From the NCBI GenBank assembly GCA_025174535.1, contig JALBUN010000009.1, positions 1,054,001 through 1,118,000 on the forward strand: a stretch of 64,000 bases of DNA. Reading direction: 5' to 3'. A program made the position numbers and the translations under genes. The notes under the pieces are model-generated. The model saw only the letters and a program-made list of their open reading frames with translations, did no database searches and was not told the DNA's origin. The stretch comes from Cantharellus purpuraceus (lineage: Eukaryota; Basidiomycota; Agaricomycetes; Cantharellales; Hydnaceae). Below are positions 1-64,000 of the stretch, in pieces (the first letter of the stretch is position 1; each line of letters begins with the position of its first letter).

Positions 1-819
1 AAGGCCACCTATATCGCATGAACGTCTGTGCTAAAAATGAGTTGGATCACACATACCTGGCCAAGAATACATGTACCTGGGATGAGTGGCACTGAATCTT
101 CGGCCACATGAATATGAACGTGGTAAAGCTGCTGAAGCAGAAGCAGATGGTCGCCGGGATGAATGTAGACAAGTCGGTTCCAGCGTCCTTCCAATGTGAA
201 GCCTGCATCAAAGCTAAGCATCATGTGCAACCATTCCCCAAAGAGTCACTTGCAAAAATAGCTGAAATCAGAGACCTGACTGTTTCAGACGTATGGGGGC
301 CAGCATGCACAATGGCAACTGGAGGTGACTGATACTTCATCACATTCACTGATGGGAAATCATGCAGAACTGCAGTATATTTCATGAAGCACAAGTCTGA
401 AGTCTTAACAAAGTTCAAGTATTACAAGAGCTACCTTGAGACTCAGACCGGTCAGAAACTCAAGAAGTTGCACATTGATGGTGGCAAGGAGTACATAAAC
501 AAGGGCCTAAAGACTTTCCTACTCAAAGCCGGCATACTCCTTGAAGTCACAGCCACACATTCACCTGCCCAGAACGGAATCGCAGAGCGGATCAACAGGA
601 CTGTAGTGGAGCATGCATGTGCGATGGTCACACAACACCAGCTCCCTCACCTGCTATGGAAGGAAGCCATCACTTACGCCATCTACCTCAAAAACCAATC
701 ACCGACTCATGCACTGACAGACTCAGTAACCCCAGATGAGCTATTCAAAAAAGCAAAACCGGATGTGTCGCTACTTGAGGAATTCGGCTGGAAATGTTGG
801 GTACTGCAGCAGGATGGCT
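1..819 (+). pseudogene. Copia retrotransposon fragment 1: GAG-pre-integrase and integrase core
   Basis: Partial Copia pol that runs off the window start. The reading begins in a GAG-pre-integrase zinc-binding segment: WH near 90–105, then GHMN, CEAC and KAKHH. It continues into a DDE integrase with SDVWGP, HIDGGKEY and NGIAERINR, so all three acidic residues are visible. Two in-frame TGA codons, one in the WH-IFGH segment near 103 and one before YFITF near 330, stand where relatives have CGA-type Arg codons. The frame ends abruptly at 819, where repeat A1 begins. The missing downstream RT is probably the piece now inverted at 9,199–9,433. Certainly Copia; non-functional here. Confidence 0.88.
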
Positions 820-1194
820 GTATGGGAACCACCTTTTCCCTATCAAATCCTATTTATGCAGCACCAATGTGCTATACTTTGCTTTTCCATTCCTAAATAT
901 CAGCATATATTTGGTGCTTGTACCTGGAATGGACTTATTCAAATATTCTCTATTTTTCCATATTTTTTCAGGAATATTCCATGCAGAACTCAGCCCAGAA
1001 TGATTTATTTCTGCTGTGCTACAGTTGTGGACCCATAGGTGCCCACAAACCTTCACACAGCCAGCTCTCCACCTTTGGACCAGGCATTTGGCCTGAATTC
1101 AAGCTCAGATGTCTCCGATCAATAAATATTCTCTAACTTGACAACCACAGCCTCTCAGGGCACTATTTTCCATGGAGATCATCACCTGAGATGT
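820..1194 (+). repeat. A1 LTR-like repeat, 5' fragment
   Basis: Begins with the A1 terminus TGTATGGGAACC and matches the first ~375 bases of the full copy at 1,696–3,127, including the AATAAATATTCTC stretch. At 1,194/1,195 it switches without a gap into repeat B. There is no A1 3' end and no target duplication, so the junction is recombinational rather than a simple insertion. Confidence 0.85.
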
Positions 1195-1695
1195 AGTCTC
1201 AATTAAACGTGCAAGGTTCTTGATTATAACCAATTGCCTGATATGTGATAATTTGACTAACCTCAGAGTCTCAATTACACATGTAAGGTTCTTGATCGGT
1301 GGATGGTGATTAATACACTTCAAGTTACTGCTCCGAGTGGGCTTGTAGTGTGTTAATTACTAATCAGTTACTCCGTATTAACCTCTTTCTGAGTTTGATT
1401 AATATTAGAGCCTGCTGCACTTGTAATATAATAGCTTCTGGCTTCTCCGAGAGTCAATCAAAGCTAATATACCTTAAGAGTAGCTGATATACACATGCTG
1501 CTTATGTGATGATTTACTCAATGCTTGAGTAGACACTGCTGTGTGTGTGTGGTAAAAAGATATTCTTATTGCACTGCTGTTGCAGCCCTTTTTATATACA
1601 TAGGCTATCTAGCTTATTTAACTAATTAGAGAATATTCCTGAGGCTTAGGGAAGCCCCTAGAAGGAAAGAGAAGGCTGGAGAACCTTGTGGAAGG
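1195..1695 (-). repeat. Repeat B fragment (left flank of an A1 insertion)
   Basis: Matches part of the full B copy at 20,075–21,460 in the same orientation, with shared AGTCTCAATTAAA and CTTGAGTAGACACTGCTG segments. It stops at GAAGG, immediately before A1. The continuation of B expected after GAAGG is found inverted at 9,434–9,709, ending in CCTTC against another A1. This fragment is therefore one half of a split insertion site. Confidence 0.82.
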
Positions 1696-3127
1696 TGTAT
1701 GGGAACCACCTTTTCCCTATCAAATTCCATTTATGCAGCACCAATGTGCTATTCTTTGCTTTTTCATTCCTAAATATCAGCATATATTTGATGCTTGTAC
1801 CTGGAATGGACTTATTCAAATATTCTCTATTTTTCCATATTTTTTCAGGAATATTCCATGCAGAACTCAGCTCAGAATCATTTATTTCTGCTGTGCTACA
1901 GTTGTGGACCCATAGGTGCCCACAAACCTTCCCACAGCCGGCTCTCCCCTTTTGGACCAGGCATTTGGCCTGAATTCAAGCTCAGATGTCTCTGATCAAT
2001 AAATATTCTCTAACTTAACAACCACAGCCTCTCAGGGCACTATTTTCCGTGCAGATCATCACATGACATGTGGCTATCCATGGCTGTCCAAACCAGTGCA
2101 GAAAACAGGGTGGACACCCTTCTTTTTGCCTGATCAGTGCCTAGCTCAGGGATCAGATCAGCTGATGGGTGATCAAATCAGGTGATTGCCTTGGAATATT
2201 CTACCCCTTTCCATAACATTCTAGCTGTTTCCTTCTATTATTAGATAGAACTTTCCAGAACCATTATTCAGCTCCTGATCAGTGTTAGTGCTGTGATCAG
2301 ATCCTGTGATTGGCTTGGAATATTCTACCCCTTTCTTCCACCTTCCACAACCTTCCAGTAGTTTCCATCTATTAATAGGTAGAATATTCCAGAACCATTA
2401 GTCAGCCCCTGTAAATACAATATATAAGGAGGCCATTCTGCCTCTGAAAGAATAACATATCATCACATTCTACCCATCTTCTGCACACCAGTGTGACTAG
2501 AGTGACATACAGTGTCATCCTCTATCTCAGTAACTGTTGATTACCAGTTCAAGGATCTTTTACAGTTGTGTAACTGTACTTGATTGCACTCGAAGTAGTG
2601 ATATTCCTGCTTTGGGCGTGAGTGTAGTATCTGCCTCACGTGACTACGAATCTACAGGGTGAGATTGTCTGTCGATAGTCCTGCCATTAGTGCTCTTGTT
2701 TAAGTAACTAGTGTGTACTCCCTTTGCAGAGCATTAGAAGCTTGAACTCGTGTGAAGCAGTTGCTAGACTACTTCACACATTGCTGTTACCCGCTTCTGA
2801 GTGCCACTGGTTGGACGGTTGGATTCATCCACCTACTTCCTTTAGCCTCTAAGTGCATTCCCCTCTTTTTGGAATATCTGGACCCCTAAGCGTCCGTGAA
2901 CTCTAGACTCTGGAAGTCTTATTCATTTCTTGCTGCTAAGAAACGTATTACCTTTCTGCGTATAGTCTGCATTGACCAATACAAAGGATTGTAACCAAAG
3001 TACAAACGTTAAATCGTTTCTGGAGTTGTGCTGCAGCAGGGTTTGATATTCTTCTCAGCTGTTCATTCACGGAATTGTGGTGATTTAGAGTTTGCCCTAA
3101 CACCATAATTTTGCGGGTTCCAAAACA
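1696..3127 (+). repeat. A1 LTR-like repeat, full length (1,432 bp)
   Basis: Starts TGTATGGGAACC and ends GGGTTCCAAAACA, giving TG…CA ends with imperfect 12-bp inverted termini. Near-identical copies lie at 40,896–42,327 (+) and 9,710–11,141 (−), and a diverged one at 23,118–24,531. An AATAAA lies about 300 bp in, and a TATATAAGGAGG box near 2,420 would suit an LTR promoter. No gag or pol is attached, so these are solo LTRs or a non-autonomous family. The flanks do not match: GAAGG on the left, GCGGG of Gypsy integrase on the right. Confidence 0.85.
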
Positions 3128-4338
3128 GCGGGCTTTGGTGGAGGCAAGTTCTTTCTCAGGGTGGATGGAGATGTTCGGATGGTAGCCTTTATTAGCAAAG
3201 AACAGAGAGATGCCAGTAGTCGCGTTCGGAGCATTGTTGTAGGCAAACTCTGCTATCAGAAGTAGGTCAGCCCAGTTGTCTTGTTGATAGTTACAATAGA
3301 TTCGGAGGTATTGTTCCAGGGATTGATTCATTTGTTCTGTTTGTCCATCTCCTTCAGGGTGGTATCTGGAGGTGAAATGAAGCTTCATGTCAAGAGCCTT
3401 TCCTAATGTGTGGAAGAAGGAGGACACGAACTCTGAGCCCCGATCGGATGTGACATGCAATGGGACTCCGTGTTTAGAGAATACATGGAGAATGAACAAT
3501 TTAGCTAGTGAGGCAGAGGTGATGGTGTCATGCATTGGAATGAATAGTGACTGTTTGGTGAACCTGTCGACAATAACAAGTATGGTATCATATCCAAGCG
3601 ATGGGGGGAGCTTCTCTATGAAATCCATGGAGATGGAGTTCCATGGTTGCTCCGGGACCGGAAGTTGCTTAAGTGTTCCGTAGGGTTTGTGCCTTTGCGA
3701 TTTTGAGCGCATACACGTGGTGCAGGAGTTACAGTAGTGTTGAATGTATTCTCGCATTTTTGGCCATACATAGTCTTGTCGGATTAATCCTTGTGTGTGA
3801 TTTTGCCCGAAATGGCCTGAGATCGGGTGATCATGGTAATACTGCAAAACTCAGAGTCAGAGACCATTGGCATTGGGGATGTATATCCGGTTGTTGTGTC
3901 AGAGGTGTCCTTCGGGGTCAAGTGACCATTTTGGATCGGAAGGGTCATCCAAGTGTTTAACTGCAACAGGATCGGATCGGAGTGATGAGCGGATGTCGGA
4001 GCGGAGTTGGTCGATATCCATAATGGTGACAGCTTGGAGGGTGGGAGTCATGAGGGTGGATGCTTGTAGGGACGATGCCAGCTGCTCGTTAGTAAACACA
4101 GGGCGAAAGTTGTGGGGGTTTACAGTGGCATAGTCACTATTCCCCTCTTTAGGGTAGATGTCCCATCATCTAGTTAAAGTGTCGGGCTTTGCTCCGAGTC
4201 GACCAGGATGGAAACGGATAATGAGATTGAACTGAGATAGGTATTCGGACCATCGGACCTGTCTCCGGGTGAGCAGTTTCGTTGTGGAGAAGTATTCTAA
4301 GTTTTTGTGGTCAGTTATGACGTCCACCGGATCGGAGG
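3128..4338 (-). pseudogene. Chromovirus RNase H end and integrase, broken
   Basis: The RNase H tail shows [13 protein letters not shown] and [14 protein letters not shown]. Next is the linker, then the integrase zinc finger: YYHDHPISGHFGQ with CNSCTTCMRSK. The catalytic core has SMDFIEKLP, TSDRGSEF and PEGDGQTEQMN, so D, D and E are all present. The frame ends at KELASTKA, where A1 replaces the rest. Stops near 4,164, 3,897 and 3,860 break the frame. The C-terminal and chromodomain part is preserved in copy 2 at 13.3–14.3 kb. Confidence 0.9.
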
Positions 4339-5417
4339 TGTATGGGAACTGGTTTTCCCTTAAAAAGATCTTGTTTAAAGTCCCGAAACTGTACAATTCC
4401 GCTTGATAGCCTTAAAATATCAGCATATATCTGCTGCTTTCTCTTGATTCAGGGCCATTCAAATATTCTCTATTTTTTCATATTTTTTCAGGAATTTTCC
4501 ATGCAGAAATGAGTCTACAAACTTATTGTTCTGCTGGGCGAAGTTTTGGGACCCACATGGACCCACAAACCTTCGCAGATGTCAGCAGCCTCAAAGTCAG
4601 CCGGAGTCACCCGGACAACTGACTCATTTTCGATCACATGACTCATTTCAATCTCCGACTCAATCTGGTCACCACTGCCAGTAAATGCTCAATATCTTCG
4701 CAACCACTGCACCTCCTGACTCCATTTTCAGTGGAGAGTTCAATAGAAACCATTTCTACCCCATCATTTGCACATCAGTGTGACTAGAGTGACATACAGT
4801 GTCATCCTCTATATCTCAGTAACTGTTGATTGTCCAGTTCAAGGGTCGCTTACAGTTGTGTAACTGTATTCGATTGCACTCGAAGTAGTGATTGTCCTGC
4901 TTTGGGCATGAGTGTAGTATCTACCTTGCATGACTACAAATCTACAGGGTGAGATTGACTGTCGATAGTCCTGCCATTAGTGCTCTTGTTTAAGTTACTA
5001 GTGTGTACTGCCTTTGCAGAGCATTAGGATCTTGAACTCGTGTGAAGCAGTTGCTAGACTACTTCACACATTGCTGTTACCTGCTTCAGAGTGTCACTGG
5101 TTGGATGGTCAGATTCATCCACCTACTTCCTCTAGCCTCTAAGTGCATTCCCCTCTTTTTGGAATATCTGGACCCCCAAGCGTCCGTGAACTCTAGACTC
5201 TGGAAGTCTTATTCATTCCCTACTGCTAAGAAATGTATTACCTTCCTGCGTATCGTCTGCATTGACCATTACAAGGGATTGTAACCAAAGTACAAACATT
5301 AAATTGTTTCTGGAGTTGTGCTGCAGTAGGATTTGATATTCTTCTCAGCTGTTCATTCACAGAATTGTGGTGATTTAGAGTTTGCCCTAACACCATAATT
5401 TTGCAGGTTCCAAAACA
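4339..5417 (+). repeat. A2 LTR-like repeat (1,079 bp, internally deleted)
   Basis: Starts TGTATGGGAACTGG and ends GGTTCCAAAACA. The 3' half is close to A1; the 5' half differs and includes TGACTCA motifs near 4,620–4,650. Compared with the copies at 30.9/37.0 kb and 45.5 kb it lacks the promoter-proximal block with the TGACTC array and TATATAAGG box. The flanks (GGAGG left, CCTTC right) do not match, and Gypsy sequence is missing across the site. Confidence 0.82.
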
Positions 5418-7581
5418 CCTTCCTAGTGAGTTGGGTGAGCGGAACGGTGATATCAGAGTAGCCATGAATGAAGCGGCGGTAGAAGTTGGTGAACCCTAGG
5501 AAGGACTGTACGTCCTTGACTTTCTGGGGTTCTGGCCATTCCTGTATGGCTTTGATTTTGTCGTTGGACATTGTCAATCCTGCCGGGGAGAGGATATAGC
5601 CTAGGTATTCAACTGAGTCGGAGTGGAATTCGCATTGTCAGCGCCAGTGAAGAGGCCATGTTTTCAGAGATGTCGGAGTACCTCTTGGACATGTGTCTGA
5701 TGTTGTTCTTTGTTGTCCGAATATACCAAAATGTCATCTAAGTAAACGAGGACAGTCACATCGAGGGGGTCAGTGAAGGTATCATTCATGAACCTCTGGA
5801 AGGCGGCTGGAGCATTGGTTAGTCCAAAGGGCATGATGCACCACTTAAAAGATCCATATCGTGTGCGGAAGGTCGTTTTCCATTCATTGCCTTCTCAGAT
5901 GCGGACTAGATGGTAAGCATGTCGGAGATCTATTTTGGAATATATCTAACATGATCGCTATTTACAACAACCTCAGACCTCATGCGTGACAGCTGTCATG
6001 ACCGCAGTGATTATGCATACCTTGTTCGTGAGATATTTCACAAGAACATTCATAACATGGACATTGAATATTCATGCTCGTCCTCTGAGATTCCTACTTG
6101 ATCAGGCCAGTGATAAGAGAGACGAGTGCACACTAAGTCATCCAAGGTGTTTTATTGTCCGGCTCAAGGGACTTCCATTGCAAACTGATCCAATTTTCTA
6201 CCGTTGTGTTCAGGACGTTGACCCATACCATGACAACATCATGAACAAAGACGGTATTGTATGGGGTCAGGTTGCTAAGTACGACGGCTTGATAAATGAA
6301 TGAGACCTGTTGAGTGAATGTAGAACATGAAGCTGACCTTGCGCACCAGACGTCTGGCACTCACATCAGCGGTAGAACGCCGTGGAAATTCACGCCAACT
6401 TGCCTCAAGCCCGACATGGATGACTTCTGCAGCAAGCGGGTGCATGTACAACTTCATGCCCTTGAGATCCAGAAGATCTTAGCCTTTCAAGGACTTTCGA
6501 GTAGGTCTGCGGTGCGGGGTATTGGGTATCGGTCTTTCTTGGTGATCTTGTTGAGTCCATGGAAGTCGATGCATAGACGGAGTGATCCATCCTTTTTGCG
6601 GACAAATAGGACCAGAGCTCCGTGAGGAGATAGGGATGGGCGGATGAAGCCCATAGCCAAGTTCTCGTCTATGAATGTTCGGAGAGCCAGTAGCTCTTTT
6701 TGGGATAGCAAGTAGATAGGGCCAAGCAGAGGGGTGGAGTTGTCATCCAGTTTGATCTTGAGATCATATGGTCGGTGTTCTGCTAGGGAGTCAGCTTTAG
6801 ACTTGCTGAACATGTCAGCAAACTCATGATACTCCTTAGGGACCATAGATAGATCCGGTGGAGTTGATTGGGCGGAACGAGCGGTGAGGAATATCGGATC
6901 GGAGAGGTGGACCTGGAATGTGTGGGAACCATCCAGTTTGCTTAGTCTGGCGAAGACCATAGCGTCCACCATTGATATAAACGGCGGGGTGGATGGAGTA
7001 TCTATCGGAGTGGAGTCAGTGGAGGCGGAAGATAATTTCGCACCTAAAGTTGCTGGTGACGTCAGGGATGACACAGCCTGTACTGGGGAATGGAATGTGA
7101 TATGGCCCAATGCCCAGTCAATCAACGGATTGTAGCAGGTGAGCCAGTTATGTCCGAGAACCACAGAACAGCTGGTAACATAGAATGTAAGGTTCTGGAT
7201 TTCTCTGACAGAAAAATGGATAGACAGATCTATAGCTCGTGAAATAACAGCATTAGTAGTGCCATCAAATAATCGGAGCGATATCGGAGTTATGGCGTAT
7301 GTATGGAGTTTATGTAAATTGGAAAAAGAGGAATCGAGGAAACAGTGAGTAGAACCGGAGTCAATTAATGCTTGAATAGCGGTATTGGGAATGGAGTTGG
7401 AGTAGACAAGGAGAGTAAGGGAGTCGGAGTGGGAAAGAGCAGATGCGTTCAGGTGGACCTCGTTTGTCGTACGGGGAGTACCAATGCAGCCCTCAGCCTG
7501 TACGGAGGCTATAGGACTGCTTACTATTTTTTGGGTCCGTTGCTTTTGCATTGGACTTGTCCGTCGTGGCGTTGGCGGCAC
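5418..7581 (-). pseudogene. Chromovirus protease and reverse transcriptase, interrupted
   Basis: The protease shows the retropepsin core [11 protein letters not shown] and [14 protein letters not shown] follows with [38 protein letters not shown] and RYPIP, up to 6,487. After a foreign block (5,944–6,486) RT resumes with [24 protein letters not shown] and the catalytic [10 protein letters not shown] at 5,735–5,746. It then reaches the connection segment FLGFTNFYRRFI, ending LTRK at 5,418 against repeat A2. Residues expected between this point and RNase H are missing. An intact protease and YLDD show the family was once active. Confidence 0.9.
5944..6486. other. 543-bp unidentified block inside the RT gene
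   Basis: It interrupts RT between LLESP and YFSKIDL. Base use is richer in CpG and more balanced than the surrounding decayed repeats. Open frames exist on both strands: + 5,986–6,303 with RCFIVRLKGLPLQ and DIMNKDGIVWGQV-like text, and − 6,133–6,360. I recognise neither. No terminal repeats or clear target duplication are visible (left flank GGAATAT, right flank TTAGCC). It could be a captured host-gene fragment or filler DNA from break repair. Confidence 0.55.
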
Positions 7582-8663
7582 AGCCTTTTGCCTTTGCTGC
7601 GGATGAGGTTGCCTTGTTGCAATCCTTGGCTTGGTGGCCAGGCTTTCTGCAGAACAGACAGAGGTTGTTGTCCATGCGGCACTGGCATTCCTGCTGGGTA
7701 ATTTTTCTGTCCTTCCCTAGCTTGGTGGAGAGGTCTGGAGTACTCTTGCGAGCTCTGGAGTTATTGCTGGTGCTGGAATTGTTCTGACTGGAACTGGAAG
7801 CGGCAGCGTTACCAGTGTTTGACTTCTGGCCTGAGTTGGCGGTGGTCCTCTTATTGGACCCCTTGTTGGACTTTGGGGTCTTGTCCAATGATTTGTCTGA
7901 TTTGTTGTTAGCCAAATTTTCATGGGAGACCTCAGATTGACATTCCCAATAATGGGTGTTGATGGATTGGGCAAGCTTGTGGAGGTTAACCAAAGTATCT
8001 GGCTTACCGACGTGATATCTCGTCCTTGATGCGGGATGGGAGTCCAACGTAAAATTGGCATCGGAGTGCGGCATCACCCCATTGGACTTTTGGGGCTAGC
8101 TGCTGGAAACTCACAATGTATTTTGCAATTTTGTGATTTTCCTTCATCCGAAGTCAATTGAGTTCGTTCTCAGCATTGGCCTCGGGGTTGTAAGGACCGA
8201 AATTGGTCCAAAGTTCAGAGATGAAGTCGGAGTAGTCCTCTGACCATATTGGGTCATCGGAGTCATCCATGAGCACTGGCTCAAAGTAGTCCAGTGCGGT
8301 GCCCTTGAGATAGGACATGGCGAAGGTGACCTTTGCCTGATCGGATGTGAATGCGTCGGGGCAGTTGCGGAAATTCAACCGGCATTGCACTAAGAATGGC
8401 TGGAGTTTTCACGGATTGGAGCCATCGAAGGGGTCAGGTTCTCGGACCTTGGTCCAGGACTTAGGAGCTTGTGGGTTACAGATGCTGCTGGCAAGCAGGG
8501 AGATGGCTTGCGCCAGATTTGGAGAGGGCGGGGTGTTGTCTTCTTCATTGATGGCCTCTCTGTGGTCCGTCAGTCCTTCGATGACCTCGGGGATGGTGTC
8601 GATGCTGGGAGCAGGCACCTCAACGGTTCGTGCGCGTTCGGAATTGGCAGTGGATTGTGGCAT
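7493..8663 (-). pseudogene. Chromovirus gag (capsid plus zinc knuckle), broken
   Basis: The first ATG after the LTR is at 8,663 (MPQSTANSE). The N-terminal part runs to EPDPFDGSNP, where a TGA replaces an expected Arg codon near 8,409. The capsid part continues as LQPFLVQCRLNF and LKGTALDYFEP, then hits another stop and frame change near 8,154. The remainder (GKPDTLVNLHKLAQS) leads into a Ser/Asn/Lys-rich linker and one CCHC knuckle, [14 protein letters not shown]. Length and order fit Gypsy gag. At least two breaks prevent translation as one protein. Confidence 0.88.
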
Positions 8664-8680
8664 TGGTAGGAGTGAGTATG

Positions 8681-8694
8681 GCAGTTCAAATATA
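8681..8694 (-). promoter_or_regulatory. Probable self-priming primer-binding site of the chromovirus
   Basis: Just inside the LTR, the minus strand reads ATATTTGAACTG. This is complementary to CAGTTCGAATAT, the inferred 5' end of the element's own RNA, intact in the LTR at 17,539–18,091. In this copy both partners have lost the central CpG (TG in the LTR, CA at this site). Tf1/sushi-type chromoviruses prime reverse transcription with the folded 5' end of their own RNA at this position. I saw no tRNA-type primer site here. Confidence 0.65.
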
Positions 8695-8695
8695 C

Positions 8696-9198
8696 TGTTA
8701 CACACTAGGTCCGATTGGGGGTCGGAGATTGGGTTGGAGTTGGAGTATGTCGTGGGGGTCAGGACGGACTTGGCTTCAGCTTATGTGCTGTGCCCTCACT
8801 AATACCGGTGTCTGAGATTTCGGAGATGGAGTAAGACTTAGAGAGTTAGGATCGGACTTAGGAACTAGGCGTGATTCGATATTCAAACTGGGGAATGAAG
8901 TCCCCAGTCGGGCAACTTAAATACATATTTTGAAATCTAATGATAATTACTCCGGTGATAGGTCTCCAAGGCTGACGGCCTTACATGAGTATGTCCGAGT
9001 CCAACAGGGACGGATGTCCAGGTTCCTATGGTGATGCTGATGCATCAATCAGAACTGGAGATGGATGGGCGGAATCAGCGGTGACAATCGGACAGGTAGA
9101 TGGAGATGGTGGTTTCCAAATGGAGTATAGATTTCATATGTGTGGGGATCTGAGTGGATCGGACGGGGATCTGGACATTAATGAATATAGTCATAACA
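8696..9198 (-). repeat. E-family chromovirus 5' LTR (503 bp)
   Basis: On the minus strand it starts TGTTATGACTATATTC and ends TAGTGTGTAACA. It contains a TATA-like TATTTAAG (8,916–8,923). A 7-bp stem and 6-nt loop hairpin (CTGGGGA/TCCCCAG, 8,888–8,907) follows. The inferred transcript start CAGTTTGAAT lies about 33 nt after the TATA. The hairpin and the start are conserved in the other E and E' LTRs at 17.5, 27.6, 29.1, 43.9 and 45.1 kb. Confidence 0.9.
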
Positions 9199-9433
9199 AC
9201 CTTGTTTTGCCCTGAAGACCCATTTGCAGTCCACCACTTTCCACCCATTTGGCCAATCAACTTCATCATATAGGTGCATTTTAATGAATGATAATAGCTC
9301 TTCATTGCAGGCTTCTTGCCAGTATGGCACCTCTGGACTTGACGTAGCTTCTTCATAAGTCATTGGCTCAATGATGGTACATGCAACCTTGGCTTGATGT
9401 CTTCCTACTGAATTTGGCTGTGGTCTAGGTCCA
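9199..9433 (-). pseudogene. Copia RT N-terminal fragment, inverted relative to fragment 1
   Basis: The minus strand reads MTYEEATSSPEVPYW, ELLSFIKMHLYDEV and KVVDCKWVFRAKQG, the conserved start of Copia RT. It stops at the chromovirus LTR on one side and at repeat B on the other. If the proposed inversion of 3,128–9,709 is undone, it lies on the + strand downstream of the Copia integrase at 1–819, in natural pol order. About 200 residues between the two parts are absent. Confidence 0.85.
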
Positions 9434-9709
9434 TGTTGGGGTATATGCAATTCTAAACTACTTCAAATAAGGACTATTATTTAGTAGTTCAAAGGTATTT
9501 CAAATGTTCTAATGAATGTACTTATTTTTCACATTTTTGTGTATTTGAGCCCACAAGTATACACAATGGGTCAGTTGCTGATATAATATGTCATGTGACC
9601 TCAAAGAGCACTTGCGTGCAAGCAAACAACACATATTACATAAGCAGCAGAGTTCATCCACTTCAGCCAAAAGCAGCCACAGAAGCTTCTGACACCTTCC
9701 TGGACCTTC
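9434..9709 (+). repeat. Repeat B terminal fragment
   Basis: Starts with the B terminus TGTTGGGGTATATGC and corresponds to the reverse complement of 21,190–21,460, with a 12-bp insertion after the first 15 bases. It ends CCTTC against the A1 copy at 9,710. Together with 1,195–1,695 it reconstitutes B across GAAGG, the probable target duplication of an A1 insertion. Confidence 0.82.
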
Positions 9710-11141
9710 TGTTTTGGAACCCGCAAAATTATGGTGTTAGGGCAAACTCTAAATCACCACAATTCCGTGAATGAACAGCTGAGAAGAATATCAAACCCTG
9801 CTGCAGCACAACTCCAGAAACGATTTAACGTTTGTACTTTGGTTACAATCCTTTGTATTGGTCAATGCAGACTATACGCAGAAAGGTAATACGTTTCTTA
9901 GCAGCAAGAAATGAATAAGACTTCCAGAGTCTAGAGTTCACGGACGCTTAGGGGTCCAGATATTCCAAAAAGAGGGGAATGCACTTAGAGGCTAAAGGAA
10001 GTAGGTGGATGAATCCAACCGTCCAACCAGTGGCACTCAGAAGCGGGTAACAGCAATGTGTGAAGTAGTCTAGCAACTGCTTCACACGAGTTCAAGCTTC
10101 TAATGCTCTGCAAAGGGAGTACACACTAGTTACTTAAACAAGAGCACTAATGGCAGGACTATCGACAGACAATCTCACCCTGTAGATTCGTAGTCACGTG
10201 AGGCAGATACTACACTCACGCCCAAAGCAGGAATATCACTACCTTGAGTGCAATCAAGTACAGTTACACAACTGTAAAAGATCCTTGAACTGGTAATCAA
10301 CAGTTACTGAGATAGAGGATGACACTGTATGTCACTCTAGTCACACTGGTGTGCAGAAGATGGGTAGAATGTGATGATATGTTATTCTTTCAGAGGCAGA
10401 ATGGCCTCCTTATATATTGTATTTACAGGGGCTGACTAATGGTTCTGGAATATTCTACCTATTAATAGATGGAAACTACTGGAAGGTTGTGGAAGGTGGA
10501 AGAAAGGGGTAGAATATTCCAAGCCAATCACAGGATCTGATCACAGCACTAACACTGATCAGGAGCTGAATAATGGTTCTGGAAAGTTCTATCTAATAAT
10601 AGAAGGAAACAGCTAGAATGTTATGGAAAGGGGTAGAATATTCCAAGGCAATCACCTGATTTGATCACCCATCAGCTGATCTGATCCCTGAGCTAGGCAC
10701 TGATCAGGCAAAAAGAAGGGTGTCCACCCTGTTTTCTGCACTGGTTTGGACAGCCATGGATAGCCACATGTCATGTGATGATCTGCACGGAAAATAGTGC
10801 CCTGAGAGGCTGTGGTTGTTAAGTTAGAGAATATTTATTGATCAGAGACATCTGAGCTTGAATTCAGGCCAAATGCCTGGTCCAAAAGGGGAGAGCCGGC
10901 TGTGGGAAGGTTTGTGGGCACCTATGGGTCCACAACTGTAGCACAGCAGAAATAAATGATTCTGAGCTGAGTTCTGCATGGAATATTCCTGAAAAAATAT
11001 GGAAAAATAGAGAATATTTGAATAAGTCCATTCCAGGTACAAGCATCAAATATATGCTGATATTTAGGAATGAAAAAGCAAAGAATAGCACATTGGTGCT
11101 GCATAAATGGAATTTGATAGGGAAAAGGTGGTTCCCATACA
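9710..11141 (-). repeat. A1 LTR-like repeat, full length, inverted copy
   Basis: Reverse complement of the 1,696–3,127 copy, of equal length and nearly identical sequence (a few differences, for example near 10,243). Its 3' end faces repeat B; its 5' end faces A2 sequence at 11,142. The two copies form a ~1.4-kb inverted pair around 3,128–9,709. Confidence 0.88.
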
Positions 11142-11955
11142 GATGTGCAAATGATGGGGTAGAAAATTATTATTTATTCAGAGGCAGAATGGGCTCCTTT
11201 TATATTGTATTTACAGGAGCTGACTAATACTACTGGAAACTTCTACCTATTAATAGATAGAATCTACTGGAAGCTAGTGGAATATGTGAGAAGGAGGTGG
11301 AAGTTTCCTAGCCAATGAGCTGCTTGGATTTGCTCTGACTCATGGCATGAGTCATGGATGGAGTCATAGTGTGACTCAGAGCAGGAGTCATAGTATGAGT
11401 AATCACAGGAGTCATGGTATGAGTCATGGAAGGAGTCATAGCATGAGTCATGGCAGGAGTCATTGCATGAGTCACCATTACTCAAATAACTCGGTCAATA
11501 CTTCGTTTCCCGGGCTGATTAGCACAGCTATGGGTAGGGACAGCTTCTATTGAACTCTCCACTGAAAATGGAGTCAGGAGGTGCAGTGGTTGCGAAGATA
11601 TTGAGCATTTACTGGCAGTGGTGACCAGATTGAGTTGGAGATTAAAATGAGTCATGTGATTGAAAATGAGTCAGTAGTCCGGGTGACTCCGGCTGACTTT
11701 GGGGCTGCTGACATCTGCGAAGGTTTGTGGGTCCATGTGGGTCCCAAAACTTCGCCCAGCAGAACAATAAGTTTGTAGACTCATTTCTGCATGGAAAATT
11801 CCCAAAAAAATATGAAAAAATAGAGAATATTTGAATGGCCCTGAATCAAGAGAAAGCAGCACATATATGCTGATATTTTAAGGCCATGAAGTGAAATTGT
11901 ACAGTTTTGGGACTTTAAACAAGATCTTTTTTAAGGGAAAACCAGTTCCCATACA
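11142..11955 (-). repeat. A2 repeat, inverted, truncated by A1, with TGAGTCA array
   Basis: Ends CCAGTTCCCATACA, the A2 5' terminus read backwards. It is cut on the left by A1, inside the A2 segment that normally continues into AGTGTGACTAG. Between 11,335 and 11,475 it carries a run of TGAGTCA/TGACTCA-type motifs spaced about 10–20 bp apart. Several open frames here (Ser/Asp/His-rich or Met-Ser-His-rich) are by-products of that array. Confidence 0.82.
11330..11480. promoter_or_regulatory. Cluster of TGAGTCA (AP-1/Gcn4-like) motifs in A2
   Basis: At least five exact TGASTCA heptamers occur in about 150 bp, with several one-base variants between them (TGAGTAA, GGAGTCA). The array lies upstream of the A2 TATATAAGG box when the element is read in its own orientation. 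Fungal bZIP factors of the Gcn4/AP-1 type bind this heptamer; that they do so here is inference. Confidence 0.5.
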
Positions 11956-12385
11956 GTTTCCATCCAGGTCGACTCAGAGCAAAGCCCAACACTTTAACTA
12001 GATGATGGGACATCTACCCTAAAGAGGGGAATAGTGACTATGCCACTGTAAACCCACACAACTTTTGTCCTGTGTTTACTAATGAGCAGCTGGCATCGTC
12101 CCTATGAGCATCCACCCTCGATGGGGGGAGCTTCTCTATGAAATCCATGGAGATTGAGTTCCATGGTTGCTCTGGGACCGGAAGTTGCTTAAGCGTTCTG
12201 TAGGGTTTGTGCCTTTGCGATTTTGAGCACATACACGTGGTGCAGGAGTTACAGTAGTGTTGAATGTATTCTCGCATTTTTGGCCATATGTAGTCTCGTC
12301 GGATTAATCCTTGTGTGTGATTTTGCCCGAAATGGCCTGAGATCATGATAATACTGCAAAACTCAGAGTCGGAGACCGTTGGTGT

Positions 12386-13151
12386 TGTTGTTCCAGCTGC
12401 CGGACGTCTAGCTGCCGGACTTCTGGGGAGAAGGGAGAGGAGAGGGGGATTACAGGGAACAGGGGAGGAACAGGAGCATATAGGAGGCTCAGGAGGTTTT
12501 GAGGGACAAAGGGGGTAAAGGAGGATGGTTACAGGAATGGAATAGGGAACAGGAGAAGCCCCTGTGAGTTCCAGAACTTCCTGGACATTATTTTCGCTTT
12601 TATTTTCATCATTTCATCATCATGGACACTTCCCCCCATCATCATCTCATCATCCATCTCATCATTGACTCAGGACATTTACGAATGACTTCACTCATTC
12701 ATAGGACTTAGTATCATATATAAACCACATCTGTAATGCACTTGAATAGATAGAGTAATTATCTCTCACTTATTCTGTCTGTGTGTCTGAATCTATTCGT
12801 ATCTGGAATATCTCCAGAACGAACGCGTATTTCTATTAGCTTTTGCATATTCTATTAGAATATCGCATATCCCACTCGAATCTCGAATTACGAAGCCATA
12901 CAATCACTGGCTACTTTTTTATTAAGCATTTACTCTCGTTCGAGTCATCTGCTCCTCATCCCTGCTTAAATTGTTGATATCTAGACGAAGATCACACCAA
13001 ATCCCATCAAACCTCGTAGGAAGATACTACTCAAGTATATCTTCAATTCGACTATGCATACATCGTGTTCCCACCACTGCTCCACTTTCTATTCGACTTC
13101 TGCTCGTCACTACACCCCAGAAAAGCAATTATTTACATTATTCAAATAACA
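12386..13151 (+). repeat. Solo LTR F (766 bp) with 5-bp TSD GGTGT
   Basis: Ends are TGTTGTTCCAGC and CAAATAACA. It is flanked by GGTGT at 12,381–12,385 and 13,152–13,156, and removing it restores the chromovirus linker sequence. A CATATATAAACC box near 12,715 suits a promoter. A related, longer-diverged F copy is at 45,466–47,423. No internal coding region is left, as expected for a solo LTR. Confidence 0.85.
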
Positions 13152-13333
13152 GGTGTCGGGGACGTATATCCAGTTGTTGTGTCAGAGGTGTCCTTCGGAG
13201 TCAAGTGACCATTTCGGATCGGAAGGGTTGTCCAAGTGTTTAACTGCAACAGGATCGGATCAGAGTGATGAGCGGATGTCGGAGTGGAGTTGGTCAATGT
13301 CCATAATGGTGACAGCTCAGAGGGTGGGAGTCA

Positions 13334-14328
13334 ACGACACCATACTCGTGATTGTTGACAGGTTCACTAAACAATCACTATTTATTCCGACGCATGACAC
13401 CATCACCTCTGCCTCACTAGCTAAATTGTTCGTTCTCCACATATTCTCTAAACACAGAGTCCCATTGCATGTCATGTCCAATCGGGGCTTGGAGTTTGTG
13501 TCCTCCTTCTTCCGCACATTAGGAAAGGCTCTTGACATGAAGCTTCACTTCACCTCCAGATACCATCCTGAAGGAGACAGACAAACAGAATGAATGAATC
13601 AGTCCCTGGAACAATATCTCCGAATCTATTGTAACTATTGATCTACTTCCGATTGCAGAGTTTGCCTACAACAATGCTCCGAACGTGACTACTGGCATCT
13701 CTCCGTTCTTTGCTAATAAAGGCTACCATCCGAACATCTCCATTCACCCTGAGAAAGAACTTGCCTCCACCAAAGCCCACCAATTCATAACCGACCTTGA
13801 TCAACTACACCAACATCTCTGAGAAACCATCTCCGATGCCCAGAAACAATATCAAGTCTCTGCAGACTGATGCCGCATTCCGGCTCCGGACCTGCAAATC
13901 AGAGACAAAGTATTTGTTAAGGCCAAACATTTCCGGACCACCCATCCATCGAAGAAACTCTCTGAGAAATACTTAGGTCCTTATGAGGTCCTTCACCCTC
14001 TGACCACTTCCAAGCAGTTCATCTGGTCTTCCATATATCAATGCTCAAACCTGCAACTATGAACGAGATCTCCAGTCACACGCAACCCCCACCTCCCCCG
14101 ATCATCATCAAAGGAGACAATGAATATGAGATATCTGAGATCCTGGACTCGAAGATCAACCATCAATACAAGTGCAAGCTCCAGTACTTAGTCAAATGGA
14201 CTGGATACGAAGGCACCGACAAAGAGTCCTCATGGATCTCTGCATCTGAACTCGATCACGCATCCGAATCCATCTCTGACTTTCACTCTGCTTATCCAGA
14301 CAAACCTGGCCCTCTTATGAATCTTTAA
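13334..14328 (+). pseudogene. Chromovirus integrase C-terminal half and chromodomain
   Basis: The integrase core shows LVIVDRFTKQSLFIP and PLHVMSNRGLEF (Asp of TSD now Asn), then YHPEGDRQTE. Stops follow at the EQMNQ position and later. The tail has VFVKAKHFRTTHPSKK and LSEKYLGPYEVL. The chromodomain ORF (14,041–14,328) contains YEISEILDSKI, LQYLVKWTGYEG and SSWISASEL, which supply the aromatic cage and W-x-GY signature. A chromodomain marks the chromovirus clade and targets integration to methylated-histone chromatin. Frame breaks make this copy inactive. Confidence 0.9.
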
Positions 14329-15215
14329 GTTTGATTACTAATGCTAATTCTATTATTTCACATCATCATTTTATTACAAGTCACAAGGAAAATTACCAGC
14401 CTGCCCAAAAAACCCCGAATGAATATCACTCTGCCTCATTTTTCTCCGCTCTGAAATTTATAATCATTTTCATTTTATTTTTATACATTGCATTTCCTTT
14501 TCCCCTTCCCCTTATCTACCTCAGGCTCCGTCTCCAACTCATCATCACTCTCTACATCCAACACCCAATCTTTCTCATCCCCCATGTCCAAATCCTCGTC
14601 CAAAGGGGCCATGAACTTCTGCAACTGACGTAACTCGGCTGTCTGCCAACCCTCCAGAACCTCCTTCTGTTTCATCGTCTTCACCAAATCCACTAGCAAC
14701 CCCTCCGTCCACCAGAGGTGCTCCGACTGCAGGTTAACCAGCCGGATAAGCTGGCCCACAGTACTATTGGGTGCGGAGACGCACCCCATACCTGCACCGG
14801 TCATTGCCCCTTCTGATCTGACACCACTACCCCCGGCTGCCACAGCACCCGTCTCCGTCTGCCACTTTTTGGTCAGATGACCTTCCGATTCTTTCTCCGC
14901 TCCTCCTTGTCCTGCTGTTCTGCTGCCACCTTCTCCATCTCATGCTTGTGAAGCTGGATCGCTGACCTAGTGACATGCAGCTCCTTCTTATGGGTTGCCA
15001 ACACATGACTCTCCACCTTGCACCATATGACCCTCTGATCCGCCTCCCACTTCTCCGTATCGGCACTCAGGGTATGCCTTCAATGAAAAGACTGCGACAT
15101 CGAGGTTCTTCTTGGTGGTAGCAGCATAGAGCTCTGCTCTTTTGCGAGCCTCGACTGTGGCTACCCAAGCCATCTCCTTGTAACAATTTGAAGTTGGATC
15201 CGGCTCTGCATCCGT

Positions 15216-16631
15216 TGACGAGCCAGGATGCATCGAGGACGCATATCGAACCACTCTGACAGTCCAACTCCACCAGCATCTTTTCGTATCAACTTTTAAA
15301 TAGCGCCGCAACTCCCTATCCACCTCAGTCTCTAATTCGAGCCATCGATTGTCACTCATGTTTCATCGCCATCGATCATTATCAGCCTTCTATTCACACC
15401 GATCCTTTCATCATCATTCACATGGCTTCCCATTCTATTCCCCTCTCCAACATCACTTCTAATAATACATCACACTGGTCTCTGGACACAGAGGACTATC
15501 AAAAATACGCCAAGCTCCACGGGCATGTTAAGCCACCTCCACGTGTCAAAATACTTCCAAAACTCTTTCAACGTCCAAGATCCCCACCATGTCTCTCTTA
15601 TGCCATTGGCAATCCCATATTCTTTCACAATTCCGTTGAACCATATACATTCCTCGACATTTCACCTCTATATCGTAACACGGATAGAAGAGTCGAATGT
15701 GAGGTAGAATTTCAGTCGCCATCGCTGACCTATCCTCCCACTTCAATCCAACTCAGGTTACATCGTGTCAGGCAAAGGGACCGAATACTCTTGGAATGGA
15801 ATACCATATGGAGATGGATCACTAAGACAATAAGGAGTATTTGTTGTGGATGCTGACTGAAGTCCTCATGTGACTCAGGGTCAATTAACCTTCGGAGCTG
15901 TAGGGAAGATGGTATTGGTGGACGTTTCTATTGTTCTTTTATATGACTCACCCCTGTTTCATCTTTTAATTCATTCATACACGACTTACTCATTCTTGTT
16001 CTATTTTTGGTTCTTTTATTACTCATCACCCCCTATTCTTACAAAGATTACCCCTATCTGTCGTTTCATTTCTCCATGATTTCCCCCTTTAGTAGTTCAA
16101 CTTCACATGCTTCGTCAGCTGGCTTGATCAGCATTTCTTGCATCATATTGCATCATTTGCTCCTCATATTGTGTCGTTGTGCCCTGGGGATTTGTATATA
16201 AAAGGGTGCTAGTTTTTGCCTTTGGAATCAATCAACAAGTTTTCAGCCAACGCTCTAAAGTCAAAGTCCAAGCTCTAAGTCTACGCTCTACACTCTACAT
16301 CACAATCCATCATCTCTACACTGAGGTAAAACACCTTGGTTCAATGATCAGATTTCCCTCCGCCACCGAGAGGTTGCTTCTCCTGAAACCAGCTTTCACA
16401 TACCTCCCAACCGGGCTCCGCATTGTCATCCAGTCACAGAGCACGATCAGCCATCGGGACCGACCTTTAGCTCCCATCCCCATCCAACCACAGAGCACTA
16501 TCCCACTTCCCTGTTACTTACCCCTTGCCCTGATTGATCTTTGGAGTGCTGAACAACTGCGTTACACACCGTCTGTTTGCTAGGACTGTTGCGCGCAGGC
16601 TTATAGGATCTATTCCTTAAGCAAACCGACA
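15216..16631 (+). repeat. D element, copy 1 (1,416 bp, TSD CCGT)
   Basis: Starts TGACGAGCCAGGATGC and ends AACCGACA, flanked by CCGT on both sides (15,212–15,215; 16,632–16,635). Removing it rejoins the antisense ORF in frame (VGT–DAEPDP), matching the copy at 30.6 kb, which confirms the boundaries. It contains a TATATAAAAGGGTGC box (16,194–16,208) and a 144-aa ORF. TG…CA ends and a 4-bp TSD suggest a solo LTR of an unknown element. Confidence 0.85.
15422..15856 (+). CDS. Conserved 144-aa ORF inside repeat D, copy 1
   Basis: The product begins MASHSIPLSN and contains TEDYQKYAKLHGHV, AIGNPIFFHNSVEPY, FLDISPLYRN and YPPTSIQLRLHRV, ending RSICCGC. The same frame is open in D copy 2 (21,752–22,186) with few substitutions. 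It is shortened by a CGA→TGA stop in D copy 3. A truncated D at 18,260–18,545 has the same start. I recognise no domain, signal peptide or membrane segment. It may be a protein coded by the repeat family, or an old captured gene. Expression is unknown. Confidence 0.5.
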   Translation: MASHSIPLSNITSNNTSHWSLDTEDYQKYAKLHGHVKPPPRVKILPKLFQRPRSPPCLSYAIGNPIFFHNSVEPYTFLDISPLYRNTDRRVECEVEFQSPSLTYPPTSIQLRLHRVRQRDRILLEWNTIWRWITKTIRSICCGC

Positions 16632-17427
16632 CCGTCCCAACATCCACACCCGCCTTGGGCTCCGCATTTGCATCGAGCCCCATATTGGCATTGGGATCCG
16701 CCTCCACCTCCACCCTCTCTGCCTCCGCCGCTTCATCTTCCTCAGCCGCACCCAACCCAAATAAGGGCCATACCCATGGACGTAATGGCGAGTCCACCGC
16801 AGGGACAGTTGTCGGACGAGTTGTCTCCGTCCATGTAATGGAGATGATGGCGACCTCAGGGGTCCCTGCCCGTATTGGCACACTTGGACTTCCTGGGTGG
16901 CTGGTCCCCCCTGCCCCAGTCACCTCCTCTACCTCCATGGCAGCTTCTAGCTCGTGCACCTGCTCCTCCACTTCCTTCAGTCTTGTGGCCTCCATCGCAG
17001 CCGCAAGTTCCTTGACCCTGTGGGCTCTCTTGGCCTTCACTTCCTCCTCTTTCCTTCTCCGTTCCATCTCCACCACCTCTTTCCGCCTCTGCTCCTCCTC
17101 CTTCTGTCTCTGTTCCGCCTCCTCCTCCTCCTTCCGTCTCTGTTCCACCTCCTCCTCCTCCTTCCATCTCCGTTCCACCACCACCTCCTCCTCCTTCCAT
17201 CTCCATTCCACCACCTCCTCCTCCTCCTTCCATCTCCGTTCCACCACCACCACCACCTCCTCCTCCTCCTCCTCCTTCCGTCTCCGTTCTGCTTCCTCCT
17301 CCTCTTTCCGTTTCTGCTCCTCTTCCTCTTCCTTCTGTCGGGCCAAGAGCAACTGCTCAAGCTTGGCCACGCTCATGCTTGCCAAAGGGTTTGACATTGT
17401 TGAGGATAAGACCTCAATCATGCCCCT

Positions 17428-17437
17428 CCTTTTATAT
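17428..17437 (-). promoter_or_regulatory. TATA box of the antisense ORF, copy 1
   Basis: The minus strand reads ATATAAAAGG, followed 31 nt later by ATG of MSNPLASM. The same motif precedes the second copy of the ORF at 29,755–29,764. It lies between the ORF and the 3' LTR, so transcription would start next to the LTR and run antisense to pol. Confidence 0.6.
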
Positions 17438-17538
17438 GTCTCCAGACCCCCAGTATAACTCCAACTGCACCCAACCGTCTCACCTATTCAATCCATGGAC
17501 ATGAGGCCTCAGGGGCTCGGCCTTAAATGGAGAGGTAC

Positions 17539-18091
17539 TGTTATGACTATATTCATTAACGTCCAGATCCCTGTCCGATCCACTCAGATCCCCACGCATA
17601 TGAAATCTATACTCCATTTGGAAACTGCCACATCTCCATCTACCTGTCTGATTGTCACCACCGATTCTGCCCATCCGTCTCTGGTTCCAATTGACACATC
17701 AGCATCACCATAGGAACCCGGACATCCATCCCCATCGGACTCGGACATACTCATGTAAGGCTGTCGGCCTCGGAGACCCATCACTGGAGTAATTATTATT
17801 AGATTTCAAAATATGTATTTAAGTTGCCTGACTGGGGACTTCATTCCCCAGTTCGAATATCGAATCACACCTAGTTCCTAAGTCCAATCCTAACTCTCTA
17901 AGTTGTACTCCATCTCCAAAATCTCGGACACCGGTATTAGTGAGGGCGCAGCACATAAGCTGAAGCCAAGTCCATCCCAACCCCCATGACGTGCTCCAAC
18001 TCCAACCCAACCTCCAACCCAACCTCCAACCCAACCTCCAACCCAACCTCTGACCCAATCTCCAACCCCCAATCGGACCTAGTGCATAACA
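17539..18091 (+). repeat. E-family 3' LTR (553 bp) with polypurine tract
   Basis: Starts TGTTATGACTATATTC and ends GTGCATAACA. A purine-rich AAATGGAGAGG stretch, a plausible polypurine tract, lies directly before it, and the same LTR–internal junction occurs at 29,654/29,655. The CpG in CAGTTCGAATAT is intact here. Near 17,995–18,065 it holds about five 12-bp CCAACCTCCAAC-type repeats, which are expanded in the copy at 42.3 kb. Confidence 0.88.
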
Positions 18092-18259
18092 GTTTCCAAC
18101 AGCTTGCCTCAAATAACCAATGGGGAGACACTGCACTCTGATGCCAAGTTTATGTTGGCCTTCCATCCTGCATCAAGGACAAGATATCATGTGTCAACAC
18201 TGGACACATGTCTGAGAGGTACTCTGTCATCTCCACCAACATGGGCTTTTTGCCCACTG
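18092..18259 (+). pseudogene. Chromovirus gag fragment
   Basis: Reads FQQLASNNQWGDTAL and then HPASRTRYHV in another frame. This matches the middle of gag in copy 1 (near 8,100 on the minus strand). It abuts the LTR on the left with no matching target duplication and repeat D on the right, so it is a recombination remnant. Confidence 0.75.
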
Positions 18260-18545
18260 ACAAGCTGGGATGCATTGAGGACATATATCAACCACCTTGA
18301 CAGTTGGACTCTGCCAGTGTCTTTTGTGTCAAACCTTTATTAGTGCCGCAACTCCCTCTCCACCTCATTCTTTATTTCCAGCCATTGATCATCACTCATG
18401 TTTCATCGCCATCGATCATTATCAGCCTTCTATTCACACTGATCCTTTCATCATCATTCACATGGCTTCTAATTCTATTCTAATCTCCAACATCTCTTCT
18501 AATAATATGTCACACTGATCTCTGGACACAGGCTATCAAAAGTAT
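18260..18545 (+). repeat. D element, truncated 5' fragment
   Basis: Begins TGACAAGCTGGGATGC and aligns with the first ~285 bp of D, including the start of the MAS-N ORF. A TGG→TGA change closes that ORF after MSH. It breaks off in GGCTATCAAAAGTATGCC, joining Gypsy protease sequence. Confidence 0.8.
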
Positions 18546-19530
18546 GCCCCTCTGATCTTATCCCCTTAACTCTGATCCCAACCCTAGTGGACTCCGGTTC
18601 CACTCATTGTTTCCTCGACATGTTGTCTCCGGACATCACCTCTGGACTGAAGACATCACTCTGATGCCATTACGACTTTTTGACAGATCCTCTAACTCCA
18701 TTATCAAATCCACAATTGAATTGCCACTCCATTTTCCTATGGGAGAAACCCACTCCATTACTTTTTATGTAACTCTGTTGGATGTTAGTTGCTTGGCAGT
18801 TCTGGGACACAACTGGCTCACCTGCTACAATCTGTTGATTGACTGGGTATTGGGCAGTATCTTGTTCTGAACTCCAATAGAGACTAAATCCTTGGCACCA
18901 CCCGAGTTGGTAGCATCAGCTACACTCAACTCTGTAACTCCATCTCCATTCATTGCTCTGAAAATAGCTTTCATCAACATGGCAGCCTTTGCCCATGACT
19001 CTTCCCAAGCCAACACACAAACATTCAAGTTGTTCATCTCCTCAACAGTTCCAAAGAACTCCAAGGACCCTCCAGTCAACATGAAGAATGTTCCAACTGA
19101 ATATCATGAATTCACGGATGTTTTTAGCAAAACCCATGCCGACACACTCCCCGCTCACAAGCCATATGATTTGAAGATCAAAATGGAAGATGGAACATCT
19201 CCTCCTTTCGGTCCAATCTACTCCTTGTCCCAGAGTGAACTCCAGGCTCTTCAAGAATTCATTGATGAGCATCTATCTTATGGTTTCATCTGGCCAACCT
19301 GATCTCTGGGCGGTGCTCCAGTCCTTTTCATTTGAAAAAAAGACAGATCCCTCCAACTTTGCGTTGATTTCAGGGGTCTCAATAAAACCACCAAAAAAGA
19401 TCATTATCCACTTTCTCATATCTCCGATCTCCTTGACAGTCCTAGAAAGGCTCAATTCTTCACCAAAATCAATCTCCGGCATGCTTACCATCTGGTCCAG
19501 ATTCACGAGGGTGATGAATGGAAGTGAAAC
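18546..19530 (+). pseudogene. Gypsy protease–RT fragment (diverged E-type copy)
   Basis: The protease core is [11 protein letters not shown] with [16 protein letters not shown]. Then come [36 protein letters not shown] and, in a shifted frame, [10 protein letters not shown] and [15 protein letters not shown] replaces expected CGA Arg codons at the GFIRP and VRKKD positions (near 19,301 and 19,333). It ends before YLDD. It is related to copy 1 but clearly diverged in the linker, so a separate insertion. Confidence 0.88.
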
Positions 19531-20074
19531 ATTCTAAGCCCAGAGAATCTCATAAGATGGAACAGGACAATTTGCTGTGTCCCAGCTGCTGGAGTCAAGT
19601 CAAAAAGAAATTGAGAGGGGATAGAGTGAGGGTTGGGAAAAGCTTGAGGCTGCAAGGTAAACTGACATGTTCATAGCACTCATTGCAACTCCACTGGTAT
19701 ATGAAACTGCATCAAACTTCCATTGCACCCTGAAAAGTGCCAGTGCTTCAGCTTTTCCCAAGCAGGCCCTTGATGCAGAGTTACATCTCAACATTGTGCC
19801 AATACTCTTTGAACAAGACTATGATTGACTCAGGCCACTTTGGTACCCAGATTCACACATCATCCTCATTTGCTTTGCAATTGATAGCCCCAACTCACTT
19901 GATAATGTCCAGGAAAAGGTAGATGTGCTGACAAAAATTCAAATACAGATCATACTCATTTCTATGAGTGGATCTCCAAGGTGATGCACTTCTGCCATGC
20001 ACCAGAGACCCATCACACCTGAAGAGGTGCATTCTTAAGCTTTCACTTTGTTTCTCAACTTTCATGACTGTGTG
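19531..20074. other. Unassigned 544-bp stretch
   Basis: Lies between Gypsy RT and repeat B. No frame longer than 65 residues and no recognisable domain. It may be remnant retroelement or old host DNA; I can support no feature in it. Confidence 0.3.
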
Positions 20075-21460
20075 TGTTAGGGCATGTGTTTTGGAACTGT
20101 GAACTTCAACCTAAACTGTGGTGTTAGTCGCAATCTAAGTTTAGCCTGAGGATGTATGACCTTTCAAGGCTAGCAATAAGCTTGAAACTATTTTAACGGA
20201 GAACCCAATTAAGAAATTATACTCCGGTGAACAATCACAATCAATGTTGCCACAGGAAGTGAAGCAATAGAGATTTATGCTTGTCACGTGTAGTTCATGC
20301 TTTACTGCTGATGCAATGTAAAGTCAAAGATTGACAGGCATTCAAGGGTTCAGATACTTCAAAGGGGGAAGTAACCTAGTGCCTTAGTACTGCAGGTCGA
20401 GTGGATTAAAGCTAACAATAATCCCTTCAACGTAAAAAGATAGATATGCACTTGAACACTTCCTTCTGAACAAGTGTATTCACTGTACATGTTTATCCAT
20501 GATAGAATCAACAGTCAAGGGATATTAATCTTGTCTCAAAGAGGTGAGTTAATAGACTGTGTTGTTGATTTATTGAAATGCCCACAATTGAACCAACCAA
20601 TCAATAGCAAAGTAACCTGACTAACCTCAGAGTCTCAATTAAACATGCAGTATTCTTGACCAATCAATAGCCTAGTACGTATTAACCTGACTAACCTCAG
20701 AGTCTCAATTAAATGTGCAAGATTCTTGATTATAACCAATAGCCCGATATGTGATAATTTGACTAACCTCAGAGTCTCAATTACACATGTAAGGTTCTTG
20801 ATCAATGAATAACAATTAATACACTTCAAGTTACTGCTCCGAGTGGGCTTGTAGTGTGTTAATTACTAATCAGTTACTCCATATTCACCTCTTCTCCAAG
20901 TTTGATTAATATTAGAGCCTGCTGTGCTTGTAATATAATAACTTCTGGCTTCTCCAAGAGTCAATCAAAGTTAATATACACTAAGAGTAGCTGATATAAG
21001 TGTGATGCTTATGTGATGATTACTCAATGCTTGAGTAGACACTGCTGTGTGTGTGTGGTAAAAAGATATTATTTATTGCACTGCTGTTGCAGCCCTTTTT
21101 ATATACATGCTATCTAGCTTATGTAACTAATCAGAGAACATTCCTGGCGCTTAGGGAAGCCCCTGGAAGGAAAGAGAAGGCTGGGGAACCTTGTGGAAGG
21201 TCCAGGAAGGTGTCAGAACCTTCTGTGGCTGCTTTTGGCTGAAGTGCGTGAACTCCAATGATTATGTAATGCATGCGTTGTTCGCTCACACGTGAGTGCT
21301 CATCGGAGTTGAATGACAGATTATATCAGCAACCAACCCCTTGTGTACACTTGTGGGCTCAAATACACAAAAAAGCAAAATATAAGTACATTCAATAGAA
21401 CATTTGAAATACCTTTAAACTACTAAATAATAGTCCTTATTTGAAGCATATACCCCAACA
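20075..21460 (-). repeat. Repeat B, full copy (1,386 bp)
   Basis: On the minus strand it starts TGTTGGGGTATATGC and ends CATGCCCTAACA, with TG…CA ends. It contains direct repeats of AGTCTCAATTAAA/ACTAACCTCAGAG units around 20,620–20,790, spaced about 60–65 bp. The last ~60 bases resemble the A1 end (GTTTTGGAAC, GGTGTTAG), so A and B look like related large-LTR families. The flanking 5-mers do not match. Confidence 0.8.
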
Positions 21461-21545
21461 TAAACACACAGTACCAATCCTCATGCAGACAAGAAATGAA
21501 TGGCAAAATAAACCCCAGGAAATGTTCTCTCTCCCCCTCAGGCGC

Positions 21546-22958
21546 TGACGAGCCAGGACGCATCGAGGACGCATATCGAACCACTCTGACAGTCCAACTC
21601 CTCCAGCATCTTTTCGTATCAACTTTTAAATAGCGCCGCAACTCCCTCTCCACCTCAGTCTCTAATTCTAGCCATCGATCGTCACTCATGTTTCATCGCC
21701 ATCGATCATTATCAGCCTTCTATTCACACCGATCCTTTCATCATCATTCACATGGCTTCCCATTCTATTCCCCTCTCCAACATCACTTCTAATAATGCGT
21801 CACACTGGTCTCTGGACACAGAGGACTATCAAAAATACGCCGAGCTCCACGGGCATGTTAAGCCACCTCCACGTGTCAAAATACTTCCAAAACTCTTTCA
21901 ACGTCCAAGATCCCCACCATGTCTCTCTTATGCCATTGGCAATCCCATATTCTTTCACAATTCCGTTGAACCATATACATTCCTCGACATTTCACCTCTA
22001 TATCGTAACACGGATAGAAGAGTCGAACGTGAGGTAGAATTTCAGTCGCCATTGCCGACCTATCCTCCCACTTCAATCCAACTCAGGTTACATCGTGTCA
22101 GGCAAAGGGACCAAATACTCTTGGAGCGGGATACCATATGGAGACGGATCACTAAGACAATAAGGAGTATTTGTTGTGGATGCTGACTGAAGTCCTCATG
22201 TGACTCAGGGTCAATTAACCTTCGGAGCTGTAGGGAAGATGGTATTGGTGGACGTTTCTATTGTTCTTTTATATGACTCACCCCTGTTTCATCTTTTAAT
22301 TCATTCATACACGACTTACTCATCCTTGTTCTATTTTTGGTTCTTTTATTACTCATCACCCCCTATTCTTACAAAGATTACCCCTATCTGTTGTTTCATT
22401 TCTCCATGATTTCCCCTTTAGTAGTTCAACTTCACATGCTTCGTCAGCTGGCTTGATCAGCATTTCTTGCATCATATTGCATCATTTGCTCCTCATATTG
22501 TGTCGTTGTGCCCTGGGGATTTGTATATAAAAGGGTGCTAGTTTTTGCCTTTGGAATCAATCAACAAGTTTTCAGCCAACGCTCTAAAGTCAAAGTCCAC
22601 GCTCTAAGTCTACGCTCTACGCTCTACATCACAATCCATCATCTCTACACTAAGGTAAAGCACCTTGGTTCCACGATCAGATTTCCCTCCTCCACCGAGA
22701 GGTTGCTTCTCTTGAAACCAGCTTTCGCGTACCTCCCAACCGGGCTCCGCATTGTCATCCAGTCACAGAGCACGATCAGCCATTGGGACCGACCTTTTGC
22801 TCCCATCCTCATCCAACCACAGAGCACTATCCCACTTCCCTGTTACGTACCCCTCGCCCTGATTGATCTTTGGAGTGCTGAACAACTGCGTTACACACCG
22901 TCTGCTTGCTAGGACCGTTGCGCGCAGGCTTATAGGATCTATTCCTTAAGCGAACTGA
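21546..22958 (+). repeat. D element, copy 2 (1,413 bp)
   Basis: Starts TGACGAGCCAGGACGC and ends GCGAACTGACA. It is nearly identical to copy 1, and many CpGs are intact, suggesting recent movement. The flanks (GGCGC and GTGCT) do not match, so one edge may have recombined. The TATATAAAAGGGTGC box is kept near 22,525. Confidence 0.85.
21752..22186 (+). CDS. Conserved 144-aa ORF inside repeat D, copy 2
   Basis: Same frame and length as in copy 1, starting MASHSIPLSN and ending RSICCGC. The differences are a handful of substitutions (for example YAELHGHV, LLERDTIWRR). Retention of an open frame in both better-preserved copies is compatible with coding but could simply reflect youth. No known domain. 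Confidence 0.5.
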   Translation: MASHSIPLSNITSNNASHWSLDTEDYQKYAELHGHVKPPPRVKILPKLFQRPRSPPCLSYAIGNPIFFHNSVEPYTFLDISPLYRNTDRRVEREVEFQSPLPTYPPTSIQLRLHRVRQRDQILLERDTIWRRITKTIRSICCGC

Positions 22959-23117
22959 CAGTGCTATGCCTTTCCATGCTATTCTGAACAGATGACCAGT
23001 CTTCTGCATTATGTACTGGCCATCACCTTACCATTCACTTGAACTGGAACCACCTTCTTCTGAGTTGATCCTGCAAGGTCGTCATCAGCCCTTTCTTCAT
23101 TTTATCATTAGCAAGGT
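22959..23117. other. Short unassigned spacer between D and A1
   Basis: 159 bp with no ORF of note and no match to the other repeats in the window. Probably remnant of the DNA into which the neighbouring repeats inserted. Confidence 0.3.
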
Positions 23118-24531
23118 TGTATGGGAACCACCTTTTCCCTATCAAATCCTATTTATGCAGCACCAATGTGCTATACTTTGCTTTTCCATTCCTAAATATC
23201 AGCATATATTTGGTGCTCATACCTGGAATGGACTTATTCAAATATTCTCTATTTTTCCATATTTTTTTCAGGAATATTCCATGCAGAACTTGGCCCAGAA
23301 TGATTTATTTCTGCTGTGCTACAGTTGTGGACCCATAGGCACCCACAAACATTCACAGAGCCAGCTCTCCCCCTTTGGACCAGGCATTTGGCCTGAATTC
23401 AAGCTCAGATGTCTCTGATCAATAAATATTCTCTAACTTGACAACCACAGCCTCTCAGGGCACTATTTTCCATGGAGATCATCACCTGAGATGTGGCTAT
23501 CCATGGCTGTCCAAACCAGTGCAGAAAACAGGGTGGATACCCTTCTTTTTGCCTGATCAGTGCCTAGTTCAGGGATCAGATCAGGTGATTGCCTTGGAAT
23601 ATTCTACCCCTTTCCATAACATTCCAGCTGTTTCCTTCTATTATTAGATAGAACTTTCCAGAACCATTATTCAGCTCCTGATCAGTGTTAGTGCAGTGAT
23701 CAGAACCTGTGATTGGCTTGGAATATTCTACCCCTTTCTTCCACCTTCCACAACTTTCCAGTAGTTTCCATCTATTAATAGGTAGAATATTCCAGAAGCA
23801 TTAGTCAGCTCCTGTAAATACAATATATAAGGAGTTCATTCTGCCTCTGAAATAACAACATATCCCACCACTTCTACCCATCTTCTGCACACCAGTGTGA
23901 CTAGAATGACATACAGTGTCATCCTCTATCTCAGTAACTGTTGATTACCAGTTCAAGGATCTTTTACAGTTGTGTAACTGTACTTGATTGCACTCAAAGT
24001 AGTGATATTCCTGCTTTGGGCATGAGTGTAGTATCTGCCTCACGTGACTACGAATCTACAGGGTGAGATTGTCTGTCGATAGTCCTGCCATTAGTGCTCT
24101 TGTTTAAGTTACTAGTGCATACTGCCTTTGCAGAGCATTAGAAGCTTGAACTTGTGTGAAGCAGTTGCCAGACTACTTCACACATTGCTGTTACCCGCTT
24201 CAGAGTACCACTGGTTGGACGGTTGGATTCATCCACCTACTTCCTTTAGCCTCTAAGTGCATTCCCCTCATTTTGGAATATCTGGACCCCTAAGAGTCTG
24301 TGAACTCTAGACTCTGGAAGTCTTATTCATTTCTTGCTGCTAAGAAATGTATTACTTTTCTGCATATAGTCTACATTGACCAATAAAAGGGATTGTAACC
24401 AAAGTACAAACATTAAATTGTTTCTGGAGTTGTGCTGCAGCAGGGTTTGATATTCTTCTCAGCTGTTCATTCACAGAATTGTGGTGATATAGAGTTTTCC
24501 CTAACACCATAATTTTGTGGGTTCCAAAACA
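23118..24531 (+). repeat. A1 LTR-like repeat, diverged copy (1,414 bp)
   Basis: Has both termini (TGTATGGGAACC, GGTTCCAAAACA) and the TATATAAGGAG box near 23,825. Many CpGs are changed to TG or CA relative to the copy at 1,696. The right flank is D sequence (CACACTCTAAG); the left flank is unrelated (AAGGT). Confidence 0.85.
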
Positions 24532-24654
24532 CACACTCTAAGTCTATGCTCTATGCTCTACATCCCAATCCATCAGCTCTACAGTGAGGCAAAACACCTT
24601 GGTTCAATGATCAGATTTCTCTTCCCCACCAAGAGGTTGTGTTTCTTGAAACCA
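24532..24654 (+). repeat. D element, 3'-region fragment
   Basis: CTCTAAGTCTATGCTCTATG and the following bases match D just downstream of its TATA box (compare 22,590–22,720). It lies against the 3' end of A1, so A1 once inserted into a D copy whose other half is not here. Confidence 0.75.
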
Positions 24655-26200
24655 CTCAACAAGCAGGGAATCACAACAGCTGCATATAGCTGCTGTCAGC
24701 ATCAACAGATCAGCCAAACCTATGTATAATCATAGGAGCCGACAGAAGTCGACAGCATGACCCAATAGACTGTGCATAGACAATAAAACAATCTCTGGGT
24801 AGGGAGATTGGTGGAACACTTGCTCACTGTCTATTAGACAGTGGGAGCAAGGGGATAATGATATCCCCTGAATTCACATGTGCAACAGGTATGAAACCTT
24901 CACACTAGAGCAACCCATCGCACTGCAATTAGCATGCATTGGGAGCAGGAGTACCATAAATTATGGTACTCACACTACCATAAAGTTTGGTAGTCGGGAC
25001 ATTGAAGAATACTTTGATGTCACCAACATTGAGTATTACAATGTAATACTTGGTACCCCATTCCTATGAAAGCTAGGAATATGCCTGGACTTTAATGGCC
25101 CAGGCCAAATCATGATGGGAACTGAAGAAGTCCCCACCAATGAAGAGCATAAAACTGATGCTCTTTGTACCCCATTGCAGGGTATAAACTCAATTGGGGT
25201 AACTCTAAACACAAGCTACCCACAACACAGTCCTTTCCAAAAGAAGGACTAGACTCAGTAAAGGACCCCCCAATGGAGGATGGAAATAAGAGCACAAGGT
25301 GAATAGCTTTGTCTCTTGGAGGATCAACTGCCTACATGGCTGATCAGATCCCTCAGTTGAGGGATCAATGGAAAGAAAAGTATGCTGACCTATTCAGCAG
25401 CATACCCTTAGAACTTCCCCCATTTAGGGAAGTTAACCACAAGATTAATCTCATAGATCCTGACAAGTGAATACACTATCGCTTGCCTAAGTGTCCAGAA
25501 CACTACCAAGCAGAACTTTCAGAGAAAGTTCTGCAATACACCACTGCTAAATGGTGGGTATTGGCTACAGCCCAACAGGCTGTACCAATGCTATGCATTC
25601 CCAAGAAAAATGGGAAGCTCTGCACTGTGTTCAACTTGCACGAACAGAATGATAATATGGTGAAGGACGTAATGCCCTTCCCTGATCAGGACAACATCAG
25701 ACATGATGTTGCCTGCTGTACATATCAATCTAAACTCAATATGTCTGAGGCATATGAACAGATACATGTCAGACCAATGGATATACCCAAGACAGTGTTT
25801 GTGACCATCTTGGGGACATTCATCAGTCAAGTCATGCAGCAAGGGAATTGTAATGCCCCCTCAACATTTCAGTGGCTCATGACCGCCCTCATATAGTACG
25901 AGAGTACACAAATATGTCATCCAGATATACATGGACAAATCTTCCGATATATTCTTGGAAGACACCACCTAGAGATGGTGTTCACTGAGCTCATGAAAGC
26001 ACATATGTTCCTGAGCAAGGATGAGATCAATCTATACTCAACGAGTATGGATTGCCTTGGTCACCTAAGGAAGTCCAACATTTTCTTGGACTAGTGCAGT
26101 ATCTGGCACACTATATGCCAGATATAACTGCATACACAACCCCTTTATTGGGTTGTGCTCATAATAATTATCCATTCTTATGGATGCTGCTGCTGGAGAA
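24655..26200 (+). pseudogene. Second Gypsy lineage: protease, RT and start of RNase H, decayed
   Basis: The protease remnant LLDSGSKGIMIS sits near 24,835, then YYNVILGTPFL. RT has LPKCPEHYQAELSEKV, AVPMLCIPKKNGKL, YQSKLNMSEAYEQI and VMQQGNCNAPSTFQ; the YLDD site has decayed to YMDK near 25,925. The connection domain reads FLGLVQYLAHYMPDI. This is the Gypsy type with CIPKKDG and QGDCNAP-like motifs common in Agaricomycetes, and is distinct from the E chromovirus. Stops and frame changes are frequent. The gag and integrase are absent. Confidence 0.85.
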
Positions 26201-26757
26201 ATAATGCCACAGGTTGTGATGAAGTGATGGCAGGCAATGATTTGCCTGCCATAGAACATGATGACGATGCTACTGGGGCCAAGTGCACCATTGTGAGCTT
26301 GGTTTTAAACATAGGAGGTGCCTTTGCAGCAACCTCCTTAAATGATTTGAACTTGTCCTTGAGATGAGTTACTTCAGACTTCTCTTGTTTGAGAAGTTCT
26401 TCAAGTTCTTGGACCTGTATGAACAGGTCTGAATTGTCCCCAAATAGCTTATTGTAATTTTTATGATGAGTATTTGCAACATCATCTTTGATGTTGTGGA
26501 TCAATCATGGCCACATGATTCTCAATGCCCTCTCCACCAAAGCAGTGGAGAGATATAGTCAGCTCCTATTCTGAGCCTTGATCAAGTGTAAGACATAGTC
26601 ATCACACTTTTGGCACCCATGAGGGTGATAGATGGCAGCACCTCCATGCCATCCACTGACTCATCTTGATGACCTTGGATCATTTCTGCAGCACTCATTA
26701 TGCTGCAGGTGTGGAAGGTTGTTCCACTTCCATTGGATGCTCATTTTGAGTATCCAT
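26178..26757 (-). pseudogene. Antisense coiled-coil ORF beside the 3' LTR of the second Gypsy
   Basis: The minus strand begins near 26,757 (MDTQNEHPMEVEQP), or at 26,702 (MSAAEMIQGHQDES). After a frame change it shows HGCQKCDDYVLHLIKAQNR, ALVERALRIMWP, and a predicted coiled coil LFIQVQELEELLKQEKSEV with HLKDKFKSFKEV. It ends at 26,178, overlapping the end of the sense RNase H fragment. Stops (LIKAQNRS-stop) show decay. The position mirrors the antisense ORF of the E chromovirus. The CxxC–coil layout could alternatively be part of an unrelated captured gene. Confidence 0.5.
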
Positions 26758-26799
26758 CATCTCCCAGAAGGGAGATGACATTTTTGGATAAGGGGGGTG

Positions 26800-27553
26800 T
26801 GTTAAGCTCTGGGGCAACTTGGGGTTCAATGGAAAAGGGCCAGAGTCTGGCTGCCAGTAAAGAGGGAGATGGGACTTTACTGTTCCAGTTCAACCAGAGA
26901 CAGAGTGGGAGCAATACTATTGAGTTGGATTGAGTGGACTTGGCTTCAACTTGTGTGTTGCACCCCCTTGGATCATCAGTCCAATATTTTGGAGTTCAGA
27001 GTATGGAGTTGGATCAGGGATCTGGAGTTCAACTTGTCAAGAAGGTATTTGTCAAGAAGCTAGCAACCAAGAAGTTAATGGGGCAGATCTTAGTTGATAT
27101 ATGAACTACTGTAATAGACAGAGAGTAGCCTGTATAAGTATGTGAAGAATTGAATGCTGAAACTAAAACGAGAAGACAATAAGGCAGATATGGAGTACAG
27201 CATGGAAAGGAGTTTGGAGTTCAGACCCAAGTCTGAACTTTACTAAGCAATATAGAACATGAGGTTTGTTGTAACCCATAAGAAGAAACTATTTGTGAGG
27301 AGAACAATAAGAAAGGAGTTCAGGGTTGACAGAGGTGGAGTTGACGGATAATGGTGATGAAGGAGATGGAGATCTGGAGATCGGACTTGGTGTTACATGA
27401 TGTAACAGGGTGATGGTGGTTTGAAGAAGCACCATTAGCCTTTCTATGGCTATACCCAAAAAATTCTTATTGGGAATTTTTCTCAGTGACTAGGTCACAT
27501 GGGTGTGATGTGATTAATTATTGCCTGCACCTTTTGTGCTACCATGGGTAACA
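26800..27553 (+). repeat. Probable 3' LTR of the second Gypsy (754 bp)
   Basis: Starts TGTTAAGCTCTGG directly after the purine tract GGATAAGGGGGG, a good polypurine-tract candidate. A TG…CA partner end is GGGTAACA at 27,553. Part of it (GGACTTGGCTTCAACTTG) resembles the E LTR. There is only one copy in the window, so the right border is tentative. Confidence 0.5.
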
Positions 27554-27591
27554 CAAAGATGAACTGCTCCCTATGGGGGCAGTTTATACTG

Positions 27592-28090
27592 TGTTATGCA
27601 CTAGATCCAATATAAGGTTGGAGTTGAGGTTGGGTTTGGGTCAGAGTTGAGGTTGGAGTGGGTCATGGTGATTAGAGCAGACTTGGCTTCAGCTTATGTG
27701 CTGCACCCTCACTAATACTGGTGTCCAAGATTTTGGAGATGGAGTAGGACTTTAACTAGTTTGGATTGGACTTAGGACCTAGATGTGATTCAATATTTGA
27801 ACTGGGGAATGAAGTCCCCAGTAGTATGACTTAAATACATATTTGAAATCTAATAATAATTACTCCAGTGATGGATCTCTGAGGCCGACAGCCTTACATG
27901 AATATGTCTGCATCCAACAGGGACAGATGTCCAGTTCCTATGGTGATGCTGATGCATCAGCAGAACTGGAGATGGATGGGTGGAGTTGATGATGATGATT
28001 GGACAGACTAATGGAGATGTGATGGTTTCCAAATGGAGTATAGATTTCATATGTGTGGGGATCTGGGCATTAATGAATATAGTCATAACA
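27592..28090 (-). repeat. Solo LTR, E' subfamily (499 bp), TSD TACTG
   Basis: Minus strand TGTTATGACTATATTC to CTAGTGCATAACA. TACTG flanks both sides (27,587–27,591; 28,091–28,095). It lacks the LTR minisatellite expansion and most CpGs. A clean solo LTR formed by LTR–LTR recombination. Confidence 0.9.
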
Positions 28091-28144
28091 TACTGCTATT
28101 GAGCTGCCTATTACTGTGGCAGCTCTATCCCACCTAGGAACTAC

Positions 28145-28818
28145 TGTATGGGAACCACCTTTTCCCTATCAAATCCTATTTATGCAGCACCAATGTGCTA
28201 TACTTTGCTTTTCCATTCCTAAATATCAGCATATATTTGGTGCTCATACCTGGAATGGACTTATTCAAATATTCTCTATTTTTCCATATTTTCTTCAGGA
28301 ATATTCCATGCAGAACTTGGCCCAGAATGATTTATTTCTGCTGTGCTACAGTTGTGGACCCATAGGCACCCACAAACCTTTGCACAGTTGGCTCTCCACC
28401 TTTGGACCAGGCATTTGGCCTGAATTCAAGCTCAGATGTCTCTAATCAATAAATAATCTGTAACTTCACAACCACAGCCTCTCAGGATACCATTTTCCAT
28501 GGAGATCTTGACCTGAGATGTGGCTATCCATGGCTGTCCAAACCAGTGCAGAAAACAGGGTGGATACCCTTCTTTTTGCCTGAGCAGTGCCTAGTTCAGG
28601 GATCAGATCAGGTGATTGCCTTGGAATATTCTACCCCTTTCCATAACATTCCAGCTGTTTCCTTCTATTATTAGATAGAACATTCCAGAACCATTATTCA
28701 GCTCCTGATCAGTGTTAGTGCAGTGATCAGAACCTGTGATTGGCTTGGAATATTCTACCCCTTCTGGAATATTCTACCTATTAATAGATGGAAACTACTG
28801 GAAGGTTGTGGAAGGTGG
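28145..28818. repeat. A1 fragment with an inverted junction at 28,762/28,763
   Basis: 28,145–28,762 is A1 in + orientation from its 5' end. At TCTACCCCTT it flips and 28,763–28,818 is the same region of A1 in reverse (CTGGAATATTCTACC…GGAAGGTGG). The result is a fold-back joint. It then abuts chromovirus gag. Confidence 0.8.
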
Positions 28819-29088
28819 AGTTTGTGTGGGTTGGAGCCATCAAAAAGGTCAGGTTCCCAGACTTTGGTCCAGGCCTTGGATGCTGCTGGTGAGATGGCTT
28901 GCACCAGATTTGGGGAGGACAGGGTGTCATCCTCCTTGTCGACAGCCTCTATATGGCCTGTCAGGTCTTTGATGACCTCAGGAAGGTGTTGATGCTGGGG
29001 GCAGACACCTCAACCATTCATGCATGTTTGAAGTTGGCAATGGATCATGGCATTGGGGTAGAAGTGAGTGTGGCAGTTCAAATATACT
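28819..29088 (-). pseudogene. Chromovirus gag N-terminal fragment
   Basis: The minus strand matches the first ~90 residues of gag in copy 1 (the region around 8,409–8,690), ending in the primer-site sequence GCAGTTCAAATATAC at 29,074–29,088. It lies directly downstream (in element orientation) of the LTR at 29,145–29,654, as a 5' end should. Internal stops and losses are visible. Confidence 0.78.
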
Positions 29089-29144
29089 GGGCCACACTAG
29101 ATCTGATGAGGGGGGTCAAATCTTGGGATCAGAGTTGGAGTCAG

Positions 29145-29654
29145 TGTTATGCACTAGGTCTGATTGGGGGTTGGAGTTTGGGTTGGAGTTTAGGTCAGAG
29201 TCAGAGCAGGAATCAGGGTGCATCATGGGGGTCAGAACAGACTTGGCTTCAGCTTATATGCTGCACCCTCACTAATACCTGTGTCTGAGATTTTGGAGAC
29301 AGAGTATGACTTAGACAGTTCAGATCAGACTTAGGAGCTAGGTGTGATTTGATATTCAGACTGGGGAATGAAGTCCCCAGTTGGGCAACTTGGATACATA
29401 TTTGAAATCTAATAATAATTACTCCAGTGATGGCTCTCCAAGGCCGACAGCCTTATGTGAATATGGATGTCCGGGTTCCTATGGTGATGCTGATGCATCA
29501 ATCGGAACCAGAGGTGGATGAGTGAGATTGATGGTGACAATTGGACAGAGTAAATGGAGATGTGATGGTTTCCAAATGGAGTATAGATTTCATGTGTGCA
29601 GGGATCTGAGTGGATCAGATGGGGATCTGGGCATTAATGAATATAGTCATAACA
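29145..29654 (-). repeat. E-family LTR shared by two internal regions
   Basis: Reads TGTTATGACTATATTC to GTGCATAACA on the minus strand. On its 5' side (higher coordinates) lies the polypurine tract and antisense-ORF end of one element. On its 3' side lie a 55-bp LTR remnant (29,089–29,144) and the primer site plus gag of another. One LTR with internal sequence on both sides points to LTR–LTR recombination between tandem elements. Confidence 0.8.
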
Positions 29655-29754
29655 GTATCTCTCCATTAAGGCTGAGCCCTTGAGGCCTCATGTCTGTGGA
29701 TTGAATAGGTGAGATGGTTGGGTGCAGTTGGAGTTATACTGGGGGTCTGGAAAC

Positions 29755-29764
29755 ATATAAAAGG
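29755..29764 (+). promoter_or_regulatory. TATA box of the antisense ORF, copy 2
   Basis: ATATAAAAGG, 27–30 nt upstream of ATGATG at 29,791. It is at the same place as in copy 1 and in a block conserved between copies. Confidence 0.6.
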
Positions 29765-29790
29765 AGGGGCATGTTGAGGTCTTATCCTCA

Positions 29791-30930
29791 ATGATGTCAA
29801 ACCCTTTTGCAAGTATGAGTGTGGCCAAGCTCAAGCAGTTGCTCCTGGCCCAACAGAAGGAAGAAGAAGAGGAGCGGAGATGGAAGGAGGAGGAGGAGAG
29901 ATGGAAGGAGGCAGAGGAGATGGAACGGAGACAGAAGGAGGATGAGGCAGAATGGAGACAGAAGGAGGAGGAGGAGGCAGAATGGAGACAGAAGGAGGAG
30001 GAGGAGGCAGAATGGAGACAGAAGGAGGAGGAGGAGGCAGAATGGAGACAGAAGGAGGAGGAGGAATGGAAATGGAAGGAGGAGGAGGAGGAATGGAAAG
30101 AGAGGGAGGTGAAGGAGGCAGAAAGGAAACAAAAGGAGGAAGAAGTGAAGGCAGAGCAAGCATGCAAGGTCAGGGAGCTTGTGGCCACAATGGAGGCCAT
30201 GAGGCTGAAGGAAGTGGAGGAACAGGTGCATGAGCCAGAGGCTGCCATGGAGGTAGAGGAGGAGGTGACCAGGGTGGGGGTGACTAGTCACCTGGGGAGT
30301 CCGAGCATGCCAATACAGGCATGGACCCCTGAGGTTGCCATTATCTCGGTCACATGGACAGAGTTGACCCATCTGACAACTGCCCCACTGGTAGACTCAC
30401 TGGTGCATTTGTGACCATGGCCATTATTTATGGCAGGTGCGGCTGAAGAGGATGACACAGTGGAGGTGGAGAGGGCAGAAGTGGAGGTGGAGAGGGCAGA
30501 AGTGGAGGTGGAGAGGGCAGAAGTGGAGGTGGAGAGGGCAGAAGTGGAGGTGGAGAGGGCAGAAGTGGAGGTGGAGAGGGCAGAAGTGGAGGTGGATTCC
30601 AATGCAGACATGGAGCCCGACGCAAATCCAGAGCCCAAGGTGGGTGTGGATGTCAGGACAGATAAGGAGCCTGATCCAACCTTGAATCATTATGAGGAGA
30701 TGGCCTGGGTAGCCACAGTTGAAGCTCGCAAATGGGTGGAGCTATATGCTGCTACCATGAAGAATCTTGAGGTCATGGTTTTCTCACTGAAGGCGTACCC
30801 AAGCACTGATATGGAGAAGCAGGAGGCAGATCAGAGGGTCATATGGCATAAAGCAGAGGATCGCATAGTGGCAACTCACAAGAAGGAGCTGCATGTTGCT
30901 AGGTCAGCAATTCAGCTTCGCAAGTGCAAG
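29791..30930 (+). pseudogene. Antisense coiled-coil ORF of the chromovirus, copy 2
   Basis: Begins MMSNPFASMSVAKLKQLL. A 30-bp unit (AEWRQKEEEE) is repeated four times, then RELVATMEAMRLKEVEEQ, the Pro/Thr segment and a stop near 30,412. It resumes at 30,430 with an 18-bp unit (VERAEV) repeated about six times, then DANPEPKVGVDVRTDKEPDP, EMAWVATVEARKW, AATMKNLEVMVFSLKAYP and VATHKKELHVARSAIQL. A2 cuts it at 30,931. Here VDVRTDKEPDP is uninterrupted, proving where D inserted in copy 1. The repeat units differ from copy 1, so the coiled-coil length is variable. Confidence 0.72.
30461..30592 (+). repeat. 18-bp tandem repeat in the antisense ORF
   Basis: GTGGAGAGGGCAGAAGTG repeated about six to seven times with almost no divergence, encoding VERAEV. 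In copy 1 the same place has a single diverged unit, so the array expanded after the copies separated. Confidence 0.8.
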
Positions 30931-31454
30931 TGTATGGGAACTGGTTTTCCCTGAAAGATCTTGTTTATGGTCCCAAAATTGTATATTTTCGCTTTATGGC
31001 CTCAAAATATCAGCATATACATGCTTTCTCTTGATTTAGGGTCATTCAAATATTCTCTATTTTTTCATATTTTTTTGGGAATTTTCCATGCAGAAATGGG
31101 TTCACAAATTTATTGTCCTGCTGGGCAAAGTTTGGACCCACATGGACCCACAAAACTTTGCAGATGTCAGCAGAGTCACCTGATCTACTGACTCATTTTT
31201 GATCACATGACCCATTTCAATCTCCGACCCAATCTGGCTACCACTGCCAGTAAATCCTCAATATCTTGGCAACCACTGCTCCTCCTGACTCCATTTTGGT
31301 GGAGCTTTCAATCAAAGCTGTGCCTACCCATAGCTGTGCTGATCAGCCCAGGAAACAGGGTATTTCCCAAGTTATTTGAGTAATAGTGACTCATGCTATG
31401 ACTCTTACTATGACTCAGGCTATGACTCCTGCCATGACTCATAACTATTAATAG
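30931..31454 (+). repeat. A2 repeat, 5' part (split by Copia 2)
   Basis: Starts TGTATGGGAACTGG and ends ATTAATAG at the Copia insertion. It continues after the Copia at 37,052. It contains three TGACTCA motifs (31,387–31,437). The left flank is the antisense ORF; the flanks of the whole A2 do not match. Confidence 0.85.
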
Positions 31455-31734
31455 TGTTGGGAGCGGAATACTATGCCATAGTTCAGCTCAGTCTACACAG
31501 TATGAGTGTAAAGACTATTATGTACTACCTATGCCGTAGTTCAGCTAAGGCATGGGTAGATGTGAGTACAAATGGTGAACAGTAACTAAGTAGAATATCT
31601 CACCTCAGTCTACACGGTATGAGTGTAAAGACTGAGGAGAGAGGACGGAGGTATAACATCAATATATACTACTTTGTTGTGGGTGTTTGTAGGCTCATGA
31701 TCTATGACTCTCAATCCAATTCCAACACTCCCCC

Positions 31735-34700
31735 TCAGTGGGATGATACCATATTGTCCCACTGTGAACTCCCCCTTAATCCAAGCATGGGTACAAACTT
31801 CCAGTGTTTGTATCTTGGAAGGCCTTTTGTGAGGATGTCAGCTGGCATTTCCATGCCTGGGAGGTGTCGAAGCATGATGTCACCATCACCCATGTGTTCA
31901 CAGGTATAGTGGTATTGCACATCGATGTGTTTCAAGCGCGCATGAAACGATGGGTCTCATGTGAGGGAGATAGAGCCATTGTTGTTGCTGTAGACACTTG
32001 TTCGGAAGGATGCTGTTATACAATATTCTGATGTATGTACATCAGAATTTTAATAATGATCATAAAAATAGGGAGTTACAATCTGGATATCTTTAAAGAT
32101 TTCGGATATCCGAGTTTTTTTGGATATCTTAAATTTTTATGAATATAAATATATATTTCATATTTTAATAAACTTTAAAGATGTTATGGATGAACATAAT
32201 TGTTTATATGAATATAACAGTAATGTATTAATATTATTGGTATAATAGAGAATATTTAGATATACAAATGCCAGGTGAGGATTCAAGGTACATGAGATTA
32301 TTTTACCAGTATAGTACAAGAAAGAATGAATGAAAGAAATTAAGTGTAGCAGGAGTAGAATATTCCCTTGAAGCAGTTGCCACCGGTAAATTAAAAAAAA
32401 GAATTATTTTTGAGAATCATGTCAAAATATCAAAATATGTTTTAAATCTAAGTAAATTATATAAATTTGAGAATCATGTATGAAATATCAAAATATGTTT
32501 TAATATAAGTATATTATATAAAATTTGAGGAAATGGGTTGTATATACATATTTGATGTATTTTTGAACAAGCATTGTAGATGCATGTAGTCTTTTGTGAA
32601 TATCCAAAGGATACTAAGAGTTGATGTAGCCATATAGCTTCTTTTGCGGTGTGGCAGCTAGCAACATATTCAGCTTCGCAACTGGACATTGTGACACATG
32701 CCTGCCATTTCGTGCTCCATGATATAGCTCCAGAGCCAAGCATGAATAGGTAACTGGATGTCGAGCGATGGGAGTCCTTGCAGCTGGAGTGATCAGAGTT
32801 GGTGTATGCTGTGAGGTTAGCTGTGGTGAAGCCACCGAGGATGAGCCATAGATCTTTTGTACCATGTAAGTACCTGATAACATGCTGAACAGCAGTCCAG
32901 TGAGCAGGTCCTGGGTTTGTGTTAAACTGGCTCAGTTTGTTAGTTGCAAAAGTGATGTTGGGGCATGTAGCAATGGATGGCCACATGAGTGAACCAATTG
33001 CTGCACGGTAAGGGATGTGATCCATGGCACGTTTCTCAGCATCCATCACCACTGGGGGATAGCTCGCTACTGAGAATGACATTAGAGTCCATTGGTGTGG
33101 AGACAATGTATCCATCTTCAAGTCCAAATTTTGCAACCAATGCTTCGATGTATGCCGTTTGTGACAAGGATATAGTGTGTCTGGGGCAGTCACATGAGAT
33201 AGCCATTCCAAGGAACCATCTGATATCTCCAAGGTCGACAATCTTGAAAGCCTTTTTGAGATCATTGATTAGGGTATCAATCACAACTTTTGAGGTTGCA
33301 GCTACAGCCATGTTGTCCACATGAACAGTGAGCATGCATTCTCCTATTTGTGTCTTACACTTGTAGACACTGTGGTCCTCTGTGAGCCATGTGAATCCGA
33401 TCCTAGTCAACTCATCATGGAGACATGTATACCAGCATCGGCCTTCCTGTTTTAGTCCATACAGAGATGTGTTCATATGACACACCCAGTCCTCTTTTCC
33501 CAGTTCTCGCCAACCTTCCGGTTGTTCCATGTAAATCTCCTCATTGAGGGTGCTATAGAGGAATGCCGTCTTAACATCAAGCTGTCGTATTTCCCAGTCT
33601 AGTGATGCTGCAATGTGTAGCAGGGTTCTCACGGACTCCATGCGTGCAACTGGGGCATATGTGTCAGTGTAATCAAGTCCTGGGATCTGTGAGTACCCTT
33701 TGCGACAACACAGACTTTTCAACGGGTGACCTCATTGTGTTCATGGAAGTGCGCACAGCTTCCAATAATATTTCTGCCTGCAGGGACAGATGAGCGAGGA
33801 ACAAGGGTCCAGACCCCATGTTTCCATATGGATGCCATCTCATCATCATAACTGTCATCCCAGTACTCGGCATCATAGGCCTGCATTGCCTCCTTATAAG
33901 TATGGGGGTCATCGCTTGTTACTAGGGTTTGCTCGCCATCAGCTCCGGTGTGTTGCACAGGGGCAGGTGCACTAGCTCACTGATCATTGAGGAGGCGCTG
34001 TCAGTGTACCTCATGTATCTCTTGCACTGCTCTGGTGAGACGTGTGGTGTGAGGAAGGGACTGCATAGCAGCGCCTGCTTCAGAGAGCTGGGGTATTTGG
34101 GTAGAACATCAGAGGGGGGTGGGGTTTCTGGTAGCAGAGGAGGTAGTTCCATTGGTTCTACCTCAATGGGATGGGGTGGTATTGGTTCCAAGGGTAATGT
34201 GATGCGAATTGATGCATCGTCAGTAGTATTGTCGTTGTTGTCTTGGTTTGCAATGACACTGGGGCAGAATGGGTGAGGGACGAAGTCCTTGTGTTCTATG
34301 AATTGCACATTTCACGATACCATAATTCTACCTGTAGTGGGGTTGTAACACCTTGGAAACCTGTGAGTAGCCAACTAATGGGCATTCAATGGAACGTGTA
34401 TAAATTTTGGGTTGGTCCTCATGTTGAATGAGTATGAAGGCTTTGCAGCCTAGTCACGTAGGTTTGAAAGATCTGGTTTTTGACTGTAGTAGGCCTCATA
34501 CAGGGTCTTGTTTTTCAAATTCCTTGTGGGGGTCCTATCCTTGATGTATGCAGCAGTTAGGAGGCACTCACCCCATAATTTGGATGGGAATGCGTTCTCA
34601 GACATTATAGCACGTGCGCAATTGATTAGTGTGTGGTGGCATCTTTCCAACTTGCCATTCTGTGCTGAGGTGTAGGGGGCAGTAACCTGATGTTGAATGC

Positions 34701-36633
34701 CCTGTTCACGAAGGTACATTTTGAATTGGGTGGATGTGAATCCACCCCCATTGTCGGTCCGGTATGTCTGAACATTGAGGCCAGTTTCCTTTTCGACGAG
34801 TGTGCACCATTCTTTGAAGCATTGGGTAGCATCATTCCTCCTTTTCAATATGTAGACCCATGTCTTGTCAGAACAGTCATCAATAAAGTTCAATGCGTAC
34901 AATGCGCCATCTGGTGTGTGGACATCTTCAGGTCCTGTAATATCAGAGTGGACTTTTTCAAGCAGCCTTGTCGCTCTCCTGCCCTCCCACTTCTTTGGTA
35001 CTGGTGTCTTAGTCTGTTTTCCAAGGACACAGTGTTCACAAAGTGGTGGGAGTCTGGACAAGTCAATGGGCATACCTTTTGCAAGGTGCTTGTCAGCCAT
35101 CTCAATGATAGAGGGGTAATTGACATGGCCTAGCCGGCAATGCCAAGTTTTGAGGTCAGGGATGGCTCAGGCTACATGGGCATGCTCAAAAATTGGTGCC
35201 TGCAAATCTAGATGGTACAGTCCTTTTCCTTTGTGAGTGCTGTCTGTGATAATTTTAGAGCCCCTATAGATAGTGCACTGGTTTGTGGCGAATGTGGTTG
35301 TAAGGCCCTGGTCATCTAAGCAACCAATGGACACAAGTCGAATGTTAGCCCAGGGAACATATAGGGCATTGTTGAGTGTGAGGTGATGATTTTTGCTGCA
35401 CTTGAGAATGATCTTTCCTATGCTGATGGCAGCAATTGTAGTGCCACTGAAGCCTTGAATGTCTCTGGGTTCAATAGGTGTAAGCTCAGTAAAATCACTT
35501 CTATGTGGCGATATATGGCTCATGCATGCAGAGTCAGCAGTGAACTTCGTAGAGGGGTGAGAGACACAAGCGAGTTCAGCATCAGTGAGTGGCCTGATAT
35601 CCATGTTATTGATAGGGGTGGCAGTAGTGTTGTCAGCTTTCCCCTCAATAGAACATGTCTCGACTGTGGTACAAGATATGTGACCATCAGCAGGATGCTT
35701 TTCAAAATATGATTTAAAACGTTCAGGCCTTTTTGCTGAGGGGGACATAGCAGCCATAGCCATGTTGCAGGAGTCAGATCCACTCTCATCCTCTTCTGCA
35801 ATGGCGGTAGTGGTAGTCTTTGCTGTCTTTTTATCAGTCTTCTTCTTCCTCAATTCTTGTGCCTTTTTCGCTTTTAGCTCTTTGTACCAGTCGAGCATCT
35901 GACCCTCAGCACTGCCACCCTCTTCCCAGCAGGTCTTGATGGTATGCCAACGGGCTTTGCAGTTAGTGCATGTCAGAGTTGAGCGGTTTGCCTTGGGTGG
36001 GCTGTTGGGTGCAGATCGGGCAGCAAGTGCAATTTCCTGGGCTTTCTTATTATTGATGTCTTGAAATTCCACTTCAAGGTGTGCGATAATGTCTTTAGAC
36101 GTGAGGGAGGTGGTACTGGTGGTCATGAATCCGATCAGGCTTTTACAAATCCATTCAAAGCCACTGTTGGATAGGGCTTGCAATAGTAGCATGATAAGCC
36201 ACTCCTCCTCTGTTGGGGGTTTTGGGTCATAGATAATAGCGAGTTGGTCTTTTAATTTGTTGATGGTGTTGTCAAATGAATCGTGAGATGTGAAGCGTAT
36301 CCTGATTGCTGCCTGTAGAGCATTCATTTTGGATATGATGCCATGTTGATAGGTCTTGGACTTGAGAAACCCCCAGGCCTCACATGCTGTGGTGAAGTCT
36401 TCAATACCACATCTCAGCAGGTAGTCAACAATTTGACAAAGAGCACTGACAATCCGATCATTTGTGTCAGCCCAGATTGAGAATAGCTCAGCTTTGGTGG
36501 GCTTCACGCTATTTGGGCCTTCAATGAAGCTCCATAGGCCCTGACATCTGAGCGATGCCTTGCATTCACTAGACCACAGCTGCCATTTTCCAGCCTTGAG
36601 AATGCCAACATTTTTCATCTTTACATCTGTCAT
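31735..36633 (-). pseudogene. Copia 2 gag–pol polyprotein, broken
   Basis: Gag starts at 36,633 (MTDVKMKNVG) and carries the UBN2-like capsid and a knuckle-like CTNCKARWHTIKTC. Protease is KFTADSACMSH. A stop near 35,170 precedes the integrase zinc site WHCRLGHVNYP with CEHCVLGKQ. The integrase core has HSDITGPE, RTDNGGGF and NGKLERCHH. RT has DYTDTYAPVAR and QLDVKTAFLYS; the YVDD box is decayed to HVDN. RNase H has SSCEAEYVA, an AT-rich insertion, then KHIDVQYHYT. TGA replaces expected CGA Arg codons at several places (for example VS-stop-NVQF near 34,313). Confidence 0.9.
31995..32575. mobile_element. AT-rich 581-bp insertion with TSD GTAGA (MITE-like)
   Basis: Splits Copia 2 RNase H. GTAGA flanks it at 31,990–31,994 and 32,576–32,580. 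Ends are CACTTGTTCGG and GAACAAGCATT, giving a short imperfect inverted terminus (CTTGTTC/GAACAAG). It is very AT-rich and has no ORF. It contains the perfect palindrome TTCTGATGTA-TG-TACATCAGAA (32,026–32,047) and two imperfect ~65-bp direct repeats (32,400–32,530). A non-autonomous DNA element is likely, of unknown superfamily. Confidence 0.6.
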
Positions 36634-36763
36634 TGTAGGATGAATGATATGCTTGGCTTTAGGACAGTTGTTTGGGGTCGGGCACGATGGTGTTGTGTTA
36701 GGGGATAATGTTATATCTGACTAGGCTCCACATGTATATGAAGAATTAAAGCATGGATGGGAT

Positions 36764-36773
36764 GCCCATAACC
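36764..36773 (-). promoter_or_regulatory. Half-tRNA primer-binding site of Copia 2
   Basis: Immediately inside the 5' LTR the minus strand is GGTTATGGGC, complementary to GCCCATAACC, the anticodon arm of initiator tRNA-Met. Drosophila copia is known to prime from a tRNA-iMet fragment cut in the anticodon loop. That this element does the same is inferred from the match. Confidence 0.6.
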
Positions 36774-37051
36774 TGTTGGGAGCAGAATACTATGCCATAG
36801 TTCAGCTCAGTCTACACAGTATGAGTGTAAAGACTATTATGTACTACCTATGCTGTAGTTCAGCTAAGGCATGGGTAGACATGAGTACAAATGGTGAACA
36901 GTAACTAAGTAGAATATCTCACCTCAGTCTACATGGTATGAGTGTAAAGACTGAGGAGAGAGGACGGAGGTATAACATCAATATATACTACTTTGTTGTG
37001 GGTGTTTGTAGGCTCATGATCTATGACTCTCGATCCAATTCCAACAAATAG

Positions 37052-37821
37052 GTAGAAGGATTAGTCAGCTCCTGTAGATACAGTATATAAGGAGGCCATT
37101 TTGCCTCTGAATAAATAACCATTTCTACCCCATCATTTGCACATCAGTGTGGCTAGAGTGACATACAGTGTCATCCTCTATATCTCAGTAACTGTTGATT
37201 GTCCAGTTCAAGGGTTGCTTACAGTTGTGTAACTGTTTTCAATTGCACTTGAAGTAGTGATTGTCCTTGAAGTAGTGATTGTCCTTGAAGTAGTGATTGT
37301 CCTGCTTTGGGCATGAATGTAGTATCTACCTCACATGACTATGAATCTACAGGGTGAGATTGTCTGTCAATAGTCTGCCATTAGTGCTCTTGTTTAAGTT
37401 ACTAGTGTGTACTGCCTTTGCAGAGCATTAGGATCTTGAACTCATATGAAGCAATTGCTAGACTACTTCACACATTGCTGTTACCCCCTTCAGAGTGTCA
37501 CTGGTTGGACAGTCAGATTCATCCACCTACTTCCTCTAGCCTCTAAGTGCATTCCCCTCATTTTGGAATATCTGGACCCCTAAGTGTCTGTGAACTCTAG
37601 ACTCTGGAAGTCTTATTCATTCCCTACTGCTAAGAAATGTATTACCTTCCTGCATATTGTCTGCATTGACCATTACAATGGATTGTAACCAAAGTACAAA
37701 CATTAAATCGTTTCTGGAGTTGTGCTGCAGTAGGATTTGACATTCTTCTCAGCTGTTCATTCATGGAATTGTGGTGATTTAGAGTTTGCCCTAACACCAT
37801 AATTTTGTGGGTTCCAAAACA
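37052..37821 (+). repeat. A2 repeat, 3' part (after Copia 2)
   Basis: Continues A2 from GTAGAAGGATTAG through the TATATAAGGAGG box (37,085) to GGTTCCAAAACA. A 20-bp unit ending AGTAGTGATTGTCCT is triplicated near 37,250–37,300, unlike other copies. Confidence 0.85.
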
Positions 37822-37965
37822 ATATCACAGAATTGATCCATGATGTGATGACAAGATTGGTCATACCATCAAAGACTAAAAGCCCTCTGAGCACTGCAAC
37901 CAGTGCCAATAATCATGAAGCTGTATGCTCTGAAGGGACTTCAAAAACTGATTGAGGAGTTAATG
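37822..37965. other. Short unassigned spacer
   Basis: 144 bp between A2 and the Copia 3 LTR with no frame or repeat I can identify; probably old retroelement DNA. Confidence 0.3.
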
Positions 37966-40895
37966 TGTTAAGCAGACACGTTGCCATTATAGTAAACAAC
38001 TCAGTCTTGTGAAACAGAAAGACTATATTCCGACAAACCTATAGTAAACAACTACAAGGATTGTCAGCTACTGAAGAAATAGAACATAGGGATATTTACC
38101 TCAGTCTTGTGAAACAGAAAGACTGAGGTACTAAACTACATAGTAAGTATTAAATAAACCAGCAGAACTGCCCCTATTGATGACTCCAGTCAAGATCTGT
38201 AGTCACACTTGTGGACTGTAGTGGATCCCATTAGGGACACCTCATTCTGTCCAACATGCCCACTCATGATGCGTCCTCAAAGTCATGACCCAAGCCCATT
38301 CCCTTCACAAATACCTCAAACTTCTGCTTTGGAAGTCCCTTGGTGAGTACATCCACGATTTGTTCTCCTGTGGGAATGAAATCCAGAACTAACTCCTCCT
38401 CAGCAATTTCCTCCTCAGCAATTTTTTCGCGAAGGAAATGATAGTGAATGTCTATATGCTTCATTCGATCATGGAATTCTGGATTCTTTGCAAGGGCAAT
38501 CGCAGATTGGTTATCCATAATGAGATGAGTTGGCGAGTCCTGTGCTTGTCCTATTTCTGACAAGAAAATTCTAATCCATGTTGCTTCCTTTGCAGCATGT
38601 GCGCCGGCCGTGTATTCGGCTTCGGTACTTGATTGAGCAGTCGAGTGCTGCTTGCGTGAGCTCCAACTAATTGTGCCACCATTCAACAGGAATATGTAGC
38701 CCGTAATGGAACGATGATCGTTCTTGTCGGCGGCCCAGTCTGCATCAGCGTAACCAGTGAGTGTCTTATTCTTTCCATTCCCAAACACAAGGCTCATGCT
38801 CTGTGTGCCGTGAAGATAGCGAAATACGCGTTTTAGCGCATTCCAATGCTCATCGCCTGGATTTGCCGCAAACTGGCTTAAGACACCCACTGCATGTGCA
38901 AGGTCAGGCCTTGTTCCAATCATGGCATACATGAGGATCCCACCACACTCTGGTAGGTTGTGGCATCCATCTCTGGTGTCGATAACTTCATCAATGACAA
39001 GTTTGGCACCATAGGAGTTGAAATGGAGTGGCAGTTAGCCATACCATGTCAATCCAGCACATCCATTATATACTGGCACTGTGAGACCTTCAGCATATGG
39101 TTCTTGCGATCTCTGGTGACCTCCATGCCAAGAATCCAGTGAGCTTCACCAAGGTCTGTCATTTCAAATCTTCTGTTTAGCTCAGATTTGATATTCTCAA
39201 CTGCCACTAGTGAATTTGAAAACAGCAATAGATCGTCCACGTAAATTGCAATAATTATGCATGTTCCGCCATTTGACCAGCAGAAAATGCCATGATCTGA
39301 GTGGCATCATTTGAAGTTCAACTTCTCAAATTCGGTGCATATCTTGTTATACCATTGTCGGCTCGCTTGCTTAAGTCCATATAGGCCTTTCTTCAGCCTC
39401 CATACAACGTCCGTCTTTCAGAAACCAGGAGGTAAATGCATATATATCTCCTCATCTAAGTCTCCATTAAGGAACACTGTCTTGATGTCCATCTGGTGCA
39501 ATTCCAGATCGTCTTGAGCCGCAAGAGCAAGTAGCATCCGAATTGAGGTAAATTTAGCCACTGGTGCAAAGGTTTCGGTGTAATCGTTTCGGTGTAATCA
39601 ATGCTTGCAACCTGTGTAAAGCCACATGCAACAAACCATGCCTTATATCTGGTAATTTCTCCATCCAGTCCCCTTTTTACCTTGAATACCCACTTACAAT
39701 CTACTACCTTTCGGCCTTTAGGATGTTCAACTTCATATAACTCTGTTTTGACAAAGGACATGAGTTCCTCGGCACAGGTGGCCTTCCAGAGCGATGCATC
39801 TGGACCAGACATGGCTTCATCATAAGTTTGGGGTTCCTTGTTTGTCTGCGCCATATTCACTTCATTTGCACCCACTAAAGCAGGCTTTGGTTTTTGACCA
39901 TATGAGGTTACATTGTAGCCTGGATCATCATCAGGAATAGGGGAACAATGAGTTCGTCCAGATCGACGAGGTTCAGGATGTGGCGGTGGCAGTATGGGAG
40001 TGGAGTTGTTGACCAATGGTGGTATGTCATCCTCATCACTTTCTCCACTGCTAAGCTCACTATCTGGTCTGTCCACATTCTCTAGGACTGTGGTTGCTTC
40101 GTCCTCAGAGTCTTCGAGCTCTGTGGGTGGAATTGAGGAAACAGAAGTAGTTGGTTCCATCTCAGAGAGTGGATCAACTTCAATAAGTACTCGTTCCTGC
40201 TCCTTCCCAACATCTTCTTCGAAGATAACATCTCGGGACTCATATACAGTGCCAGTGCGGCGATCAATGCAGCGGTAAGCCTTCTTATTAGCCACATATC
40301 CAATGAAGACACACTGAACTGTCTTTGAATCCAGTTTGCACCATTTTTCATCCGGGACATGGACATAGGCCTTACAGCCAAATATGTGGAATCAGTTCAA
40401 GTCTGGTGAGTTGCCGCTCCACTTTGTGTATGGTATACCACCTGACAGGGCTCAAGTAGGTACAATGTTTCAAATGTGTGCTGCATATTCCACAGCATCT
40501 GCCCAATATGAGTTTGGTAAATTGGCATCATGAAGCATGCTCCGAGCCGACTCAACTAAGGTGCGGTTCATTTGTTCTGCCATGCCGTTTTCCTCTGGTG
40601 TGTAAGCATTGGTCCTCTCATGTTGAATACCCTTTGCTAGTAGATACGCATGAAAATTCTGAGAGGTATATTTGCCTCCACCATCGCTCCTCAAGTTTTG
40701 GATGCAAGCTCCTGTTTCGGCTTCCACATGTTCAACGAAGGCCTTGAAATGATGTAATACCTCGCTTTTCTCCTTCATAAAGGCTACATGCAGATACTGA
40801 GAGGCATCATCAATAAAGGTTGCAAAGTAGGAATAACCGGTGTGTGATGTGACCTGCATCTTTCCACAGACATCTGAATAGATGCGAGCAAGTGC
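37966..40895 (-). mobile_element. Copia retrotransposon 3, 5' part missing
   Basis: Minus strand: integrase, RT and RNase H followed by a 291-bp 3' LTR (37,966–38,256, ends TGTTGGACAGAATG and GCTTAACA). The LTR contains two direct copies of CAGTCTTGTGAAACAG. The element is cut at 40,895 by A1; gag, protease, the integrase zinc site and the 5' LTR are absent. Different from Copia 2 in sequence throughout. Confidence 0.88.
38264..40870 (-). pseudogene. Copia 3 pol: integrase, RT and RNase H, broken
   Basis: The integrase core has FATFIDDAS, LRSDGGGKYTS and EENGMAEQMNRT. The linker is acidic. RT has KVVDCKWVFKVKRG, a frameshift at DYTET (a 14-bp duplication), and an intact IYVDDLLLFSN near 39,235. 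RNase H has TGYADADWAAD, STEAEYTAG, NQSAIALAKNP and KHIDIHYHFLR. It ends DFEDAS. A stop interrupts YIMDVLD near 39,047. Better preserved than Copia 2 in its catalytic boxes. Confidence 0.9.
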
Positions 40896-42327
40896 TGTAT
40901 GGGAACCACCTTTTCCCTATCAAATTCCATTTATGCAGCACCAATGTGCTATTCTTTGCTTTTCCATTCCTAAATATCTGCATATATTTGATGCTTGTAC
41001 CTGGAATGGACTTATTCAAATATTCTCTATTTTTCCATATTTTTTCAGGAATATTCCATGCAGAACTCAGCTCAGAATCATTTATTTCTGCTGTGCTACA
41101 GTTGTGGACCCATAGGCGCCCACAAACCTTCGCGCAGCCGGCTCTCCCCTTTTGGACCAGGCATTTGGCCTGAATTCAAGCTCAGATGTCTCTGATCAAT
41201 AAATATTCTCTAACTTAACAACCACAGCCTCTCAGGGCACTATTTTCCGTGCAGATCATCACATGACATGTGGCTATCCATGGCTGTCCAAACCAGTGCA
41301 GAAAACAGGGTGGACACCCTTCTTTTTGCCTGATCAGTGCCTAGCTCAGGGATCAGATCAGCTGATGGGTGATCAAATCAGGTGATTGCCTTGGAATATT
41401 CTACCCCTTTCCATAACATTCTAGCTGTTTCCTTCTATTATTAGATAGAACTTTCCAGAACCATTATTCAGCTCCTGATCAGTGTTAGTGCTGTGATCAG
41501 ATCCTGTGATTGGCTTGGAATATTCTACCCCTTTCTTCCACCTTCCACAACCTTCCAGTAGTTTCCATCTATTAATAGGTAGAATATTCCAGAACCATTA
41601 GTCAGCCCCTGTAAATACAATATATAAGGAGGCCATTCTGCCTCTGAAAGAAGAACATATCATCATATTCTACCCATCTTCTGCACACCAGTGTGACTAG
41701 AGTGACATACAGTGTCATCCTCTATCTCAGTAACTGTTGATTACCAGTTCAAGGATCTTTTACAGTTGTGTAACTGTACTTGATTGCACTTCAAGTAGTG
41801 ATATTCCTGCTTTGGGCGTGAGTGTAGTATCTGCCTCACGTGACTACGAATCTACAGGGTGAGATTGTCTGTCGATAGTCCTGCCATTAGTGCTCTTGTT
41901 TAAGTTACTAGTGTGTACTGCCTTTGCAGAGCATTAGAAGCTTGAACTCGTGTGAAGCAGTTGCTAGACTACTTCACACATTGCTGTTACCCGCTTCTGA
42001 GTGCCACTGGTTGGACGGTTGGATTCATCCACCTACTTCCTTTAGCCTCTAAGTGCATTCCCATCTTTTTGGAATATCTGGACCCCTAAGCATCCGTGAA
42101 CTCTAGACTCTGGAAGTCTTATTCATTTCTTGCTGCTAAGAAACGTATTACCTTTCTGCGTATAGTCTGCATTGACCAATACAAAGGATTGTAACCAAAG
42201 TACAAACGTTAAATCGTTTCTGGAGTTGTGCTGCAGCAGGGTTTGATATTCTTCTCAGCTGTTCATTCACGGAATTGTGGTGATTTAGAGTTTGCCCTAA
42301 CACCATAATTTTGCGGGTTCCAAAACA
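40896..42327 (+). repeat. A1 LTR-like repeat, full length (1,432 bp)
   Basis: Nearly identical to 1,696–3,127. The left flank is Copia 3 integrase (CAAGTGC), the right flank is CCTTC and then the LTR minisatellite. No target duplication, so at least one side arose by recombination. Confidence 0.88.
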
Positions 42328-42549
42328 CCTTCTACAACTCCAACCAAACCTCCAACCAAACCTCCAACCAAACCTCCAACCAAACCTCCAACCAAACCTC
42401 CAACCAAACCTCCAACCAAACCTCCAACCAAACCTCCAACCAAACCTCCAACCAAACCTCCAACCAAACCTCCAACCAAACCTCCAACCAAACCTCCAAC
42501 CAAACCTCCAACCCAATCTCCAACCCCCAATCGGACCTAGTGCGTAACA
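42328..42549 (+). repeat. E-family LTR 3' piece with expanded 12-bp minisatellite
   Basis: About 14–15 units of CCAACCAAACCT (42,338–42,510) followed by the LTR end CCCCCAATCGGACC…GCGTAACA. Units are almost identical. They read as LQPN or GWRF repeats in translation, but there is no sign of coding. At 42,549 the end is fused head-on to an LTR in the opposite direction. Confidence 0.85.
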
Positions 42550-43027
42550 CTAGGTCTAATTGGGGTCAGAGTTTGGGTCGGAGTTTGGTCCAGAGTTGGA
42601 GTGGGAATCAGGGTGCATCATGGGGGTCAGAATGGACTTGGCTTCAGCTTATATGCTGCACCCTCACTAATACCTGTGTCTGAGATTTCAGAGATGGAGT
42701 ATGACTTAGACAGTTGGGATCAGACTTAGGAGCTAGGCATGATTCAATATTCAAACTGGGGAATGAAGTCCCCAGTCAGGCAACTTAAATACATATTTGA
42801 AATCTAATAATAATTACTCTGGTGATGGCTCTCCAAGGCCAATGGCCTTATGTGAATATGTCTGAGTCTGATGGGGATGGATGTCCAGGTTCCTATGGTG
42901 ATGCTGATGCATCAATCGGAACCAGAGGTGGATGAGCAAGATCAACAGTGACAATCAGACAGACTAAATGGAGATGTGATGGTTTCCAAATGGAGTATAG
43001 ATTTCATGTGCATGGGGATCTGGGCAT

Positions 43028-45048
43028 TGATGAGCCAGGACACATCGAGGACATATATTGAACCACTTTGACAGTCAAACTCCACCAGCATCTTTTTGTA
43101 TCAAACTTTTAAATAGTGCAGCAACTCCCTCTCCACCTCAGTCTCTATTTCTAGCCATCAATTGTCACTCATGTTTCATTGCCATCGATCATTATCAGCC
43201 TTCTATTCACACCGATCCCTTCATCATCATTCACATGGCTTCCAATTCTATTCCAATCTCCAACATCTCTTCTAATAATATGTCACACTGGTCTCTGGAC
43301 ACAGAGGACTATCAAAAATACGCTGAGCTCCACAGGCATGTTAAGCCACCTCCACATGTCAAAATACTTCCAAAACTCTTTCAACATCCAAGATCCCCAC
43401 CTTGTTGCTCTTATGCCATTGGCAATCCCATATTCTTTCATGATTCCATTGAACCATATACATTCCTTGGCATTTCGCCTCTATATCATAACATGGATAG
43501 AAGAGTCAAATGTGAGGTAGAGTTTCAGTCACCATTGCCAACCTATCCTCCCACTTCAATCCAACTCAGGTTACATCATGTCAGGCAAAAGGACTGAATA
43601 CCCTTGGAATGGGATACCATATGGAGACAGATCACTAAGACAATAAGGAGTATTTGTTGTGGATGCTGACTGAAGTCCTCATGTGACTCAGGGTCACCTT
43701 ACCTTCAGAGCCATAGGGAAGATGGGATTGGTGGGCATTCCTATTGTTCTTTTATATGACTCACCCCTGTTTCATCTTTTAATTCATTCATTCACAATTT
43801 ACTCATCCTTGTTCTATTTTTGGTTCTTTTATTACTCATCATCTCCTATTCTTACAAAGATTACCTCTATCTGTCACTTCATTTCTCCATGATTTCCCCA
43901 TTAGTAGTTCAACTTCACATGCTTCATCAGTGTTACACACTAGGTCCGATTGGGGGTTGGAGATTGGGTTGGAGATTGGGTTGGAGGGTTGGTCAGAGTC
44001 GGAGAAGGAGTTGGTTACGTCGTGAGGGTCGGAACAGACTTGGCTTCAGCTTATGTGCTGCACCCTCACTAATACCGGTGTCTGAGATTTCGGAGATGGA
44101 GTACAACTTAGAGAGTTAGGATCGGACTTAGGAGCTAGGCGTGATTCGATATTTGAACTGGGGAATGAAGTCCCCAGTCAGGCAACTTAAATACACATTT
44201 TGAAATCTAATAATAATTACTCCGGTGATGGGTCTCCGAGGCCGACGGCCTTACATGAGTATGTCCGAGTCCGATGGGGATGGATGTCCAGGTTCCTATG
44301 GTGATGCTGATGCATCAATCGGAACCGGAGATGGATGGGTGGAATCAGCAGTGACAATCGGACAGGTAGATGGAGATGGCAGTTTCCAAATGGAGTATAG
44401 ATTTCATATGCGTGGGGATCTGAGTGGATCGGACGGGGATCTGGACATTAATGAATATAGTCATAACAATCAGCTGGCTTGATCAGCATTTCTTGCATCA
44501 TATCACATCATTTGCTCCTCATATTGTGTCATTGTGCCCTGGGGATTTGTATATAAAAGGGTGCTAGTTTTCACCTTTGGAATCAATCAACAAGTTTTCA
44601 GCCAATGCTCTAGAGTCAAAGTCCACACTCTAAGTCTACACTCTATGCTCTACATCACAATCCATCAGCTCTACACTAGGGTAAAACACCCTGGTTCAAC
44701 CATCAGATTTCCCTCCCCCACTGAGAGGTCACATCTCCTGAAACCAGCTTTTGTATATCTCTCAACTGGGCTCCCCATCATCCTCCAGTCACAGAGCACA
44801 ATCAACCATCTTAACCATCCCTCCTGCTCACCCTCATCTTCCAACCACAGAGCACTATAACTCATTTCAACAGTGCCCCTCTTAATCACCCTCACCAGAC
44901 ACAGTGTACTATTACACTTACTGATTACTCAGTACTACCCCTCGGCCTGACCGTTCTTTGGCATGCTGAACAACTGCATTACACACCATCTGTTTGCTAG
45001 GACCATTGCACGCAGGCTTATAGGATCTATTCCATAAGCGAACTGACA
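43028..45048 (+). repeat. D element, copy 3 (TSD GCAT), split by a solo LTR
   Basis: Starts TGATGAGCCAGGAC and ends GCGAACTGACA. GCAT flanks at 43,024–43,027 and 45,049–45,052. CpG-depleted relative to copies 1 and 2. Its ORF (43,235–43,597) starts MASNSIPISN and is cut by TGA where the others have CGA (RQRDR). Confidence 0.87.
43931..44468 (-). repeat. Solo E-family LTR (538 bp), TSD ATCAG
   Basis: Complete LTR with ends TGTTATGACTATATTC and GTGTGTAACA on the minus strand. ATCAG is at 43,926–43,930 and 44,469–44,473. CpG-rich compared with its host D copy, so the youngest layer. Has two to three minisatellite units. Confidence 0.92.
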
Positions 45049-45107
45049 GCATTAATGAATATAGTCATAACAGTCAGAGTGGGTCATGGTGATCAGAATG
45101 GACTTGG

Positions 45108-45248
45108 TGTCACCATTCCAATGGTTGGTGATTATGTGGCAAGTTGGTGTTTGAATAGTGTCTGCAAGTTGTGCCAGTAACCTGGCATAATGGCCTTTTG
45201 GTCTAGTTGGAAACAGCTTGTTATCACAGGAATTTGCTGTCTTTCACA
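45108..45248. mobile_element. 141-bp TG…CA insert, TSD CTTGG
   Basis: Starts TGTCACCATTCC, ends GTCTTTCACA, and is flanked by CTTGG at 45,103–45,107 and 45,249–45,253. Removing it restores GGACTTGGCTTCAG of the LTR. TG…CA ends with a 5-bp TSD suggest a very short solo LTR (TRIM or SMART-like). No other copy is in the window. Confidence 0.65.
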
Positions 45249-45465
45249 CTTGGCTTCAGTTTATGTGCTGCACCCTCACTAATACCAGTGTCCAAGATTT
45301 CAGAGACAGAGTATGACTTAGCTAGTTTTGGATTGGACTTAGGACCTGTACATGATTCAATATTCAAACTGGGGAATGAAGTCCCCAGTTGTATGACTTA
45401 AATACATAGTTGAAATCTGATAATAATTACTCTGGTGATGGATCTCCAAGGCTGATGGCCTTACA

Positions 45466-47423
45466 TGTTATGTGGAAGTAAGTCCACTATTACAATCTGG
45501 ACTCTGTTTAAAGTCCCGAAACTGTACAATTTCACTTCACGGCCTTAAAATATCAGCATATATGTGCTGCTTCCTCTTGATTCAGGGCCATTCAAATATT
45601 CTCTATTTTTTCATATTTTTCGGGATTTTTCTATGCAGAAATGAGTCCACAAACTTATTGTCCTGCTGGGCAAAGTTTTGGACCCACATGGACCCACAAA
45701 CCTCCGCAGATGTCAGCAGAGTCACCTGATCTACTGACTCATTTTCAATCACATGACTCATTTCAATCTCCAACCCAATCTGATCACCACTGCCAGTAAA
45801 TCCTCAATATCTTGGCAACCACAGCTCCTCCTGACTCCATTTTTGGTGGAGAGTTCAATAGAAGCTGTGCCTACCCATAGCTGTGCTGATCAGCCCAGGA
45901 AACGGAGTATTTCCTGAGTTGTTTGAGTAATAGTGACTCAGGTTATGACTCCTGCCATGACTCAAGCTATGACTCCTTCCATGACTCATAACTATTAATA
46001 GGTAGAAGGATTAGTCAGCTCCTGTAGATACAGTATATAAGGAGGCCATTTTGCCTCTGAATAAATAACCATTTTCTACCCCATCATTTGCACATCAGTG
46101 TGACTAGAGTGACATACAGTGTCATCCTCTATATCTCAGTAACTGTTGATTGTCCAGTTCAAGGGTCGCTTACAGTTGTGTAACTGTATTCAATTGCACT
46201 AAAAGTAGTGATTGTCCTGCTTTGGGTGTGAGTGTAGTATCTACCTCACATGACTATGAATCTACAGGGTGAGATTGTCTGTTGATAGTCCTGCCATTAG
46301 TGCTCTTGTTTAATTTACTAGTGTGTACTGCCTTTGCAGAGCATTAATCTTGAACTCATGTGAAGCAGTTGCTAGACTACTTCACACATCACTGTTACCC
46401 ACTTCAGAGTGTCACTGGTTGGACGGTCGGATTCATCCACCTACTTCCTCTAGCCTCTAAGTGCATTCCCCTCTTTTTGGAATATCTGGACCCCTAAGCA
46501 TCCGTGAACTCTAGACTCTGGAAGTCTTATTCATTCCTTACTGCTAAGAAATGTATTACCTTCCTGCATATCGTCTGCATTGACCATTACAACAGATTGT
46601 AACCAAAGTACAAACGTTAAATCGTTTCTGGAGTTGTGCTACAGTAGGATTTGATATTCTTCTCAGCTGTTCATTCACAGAATTGTGGTGATTTAGAGTT
46701 TTCCCTAACACCATAATTTTGTGGGTTCCAAAACAGGTAGAGAGGATAGGAGCACAGGAGCACAAAGAAGGGTCAGGAGTATCAGAGGGGCAAAGGGGAC
46801 AAAGGGAAATGATTACAGGGATGGTAGAGGGAATAGGAGAAGCCCCTGTGAGTTCTAGAGCTGTCCAGACATTTTCTTACACTTTACTTCATTATTTTTC
46901 ACATCATAGACAATCCCCCACATCATCACTCCATCATCCATTCTATCATTGGTCTAGAACATTTACAAAGGACTTTTACATTCATGAGACCCCTTATCAT
47001 GCATAAATTACGCTTGTATTGCACTTGAATTAATCAGAGTAATTATCTCTCACCCATTCTATCTATGTTTCTGAAACTATTCATGTCTGGAATAACTCCA
47101 GAACGAACATGTATTTCTACAAGCTATTGCAAATTCTACTATAATATTGCATGCTCTACCTTAATCCTGAATTATGAAGCTGTACAACCACTGGCTATTT
47201 TTCTATTGAGCATATACTCACATTTGAGTCCTCTGCTCCTGATCCCTACTCAAATTGTCAATATCTAGATGAGGACCCCACAGAACCCTTTTGAAACTCA
47301 TACAAAGATACTCCTGAACCATATCTTCAATTTGACTATGCATACATCCAGACCCCTTCACTCCTCAATCACTATTCAAATTCTACTCCCCCCAGCAAGG
47401 CAAATGCCCATTATTTCATAACA
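45466..47423 (+). repeat. F-type solo LTR (F2), TSD TTACA, containing A2
   Basis: Starts TGTTATGTGGAAG and ends TTTCATAACA, flanked by TTACA (45,461–45,465; 47,424–47,428). From 46,736 it matches F at 12,460–13,151 (GGAGAAGCCCCTGTGAGTTC). A2 occupies 45,508–46,735. Confidence 0.78.
45508..46735 (+). repeat. A2 repeat, 5'-truncated
   Basis: Lacks the first ~38 bases; otherwise continuous through TGACTCA motifs (45,932–45,986), uninterrupted ATTAATAGGTAGAAGG (the site Copia 2 used in another copy), the TATATAAGGAGG box (46,034) and the end GGTTCCAAAACA. Confidence 0.82.
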
Positions 47424-47721
47424 TTACATGAGTATGTTCAAGTCCAATGGGGATGGATGTCCATGTTCCTATGGTGATGCTGATGCATCAACAAAATTGG
47501 AGACTGATGGGTAGGAACAGTGGTGTTGATCAGACAGACTAATGGAGATGCAACAATTTCCAAATGGAGTATAGATTTTGTATGTGTGGGAATCTGGGTG
47601 GATCAGATTGGGATCTGGCATTGATGAATATAACAACATTGTGGAGTATTCATAAGTATATTACAATGAGAGAACGACATGAACAGTCAAACGGTCAGCT
47701 TGAAGTCTCAAACACTCCTTG

Positions 47722-49021
47722 TCACCACTGCTCCATATACTCATTGTGCTCCTGCTCTTTCTTGCGATGGCGATCCACTGCAGCTGGTGAATTTTCCCAG
47801 AAGAAGAGCACAACATCATCCTCATCCCATTGTGCCTGGTCTCCAGCAGCACCACTCGCAGCACCAGCTTCCCTCACACGTCTTGCCACATCACGTTTTT
47901 GGATTGCAGCAGCCTTGTCATGCATAATCCTAGAAGGGGTTAGGCAAGGAATGTTGGGGTGCATCTCAAGGACTTCTTTCCTGTGTCCCCACCACTTGAC
48001 AGCAGCACCATAGGTGTAGTGAAGTAACAGGTCCAATGGCTTCTGTTTGAGGGTACCTCTCTTGAAGGCAGCATCAATATTGTTTGGGATGTGCCCAAGT
48101 AGCCGCCATTCTGGTTCTATCAGTCACTGCAGTGTATAATGCACGTCATCAGGGTAAGCAGCCTCTTCAGGTGGCTCAAAGATTCCAAGTCGGTTGCCTT
48201 GGGGAATGTCAGTTGTGGTAAGAAAGTGGTTTGGAGTCTGAGAAGTGATAGGGTTAGAGAGGGACAAATTAAATTTTGTCCAAAGAGATGAACCTTGAGT
48301 ATTACAAGATGGCGTTAATTAAGCAAGGAATGGGTGAAACTGGTTGCAAAGACACCATTGCGAATATTGTTTATGTCTGTCATATCGTTCACTTGCTCCT
48401 CATAGTTTGGATGATTCTTGATGATCCGCTGAAACCACTGAGGTGGAAAAAGGAAGGGTAGATGATCAGATATCATCCCAGCACAATAATACTGTTGGGC
48501 ATACCTCAGAGCCCCTGCTATAGGGAATGATATGCATTCCATTTCCATCACTGGACAATGCTGTGAACACACAACATGCATCATGTTCAAGCAGGTTGTT
48601 ACGGAAATAATCGCAAGTGTCTGTACTTTCCGAAGGCTCGCTTGACCATTGCTTAATTACTTCTGGGTTGATTGCATGGTCAAGTTCTTCCCTCAATGGC
48701 AAACACGTCAGTGTTTCCTTGCACTGCACCAACAATGGATGAAAACTCACCTGTACCCGTGGGTGTGTCATAGTAGTACAGGCCTCTGTCATCTAGATCG
48801 CCGTCGAGGTCCAACGGTGTAGTGCTTTCACCTTCCATCAACATGCCCTCAGCCCCAAGGACACACCAGCCAAGGTAGGCAAGGTATTTCCGAGGTTTCA
48901 AACACAAAGAAGAGATGATGTTTAGAGGAATTAGGAGGTAGAACAGTGGGTGGCACACAAGCACAAGGCGAACATGGTCTGAGGGAATATCATCTGCAGA
49001 TCCGGAATGGGAGCTAGACAT
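47722..49021 (-). pseudogene. HNH-nuclease-type gene, inactivated
   Basis: Proposed exons: 49,021–48,505, 48,437–48,341, 48,293–47,722. The product begins MSSSHSGSADDIPSDHVRLV, then PRKYLAYLGWCVLGAEG and DRGLYYYDT. The nuclease segment follows: CCVFTALSSDGNGMHIIPYSRGSE, then NDMTDINNIRNGVF and TPNHFLTTTD, and a tail LLLHYTYGAAVKWWG and WDEDDVVLFFWEN. HIIPYSRG plus DINxIRNG is the layout of HNH proteins abundant in Agaricomycetes. Two lesions: a frameshift near 48,690, before LREELDHAINPEV, and TGA at 48,124–48,126 where LQW is expected. Both splice junctions that I placed keep phase. Role unknown; the family is often multicopy near transposons. Confidence 0.75.
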
Positions 49022-50067
49022 GGCCCTTCTTTGCAATTGATTTGTGCCAGAAGTTATACAAGGCAGATTGAGGCAGAGTGAAGCAGTCTAATCCAGCACT
49101 CAATGTTTCAAACCTATAATCAGCTTTGCATTTCGATGCGCATTGATTATACACCTTGGTAGACTTGAAGGGCCCCTTGCTCATCCTTGCATTGGAATAT
49201 TGGTCACAGGCCCAAACACTGAGATGTGGTATACTTGTGGGAAAAGTTTGGAGAAAAATAATGATCATGACTTTCTCACCAATTCTCATCCCAGACGAGA
49301 GGGATATATCTATCATAGTTGGTGCTCATTATCATACGTCGTTCACCGTGCTTCGACAGAACCTGGTCTATCAAGTGATGACCGTCAAATATGCTGAACT
49401 TGAATGTGACAGCGTCATTGGTCGTAGGTCTCTGTTGAAACGTTCATAGCGATGGTCGGACGCATACTGCAATAAGGACTTTGCAATAAAAAACTCATGA
49501 GTATAGATACAAGTTCATAGGCACAAGTTCATAGATACAAGCTCCCATCCAATCTTTCCGATAGTACCATTTTAGGGACGTCAATGTAAGGGCACTTGGA
49601 ATGAAGCTTCTTGACAACCGCAAGCTTGTGCTCCGATGCTATGAAGCTTTCAAATTTATTCATCTAAGCCATGGTACTTTTAGTCTCATTTCAGATATTG
49701 ATTCGAGGTTGATGAAGCACATTTCACAGGCGGGTGGAACTGAGGTTTGCCTATGCAATAGTTCAAAAGTCGGAAGAAAGTGATACGCTTGATAGCAAGA
49801 AAGAAACGACAAAGACGCGATAGTCAATTGAGACCCTAGATAACAAACATCGAGTAGTTATCGGCCTATGGTCAAGAAGTCTTTTAAGCTAGTGCTGATC
49901 CTGAATCACCACTGCGCACAAAAGGATGAGGGCAGTCATGAGATAACGGTCGCGTTTCTTAAGTGAGTTCGCCAGGAGAAGAAGATTCTCAAGCTTAAGA
50001 AAACCACGAATCAGCCACAGCACAAAACCAAAGGACCTGATACAAGGAAAGCAGGGCGAGACCTACT
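49022..50067. other. Intergenic, nothing identified
   Basis: About 1 kb with only short frames (one of 100 residues on the minus strand, 49,014–49,316, resembling nothing I know). It would contain the promoter of the HNH gene and the 3' end of RING gene 1. Confidence 0.4.
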
Positions 50068-50932
50068 TCAGGCTCGAGAACGAACCTTTATTCTCTCATA
50101 ACCTGGTGCATGAGATGACTGATGGTGTGGAGCAGATGTTGGCTGATGAGAACTGTCGCCCATATTATCACAATTAGCATGCAGTACGAAAGCGAGTTAT
50201 TGTTACATACCGATGTCTCTCTGGGTCATCCCGGTCCTTGCTGCGTTCACGGCGACCGAGTTGACGGGTCTGCTCTTTCAGCGACTGTTCTAGCTGCTTT
50301 ATTCGGTGTTCATAGCTGGCTATAACAGCCTGCGACAGACTTGTGTCCTCATATACGTGAGCCAAAGAGATGGAAAGCTGGCTAAGCAGGGACTCAATGG
50401 TTCTTAACAAAGCATACTATACCATGAAACAAAACATCATGCGACAGTGTTTAAAAAAAACAAACTTAGATATTACCTCATTGGGTGACTGTGTCCTGAG
50501 AAACTCACCGACTTCGTCGGCAAGATTGGCCGCACGCTGCACAGTGAGTCTGCGCCCATCTAGTGCTTCGTTTAAAAGACGCTGCTCCAGCTTTCGGAAG
50601 CGACGCGTGCCGTGCGAATCAGGTCCGTTGCTTGAAGTTTCGGTCTCGCACTTTGAGAGATCGACGTGCACCCTTCGCGCGGGGCGAACAACATGGCTTG
50701 GATTACCCATTGATGCGCGACACATAGGGCATGTAAACTGGGTGAGGCGATTTAGACATTCACGACAAAAGATGTGACCTGACGAAAAACCGGAGAACTT
50801 TCATCAGAGCCACATACGGCGATGACTGAGTCTTCTAAGACACTCACCACATGGAATACACCAACACTCTCTGCTCGACGAAAATTTCTCGAAACAAACG
50901 TCGCAGGTTGAAGACGGATCTGCGATCAGCAT
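50068..50932 (-). CDS. RING-finger protein 1 (225 aa, probable E3 ubiquitin ligase)
   Basis: Four exons with phase-consistent GT–AG introns: 50,932–50,848, 50,778–50,477, 50,416–50,211, 50,152–50,068. A C3HC4 RING at the N-terminus: C10, C13, C28, H30, C33, C36, C45 and C48. A basic linker (ARRVHVDLSKC) and a helical, coiled-coil-like region (FRKLEQRLLNEALDG; EHRIKQLEQSLKEQTRQL) follow. RING domains bind zinc and usually recruit ubiquitin-conjugating enzymes; the substrate is unknown. The first intron splits the Gly codon before His30, exactly as in the second RING gene at 61.5 kb, so the two are paralogues. ATG 50,932 is the only one in frame before the first Cys pair. Confidence 0.82.
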
Positions 50933-51175
50933 TATAGCCTACGATGTGGAAGCGTTGAGAAAGTCACTGCCAGTGGCAAAGGGACGTTCTGCCTCAAGGA
51001 TTGGGTTGAGCTCCGAGACATTGGCGTATACCGCCAGCAGTCAGCTCAAGGATCCTACCTTCTTCACACAGGCGTGTTATCGCATGTCAGTGACGCAGGT
51101 GAAATCTCAACGCCTCGCGATAGGACTGTGGGCAAGACTCATGTCGATAAAAGACTCATGTTGATATATGCATCA

Positions 51176-52007
<832 letters not shown>

Positions 52008-53348
52008 TGTGAATAACAAAGAGAACGAACCTTTGAAGAGGAGAGTGTAAGGATTGGAAAGTGGTGCTTATGTAACGGCGCCATTAGCGGACTTTGCCTG
52101 AGACTTGCAACCTACCGGCGACATCTATCTCACGTCCACTTCGATGTTCAAACAAAATAAAACCTCGTTCTGAGTGGCCGATAAGCGTCGACACATGTTT
52201 GTCGCTTTAATTAGTATCCAACGTTGTAATCCGAACTTGTGGTACATGAACTTGAAGCTACCTCAGGGCCTAGACATGCACATGTCAGCGAGTTTCCCTC
52301 GCAATATAAACGTGCCATGCTCCACTCCATACAGAAAAGTTCCCCGTCTAGATATCCAAAGATTACAATCGCCGAAGCTGAGCGCTGAGACTCTGCTGGC
52401 CCAATGTTGTACTCCGTCAAACGGAACATGCACTGCGAGTGAGTACGTGTCTAATCTGAGTGATGCGCGGTGCCCATATATGAAGAAGGCATCTGCCATA
52501 CATGTGGAACGAGCGACCCTTGCGGACATTGTATGTCAGAGTATGTCAAACAAATGTCGCTACAATCTACGTGGCAATTGATGAATGTCTGGCTTGCTTC
52601 TATCGTTGCATCTGGCATCTCACGCACATATCCTGGAGCGCAGAGAATCGGATGGAGGTCCCGATTAATGAGCGCCGCTAGTCAGCTGGCTTCAAGCTAC
52701 GGCATTTGATGAAGCTGGCAGCACATCGAAGCCGCAGTTCGGATCCTTCGCGAGGCAAAGCCAATGCCACAAGACTGCTTATACATAAGGCAGGTAACAC
52801 TGGTCTGTAATCCTTCACAAAATTGCCGCCACAACACATTGGAGTGCACGTCACTACAACCGCACCAGGATAGGATGTTTCCTTGCAAACATGTGTTTCA
52901 GAGCGTCGTGTCTCTCTAACTAACGGCTTCGACGTTGTCGACGAACAGACTATGTACACATCTCTATAAAGTTCGGATTTAAATAGAGGGTTTCGATGGG
53001 ATTTAGAACGCAAAGCAGATTCTGGACGTACATGGCCACGCTACTTTAACCGATTGAATTCCATATCCTGATTTCATCAGTACGCCTACAATTTATATAC
53101 TTGTGTGAATTTTTTGAGACAAAACATCAGAACCCACTTGCCCAGAGCCCAGAGAGAGAGAGAGAGAGAGAGAAGAGCGTGAAATTAATAAGTTCTAGTC
53201 ATATGCAAATACGCGATAAAGGAAGTGGTGCCAGATCCACAATCCCCGTCCGCCCCCTTTCACGTACAAAAAAATAATTAAAAATTCAAGCCCATTCTGT
53301 CCATTCTGATGTAATTAAGCGCTGCTAGCGTCCACTGGATAGCTATTA
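52008..53348. other. Intergenic between RPS14 and glyoxal oxidase
   Basis: Holds the RPS14 upstream region (no clear TATA seen) and the 3' flank of the oxidase gene. Frames of 135 aa (+, 52,174–52,581) and 111 aa (−, 52,678–53,013) show no domain and no homologue I recognise. A (GA)n microsatellite is at 53,151–53,173. Confidence 0.4.
53151..53173. repeat. (AG)n microsatellite
   Basis: About 11.5 perfect AG units, roughly 180 bp beyond the stop codon of the oxidase gene. Confidence 0.95.
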
Positions 53349-55840
53349 TCAAGGTTGCGCAGGTATCGGCGCCGTGGGTATCTTGCTCCCATCCCCTGTG
53401 AGTGGTCGTAACTGCATGAGTGTAGCAGCCTGAGGTCCATGTGTTACCGCCAACATACTACACAAATGATCAGCGCCGTCTTACATCTAATACAGTGATG
53501 TAGCATCACGCGATAGCTCACTCACTTTGCAATAGCACCAAGATCTACTGGTGGTGATGCCCCAGTGCCAATAATGGTCTTGTGTGCAAAGCTGGGTACA
53601 CCTGTATCGGTGACAACGAATATATAACCCGGACCCGGGGGGTATATCGTTGGGGTGGGAGGGCCTTGGATGGTGAGACTCGTGCCGTCGTCGGAGAGAA
53701 CAGAGTCGAGATAAACAAGACGTTGATCCATTTGCACGCCGTGCGTTGAGAATCCAAAGTCCATCAGGGCGACTAAAATCAAATAGAAAAGCAGCGTTAA
53801 TGTCCAAGGACGAACATTACGAAGCACAGCAGTGACCAGCACGCACCCGTAACATTCGTAGTGTTGGCCGGAAGCGACACCTGCAAAGTGATATATGTTC
53901 CATAGTCGATCGTCGCAGGTAACCCGCTATATGTCGGCTGCGGCTGATTCAAATACGATGGCGTCACCCACTCTACCCTGTACTCTGTTGCATATTTTAT
54001 CGTCGACACATCCACATTCGGATTCGAGCCCGCAAGCATGATCGTACCGCTTGGCGTGAGCGTCGCGCTGGAGTGGTACATGCGTGCGATGCTTGATGTG
54101 GGAAGATCTGATTGAAAAAAGCGACTCCCAGCAGGCGCGGTAGGATCGTAGTATACACCTTGAAACGCTGGGTTATCCGCATTGCTTTCTCCAATTTGAT
54201 CTTTGACCTAGACGTGACCGCGTGGGCTTACGTGACAAGGGCTCACAGAGGGCTTTCACCTTACATTTCCATAGCCAGCAGCACCTGTATGGGCACCATT
54301 GATGAAAAGCACACGTCCATCAGGCAGTAAGAGCCCATTTGGCATCACTCTTGGCTCCGGCAAACTCTCGACCTGCCACCCTGCCGCAATACCCGCCGCG
54401 TTAAGCACCATGCGTACGCACTGGCTGGATGCTGGGGTTTGCGACGAGAGCGTCGAAGGACTCGCCGTGTCATTTATCGTGGATCCCCCGCATATGAGGA
54501 CCTCAGGGGTGTAATTATTTGCTGATGATAAGGGGAGGAGCACTGCCCCTGCTGAAAGAGGTGACCTGGAGAAGGAATTAATTGCATATAAAGGAATCAG
54601 CTGAAGAGAATTCAAAGTGTGGCTTGAACTTACGTGACACGAACCCCATTGGGAATATCCGGAAGCCGCGTTTCGACGTTTGTCCTCCAGTTGAAGATCA
54701 TTGACTGTGTGTTGGCCACAATAAATAACGTGCTGTCTGGCAGAACGAATACGAGGGGAAATTGGTTCGCGTTAAGTGTATCCAACAAAAACTTAGCCAA
54801 AAATTAGTAATTGATTATGAGCGTCTGACTCGTTTAGGATATTACCTGGCTAGGAATTTGGGTGCCATTGTGGCCATTAATGTTCTTTGGGGGGAAGAAC
54901 TCATAGGTTGGATTATTGAGTCCTGGGGAATTAGTGAAGCTATGCACCAGAACAAGTAAATCACTTGTGATGTTCAATAACAAAACTATATCCTCACCCT
55001 CCCCCGAACTGGCCACCAAATATAAAAACAGACCCATCATCTAATCTCGCAGCGGTCGGATACCATCGGGGAGAGGTCAGGCGCACACGTGTAGGATTTT
55101 CGAATATGTCGCAATTTCCCGTACCGCAAGGCGTGAACAGGCGAATACCTTGCAACCCGCTTGAGTCACCTAGTATAAAAATAGAACAATTTAATAAAAG
55201 AGGAGCTCAAAATAGCCGGAGAGCTTCAGACCTGTAAAAACGACTGGGTTGCCTCCTGAAGAGATGATCATTACATTATTCATAGTATGATCATTAACTG
55301 CGCACTTGCCAGTATTTACGAGGGTCCCATTCGATAAGTGTGCACCTGGAAGAGTAAAAAAAAAACAAATACCATGAGTGTTTCATGCCTTGATGCACGC
55401 CAAATTTATCCCACCAGCGGCGCAGAATGAATTGCTGATAGGGTTGAGAGCGCGTACAGCGTCTGTGGTGATATCATACAATGCTGCCCAAGCCAACGTG
55501 CCGTTGTGTGATAGAGGGTTGTGCTCTACCTATAGCACATATTCAGACCGAGATGAAAGAGCAAATTGATCCTCTTGCACCTTGTCGTAAATGATAGCCT
55601 GGGTCTCTGATACAATAGCAAGCTGCATGGCAGCAACACCAGTCATCCTACATGCAATATCCACGTCAGAATGAGGGTACGTTGGAATAAGGCGATTGTC
55701 TACCCATGCTGACTGAGCCCCCATGGACCTGTCACGAATGACAGCGAGCTGTTGGGGTTGGACCCTGCTACGACGACGACGGACATCGCGCAGAGCAGGG
55801 GTAGCAGCAAGACCGAGCGAGCGACGGTACTCATACCCAT
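53349..55840 (-). CDS. Secreted glyoxal oxidase (copper radical oxidase, AA5_1), 606 aa
   Basis: Twelve exons whose phases all close: 55,840–55,704; 55,647–55,581; 55,529–55,415; 55,345–55,310; 55,255–55,232; 55,169–54,998; 54,939–54,846; 54,791–54,634; 54,565–54,265; 54,207–53,847; 53,772–53,526; 53,457–53,349. A signal peptide ([18 protein letters not shown]) is followed by a kelch-type propeller and the C-terminal DUF1929-type domain. Expected active-site residues are present: Cys104 in FCAAG and Tyr163 in RWYPT (the cross-linked radical pair), Tyr412–His413 in ARMYHSSA, and His499 in [10 protein letters not shown]. Glyoxal oxidases oxidise small aldehydes and release H2O2 outside the cell, feeding peroxidases in wood decay. 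The intron after 55,310 uses GCAAGT (GC–AG). No WSC or other extra domain is seen. The substrate cannot be told from sequence. Confidence 0.92.
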
Positions 55841-58800
55841 GCACGCTTGGAGTAGGCGAAGGAGGAGGGGGAGGAGAAGGATCGAAGTCTGGTTCTGGCT
55901 GTTGGTGATTATAACTGACCCCTCCTTATATACAGAGATGGAGGGAGGGAAGGTGCATTGACTTAGTGGATGAGCTGGTGTAGTAATTGATTGACATGTG
56001 TATCAGGATTCACCTTTTGGTAGGAACCCGACGCCGGGTCAGCTTGCGAAGGCCTTCGTCCCAGGGAGCATCCGTGCCTCGAGGATGCCTTAGCGCCTCG
56101 ACCCCACACAGGCAGTGAGTGTTCTCCGGATGAACAACCATATGACCGCGAAGAACGCATAGAGGGGTACTTAAGGTGCTGTCCCTCCAGTTTGGTTTCG
56201 TGAAGGCCCGATCCTACAATTGAGCCTGATCTCAAGCATAAGCGTGGATTATATTTAGTGATGGTTCATATGGTTTCAGGTGCTCACAAATAGACATCTG
56301 TTGGCCGTGCTGCACCAGCGAGACTGGCAAATTCGCGGCCAATAGCCTCCATCGCCACAAGTGAGATCTATCAGCACAAATGAGAGGCAACTACGGCAAC
56401 ATTACGGTTAGTTGCTGTCCGTATCACCGGAATTAGGTAAGCAATAACCCTATCAGGGCAATCCCCACAGCGTCGCAGCGTGCCAGCCTGTCGGGTTTCT
56501 ATAGTGCCAGGACATTCGACCGTGGATCGCCTGCGACCGCGGTAACACAGATATATTGCACAGATACCGATAGTGGGAGATGATAAAGTTCCGGGGAGGC
56601 GGTCAAGCACAGGCCATTGGGAAAGAGTAAGAAATACAGCCGATCGATCGCAATAATGAAATGTTCACGCGAGATCAAAGTTACCTCCCAGGTTGGTGGT
56701 GCGATCAGGTGCGACCCAAGTGAATATTATCCAACACAACAGGATTTAAATCCTATATTAAAGATATAGTACAATAAGAACCAGCGACGTACCAGTGAAC
56801 TTTGCACGACGACTATGAAGCACCGGGTGGCCACCGGGGAGCACTGAACACTCAATTGAGTTCCATTCCTAGACTCGATCAAAGGCGAGACACAAACAAT
56901 GACACGAGCGGACTTGTTCGTTTAGCGATCCATCTGTCAAGCGGATGTCATTCTTATCTGCGAGTACCTGTTTATACGCTCAGGCACAGCTCCTTCCGAG
57001 TGCCCACATTCCGTAACTATGTAACCTGGCTTGCTCTCGCCTCATACGGCCGCTTCTACTCTGGAAAAGTGCGCACTCGTCTAATCTAAATAGCCTTCAA
57101 CAATTCTGCGGTTGACTCAAACGCGTAGGTTCATGTTCTATCGAGAAGCATAGGACTCCAATACCGTCTCCGTATCTAAAGGCAGAGGCTCGTAAACTCA
57201 CTCCAGCTGGCAGCTCTCTAGCATCTCCGAGTCATGCATGTATGCGCTCCTGGAAACATCGGAAAGTCTTCCAGTCTCGCTATAAAGAGCCTGTCGGGTA
57301 GAGGACGTGTCATTATTGACGAGGCAGAAGCTCTAGTCTCAAGTCCTACATGGACATTCACACTGAACTGGCCTGATAAAATACAGCTACAAGGCCTGCC
57401 GTTGCATCGATGCATTATTTAATCATGCATTGGAAATAACACAGAGGGAAGGACGTCTTTACTCATATACGCCTCCAACCATCGGAAATGACATGAGATC
57501 ACCAATTATTTCAAAAGCTCCAGGTCCGTGTACCAAAGCCTAGAAATAAATGTATAATTTGTGTATTGGATAGCTACGTATGAACGTGTGCACTTTCTTC
57601 GGAGCGAAGTACTCCGGGGGCGGGAAACTAGGAGCTGGTGCCATTATAATATCATGAGCCAAGGGCATTTCATTGCACGGTGAGCCGGCGTACAAGATTG
57701 ATTGTCACCATGTCTCCAGCACAGCACCCACCTCTGTACTCGTTGGTTCATAATCGATAGCCCCCAACATCAGGATACATGCCGGTGTGCGTGTCAGCTT
57801 GCTTCCAGTGGAATTTATCGACTTTCTTCAGCAGTTCTTGCAGTGAGAGGACAGATCAGTTCATACTCGTACTCGCTCGCCCGTAGCCGTGACAAAATAC
57901 CATTTCAATGCATTGCTGTAATGATGGTCATTGCATTGATAGACAATGGCGATACGAAAAAATTTAATGTTGGGGGGAGGGGGTGGGCACCGGCGGCTAT
58001 TCCGTAGACCTTATCTTGTTAATCTGTTCAGTCTCCTAGACGCTTTGACAGTTGCCCGAATAACCTATTATTGGCGATCATTTGCGGGAAGAAAAATGCC
58101 TTGGCCTCGGATCACAAAGGGTCTGGAATACTATGTTCCGATCACCGGCATGATCAGCAGCAGAAAGGTCCAGGCCCTCCAACACCTTTCCATTAGACGC
58201 GACGACTCACCTAGGTGGCTCAGTGACCACGTTTCAGCGCTTCATTAATACAGCCCTCCAGCTACCGGCACAACTAAACCGGATCGATGCGAAACAAAAA
58301 TTACCAGACGCATGATGCATGATGCATGACGCTGGAAGGCGTATCGCCAGCAGTTCAGTTACTTTGGCACAAAAGCGGTACACGGATGTTAATTTATCCC
58401 GGAACGCCGCAGTTGACGACATCTACCCTCGCAGACGCCGCCTGGTTGCATAAAACCATCACTTCTTATACATTCGACTAAGCCCGTAACAAAGAGAATC
58501 CCAAGCGCACCCTTAAATCACACTATGATATCAGACTTCATACTTACATTCACAGAACTGCCTCGATCTGTATACAAAGGTATACGCAGCGCGCACCGCA
58601 CAAAGATTTCCGCTATACAAAGCACCGTGTAGTCTACAAATTAACGGCACTCCGTCTCACCCGTCTCACATCATCTCTGCCGCTCATAAGAACGTTACTT
58701 ACGCTTCATGGAAACGATCCACCGAGACACTTGTAGTCGTGGCCGTACCCGCGGCTTCCCTGAGTTGTCCTTGAAGCGGATCGCAATCGTAGCCGTCGGC

Positions 58801-60224
58801 CCGAGCGACAGAGCGAACATACCCCTTTTTCTACGCTCTGCAATGTTGTCTTCTGCCGGATCACTAAACACTCCCATCGCGCTTTCATCTGTCCGAGCCT
58901 ACACAGATGCTTACGATCATGCATTGACAGGTTCCCCGACCCTAAGCCTTGTCTATATCATAGGCACCCTTGTTTGCTCTCTTCTCGCCTAGGTCATTTT
59001 CCATTCGCCTCATCAGATGTCCTTCGTCGTAAATTATTCTGATGTGCTCTTCTTTTTCCACACGTAAATTACACGATTGTATGAATCTGCACGAACAAGT
59101 CTTGATACGCTAGATTTTACATATTACAAGCGAAAGTGTTGCACTTAGAAGCATACTAATCACAGTGTTCATGACGTGACATTGCGGGGCCAGTGGAGCA
59201 TCACAGTTGCGGATCATGAGACAAACGGCCCAGGCACGGTAGGCTTGAACATTTCGGACACACTGAAAAAATACCAAATCAACGTGAATAAAGGTTACTT
59301 GCTTCCTTCAGAATAGTGTTGACTCTTGACATTGAGACCATAGATTGGAAATTGTGATCAGGAAAAGACCTAAGCACGCGAAAATTGAGCACTTTGAGAC
59401 ACACAAAGACGAAAGAGAGCGAAAACGCGAAACAGGTGCTTGCGAGTTGATTCTAGTATTGATGGCCATCGTGCTTGTCCCACGCACAAAAACATTCATA
59501 CGCATTCTTGTAAGAAGTTGCCGATAACTTCCAAGAAACAGACACGGATTCGTGAACCAGAACCCAAGGCCAAGAACACGCCTTCGTCACGCTTTGTTAT
59601 AGGCCTATAGGGGCAAACTTGAGCATGTTGAACACACGATTGACGAGGAAATAAAGAATTAAAAAAGGATCAAACATGCGCTTTTGGGGAGAGTTTATAC
59701 AGCACACGACATTAATTTCGTCCCACCATTGGGATGGTCCAATCGTATTGTAAACGGCACCGCTTGATATCCGAGTCAACGCAAACCCCTTTTGAGTCTG
59801 GTTGGAGGCCAAACGAAAGCCAAACGGAGGTCAAACGGAGGTCAAAGGAGGTCTTGTAATCCAAAATGTCCTTGTTCCCCTTTCCTTTTCTTCTAATAGT
59901 TCCTTCCTTCCGTTCCTTGTTTTCTTCTAAATTATCATTCGCGTGGAGAGAGAGAGATCCGAGTATATAAAAGGAAAAGGAAAAGTGATGCACGAGAGTC
60001 GCATACAGTCCTAACCCAGAGAGCCAATCGCACCCCAGCACGAAAGACTGATATGAGACGAGAGCGGTCGCGGAGAAGGAAATGAGGCACGGACTATTGT
60101 GTGGGTGACGGTAAGTCATGGTGTGATGATGACGTAACGTGCCGGCCTAGGCTGGCTGAAAGCAAAAACGATGCACACGGAAGACACAGAGAAATGGAAG
60201 TTGATAAATATGGTCTGGTCTGGT
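55841..60224. other. 4.4 kb without an identifiable gene
   Basis: Only short frames, the longest being 135 aa (−, 59,712–60,119) and 101 aa (+, 57,702–58,007), with no domains. GC is balanced and CpGs are present, unlike the repeat region. 58,310–58,331 has a GCATGATGCATGATGCATGA run. A TATATAAAAGGAAAAG box at 59,964–59,979 could start a + strand transcript, but no ORF follows. No tRNA gene was recognised. Confidence 0.4.
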
Positions 60225-61592
60225 TTAGACAGAAAGGGGCTGTGATTCATGTTGAGGTATCCACTTCTGATGTGTCGATGGATTTGAGAATGGCCGATCA
60301 GTCGAAGCGAGGGAGAATTGCTTCTCGCTCGCCAGAGACTCGGTATCTGAGTTCGGTAACCAACGCTCAGGGGGCTTCTCGTCCTCAGGCGGAGTGGACC
60401 AAGACGACACAGCACGAGGCTTCACATAGGATGATTGAAACCTCAGTGCAGACGCCATGGTATTTGATGTCGGGGCACTGCCCACAAACCAACCCCGACC
60501 AACACCGCTCATATTTGCTACTGTGGGACCCGTACTTGATGGACGCGAAAAGTATGACGAGCGTGAAACCTGCTGCGGGACAGGCGTTGACACATTGCGG
60601 CCGCTGTTCGAGCGAGAGAGGGGGGAAGGTGACGAGGTGTTGCGCGGAGGGATGCCTATCGCCAGAGGACGCACACTATTGCTACCTGGTCCGGCGTTGG
60701 TAAGCATTAAACGGTTCAACTCTGACCGAAGGTCTTGACACTCTCGGACTTTCTGGGAGTACATCGAACGCTATCATCGAAATTTAGCCTTATTACATGG
60801 TAACTTGACATTGATAAACCACTTACGTGCCTGTCGCAAAGGTAAGACATAATACAGCTTAAAAAGATAAGCACTTACTTTCGCAACTCTCCATCGAGCT
60901 GGTCTCTGCTTGTTGTCACCGTTTCCAACTGTTCCCTCAGATTGACCTCAACATTCTTTGCCACTTTGCTTGCTTCAGAGTATGCCAGACAATTCAGAAG
61001 GATTGCTTTCAGAAGCGCAGCGCTGAGCTGCAAGGATGCATGCTGTATAAAATCACATGTATCAGTGCCGTCGAGATCCAAAGAGTGATGCAACTGAGGC
61101 ACCTGTGCTGCCGAGGTCCGCTTTACTTCCGATTTCAACCATGACTGGATCTCCTTGTGCAGTTCGGATACTTCTTCGAAGGAGCACTTGTTCGCCGCTG
61201 CCTTGGCTACCTTTTCCTCAAGCAGCTTCGCCTCTGAGGTGCTGGAAAAACTGCTGTCGGATCCTTCGTAATCAGTCTCAAGTTCCCTGGCTGGTCTACG
61301 GGGAGTCTTGAGATCGACACGGATCTTCCGTACCGAGTCCTTCGTAAAAGGCTCGCGACAGAAAGGACAAGCCGGCAGTTGTCTTGGGGACCAAGTCTTC
61401 TCGCAGATTGCATCCAAGCAAGTAGAGCAGAAAATATGCCCTGAAAGAATAGCATATTAGAACCGTCACTCGAGCTTCAAGTCGTGAGGTGAAAATTTTG
61501 TTATTTAACGTACCACAATCGATACATTCTGGGAGCGAGGAAAAACTCTCGCAACAAACGTCGCAATGGGAAGATGCGTCTAGGGAGAGCAT
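60225..61592 (-). CDS. RING-finger protein 2 (396 aa, probable E3 ubiquitin ligase)
   Basis: Exons: 61,592–61,514, 61,440–60,879, a 4-nt microexon 60,830–60,827, and 60,770–60,225. The N-terminal C3HC4 RING has C10, C13, C26, H28, C31, C34, C51 and C54 (CDVC, CGHIFCSTC, CPFC). Next are a basic patch (SVRKIRVDLKTPRRP), a long helical region (SEAKLLEEKVAKAAANK; NLREQLETVTTSRDQLDGEL; SQKVRECQDLRSELNRL) and a Ser/Pro-rich tail. The intron in the Gly codon before the RING His is shared with RING gene 1. Without the microexon the frame cannot join the last coil segment. An alternative short form would read through intron 3 and stop soon after. Substrate unknown. Confidence 0.78.
60827..60830 (-). 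other. Inferred 4-nt microexon (GCAC)
   Basis: Flanked by GCGACAG on its 5' side and GTAAGTGG on its 3' side, both consensus splice signals. The introns are 48 and 56 nt. It completes codon 214 (AA+G) and adds CAC, bringing the phase to zero for CGT TCG ATG TAC. The coiled coil then continues without interruption. Confidence 0.55.
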
Positions 61593-64000
61593 TGTCAGAG
61601 GACAGCGATGATGAGAGCAGGGTGAAGATATCGCTCGAGAGCGATGAGATGATGATGACTAGGAATATTAAAACTCCGCCGGGGGTGTGCACACAAAATC
61701 GAGCCCATTAAGAACAAGTCGGCCCGCTTCATATTTGGTGTATCATGTTGACCTCGCGGTTTCATTGAGGCTCTGGGGATACGTAAACGGTGTCAACGAA
61801 CACGTCTACAAAGCGTCAAAATTGACTAGATCGTCTCAACAGATCACTGCACCATCTCACTTGCTCTGCAAGTCCATTCCATGTCAGCACTTTAACGCTG
61901 AATGGCGATGCGATGTCAAAGACACTTGGAAACGTTACATGGGGGCTGCAATCGAACTGTGAAGATCCATAGAATCAGCGGCTCGCAACCGCATGGCCTC
62001 TGCATGGCCACGGTCCTGGATATGCTTCTTATGAAACGAGGCCACGGTCAGTACTTGTAGCGCCCGAGCGTACGTCGGAGTTCACGTTAGTGGCTACCTT
62101 AGTAGGACTCACGGCGTGCTGTGCGTTCCCCAATTCCTAAAGCTGACGCGTTCTATGCCAACGATCCTATAAGCAAGGCATCCTCCGTGCGCCCGCGCCG
62201 CCTCTCAAGGAAGAGACGTGCCAATTTGCCAGAACATGCACGAGCTGGGTCTGCGCGGCATGCAAAGCAGGAATTAACTGGAAACATTCTCACTACATTC
62301 TCTTTGAAGATATCTCAACATACCGTGATACGGCACCCCCTGGCTTACATGTCACACTCTTAAAGTTGGAACGGATCTATCAGGTCTTGTATAACACTGT
62401 TCGTGTTCTCTTCCTGGCCTCTGCAAGACAATATCTCATCTGGGGGATGCCGTCCTTGGAAACACTTCCCATATGTTCTCCGTCACTGAGAGTTTAGTCG
62501 TTAGTGATTGTTATGCAACTTCATTTACAGTTCACATCCTTAATTTCCCTTCAGTTCGCACGGATCATACGAATTATATGGCACTCCGTGTTCTCTGTCA
62601 GGTTTGAGCAAGACAATGATCCCCCGCATCCGCCAGCGACATATCCCTGCATGGCACTGATTCGTAAAGGTAATCCCCCTGTGATCTAATCCAAGAGCTG
62701 CAGTGTGCCATGTTTATCTGTTGCACTTCCTTCTAATGCCAAAGCATTTTGCAAATCACCCCTTCACTCTTACTGTTCCGGACAGGCCTTCCACTTGGTT
62801 TTGAAGTGTTCGGGGTCGATGATGCTTTCTCCGATCCATTGACTAGGTGATAATATCTTCTGTTCTAGCGCACAGCTCACGCCTCCCCAAGCTACGAGGT
62901 ATACTCAAATAACCACTTTCCAAAACAGAGGCCATTCGTGAAGAAGGAGCTTACAACTGGCATTGATGATCAATGTCATAGTGGTACAAACAGATCAAGG
63001 TACGTTATATCATTCGCCTTCTTGGCTTACTTGGTGGCATGCGCAGGGGTGTGAGGGGGCTGGTGGGAGATGAAAATAAGCACTCGCGACATTCGTTCAA
63101 GCTTGAAGCTTACCGCGGAGGTGATTCCAAGTGCTCCCGCAATTGCATTGAATTCAGATTGAGATGGCGTCACGGCACCGCTACAGACTGACGCACGTCC
63201 CATCAGGTGCGAGCTCATAATCACATTGTACGTGAAGCACAACTTACTGTTGCTTACGTGCTGTTCAGTACTTCCAATCTGGGAGGCAATCTGTGCGTAG
63301 GATAGACCTGAATCGCGACAACTTTATAGCACGGTTCCATGGTATTGGTAGCTTGGTAAGATGGCACGAACCTTTGGCGGCTTGCGCGTTAGCGAGGGCC
63401 TACGGGGATCGATCATCATTAGACAGGTGCCAATGCTATGTTATGCAGGGCGTGATAGCAGACTCACAGTGCATTGGGCGTTCGGCATGTTGGATGTTAT
63501 GTTAGATAATTTGATGCTAGGTTACACAAAGTTGTGATGAACCGTTGACCAACGTCTTGTCAAACAGCCTGATTATATACTCTTTGGTCCTGAGAGTAGG
63601 AAGCGAAGTGTATCGATAGCGAATCAGTCACGCCACGGATAGAACAGCTATTACAAATTGAAGACGGGGCATGTGACCCCGCCCCATGGACGGGTCCAAG
63701 CATACATCTATCATTCATGTCTATATCTGGCTCATCTGATAAGTTCTGCGCTAATGATACCAAACATGGTGAGTTATTATTGTGTCATAAACTTGGTTTG
63801 TAGCTAGCGTCGCCTTCTTGTGTCGCGCAATCATCCGATTAGCTCGATAGTATATATTCTCTATGGTGAGTTATTTAAAAACTGTTGGCGTTTGGAAAGA
63901 TCCATCAAGAGGCAGCCGTCATAAATCCAATAGTACGAGTTGGAGCTAGAAAGCAATCAGGTATTTAAACACCTTTGTTACAGGAAGAATAGTTGTGGTC
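61593..64000. other. 2.4 kb without an identifiable gene
   Basis: Contains the upstream region of RING gene 2 and several frames of 60–91 aa without domains. No repeats shared with the left part of the window and no RNA gene recognised. A gene extending past the right edge cannot be excluded. Confidence 0.4.

Follow-up and report, generated by a model that had tools for sequence, protein, structure and literature searches.

An antisense gene between pol and the 3′ LTR of a chromodomain-bearing retrotransposon family in Cantharellus purpuraceus

A chromovirus with an antisense gene

The window that we analyzed, a stretch of 64,000 nucleotides from Cantharellus purpuraceus contig JALBUN010000009.1, contains an LTR retrotransposon in which the chromodomain closing pol is followed by a long antisense open reading frame (ORF), a purine tract, and a + strand LTR (Table 1). 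The initial annotation of this DNA had described the same order, with the antisense ORF running from an ATG at 17,397 to a stop at 14,481 and the LTR beginning at 17,539, and these coordinates were borne out. The ORF does not overlap pol: it is located entirely on the 3′ side, ~150 nt beyond the pol stop codon. Another in-frame ATG lies upstream of its start, at 17,421. Of 28 copies, 25 contain an AATAAA within the 190 nt adjoining the chromodomain, which is weak evidence because this stretch is A-rich. A second copy with the same LTR–TATA–ORF order, also reported in the annotation, was found on the other strand; its antisense ORF is interrupted by an in-frame stop at 30,412–30,414.

Table 1. 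Features of the window copy and of the second copy.
Feature	Coordinates	Strand	Remarks
Chromodomain and stop, C terminus of pol	14041..14328	+	Pfam PF00385, 38.4 bits (cut-off 25.1)
Spacer, pol stop to antisense stop	14329..14480	.	AATAAA on antisense strand
Antisense ORF, C-terminal piece	14481..14939	-	Stop at 14481; stop-free in frame up to 14939
Deletion site in window copy (~259 nt relative to L011)	14900..14911	.	~11 nt common to both ends
Antisense ORF, middle piece	14988..15212	-	Out of frame beyond KAYP, ending at stop 14988; ORF 15359..14988, first part within D
Insertion D, an LTR-like repeat (TGACG...CGACA) that contains a TATA	15216..16631	+	Foreign to element
Antisense ORF, N-terminal piece: MSNPLAS start, E/K/R coiled-coil repeats, acidic linker	16632..17397	-	
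Antisense leader and promoter block	17422..17538	-	Overlaps + strand purine tract adjoining LTR
3′ LTR, TGTTATG...CATAACA	17539..18093	+	
Second copy, whole (diverged, truncated)	29168..30924	+	Antisense ORF from 29791, one in-frame stop
Second copy, LTR	29168-29654	-	
Second copy, promoter/PPT block	29655-29770		
Second copy, antisense ORF	29791 to ~30924	+	Match ends ~30924

Domain content, paired LTRs, and a target-site duplication identify the family as a Ty3/gypsy LTR retrotransposon with a chromodomain (a chromovirus). The chromodomain (PF00385) was found with Pfam profiles in both the window copy and L013, and the genome contains at least 150 chromodomain matches. L013, together with L055, constitutes a complete copy with the order LTR–gag–pol–chromodomain–antisense region–LTR, bounded on either side by the 5-bp target duplication AGTGT and carrying LTRs identical at 510 of 529 aligned positions. 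DUF4939, zf-CCHC, RT_RNaseH, Integrase_H2C2, and SH3_Tf2-1 scored above their Pfam cut-offs in L013, with rve (30.5 versus 32.6) and Ty3_capsid (19.2 versus 29.1) below theirs, in a scan that took up pol from L013:3439, beyond the expected place of the reverse transcriptase domain.

The antisense ORF is real and part of the element, as the annotation had held, and its region lies between pol and the 3′ LTR in most of the copies examined. Among the 30 chromodomain copies closest to that of the window (the window copy included), the antisense region, or at least its 3′ end, adjoins the chromodomain in 29, which are all of the assessable copies; in the thirtieth, a nested insertion obscures this region. 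L018 was considered as a copy lacking the ORF and rejected, because the LTR found there is the 5′ LTR of a separate element that has inserted, together with its gag, into the spacer. The prospect raised in the annotation, that full-length copies might mostly lack the ORF, was thus not realized among these 29, of which only L013, among the copies fetched, was followed to both LTRs and the target duplication. Genome-wide, 77 of the best 150 antisense matches had a listed chromodomain match within 6 kb, and in 75 of these 77 the antisense match lay downstream of the chromodomain on the opposite strand, at a median distance of 462 nt among the matches listed. Of these best 150 matches, 39 have an uninterrupted frame of ≥500 codons.

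Purifying selection on the C-terminal half of the antisense frame

The window's own gene copy (L016 in our copy alignments) is broken three ways: by insertion D, by a frameshift, and by a deletion of ~259 nt. The annotation had envisaged an intact gene of ~520 amino acids whose frame rejoins exactly once D is removed. The frame does rejoin at the D junction, where CCGT repeats (15,212–15,215 and 16,632–16,635) flank the insertion, but beyond D it is lost to the frameshift, and the gene as a whole is not intact. The deleted ~259-nt stretch is present in L011 and other copies; segments 1–430 and 420–732 of ORFc lie 248 nt apart in L011, with similar spacing in other copies, and by arithmetic the deletion removes a cluster of six cysteines that we describe below. 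The frame is uninterrupted between its first ATG and its stop in L019 and L024, which encode 559 and 592 amino acids, respectively, and the remaining copies translated alongside them were open in part only.

The E/K/R-rich half of the frame is no proof of coding, because it is low in complexity and open in several frames, and the number of its repeats varies between copies (for example, L015). These properties would also suit a long frame that had arisen by chance in purine-rich, low-complexity DNA. The evidence of coding sits in the C-terminal half, and our selection test covered only the part after the E/K/R repeats, in 26 copies, with a change counted as shared when its minor allele occurred in at least three of them. 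In the antisense frame, 23 of 33 shared non-CpG changes were synonymous (null 0.31, z = 5.0), and the two other frames of the antisense strand gave z scores of –1.6 and –2.8. The mirror frame on the pol strand reached 3.7, yet it contained a mean of 4.9 stops per copy and was open in 0 of 26 copies; we therefore rejected coding in this frame and attribute its raised synonymous fraction to a by-product effect. As controls, the integrase–chromodomain region gave 34 of 37 synonymous changes (z = 8.9), and the LTR gave z scores of –0.7 to 1.0 for its 6 shared sites; with all 48 non-CpG sites the range was –0.6 to 0.2. When CpG sites were included the signal was weaker (141 of 361 synonymous, z = 2.8). 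The dN/dS ratio, which the annotation had put forward as a check for neutral evolution, likewise spoke against neutrality, at 0.38 among nine copies chosen as open and 0.11–0.26 against the second copy. The antisense frame is under purifying selection as a protein in its C-terminal half, in a strand- and frame-specific manner. This specificity in the post-repeat part, with an LTR control near zero, refutes a chance frame for the C-terminal half and makes that explanation extremely improbable overall.

Indels were dropped as evidence of coding. Although 30 of 41 were multiples of three, most of these were repeat counts of the same events (a 3-nt difference in L024 and a 12-nt difference shared between copies), and only 3 of 14 single-copy indels were multiples of three, such that private indels keep the frame no more than chance would, as a chance frame predicts. 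Internal stops in register were present in 13 of the 26 copies, and 12 of 15 stops were CGA-to-TGA changes. Eight copies shared the same stop (R448), just after the cysteine cluster; a single inherited truncation was rejected as its origin, the tree requiring six changes, five of them forced by well-supported branches.

The predicted protein and its putative promoter

The annotation's picture of a coiled-coil-like, E/K/R-rich protein fits the N-terminal half, and the more telling part is the conserved cluster C-X2-C-X6-C-X12-C-X2-C-X6-C (C399, C402, C409, C422, C425, and C432 in L054), which was not there for the annotation to see, the window copy having lost it. The six cysteines are retained in 24–26 of the 26 copies, and a seventh, at position 328, in 23 of 24 readable copies. 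The variable cysteines of L024 outside the cluster are mostly R or H in other copies, reflecting CpG decay, and with the seventh cysteine also retained, their contrast with the cluster is less marked than it first seems. The spacing fits that of the fungal Zn2Cys6 domain, C-X2-C-X6-C-X(5-12)-C-X2-C-X(6-8)-C. The halves of the Pfam Zn_clus profile aligned to the cluster in swapped order, with profile positions 20–32 on the first half and 1–13 on the second, at 15.2 and 16.7 bits and thus under the cut-off of 21. The likeness to Zn_clus therefore lies in the cysteine spacing and the residues of each half, and no domain in the normal half order was found at the curated cut-off; the profile gave no match in the full L054 protein or for either cluster half submitted alone. 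AlphaFold predicted no confident fold over the cluster (pLDDT ~31–50 with 9–10 close rows) and, with moderate confidence, helices before and after it. The protein also contains two basic patches, TKKRR and KGKRKR.

No homologue was found in the protein collection, either among the 7998 candidates sharing most words that were scored or in a separate search of 764 candidates, nor in IMG/VR contigs, and PDB searches returned no significant match (0 in one, and in the other 6 with E values of 0.43 or worse). These negatives say little about the spread of the gene. Hydrophobins bear out the host as a fungus; the Plavaka transposase, looked for as a mushroom marker, gave no match, which carries no information because its controls were likewise empty. 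The host genome does have ordinary Zn_clus genes (19 matches), and these, with the half-motif similarity, would be compatible with a captured host gene of the Zn2Cys6-regulator type, or a piece of some other mobile element, carried along as a passenger of no benefit to the retrotransposon. We consider such an origin improbable, given that no assessable copy lacks the gene, that a subfamily with ~81% identity in its LTRs has it in truncated form, that it is under selection, and that no host homologue appeared among the best 150 of ~500 candidates.

Upstream of the gene is a TATA 10-mer at 17,430–17,439, read on the – strand and identical in 10 of 10 other aligned copies; TATAAAA was present in 9 of 9 sequences compared. 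The annotation had suggested that antisense RNA could damp pol. An RNA made at this position from the conserved TATA would be antisense to sequence in the 3′ part of the genomic RNA; to cover pol it would have to extend further, because the whole ORF sits downstream of pol. We think it quite improbable that such an RNA is the functional product, acting as double-stranded RNA or by silencing the element with the ORF as a passenger, since an RNA role explains neither the strand- and frame-specific codon selection nor the retained cysteine cluster.

Known antisense genes and a proposed role

An antisense gene at this place is not categorically new: plants have examples in Grande, RIRE2, and Retand, and among fungi the chromodomain element Boty has brtn. 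Boty-like elements with brtn are reportedly the subject of Zhao et al. 2011 (Virology 417:248). The annotation knew of no described fungal case, but passages of three papers report, for the Boty-like elements of Botrytis cinerea, a gag-pol with CHROMO and the antisense gene brtn, located after pol and ahead of the 3′ LTR (PMC7264820, PMC4227169, PMC8365987), and brtn is stated to be absent from the last B05.10 annotation (PMC8365987). Boty is likewise a fungal Ty3/gypsy element with a chromodomain, and its likeness to the present family, as drawn from these descriptions, is one of gene order. The antisense protein described here looks new.

The plant genes at this place (aORF-3R) include gene23 of Grande, RIRE2, ORF4/TRP28 of Retand, and ORF2 of PvRetro13; according to the cited passages, Grande's antisense gene has its own promoter and a nuclear protein, the PvRetro13 product has an SMC domain, and TRP28 has predicted DNA binding (PMC7264820, PMC11963269). 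Unlike the present family, these elements have plant hosts, and Retand is described as belonging to a non-chromovirus lineage. The passages cited name no zinc-cluster domain for the plant genes, and the words 'zinc' and 'coiled' are both absent from the main text of PMC11963269. In the open-access literature, by titles, abstracts, and cited passages, we found no fungal LTR element with an antisense gene of the zinc-cluster type. The HBZ promoter of HTLV-1 is described as lying within the 3′ LTR (PMC7264820), whereas the TATA box here is outside the LTR. The Pfam profile searches of the fungal antisense protein found no bZIP. HBZ, in contrast, is a bZIP protein.

For the role of the protein we tentatively favor, at slightly less than an even chance, a nuclear, dimerizing, DNA-binding accessory protein that regulates the element and is made from its own TATA promoter. 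Antisense transcription would start at this TATA box, just inside the 3′ LTR, and translation probably at MSNPLAS, 39 nt from it, to give a putatively nuclear product of ~550–590 amino acids. The N-terminal E/K/R coiled coil is predicted to mediate dimerization and the six-cysteine zinc cluster to bind nucleic acid, with TKKRR and KGKRKR as candidate nuclear signals and a C-terminal helix following. The protein would most likely act in trans, binding element DNA (the LTR or its own promoter) and tuning sense expression, by analogy with HBZ in HTLV-1 and with proposals for Grande gene23 and Retand TRP28. Against this reading, CGG/CCG triplets of the LTR, the possible targets of a zinc cluster, showed no special retention.

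The basic patches, cysteine cluster, and coiled coil would equally well suit an accessory factor of replication or integration, which would ride the pre-integration complex and either import it to the nucleus or pick sites beside the chromodomain integrase. A chromodomain element could use a second reader of chromatin or DNA, and a role of this kind has been proposed for the plant class, in the passages cited (PMC7264820). We regard this alternative as rather unlikely: a separate antisense promoter would uncouple its dosage from that of gag-pol, and our results provide no link to particles or to integrase. Also doubtful is a more specific form of the regulatory reading, in which the family makes a transcription regulator of its own, specific in the sequences that it recognizes. 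The protein would be a coiled-coil dimer whose Zn2Cys6 cluster is circularly permuted; expressed from the antisense promoter, it would bind the LTRs of all copies in trans, as a fungal zinc-cluster counterpart of HBZ that evolved beside a chromodomain integrase.

Most antisense genes known to adjoin the 3′ LTR come from plants and deltaretroviruses, and what they do in retrotransposons is described as unsettled (PMC7264820, in the passages cited). The family described here adds a fungal case that is high in copy number and bears a chromodomain; its antisense protein is under purifying selection and has a recognizable conserved cysteine cluster. If the permuted zinc cluster is confirmed, a fungal domain would be present here in an unusual arrangement, and the importance of the antisense protein to the element becomes a question for DNA-binding and reporter tests.

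The antisense ORF as part of the element

The initial annotation had assigned the antisense ORF to the chromodomain Ty3/gypsy element, and its distribution across the 40.15-Mb genome, in which the window lies on contig C9, bore out this assignment. Hydrophobin (PF01185) gave 15 matches above cut-off in this genome and none in any of 14 control genomes, which together with its Zn_clus matches marks the genome as fungal. Among the 30 chromodomain copies closest to that of the window (the window's own included), 29 had the antisense region, or at least its 3′ end, adjoining the chromodomain, with the region covered only in part by the stretch examined in L021, L022 and L034. The spacer of L018 held a nested second element (5′ LTR, then gag; 1173 nt, 89%), which hides the state of this copy, so that the region was present in 29 of 29 assessable copies. 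Among the best 150 antisense matches listed, 77 had a listed chromodomain match within 6 kb; all of these lay on the strand opposite the chromodomain, 75 of them downstream of it, with 72 no more than 600 nt away, and the other two at 2.4 kb upstream. Because both sets comprised the best 150 matches listed, antisense matches lacking a chromodomain partner are uninformative.

Features of the element copy in the window
Feature	Position	Strand	Remarks
Chromodomain	14041-14328	+	Precedes antisense ORF
Antisense ORF, three pieces	After chromodomain, before purine tract	-	Window copy
Repeat D	15216-16631 (break 15213-16634)		1416 bp; TGACG...CGACA, LTR-like; internal TATA near 16195
3′ LTR	17539-18093	+	555 bp; preceded by purine tract

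One copy, L013, is a complete element, comprising a target-site duplication (AGTGT), LTR, DUF4939 gag, CCHC, RNase H, integrase, chromodomain, antisense region and LTR. Its antisense frame is broken by a copy of D (an LTR-like repeat foreign to the element) and a stop. Of 529 positions compared between its LTRs, 19 differ, 17 of them by changes of the CpG type, implying that CpG decay is dominant and that the insertion is probably young. These differences also point to methylation-linked decay rather than general point mutation. Separately, some copies (window 42332-42549; L034 2224-2415) carry a tandem expansion, in 12-bp steps, of the LTR segment at ~458-530.

The block between LTR and antisense ORF, which also holds the purine tract, contains TATAAAA, whose first base precedes the first ATG by 15 nt and that of MSNPLAS, the probable protein start, by 39 nt. 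This motif was found in all nine sequences compared (seven copies, the window and copy 2, a diverged, shortened copy in the window), and the surrounding 10-mer was the same in all ten other copies aligned; L024, a copy outside this ten-copy set, differs immediately beside TATAAAA. The block as a whole shares 93.5% identity with the window copy, versus 88.5-93.2% for LTR segments, so that its conservation does not clearly exceed that of the LTR start. Copy 2 retains MSNPF and has its first ATG out of frame, which favors the second ATG as the start. Of 28 copies, 25 have AATAAA within the 190 nt adjoining the chromodomain, which is weak evidence for a signal in so A-rich a stretch.

Selection on the antisense frame

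The antisense ORF is under selection as a protein and does not evolve neutrally, the outcome that the initial annotation had named as counting against its reading. For the 327 codons that follow the coiled-coil repeats, 33 copies were aligned to L024 and 26 retained; L016 (the window's own), L021, L022, L032, L034 and L037 were too short, and L018 had no match to the region. Each two-allele site was scored as synonymous or not in all six frames, and the null was obtained by moving each change to a like site within the same copy. Of 139 non-CpG changes, 69 were synonymous in the antisense frame (null 0.30, z 5.3), as were 23 of the 33 found in at least three copies (null 0.31, z 5.0) and 35 of 91 singletons (z 2.1), the weaker singleton signal being what decay of most copies after insertion would produce. 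Including CpG sites weakened the signal (141/361, z 2.8). For all non-CpG changes, the other two frames of this strand gave z values of -1.4 and -3.4. One pol-strand frame, which has third positions in common with the antisense frame, gave raised values too (z 4.1, and 3.7 for shared changes), but with a mean of 4.9 stops per copy and none of the 26 copies open, we rejected it as coding.

The same procedure gave 34 synonymous of 37 shared changes in the integrase–chromodomain control (z 8.9; 31 copies) and, in the LTR control (17 copies), z between -0.7 and 1.0 for shared changes, comprising only six sites, and between -0.6 and 0.2 for all 48 non-CpG sites. Mean Nei–Gojobori dN/dS was 0.38 (range 0.22-0.75) in nine copies chosen as open, versus 0.24 for integrase–chromodomain in seven of these copies; comparison with copy 2, which belongs to a diverged subfamily, gave antisense values of 0.11-0.26 (at most 86 codons; dS 0.65-1.19). 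Thus, the constraint is real yet weaker than that on pol. Antisense RNA alone, as a rival product, would leave this codon-level selection unexplained. We did not count indels as coding evidence: 30 of 41 were multiples of three, but most were one 3-nt L024 difference and one 12-nt difference common to five copies, recounted per copy, and only 3 of 14 private indels kept the frame. We are aware of no previous frame-specific test of selection for an antisense gene of this kind in a fungus.

Decay of gene copies and the inserted repeat

The window's antisense ORF was broken by insertion of D, with CCGT duplicated, by a frameshift beyond KAYP that brings in a stop at 14988, and by the loss of ~259 nt between repeats of ~11 nt, which by arithmetic takes out roughly residues 363-449, cysteine cluster included. 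An in-register internal stop was present in 13 of 26 copies, and 12 of the 15 stops were CGA-to-TGA changes relative to L024. At residue 448 (numbering of the L054 copy), just after the cluster, CGA had become TGA in 8 of 26 copies (L012, L013, L017, L023, L026, L040, L044 and L045), requiring six changes on the tree, five of them forced by supported branches; this codon is apparently a CpG-decay hotspot.

D is a high-copy repeat, with at least 41 further matches of ~1.3-1.4 kb at 93-98% identity among the best candidates scored. Its flanks were read in ten copies (the window, L003, L004, L005, L006, L007, L008, L011, L012 and L013); the 4-bp flanking repeats center on CG and were exact in seven and matched at three of four letters in the other three, with CG in the left repeat in all ten. 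Such a CG-centered target preference would be unusual. Another repeat, of 1433 bp, has three window copies (1696-3128, 9709-11141 and 40895-42327; two direct, one inverted) at 99-100% identity and is probably a young insertion family.

Architecture and putative role of the antisense protein

The antisense protein of L054 (720-2498) has 592 amino acids. Residues 1-160 are 36% E, plus R and K, in repeats of variable number, followed by an acidic linker and then a cysteine cluster with TKKRR behind it; helices are predicted with moderate confidence on either side, a stretch before the cluster and a second, long one after TKKRR, and the C-terminal tail is basic. The coiled-coil repeats (window 17040-17340) grow and shrink among copies, and the array is much longer in L015 (~800-2150).

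The six cluster cysteines (C399, C402, C409, C422, C425 and C432 in L054) are retained in 24-26 of 26 copies. Of the four L024 cysteines outside the cluster within the tested part, 328 is also retained (23 of 24 readable copies), and 372, 424 and 545 are present in 5-6 of 26, elsewhere being mostly R or H, a pattern expected from CpG decay. Their spacing within the cluster, C-X2-C-X6-C-X12-C-X2-C-X6-C, agrees with that of the fungal binuclear zinc cluster. The Pfam Zn_clus profile, which had 19 matches over cut-off in the genome, matched the first half of the cluster with positions 20-32 and the second with positions 1-13, both below cut-off. Because these half matches stand in reverse order along the protein, fall below cut-off, and disappear when each half is submitted alone to Pfam, we regard the cluster as Zn2Cys6-like, possibly permuted, and not as a Zn_clus member.

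In the passages compared, an antisense gene at the same place and orientation is already known from other elements. Boty-like gag-pol with a CHROMO domain is described in a text that mentions brtn (PMC4227169), brtn is also mentioned in BcGypsy1 (PMC8365987), and in Retand the antisense TRP28, predicted to bind DNA, occurs in 97% of clusters (PMC11963269); the word 'antisense' does not occur in the main text of a fungal LTR element survey (PMC3248453). The present family resembles these known cases in place and orientation, and its protein has a domain that these passages do not name for the other antisense genes.

The antisense protein is best read as a putative accessory protein of the element that would be nuclear, form dimers and bind nucleic acid; by analogy, it may regulate transcription rather than act in import or integration.
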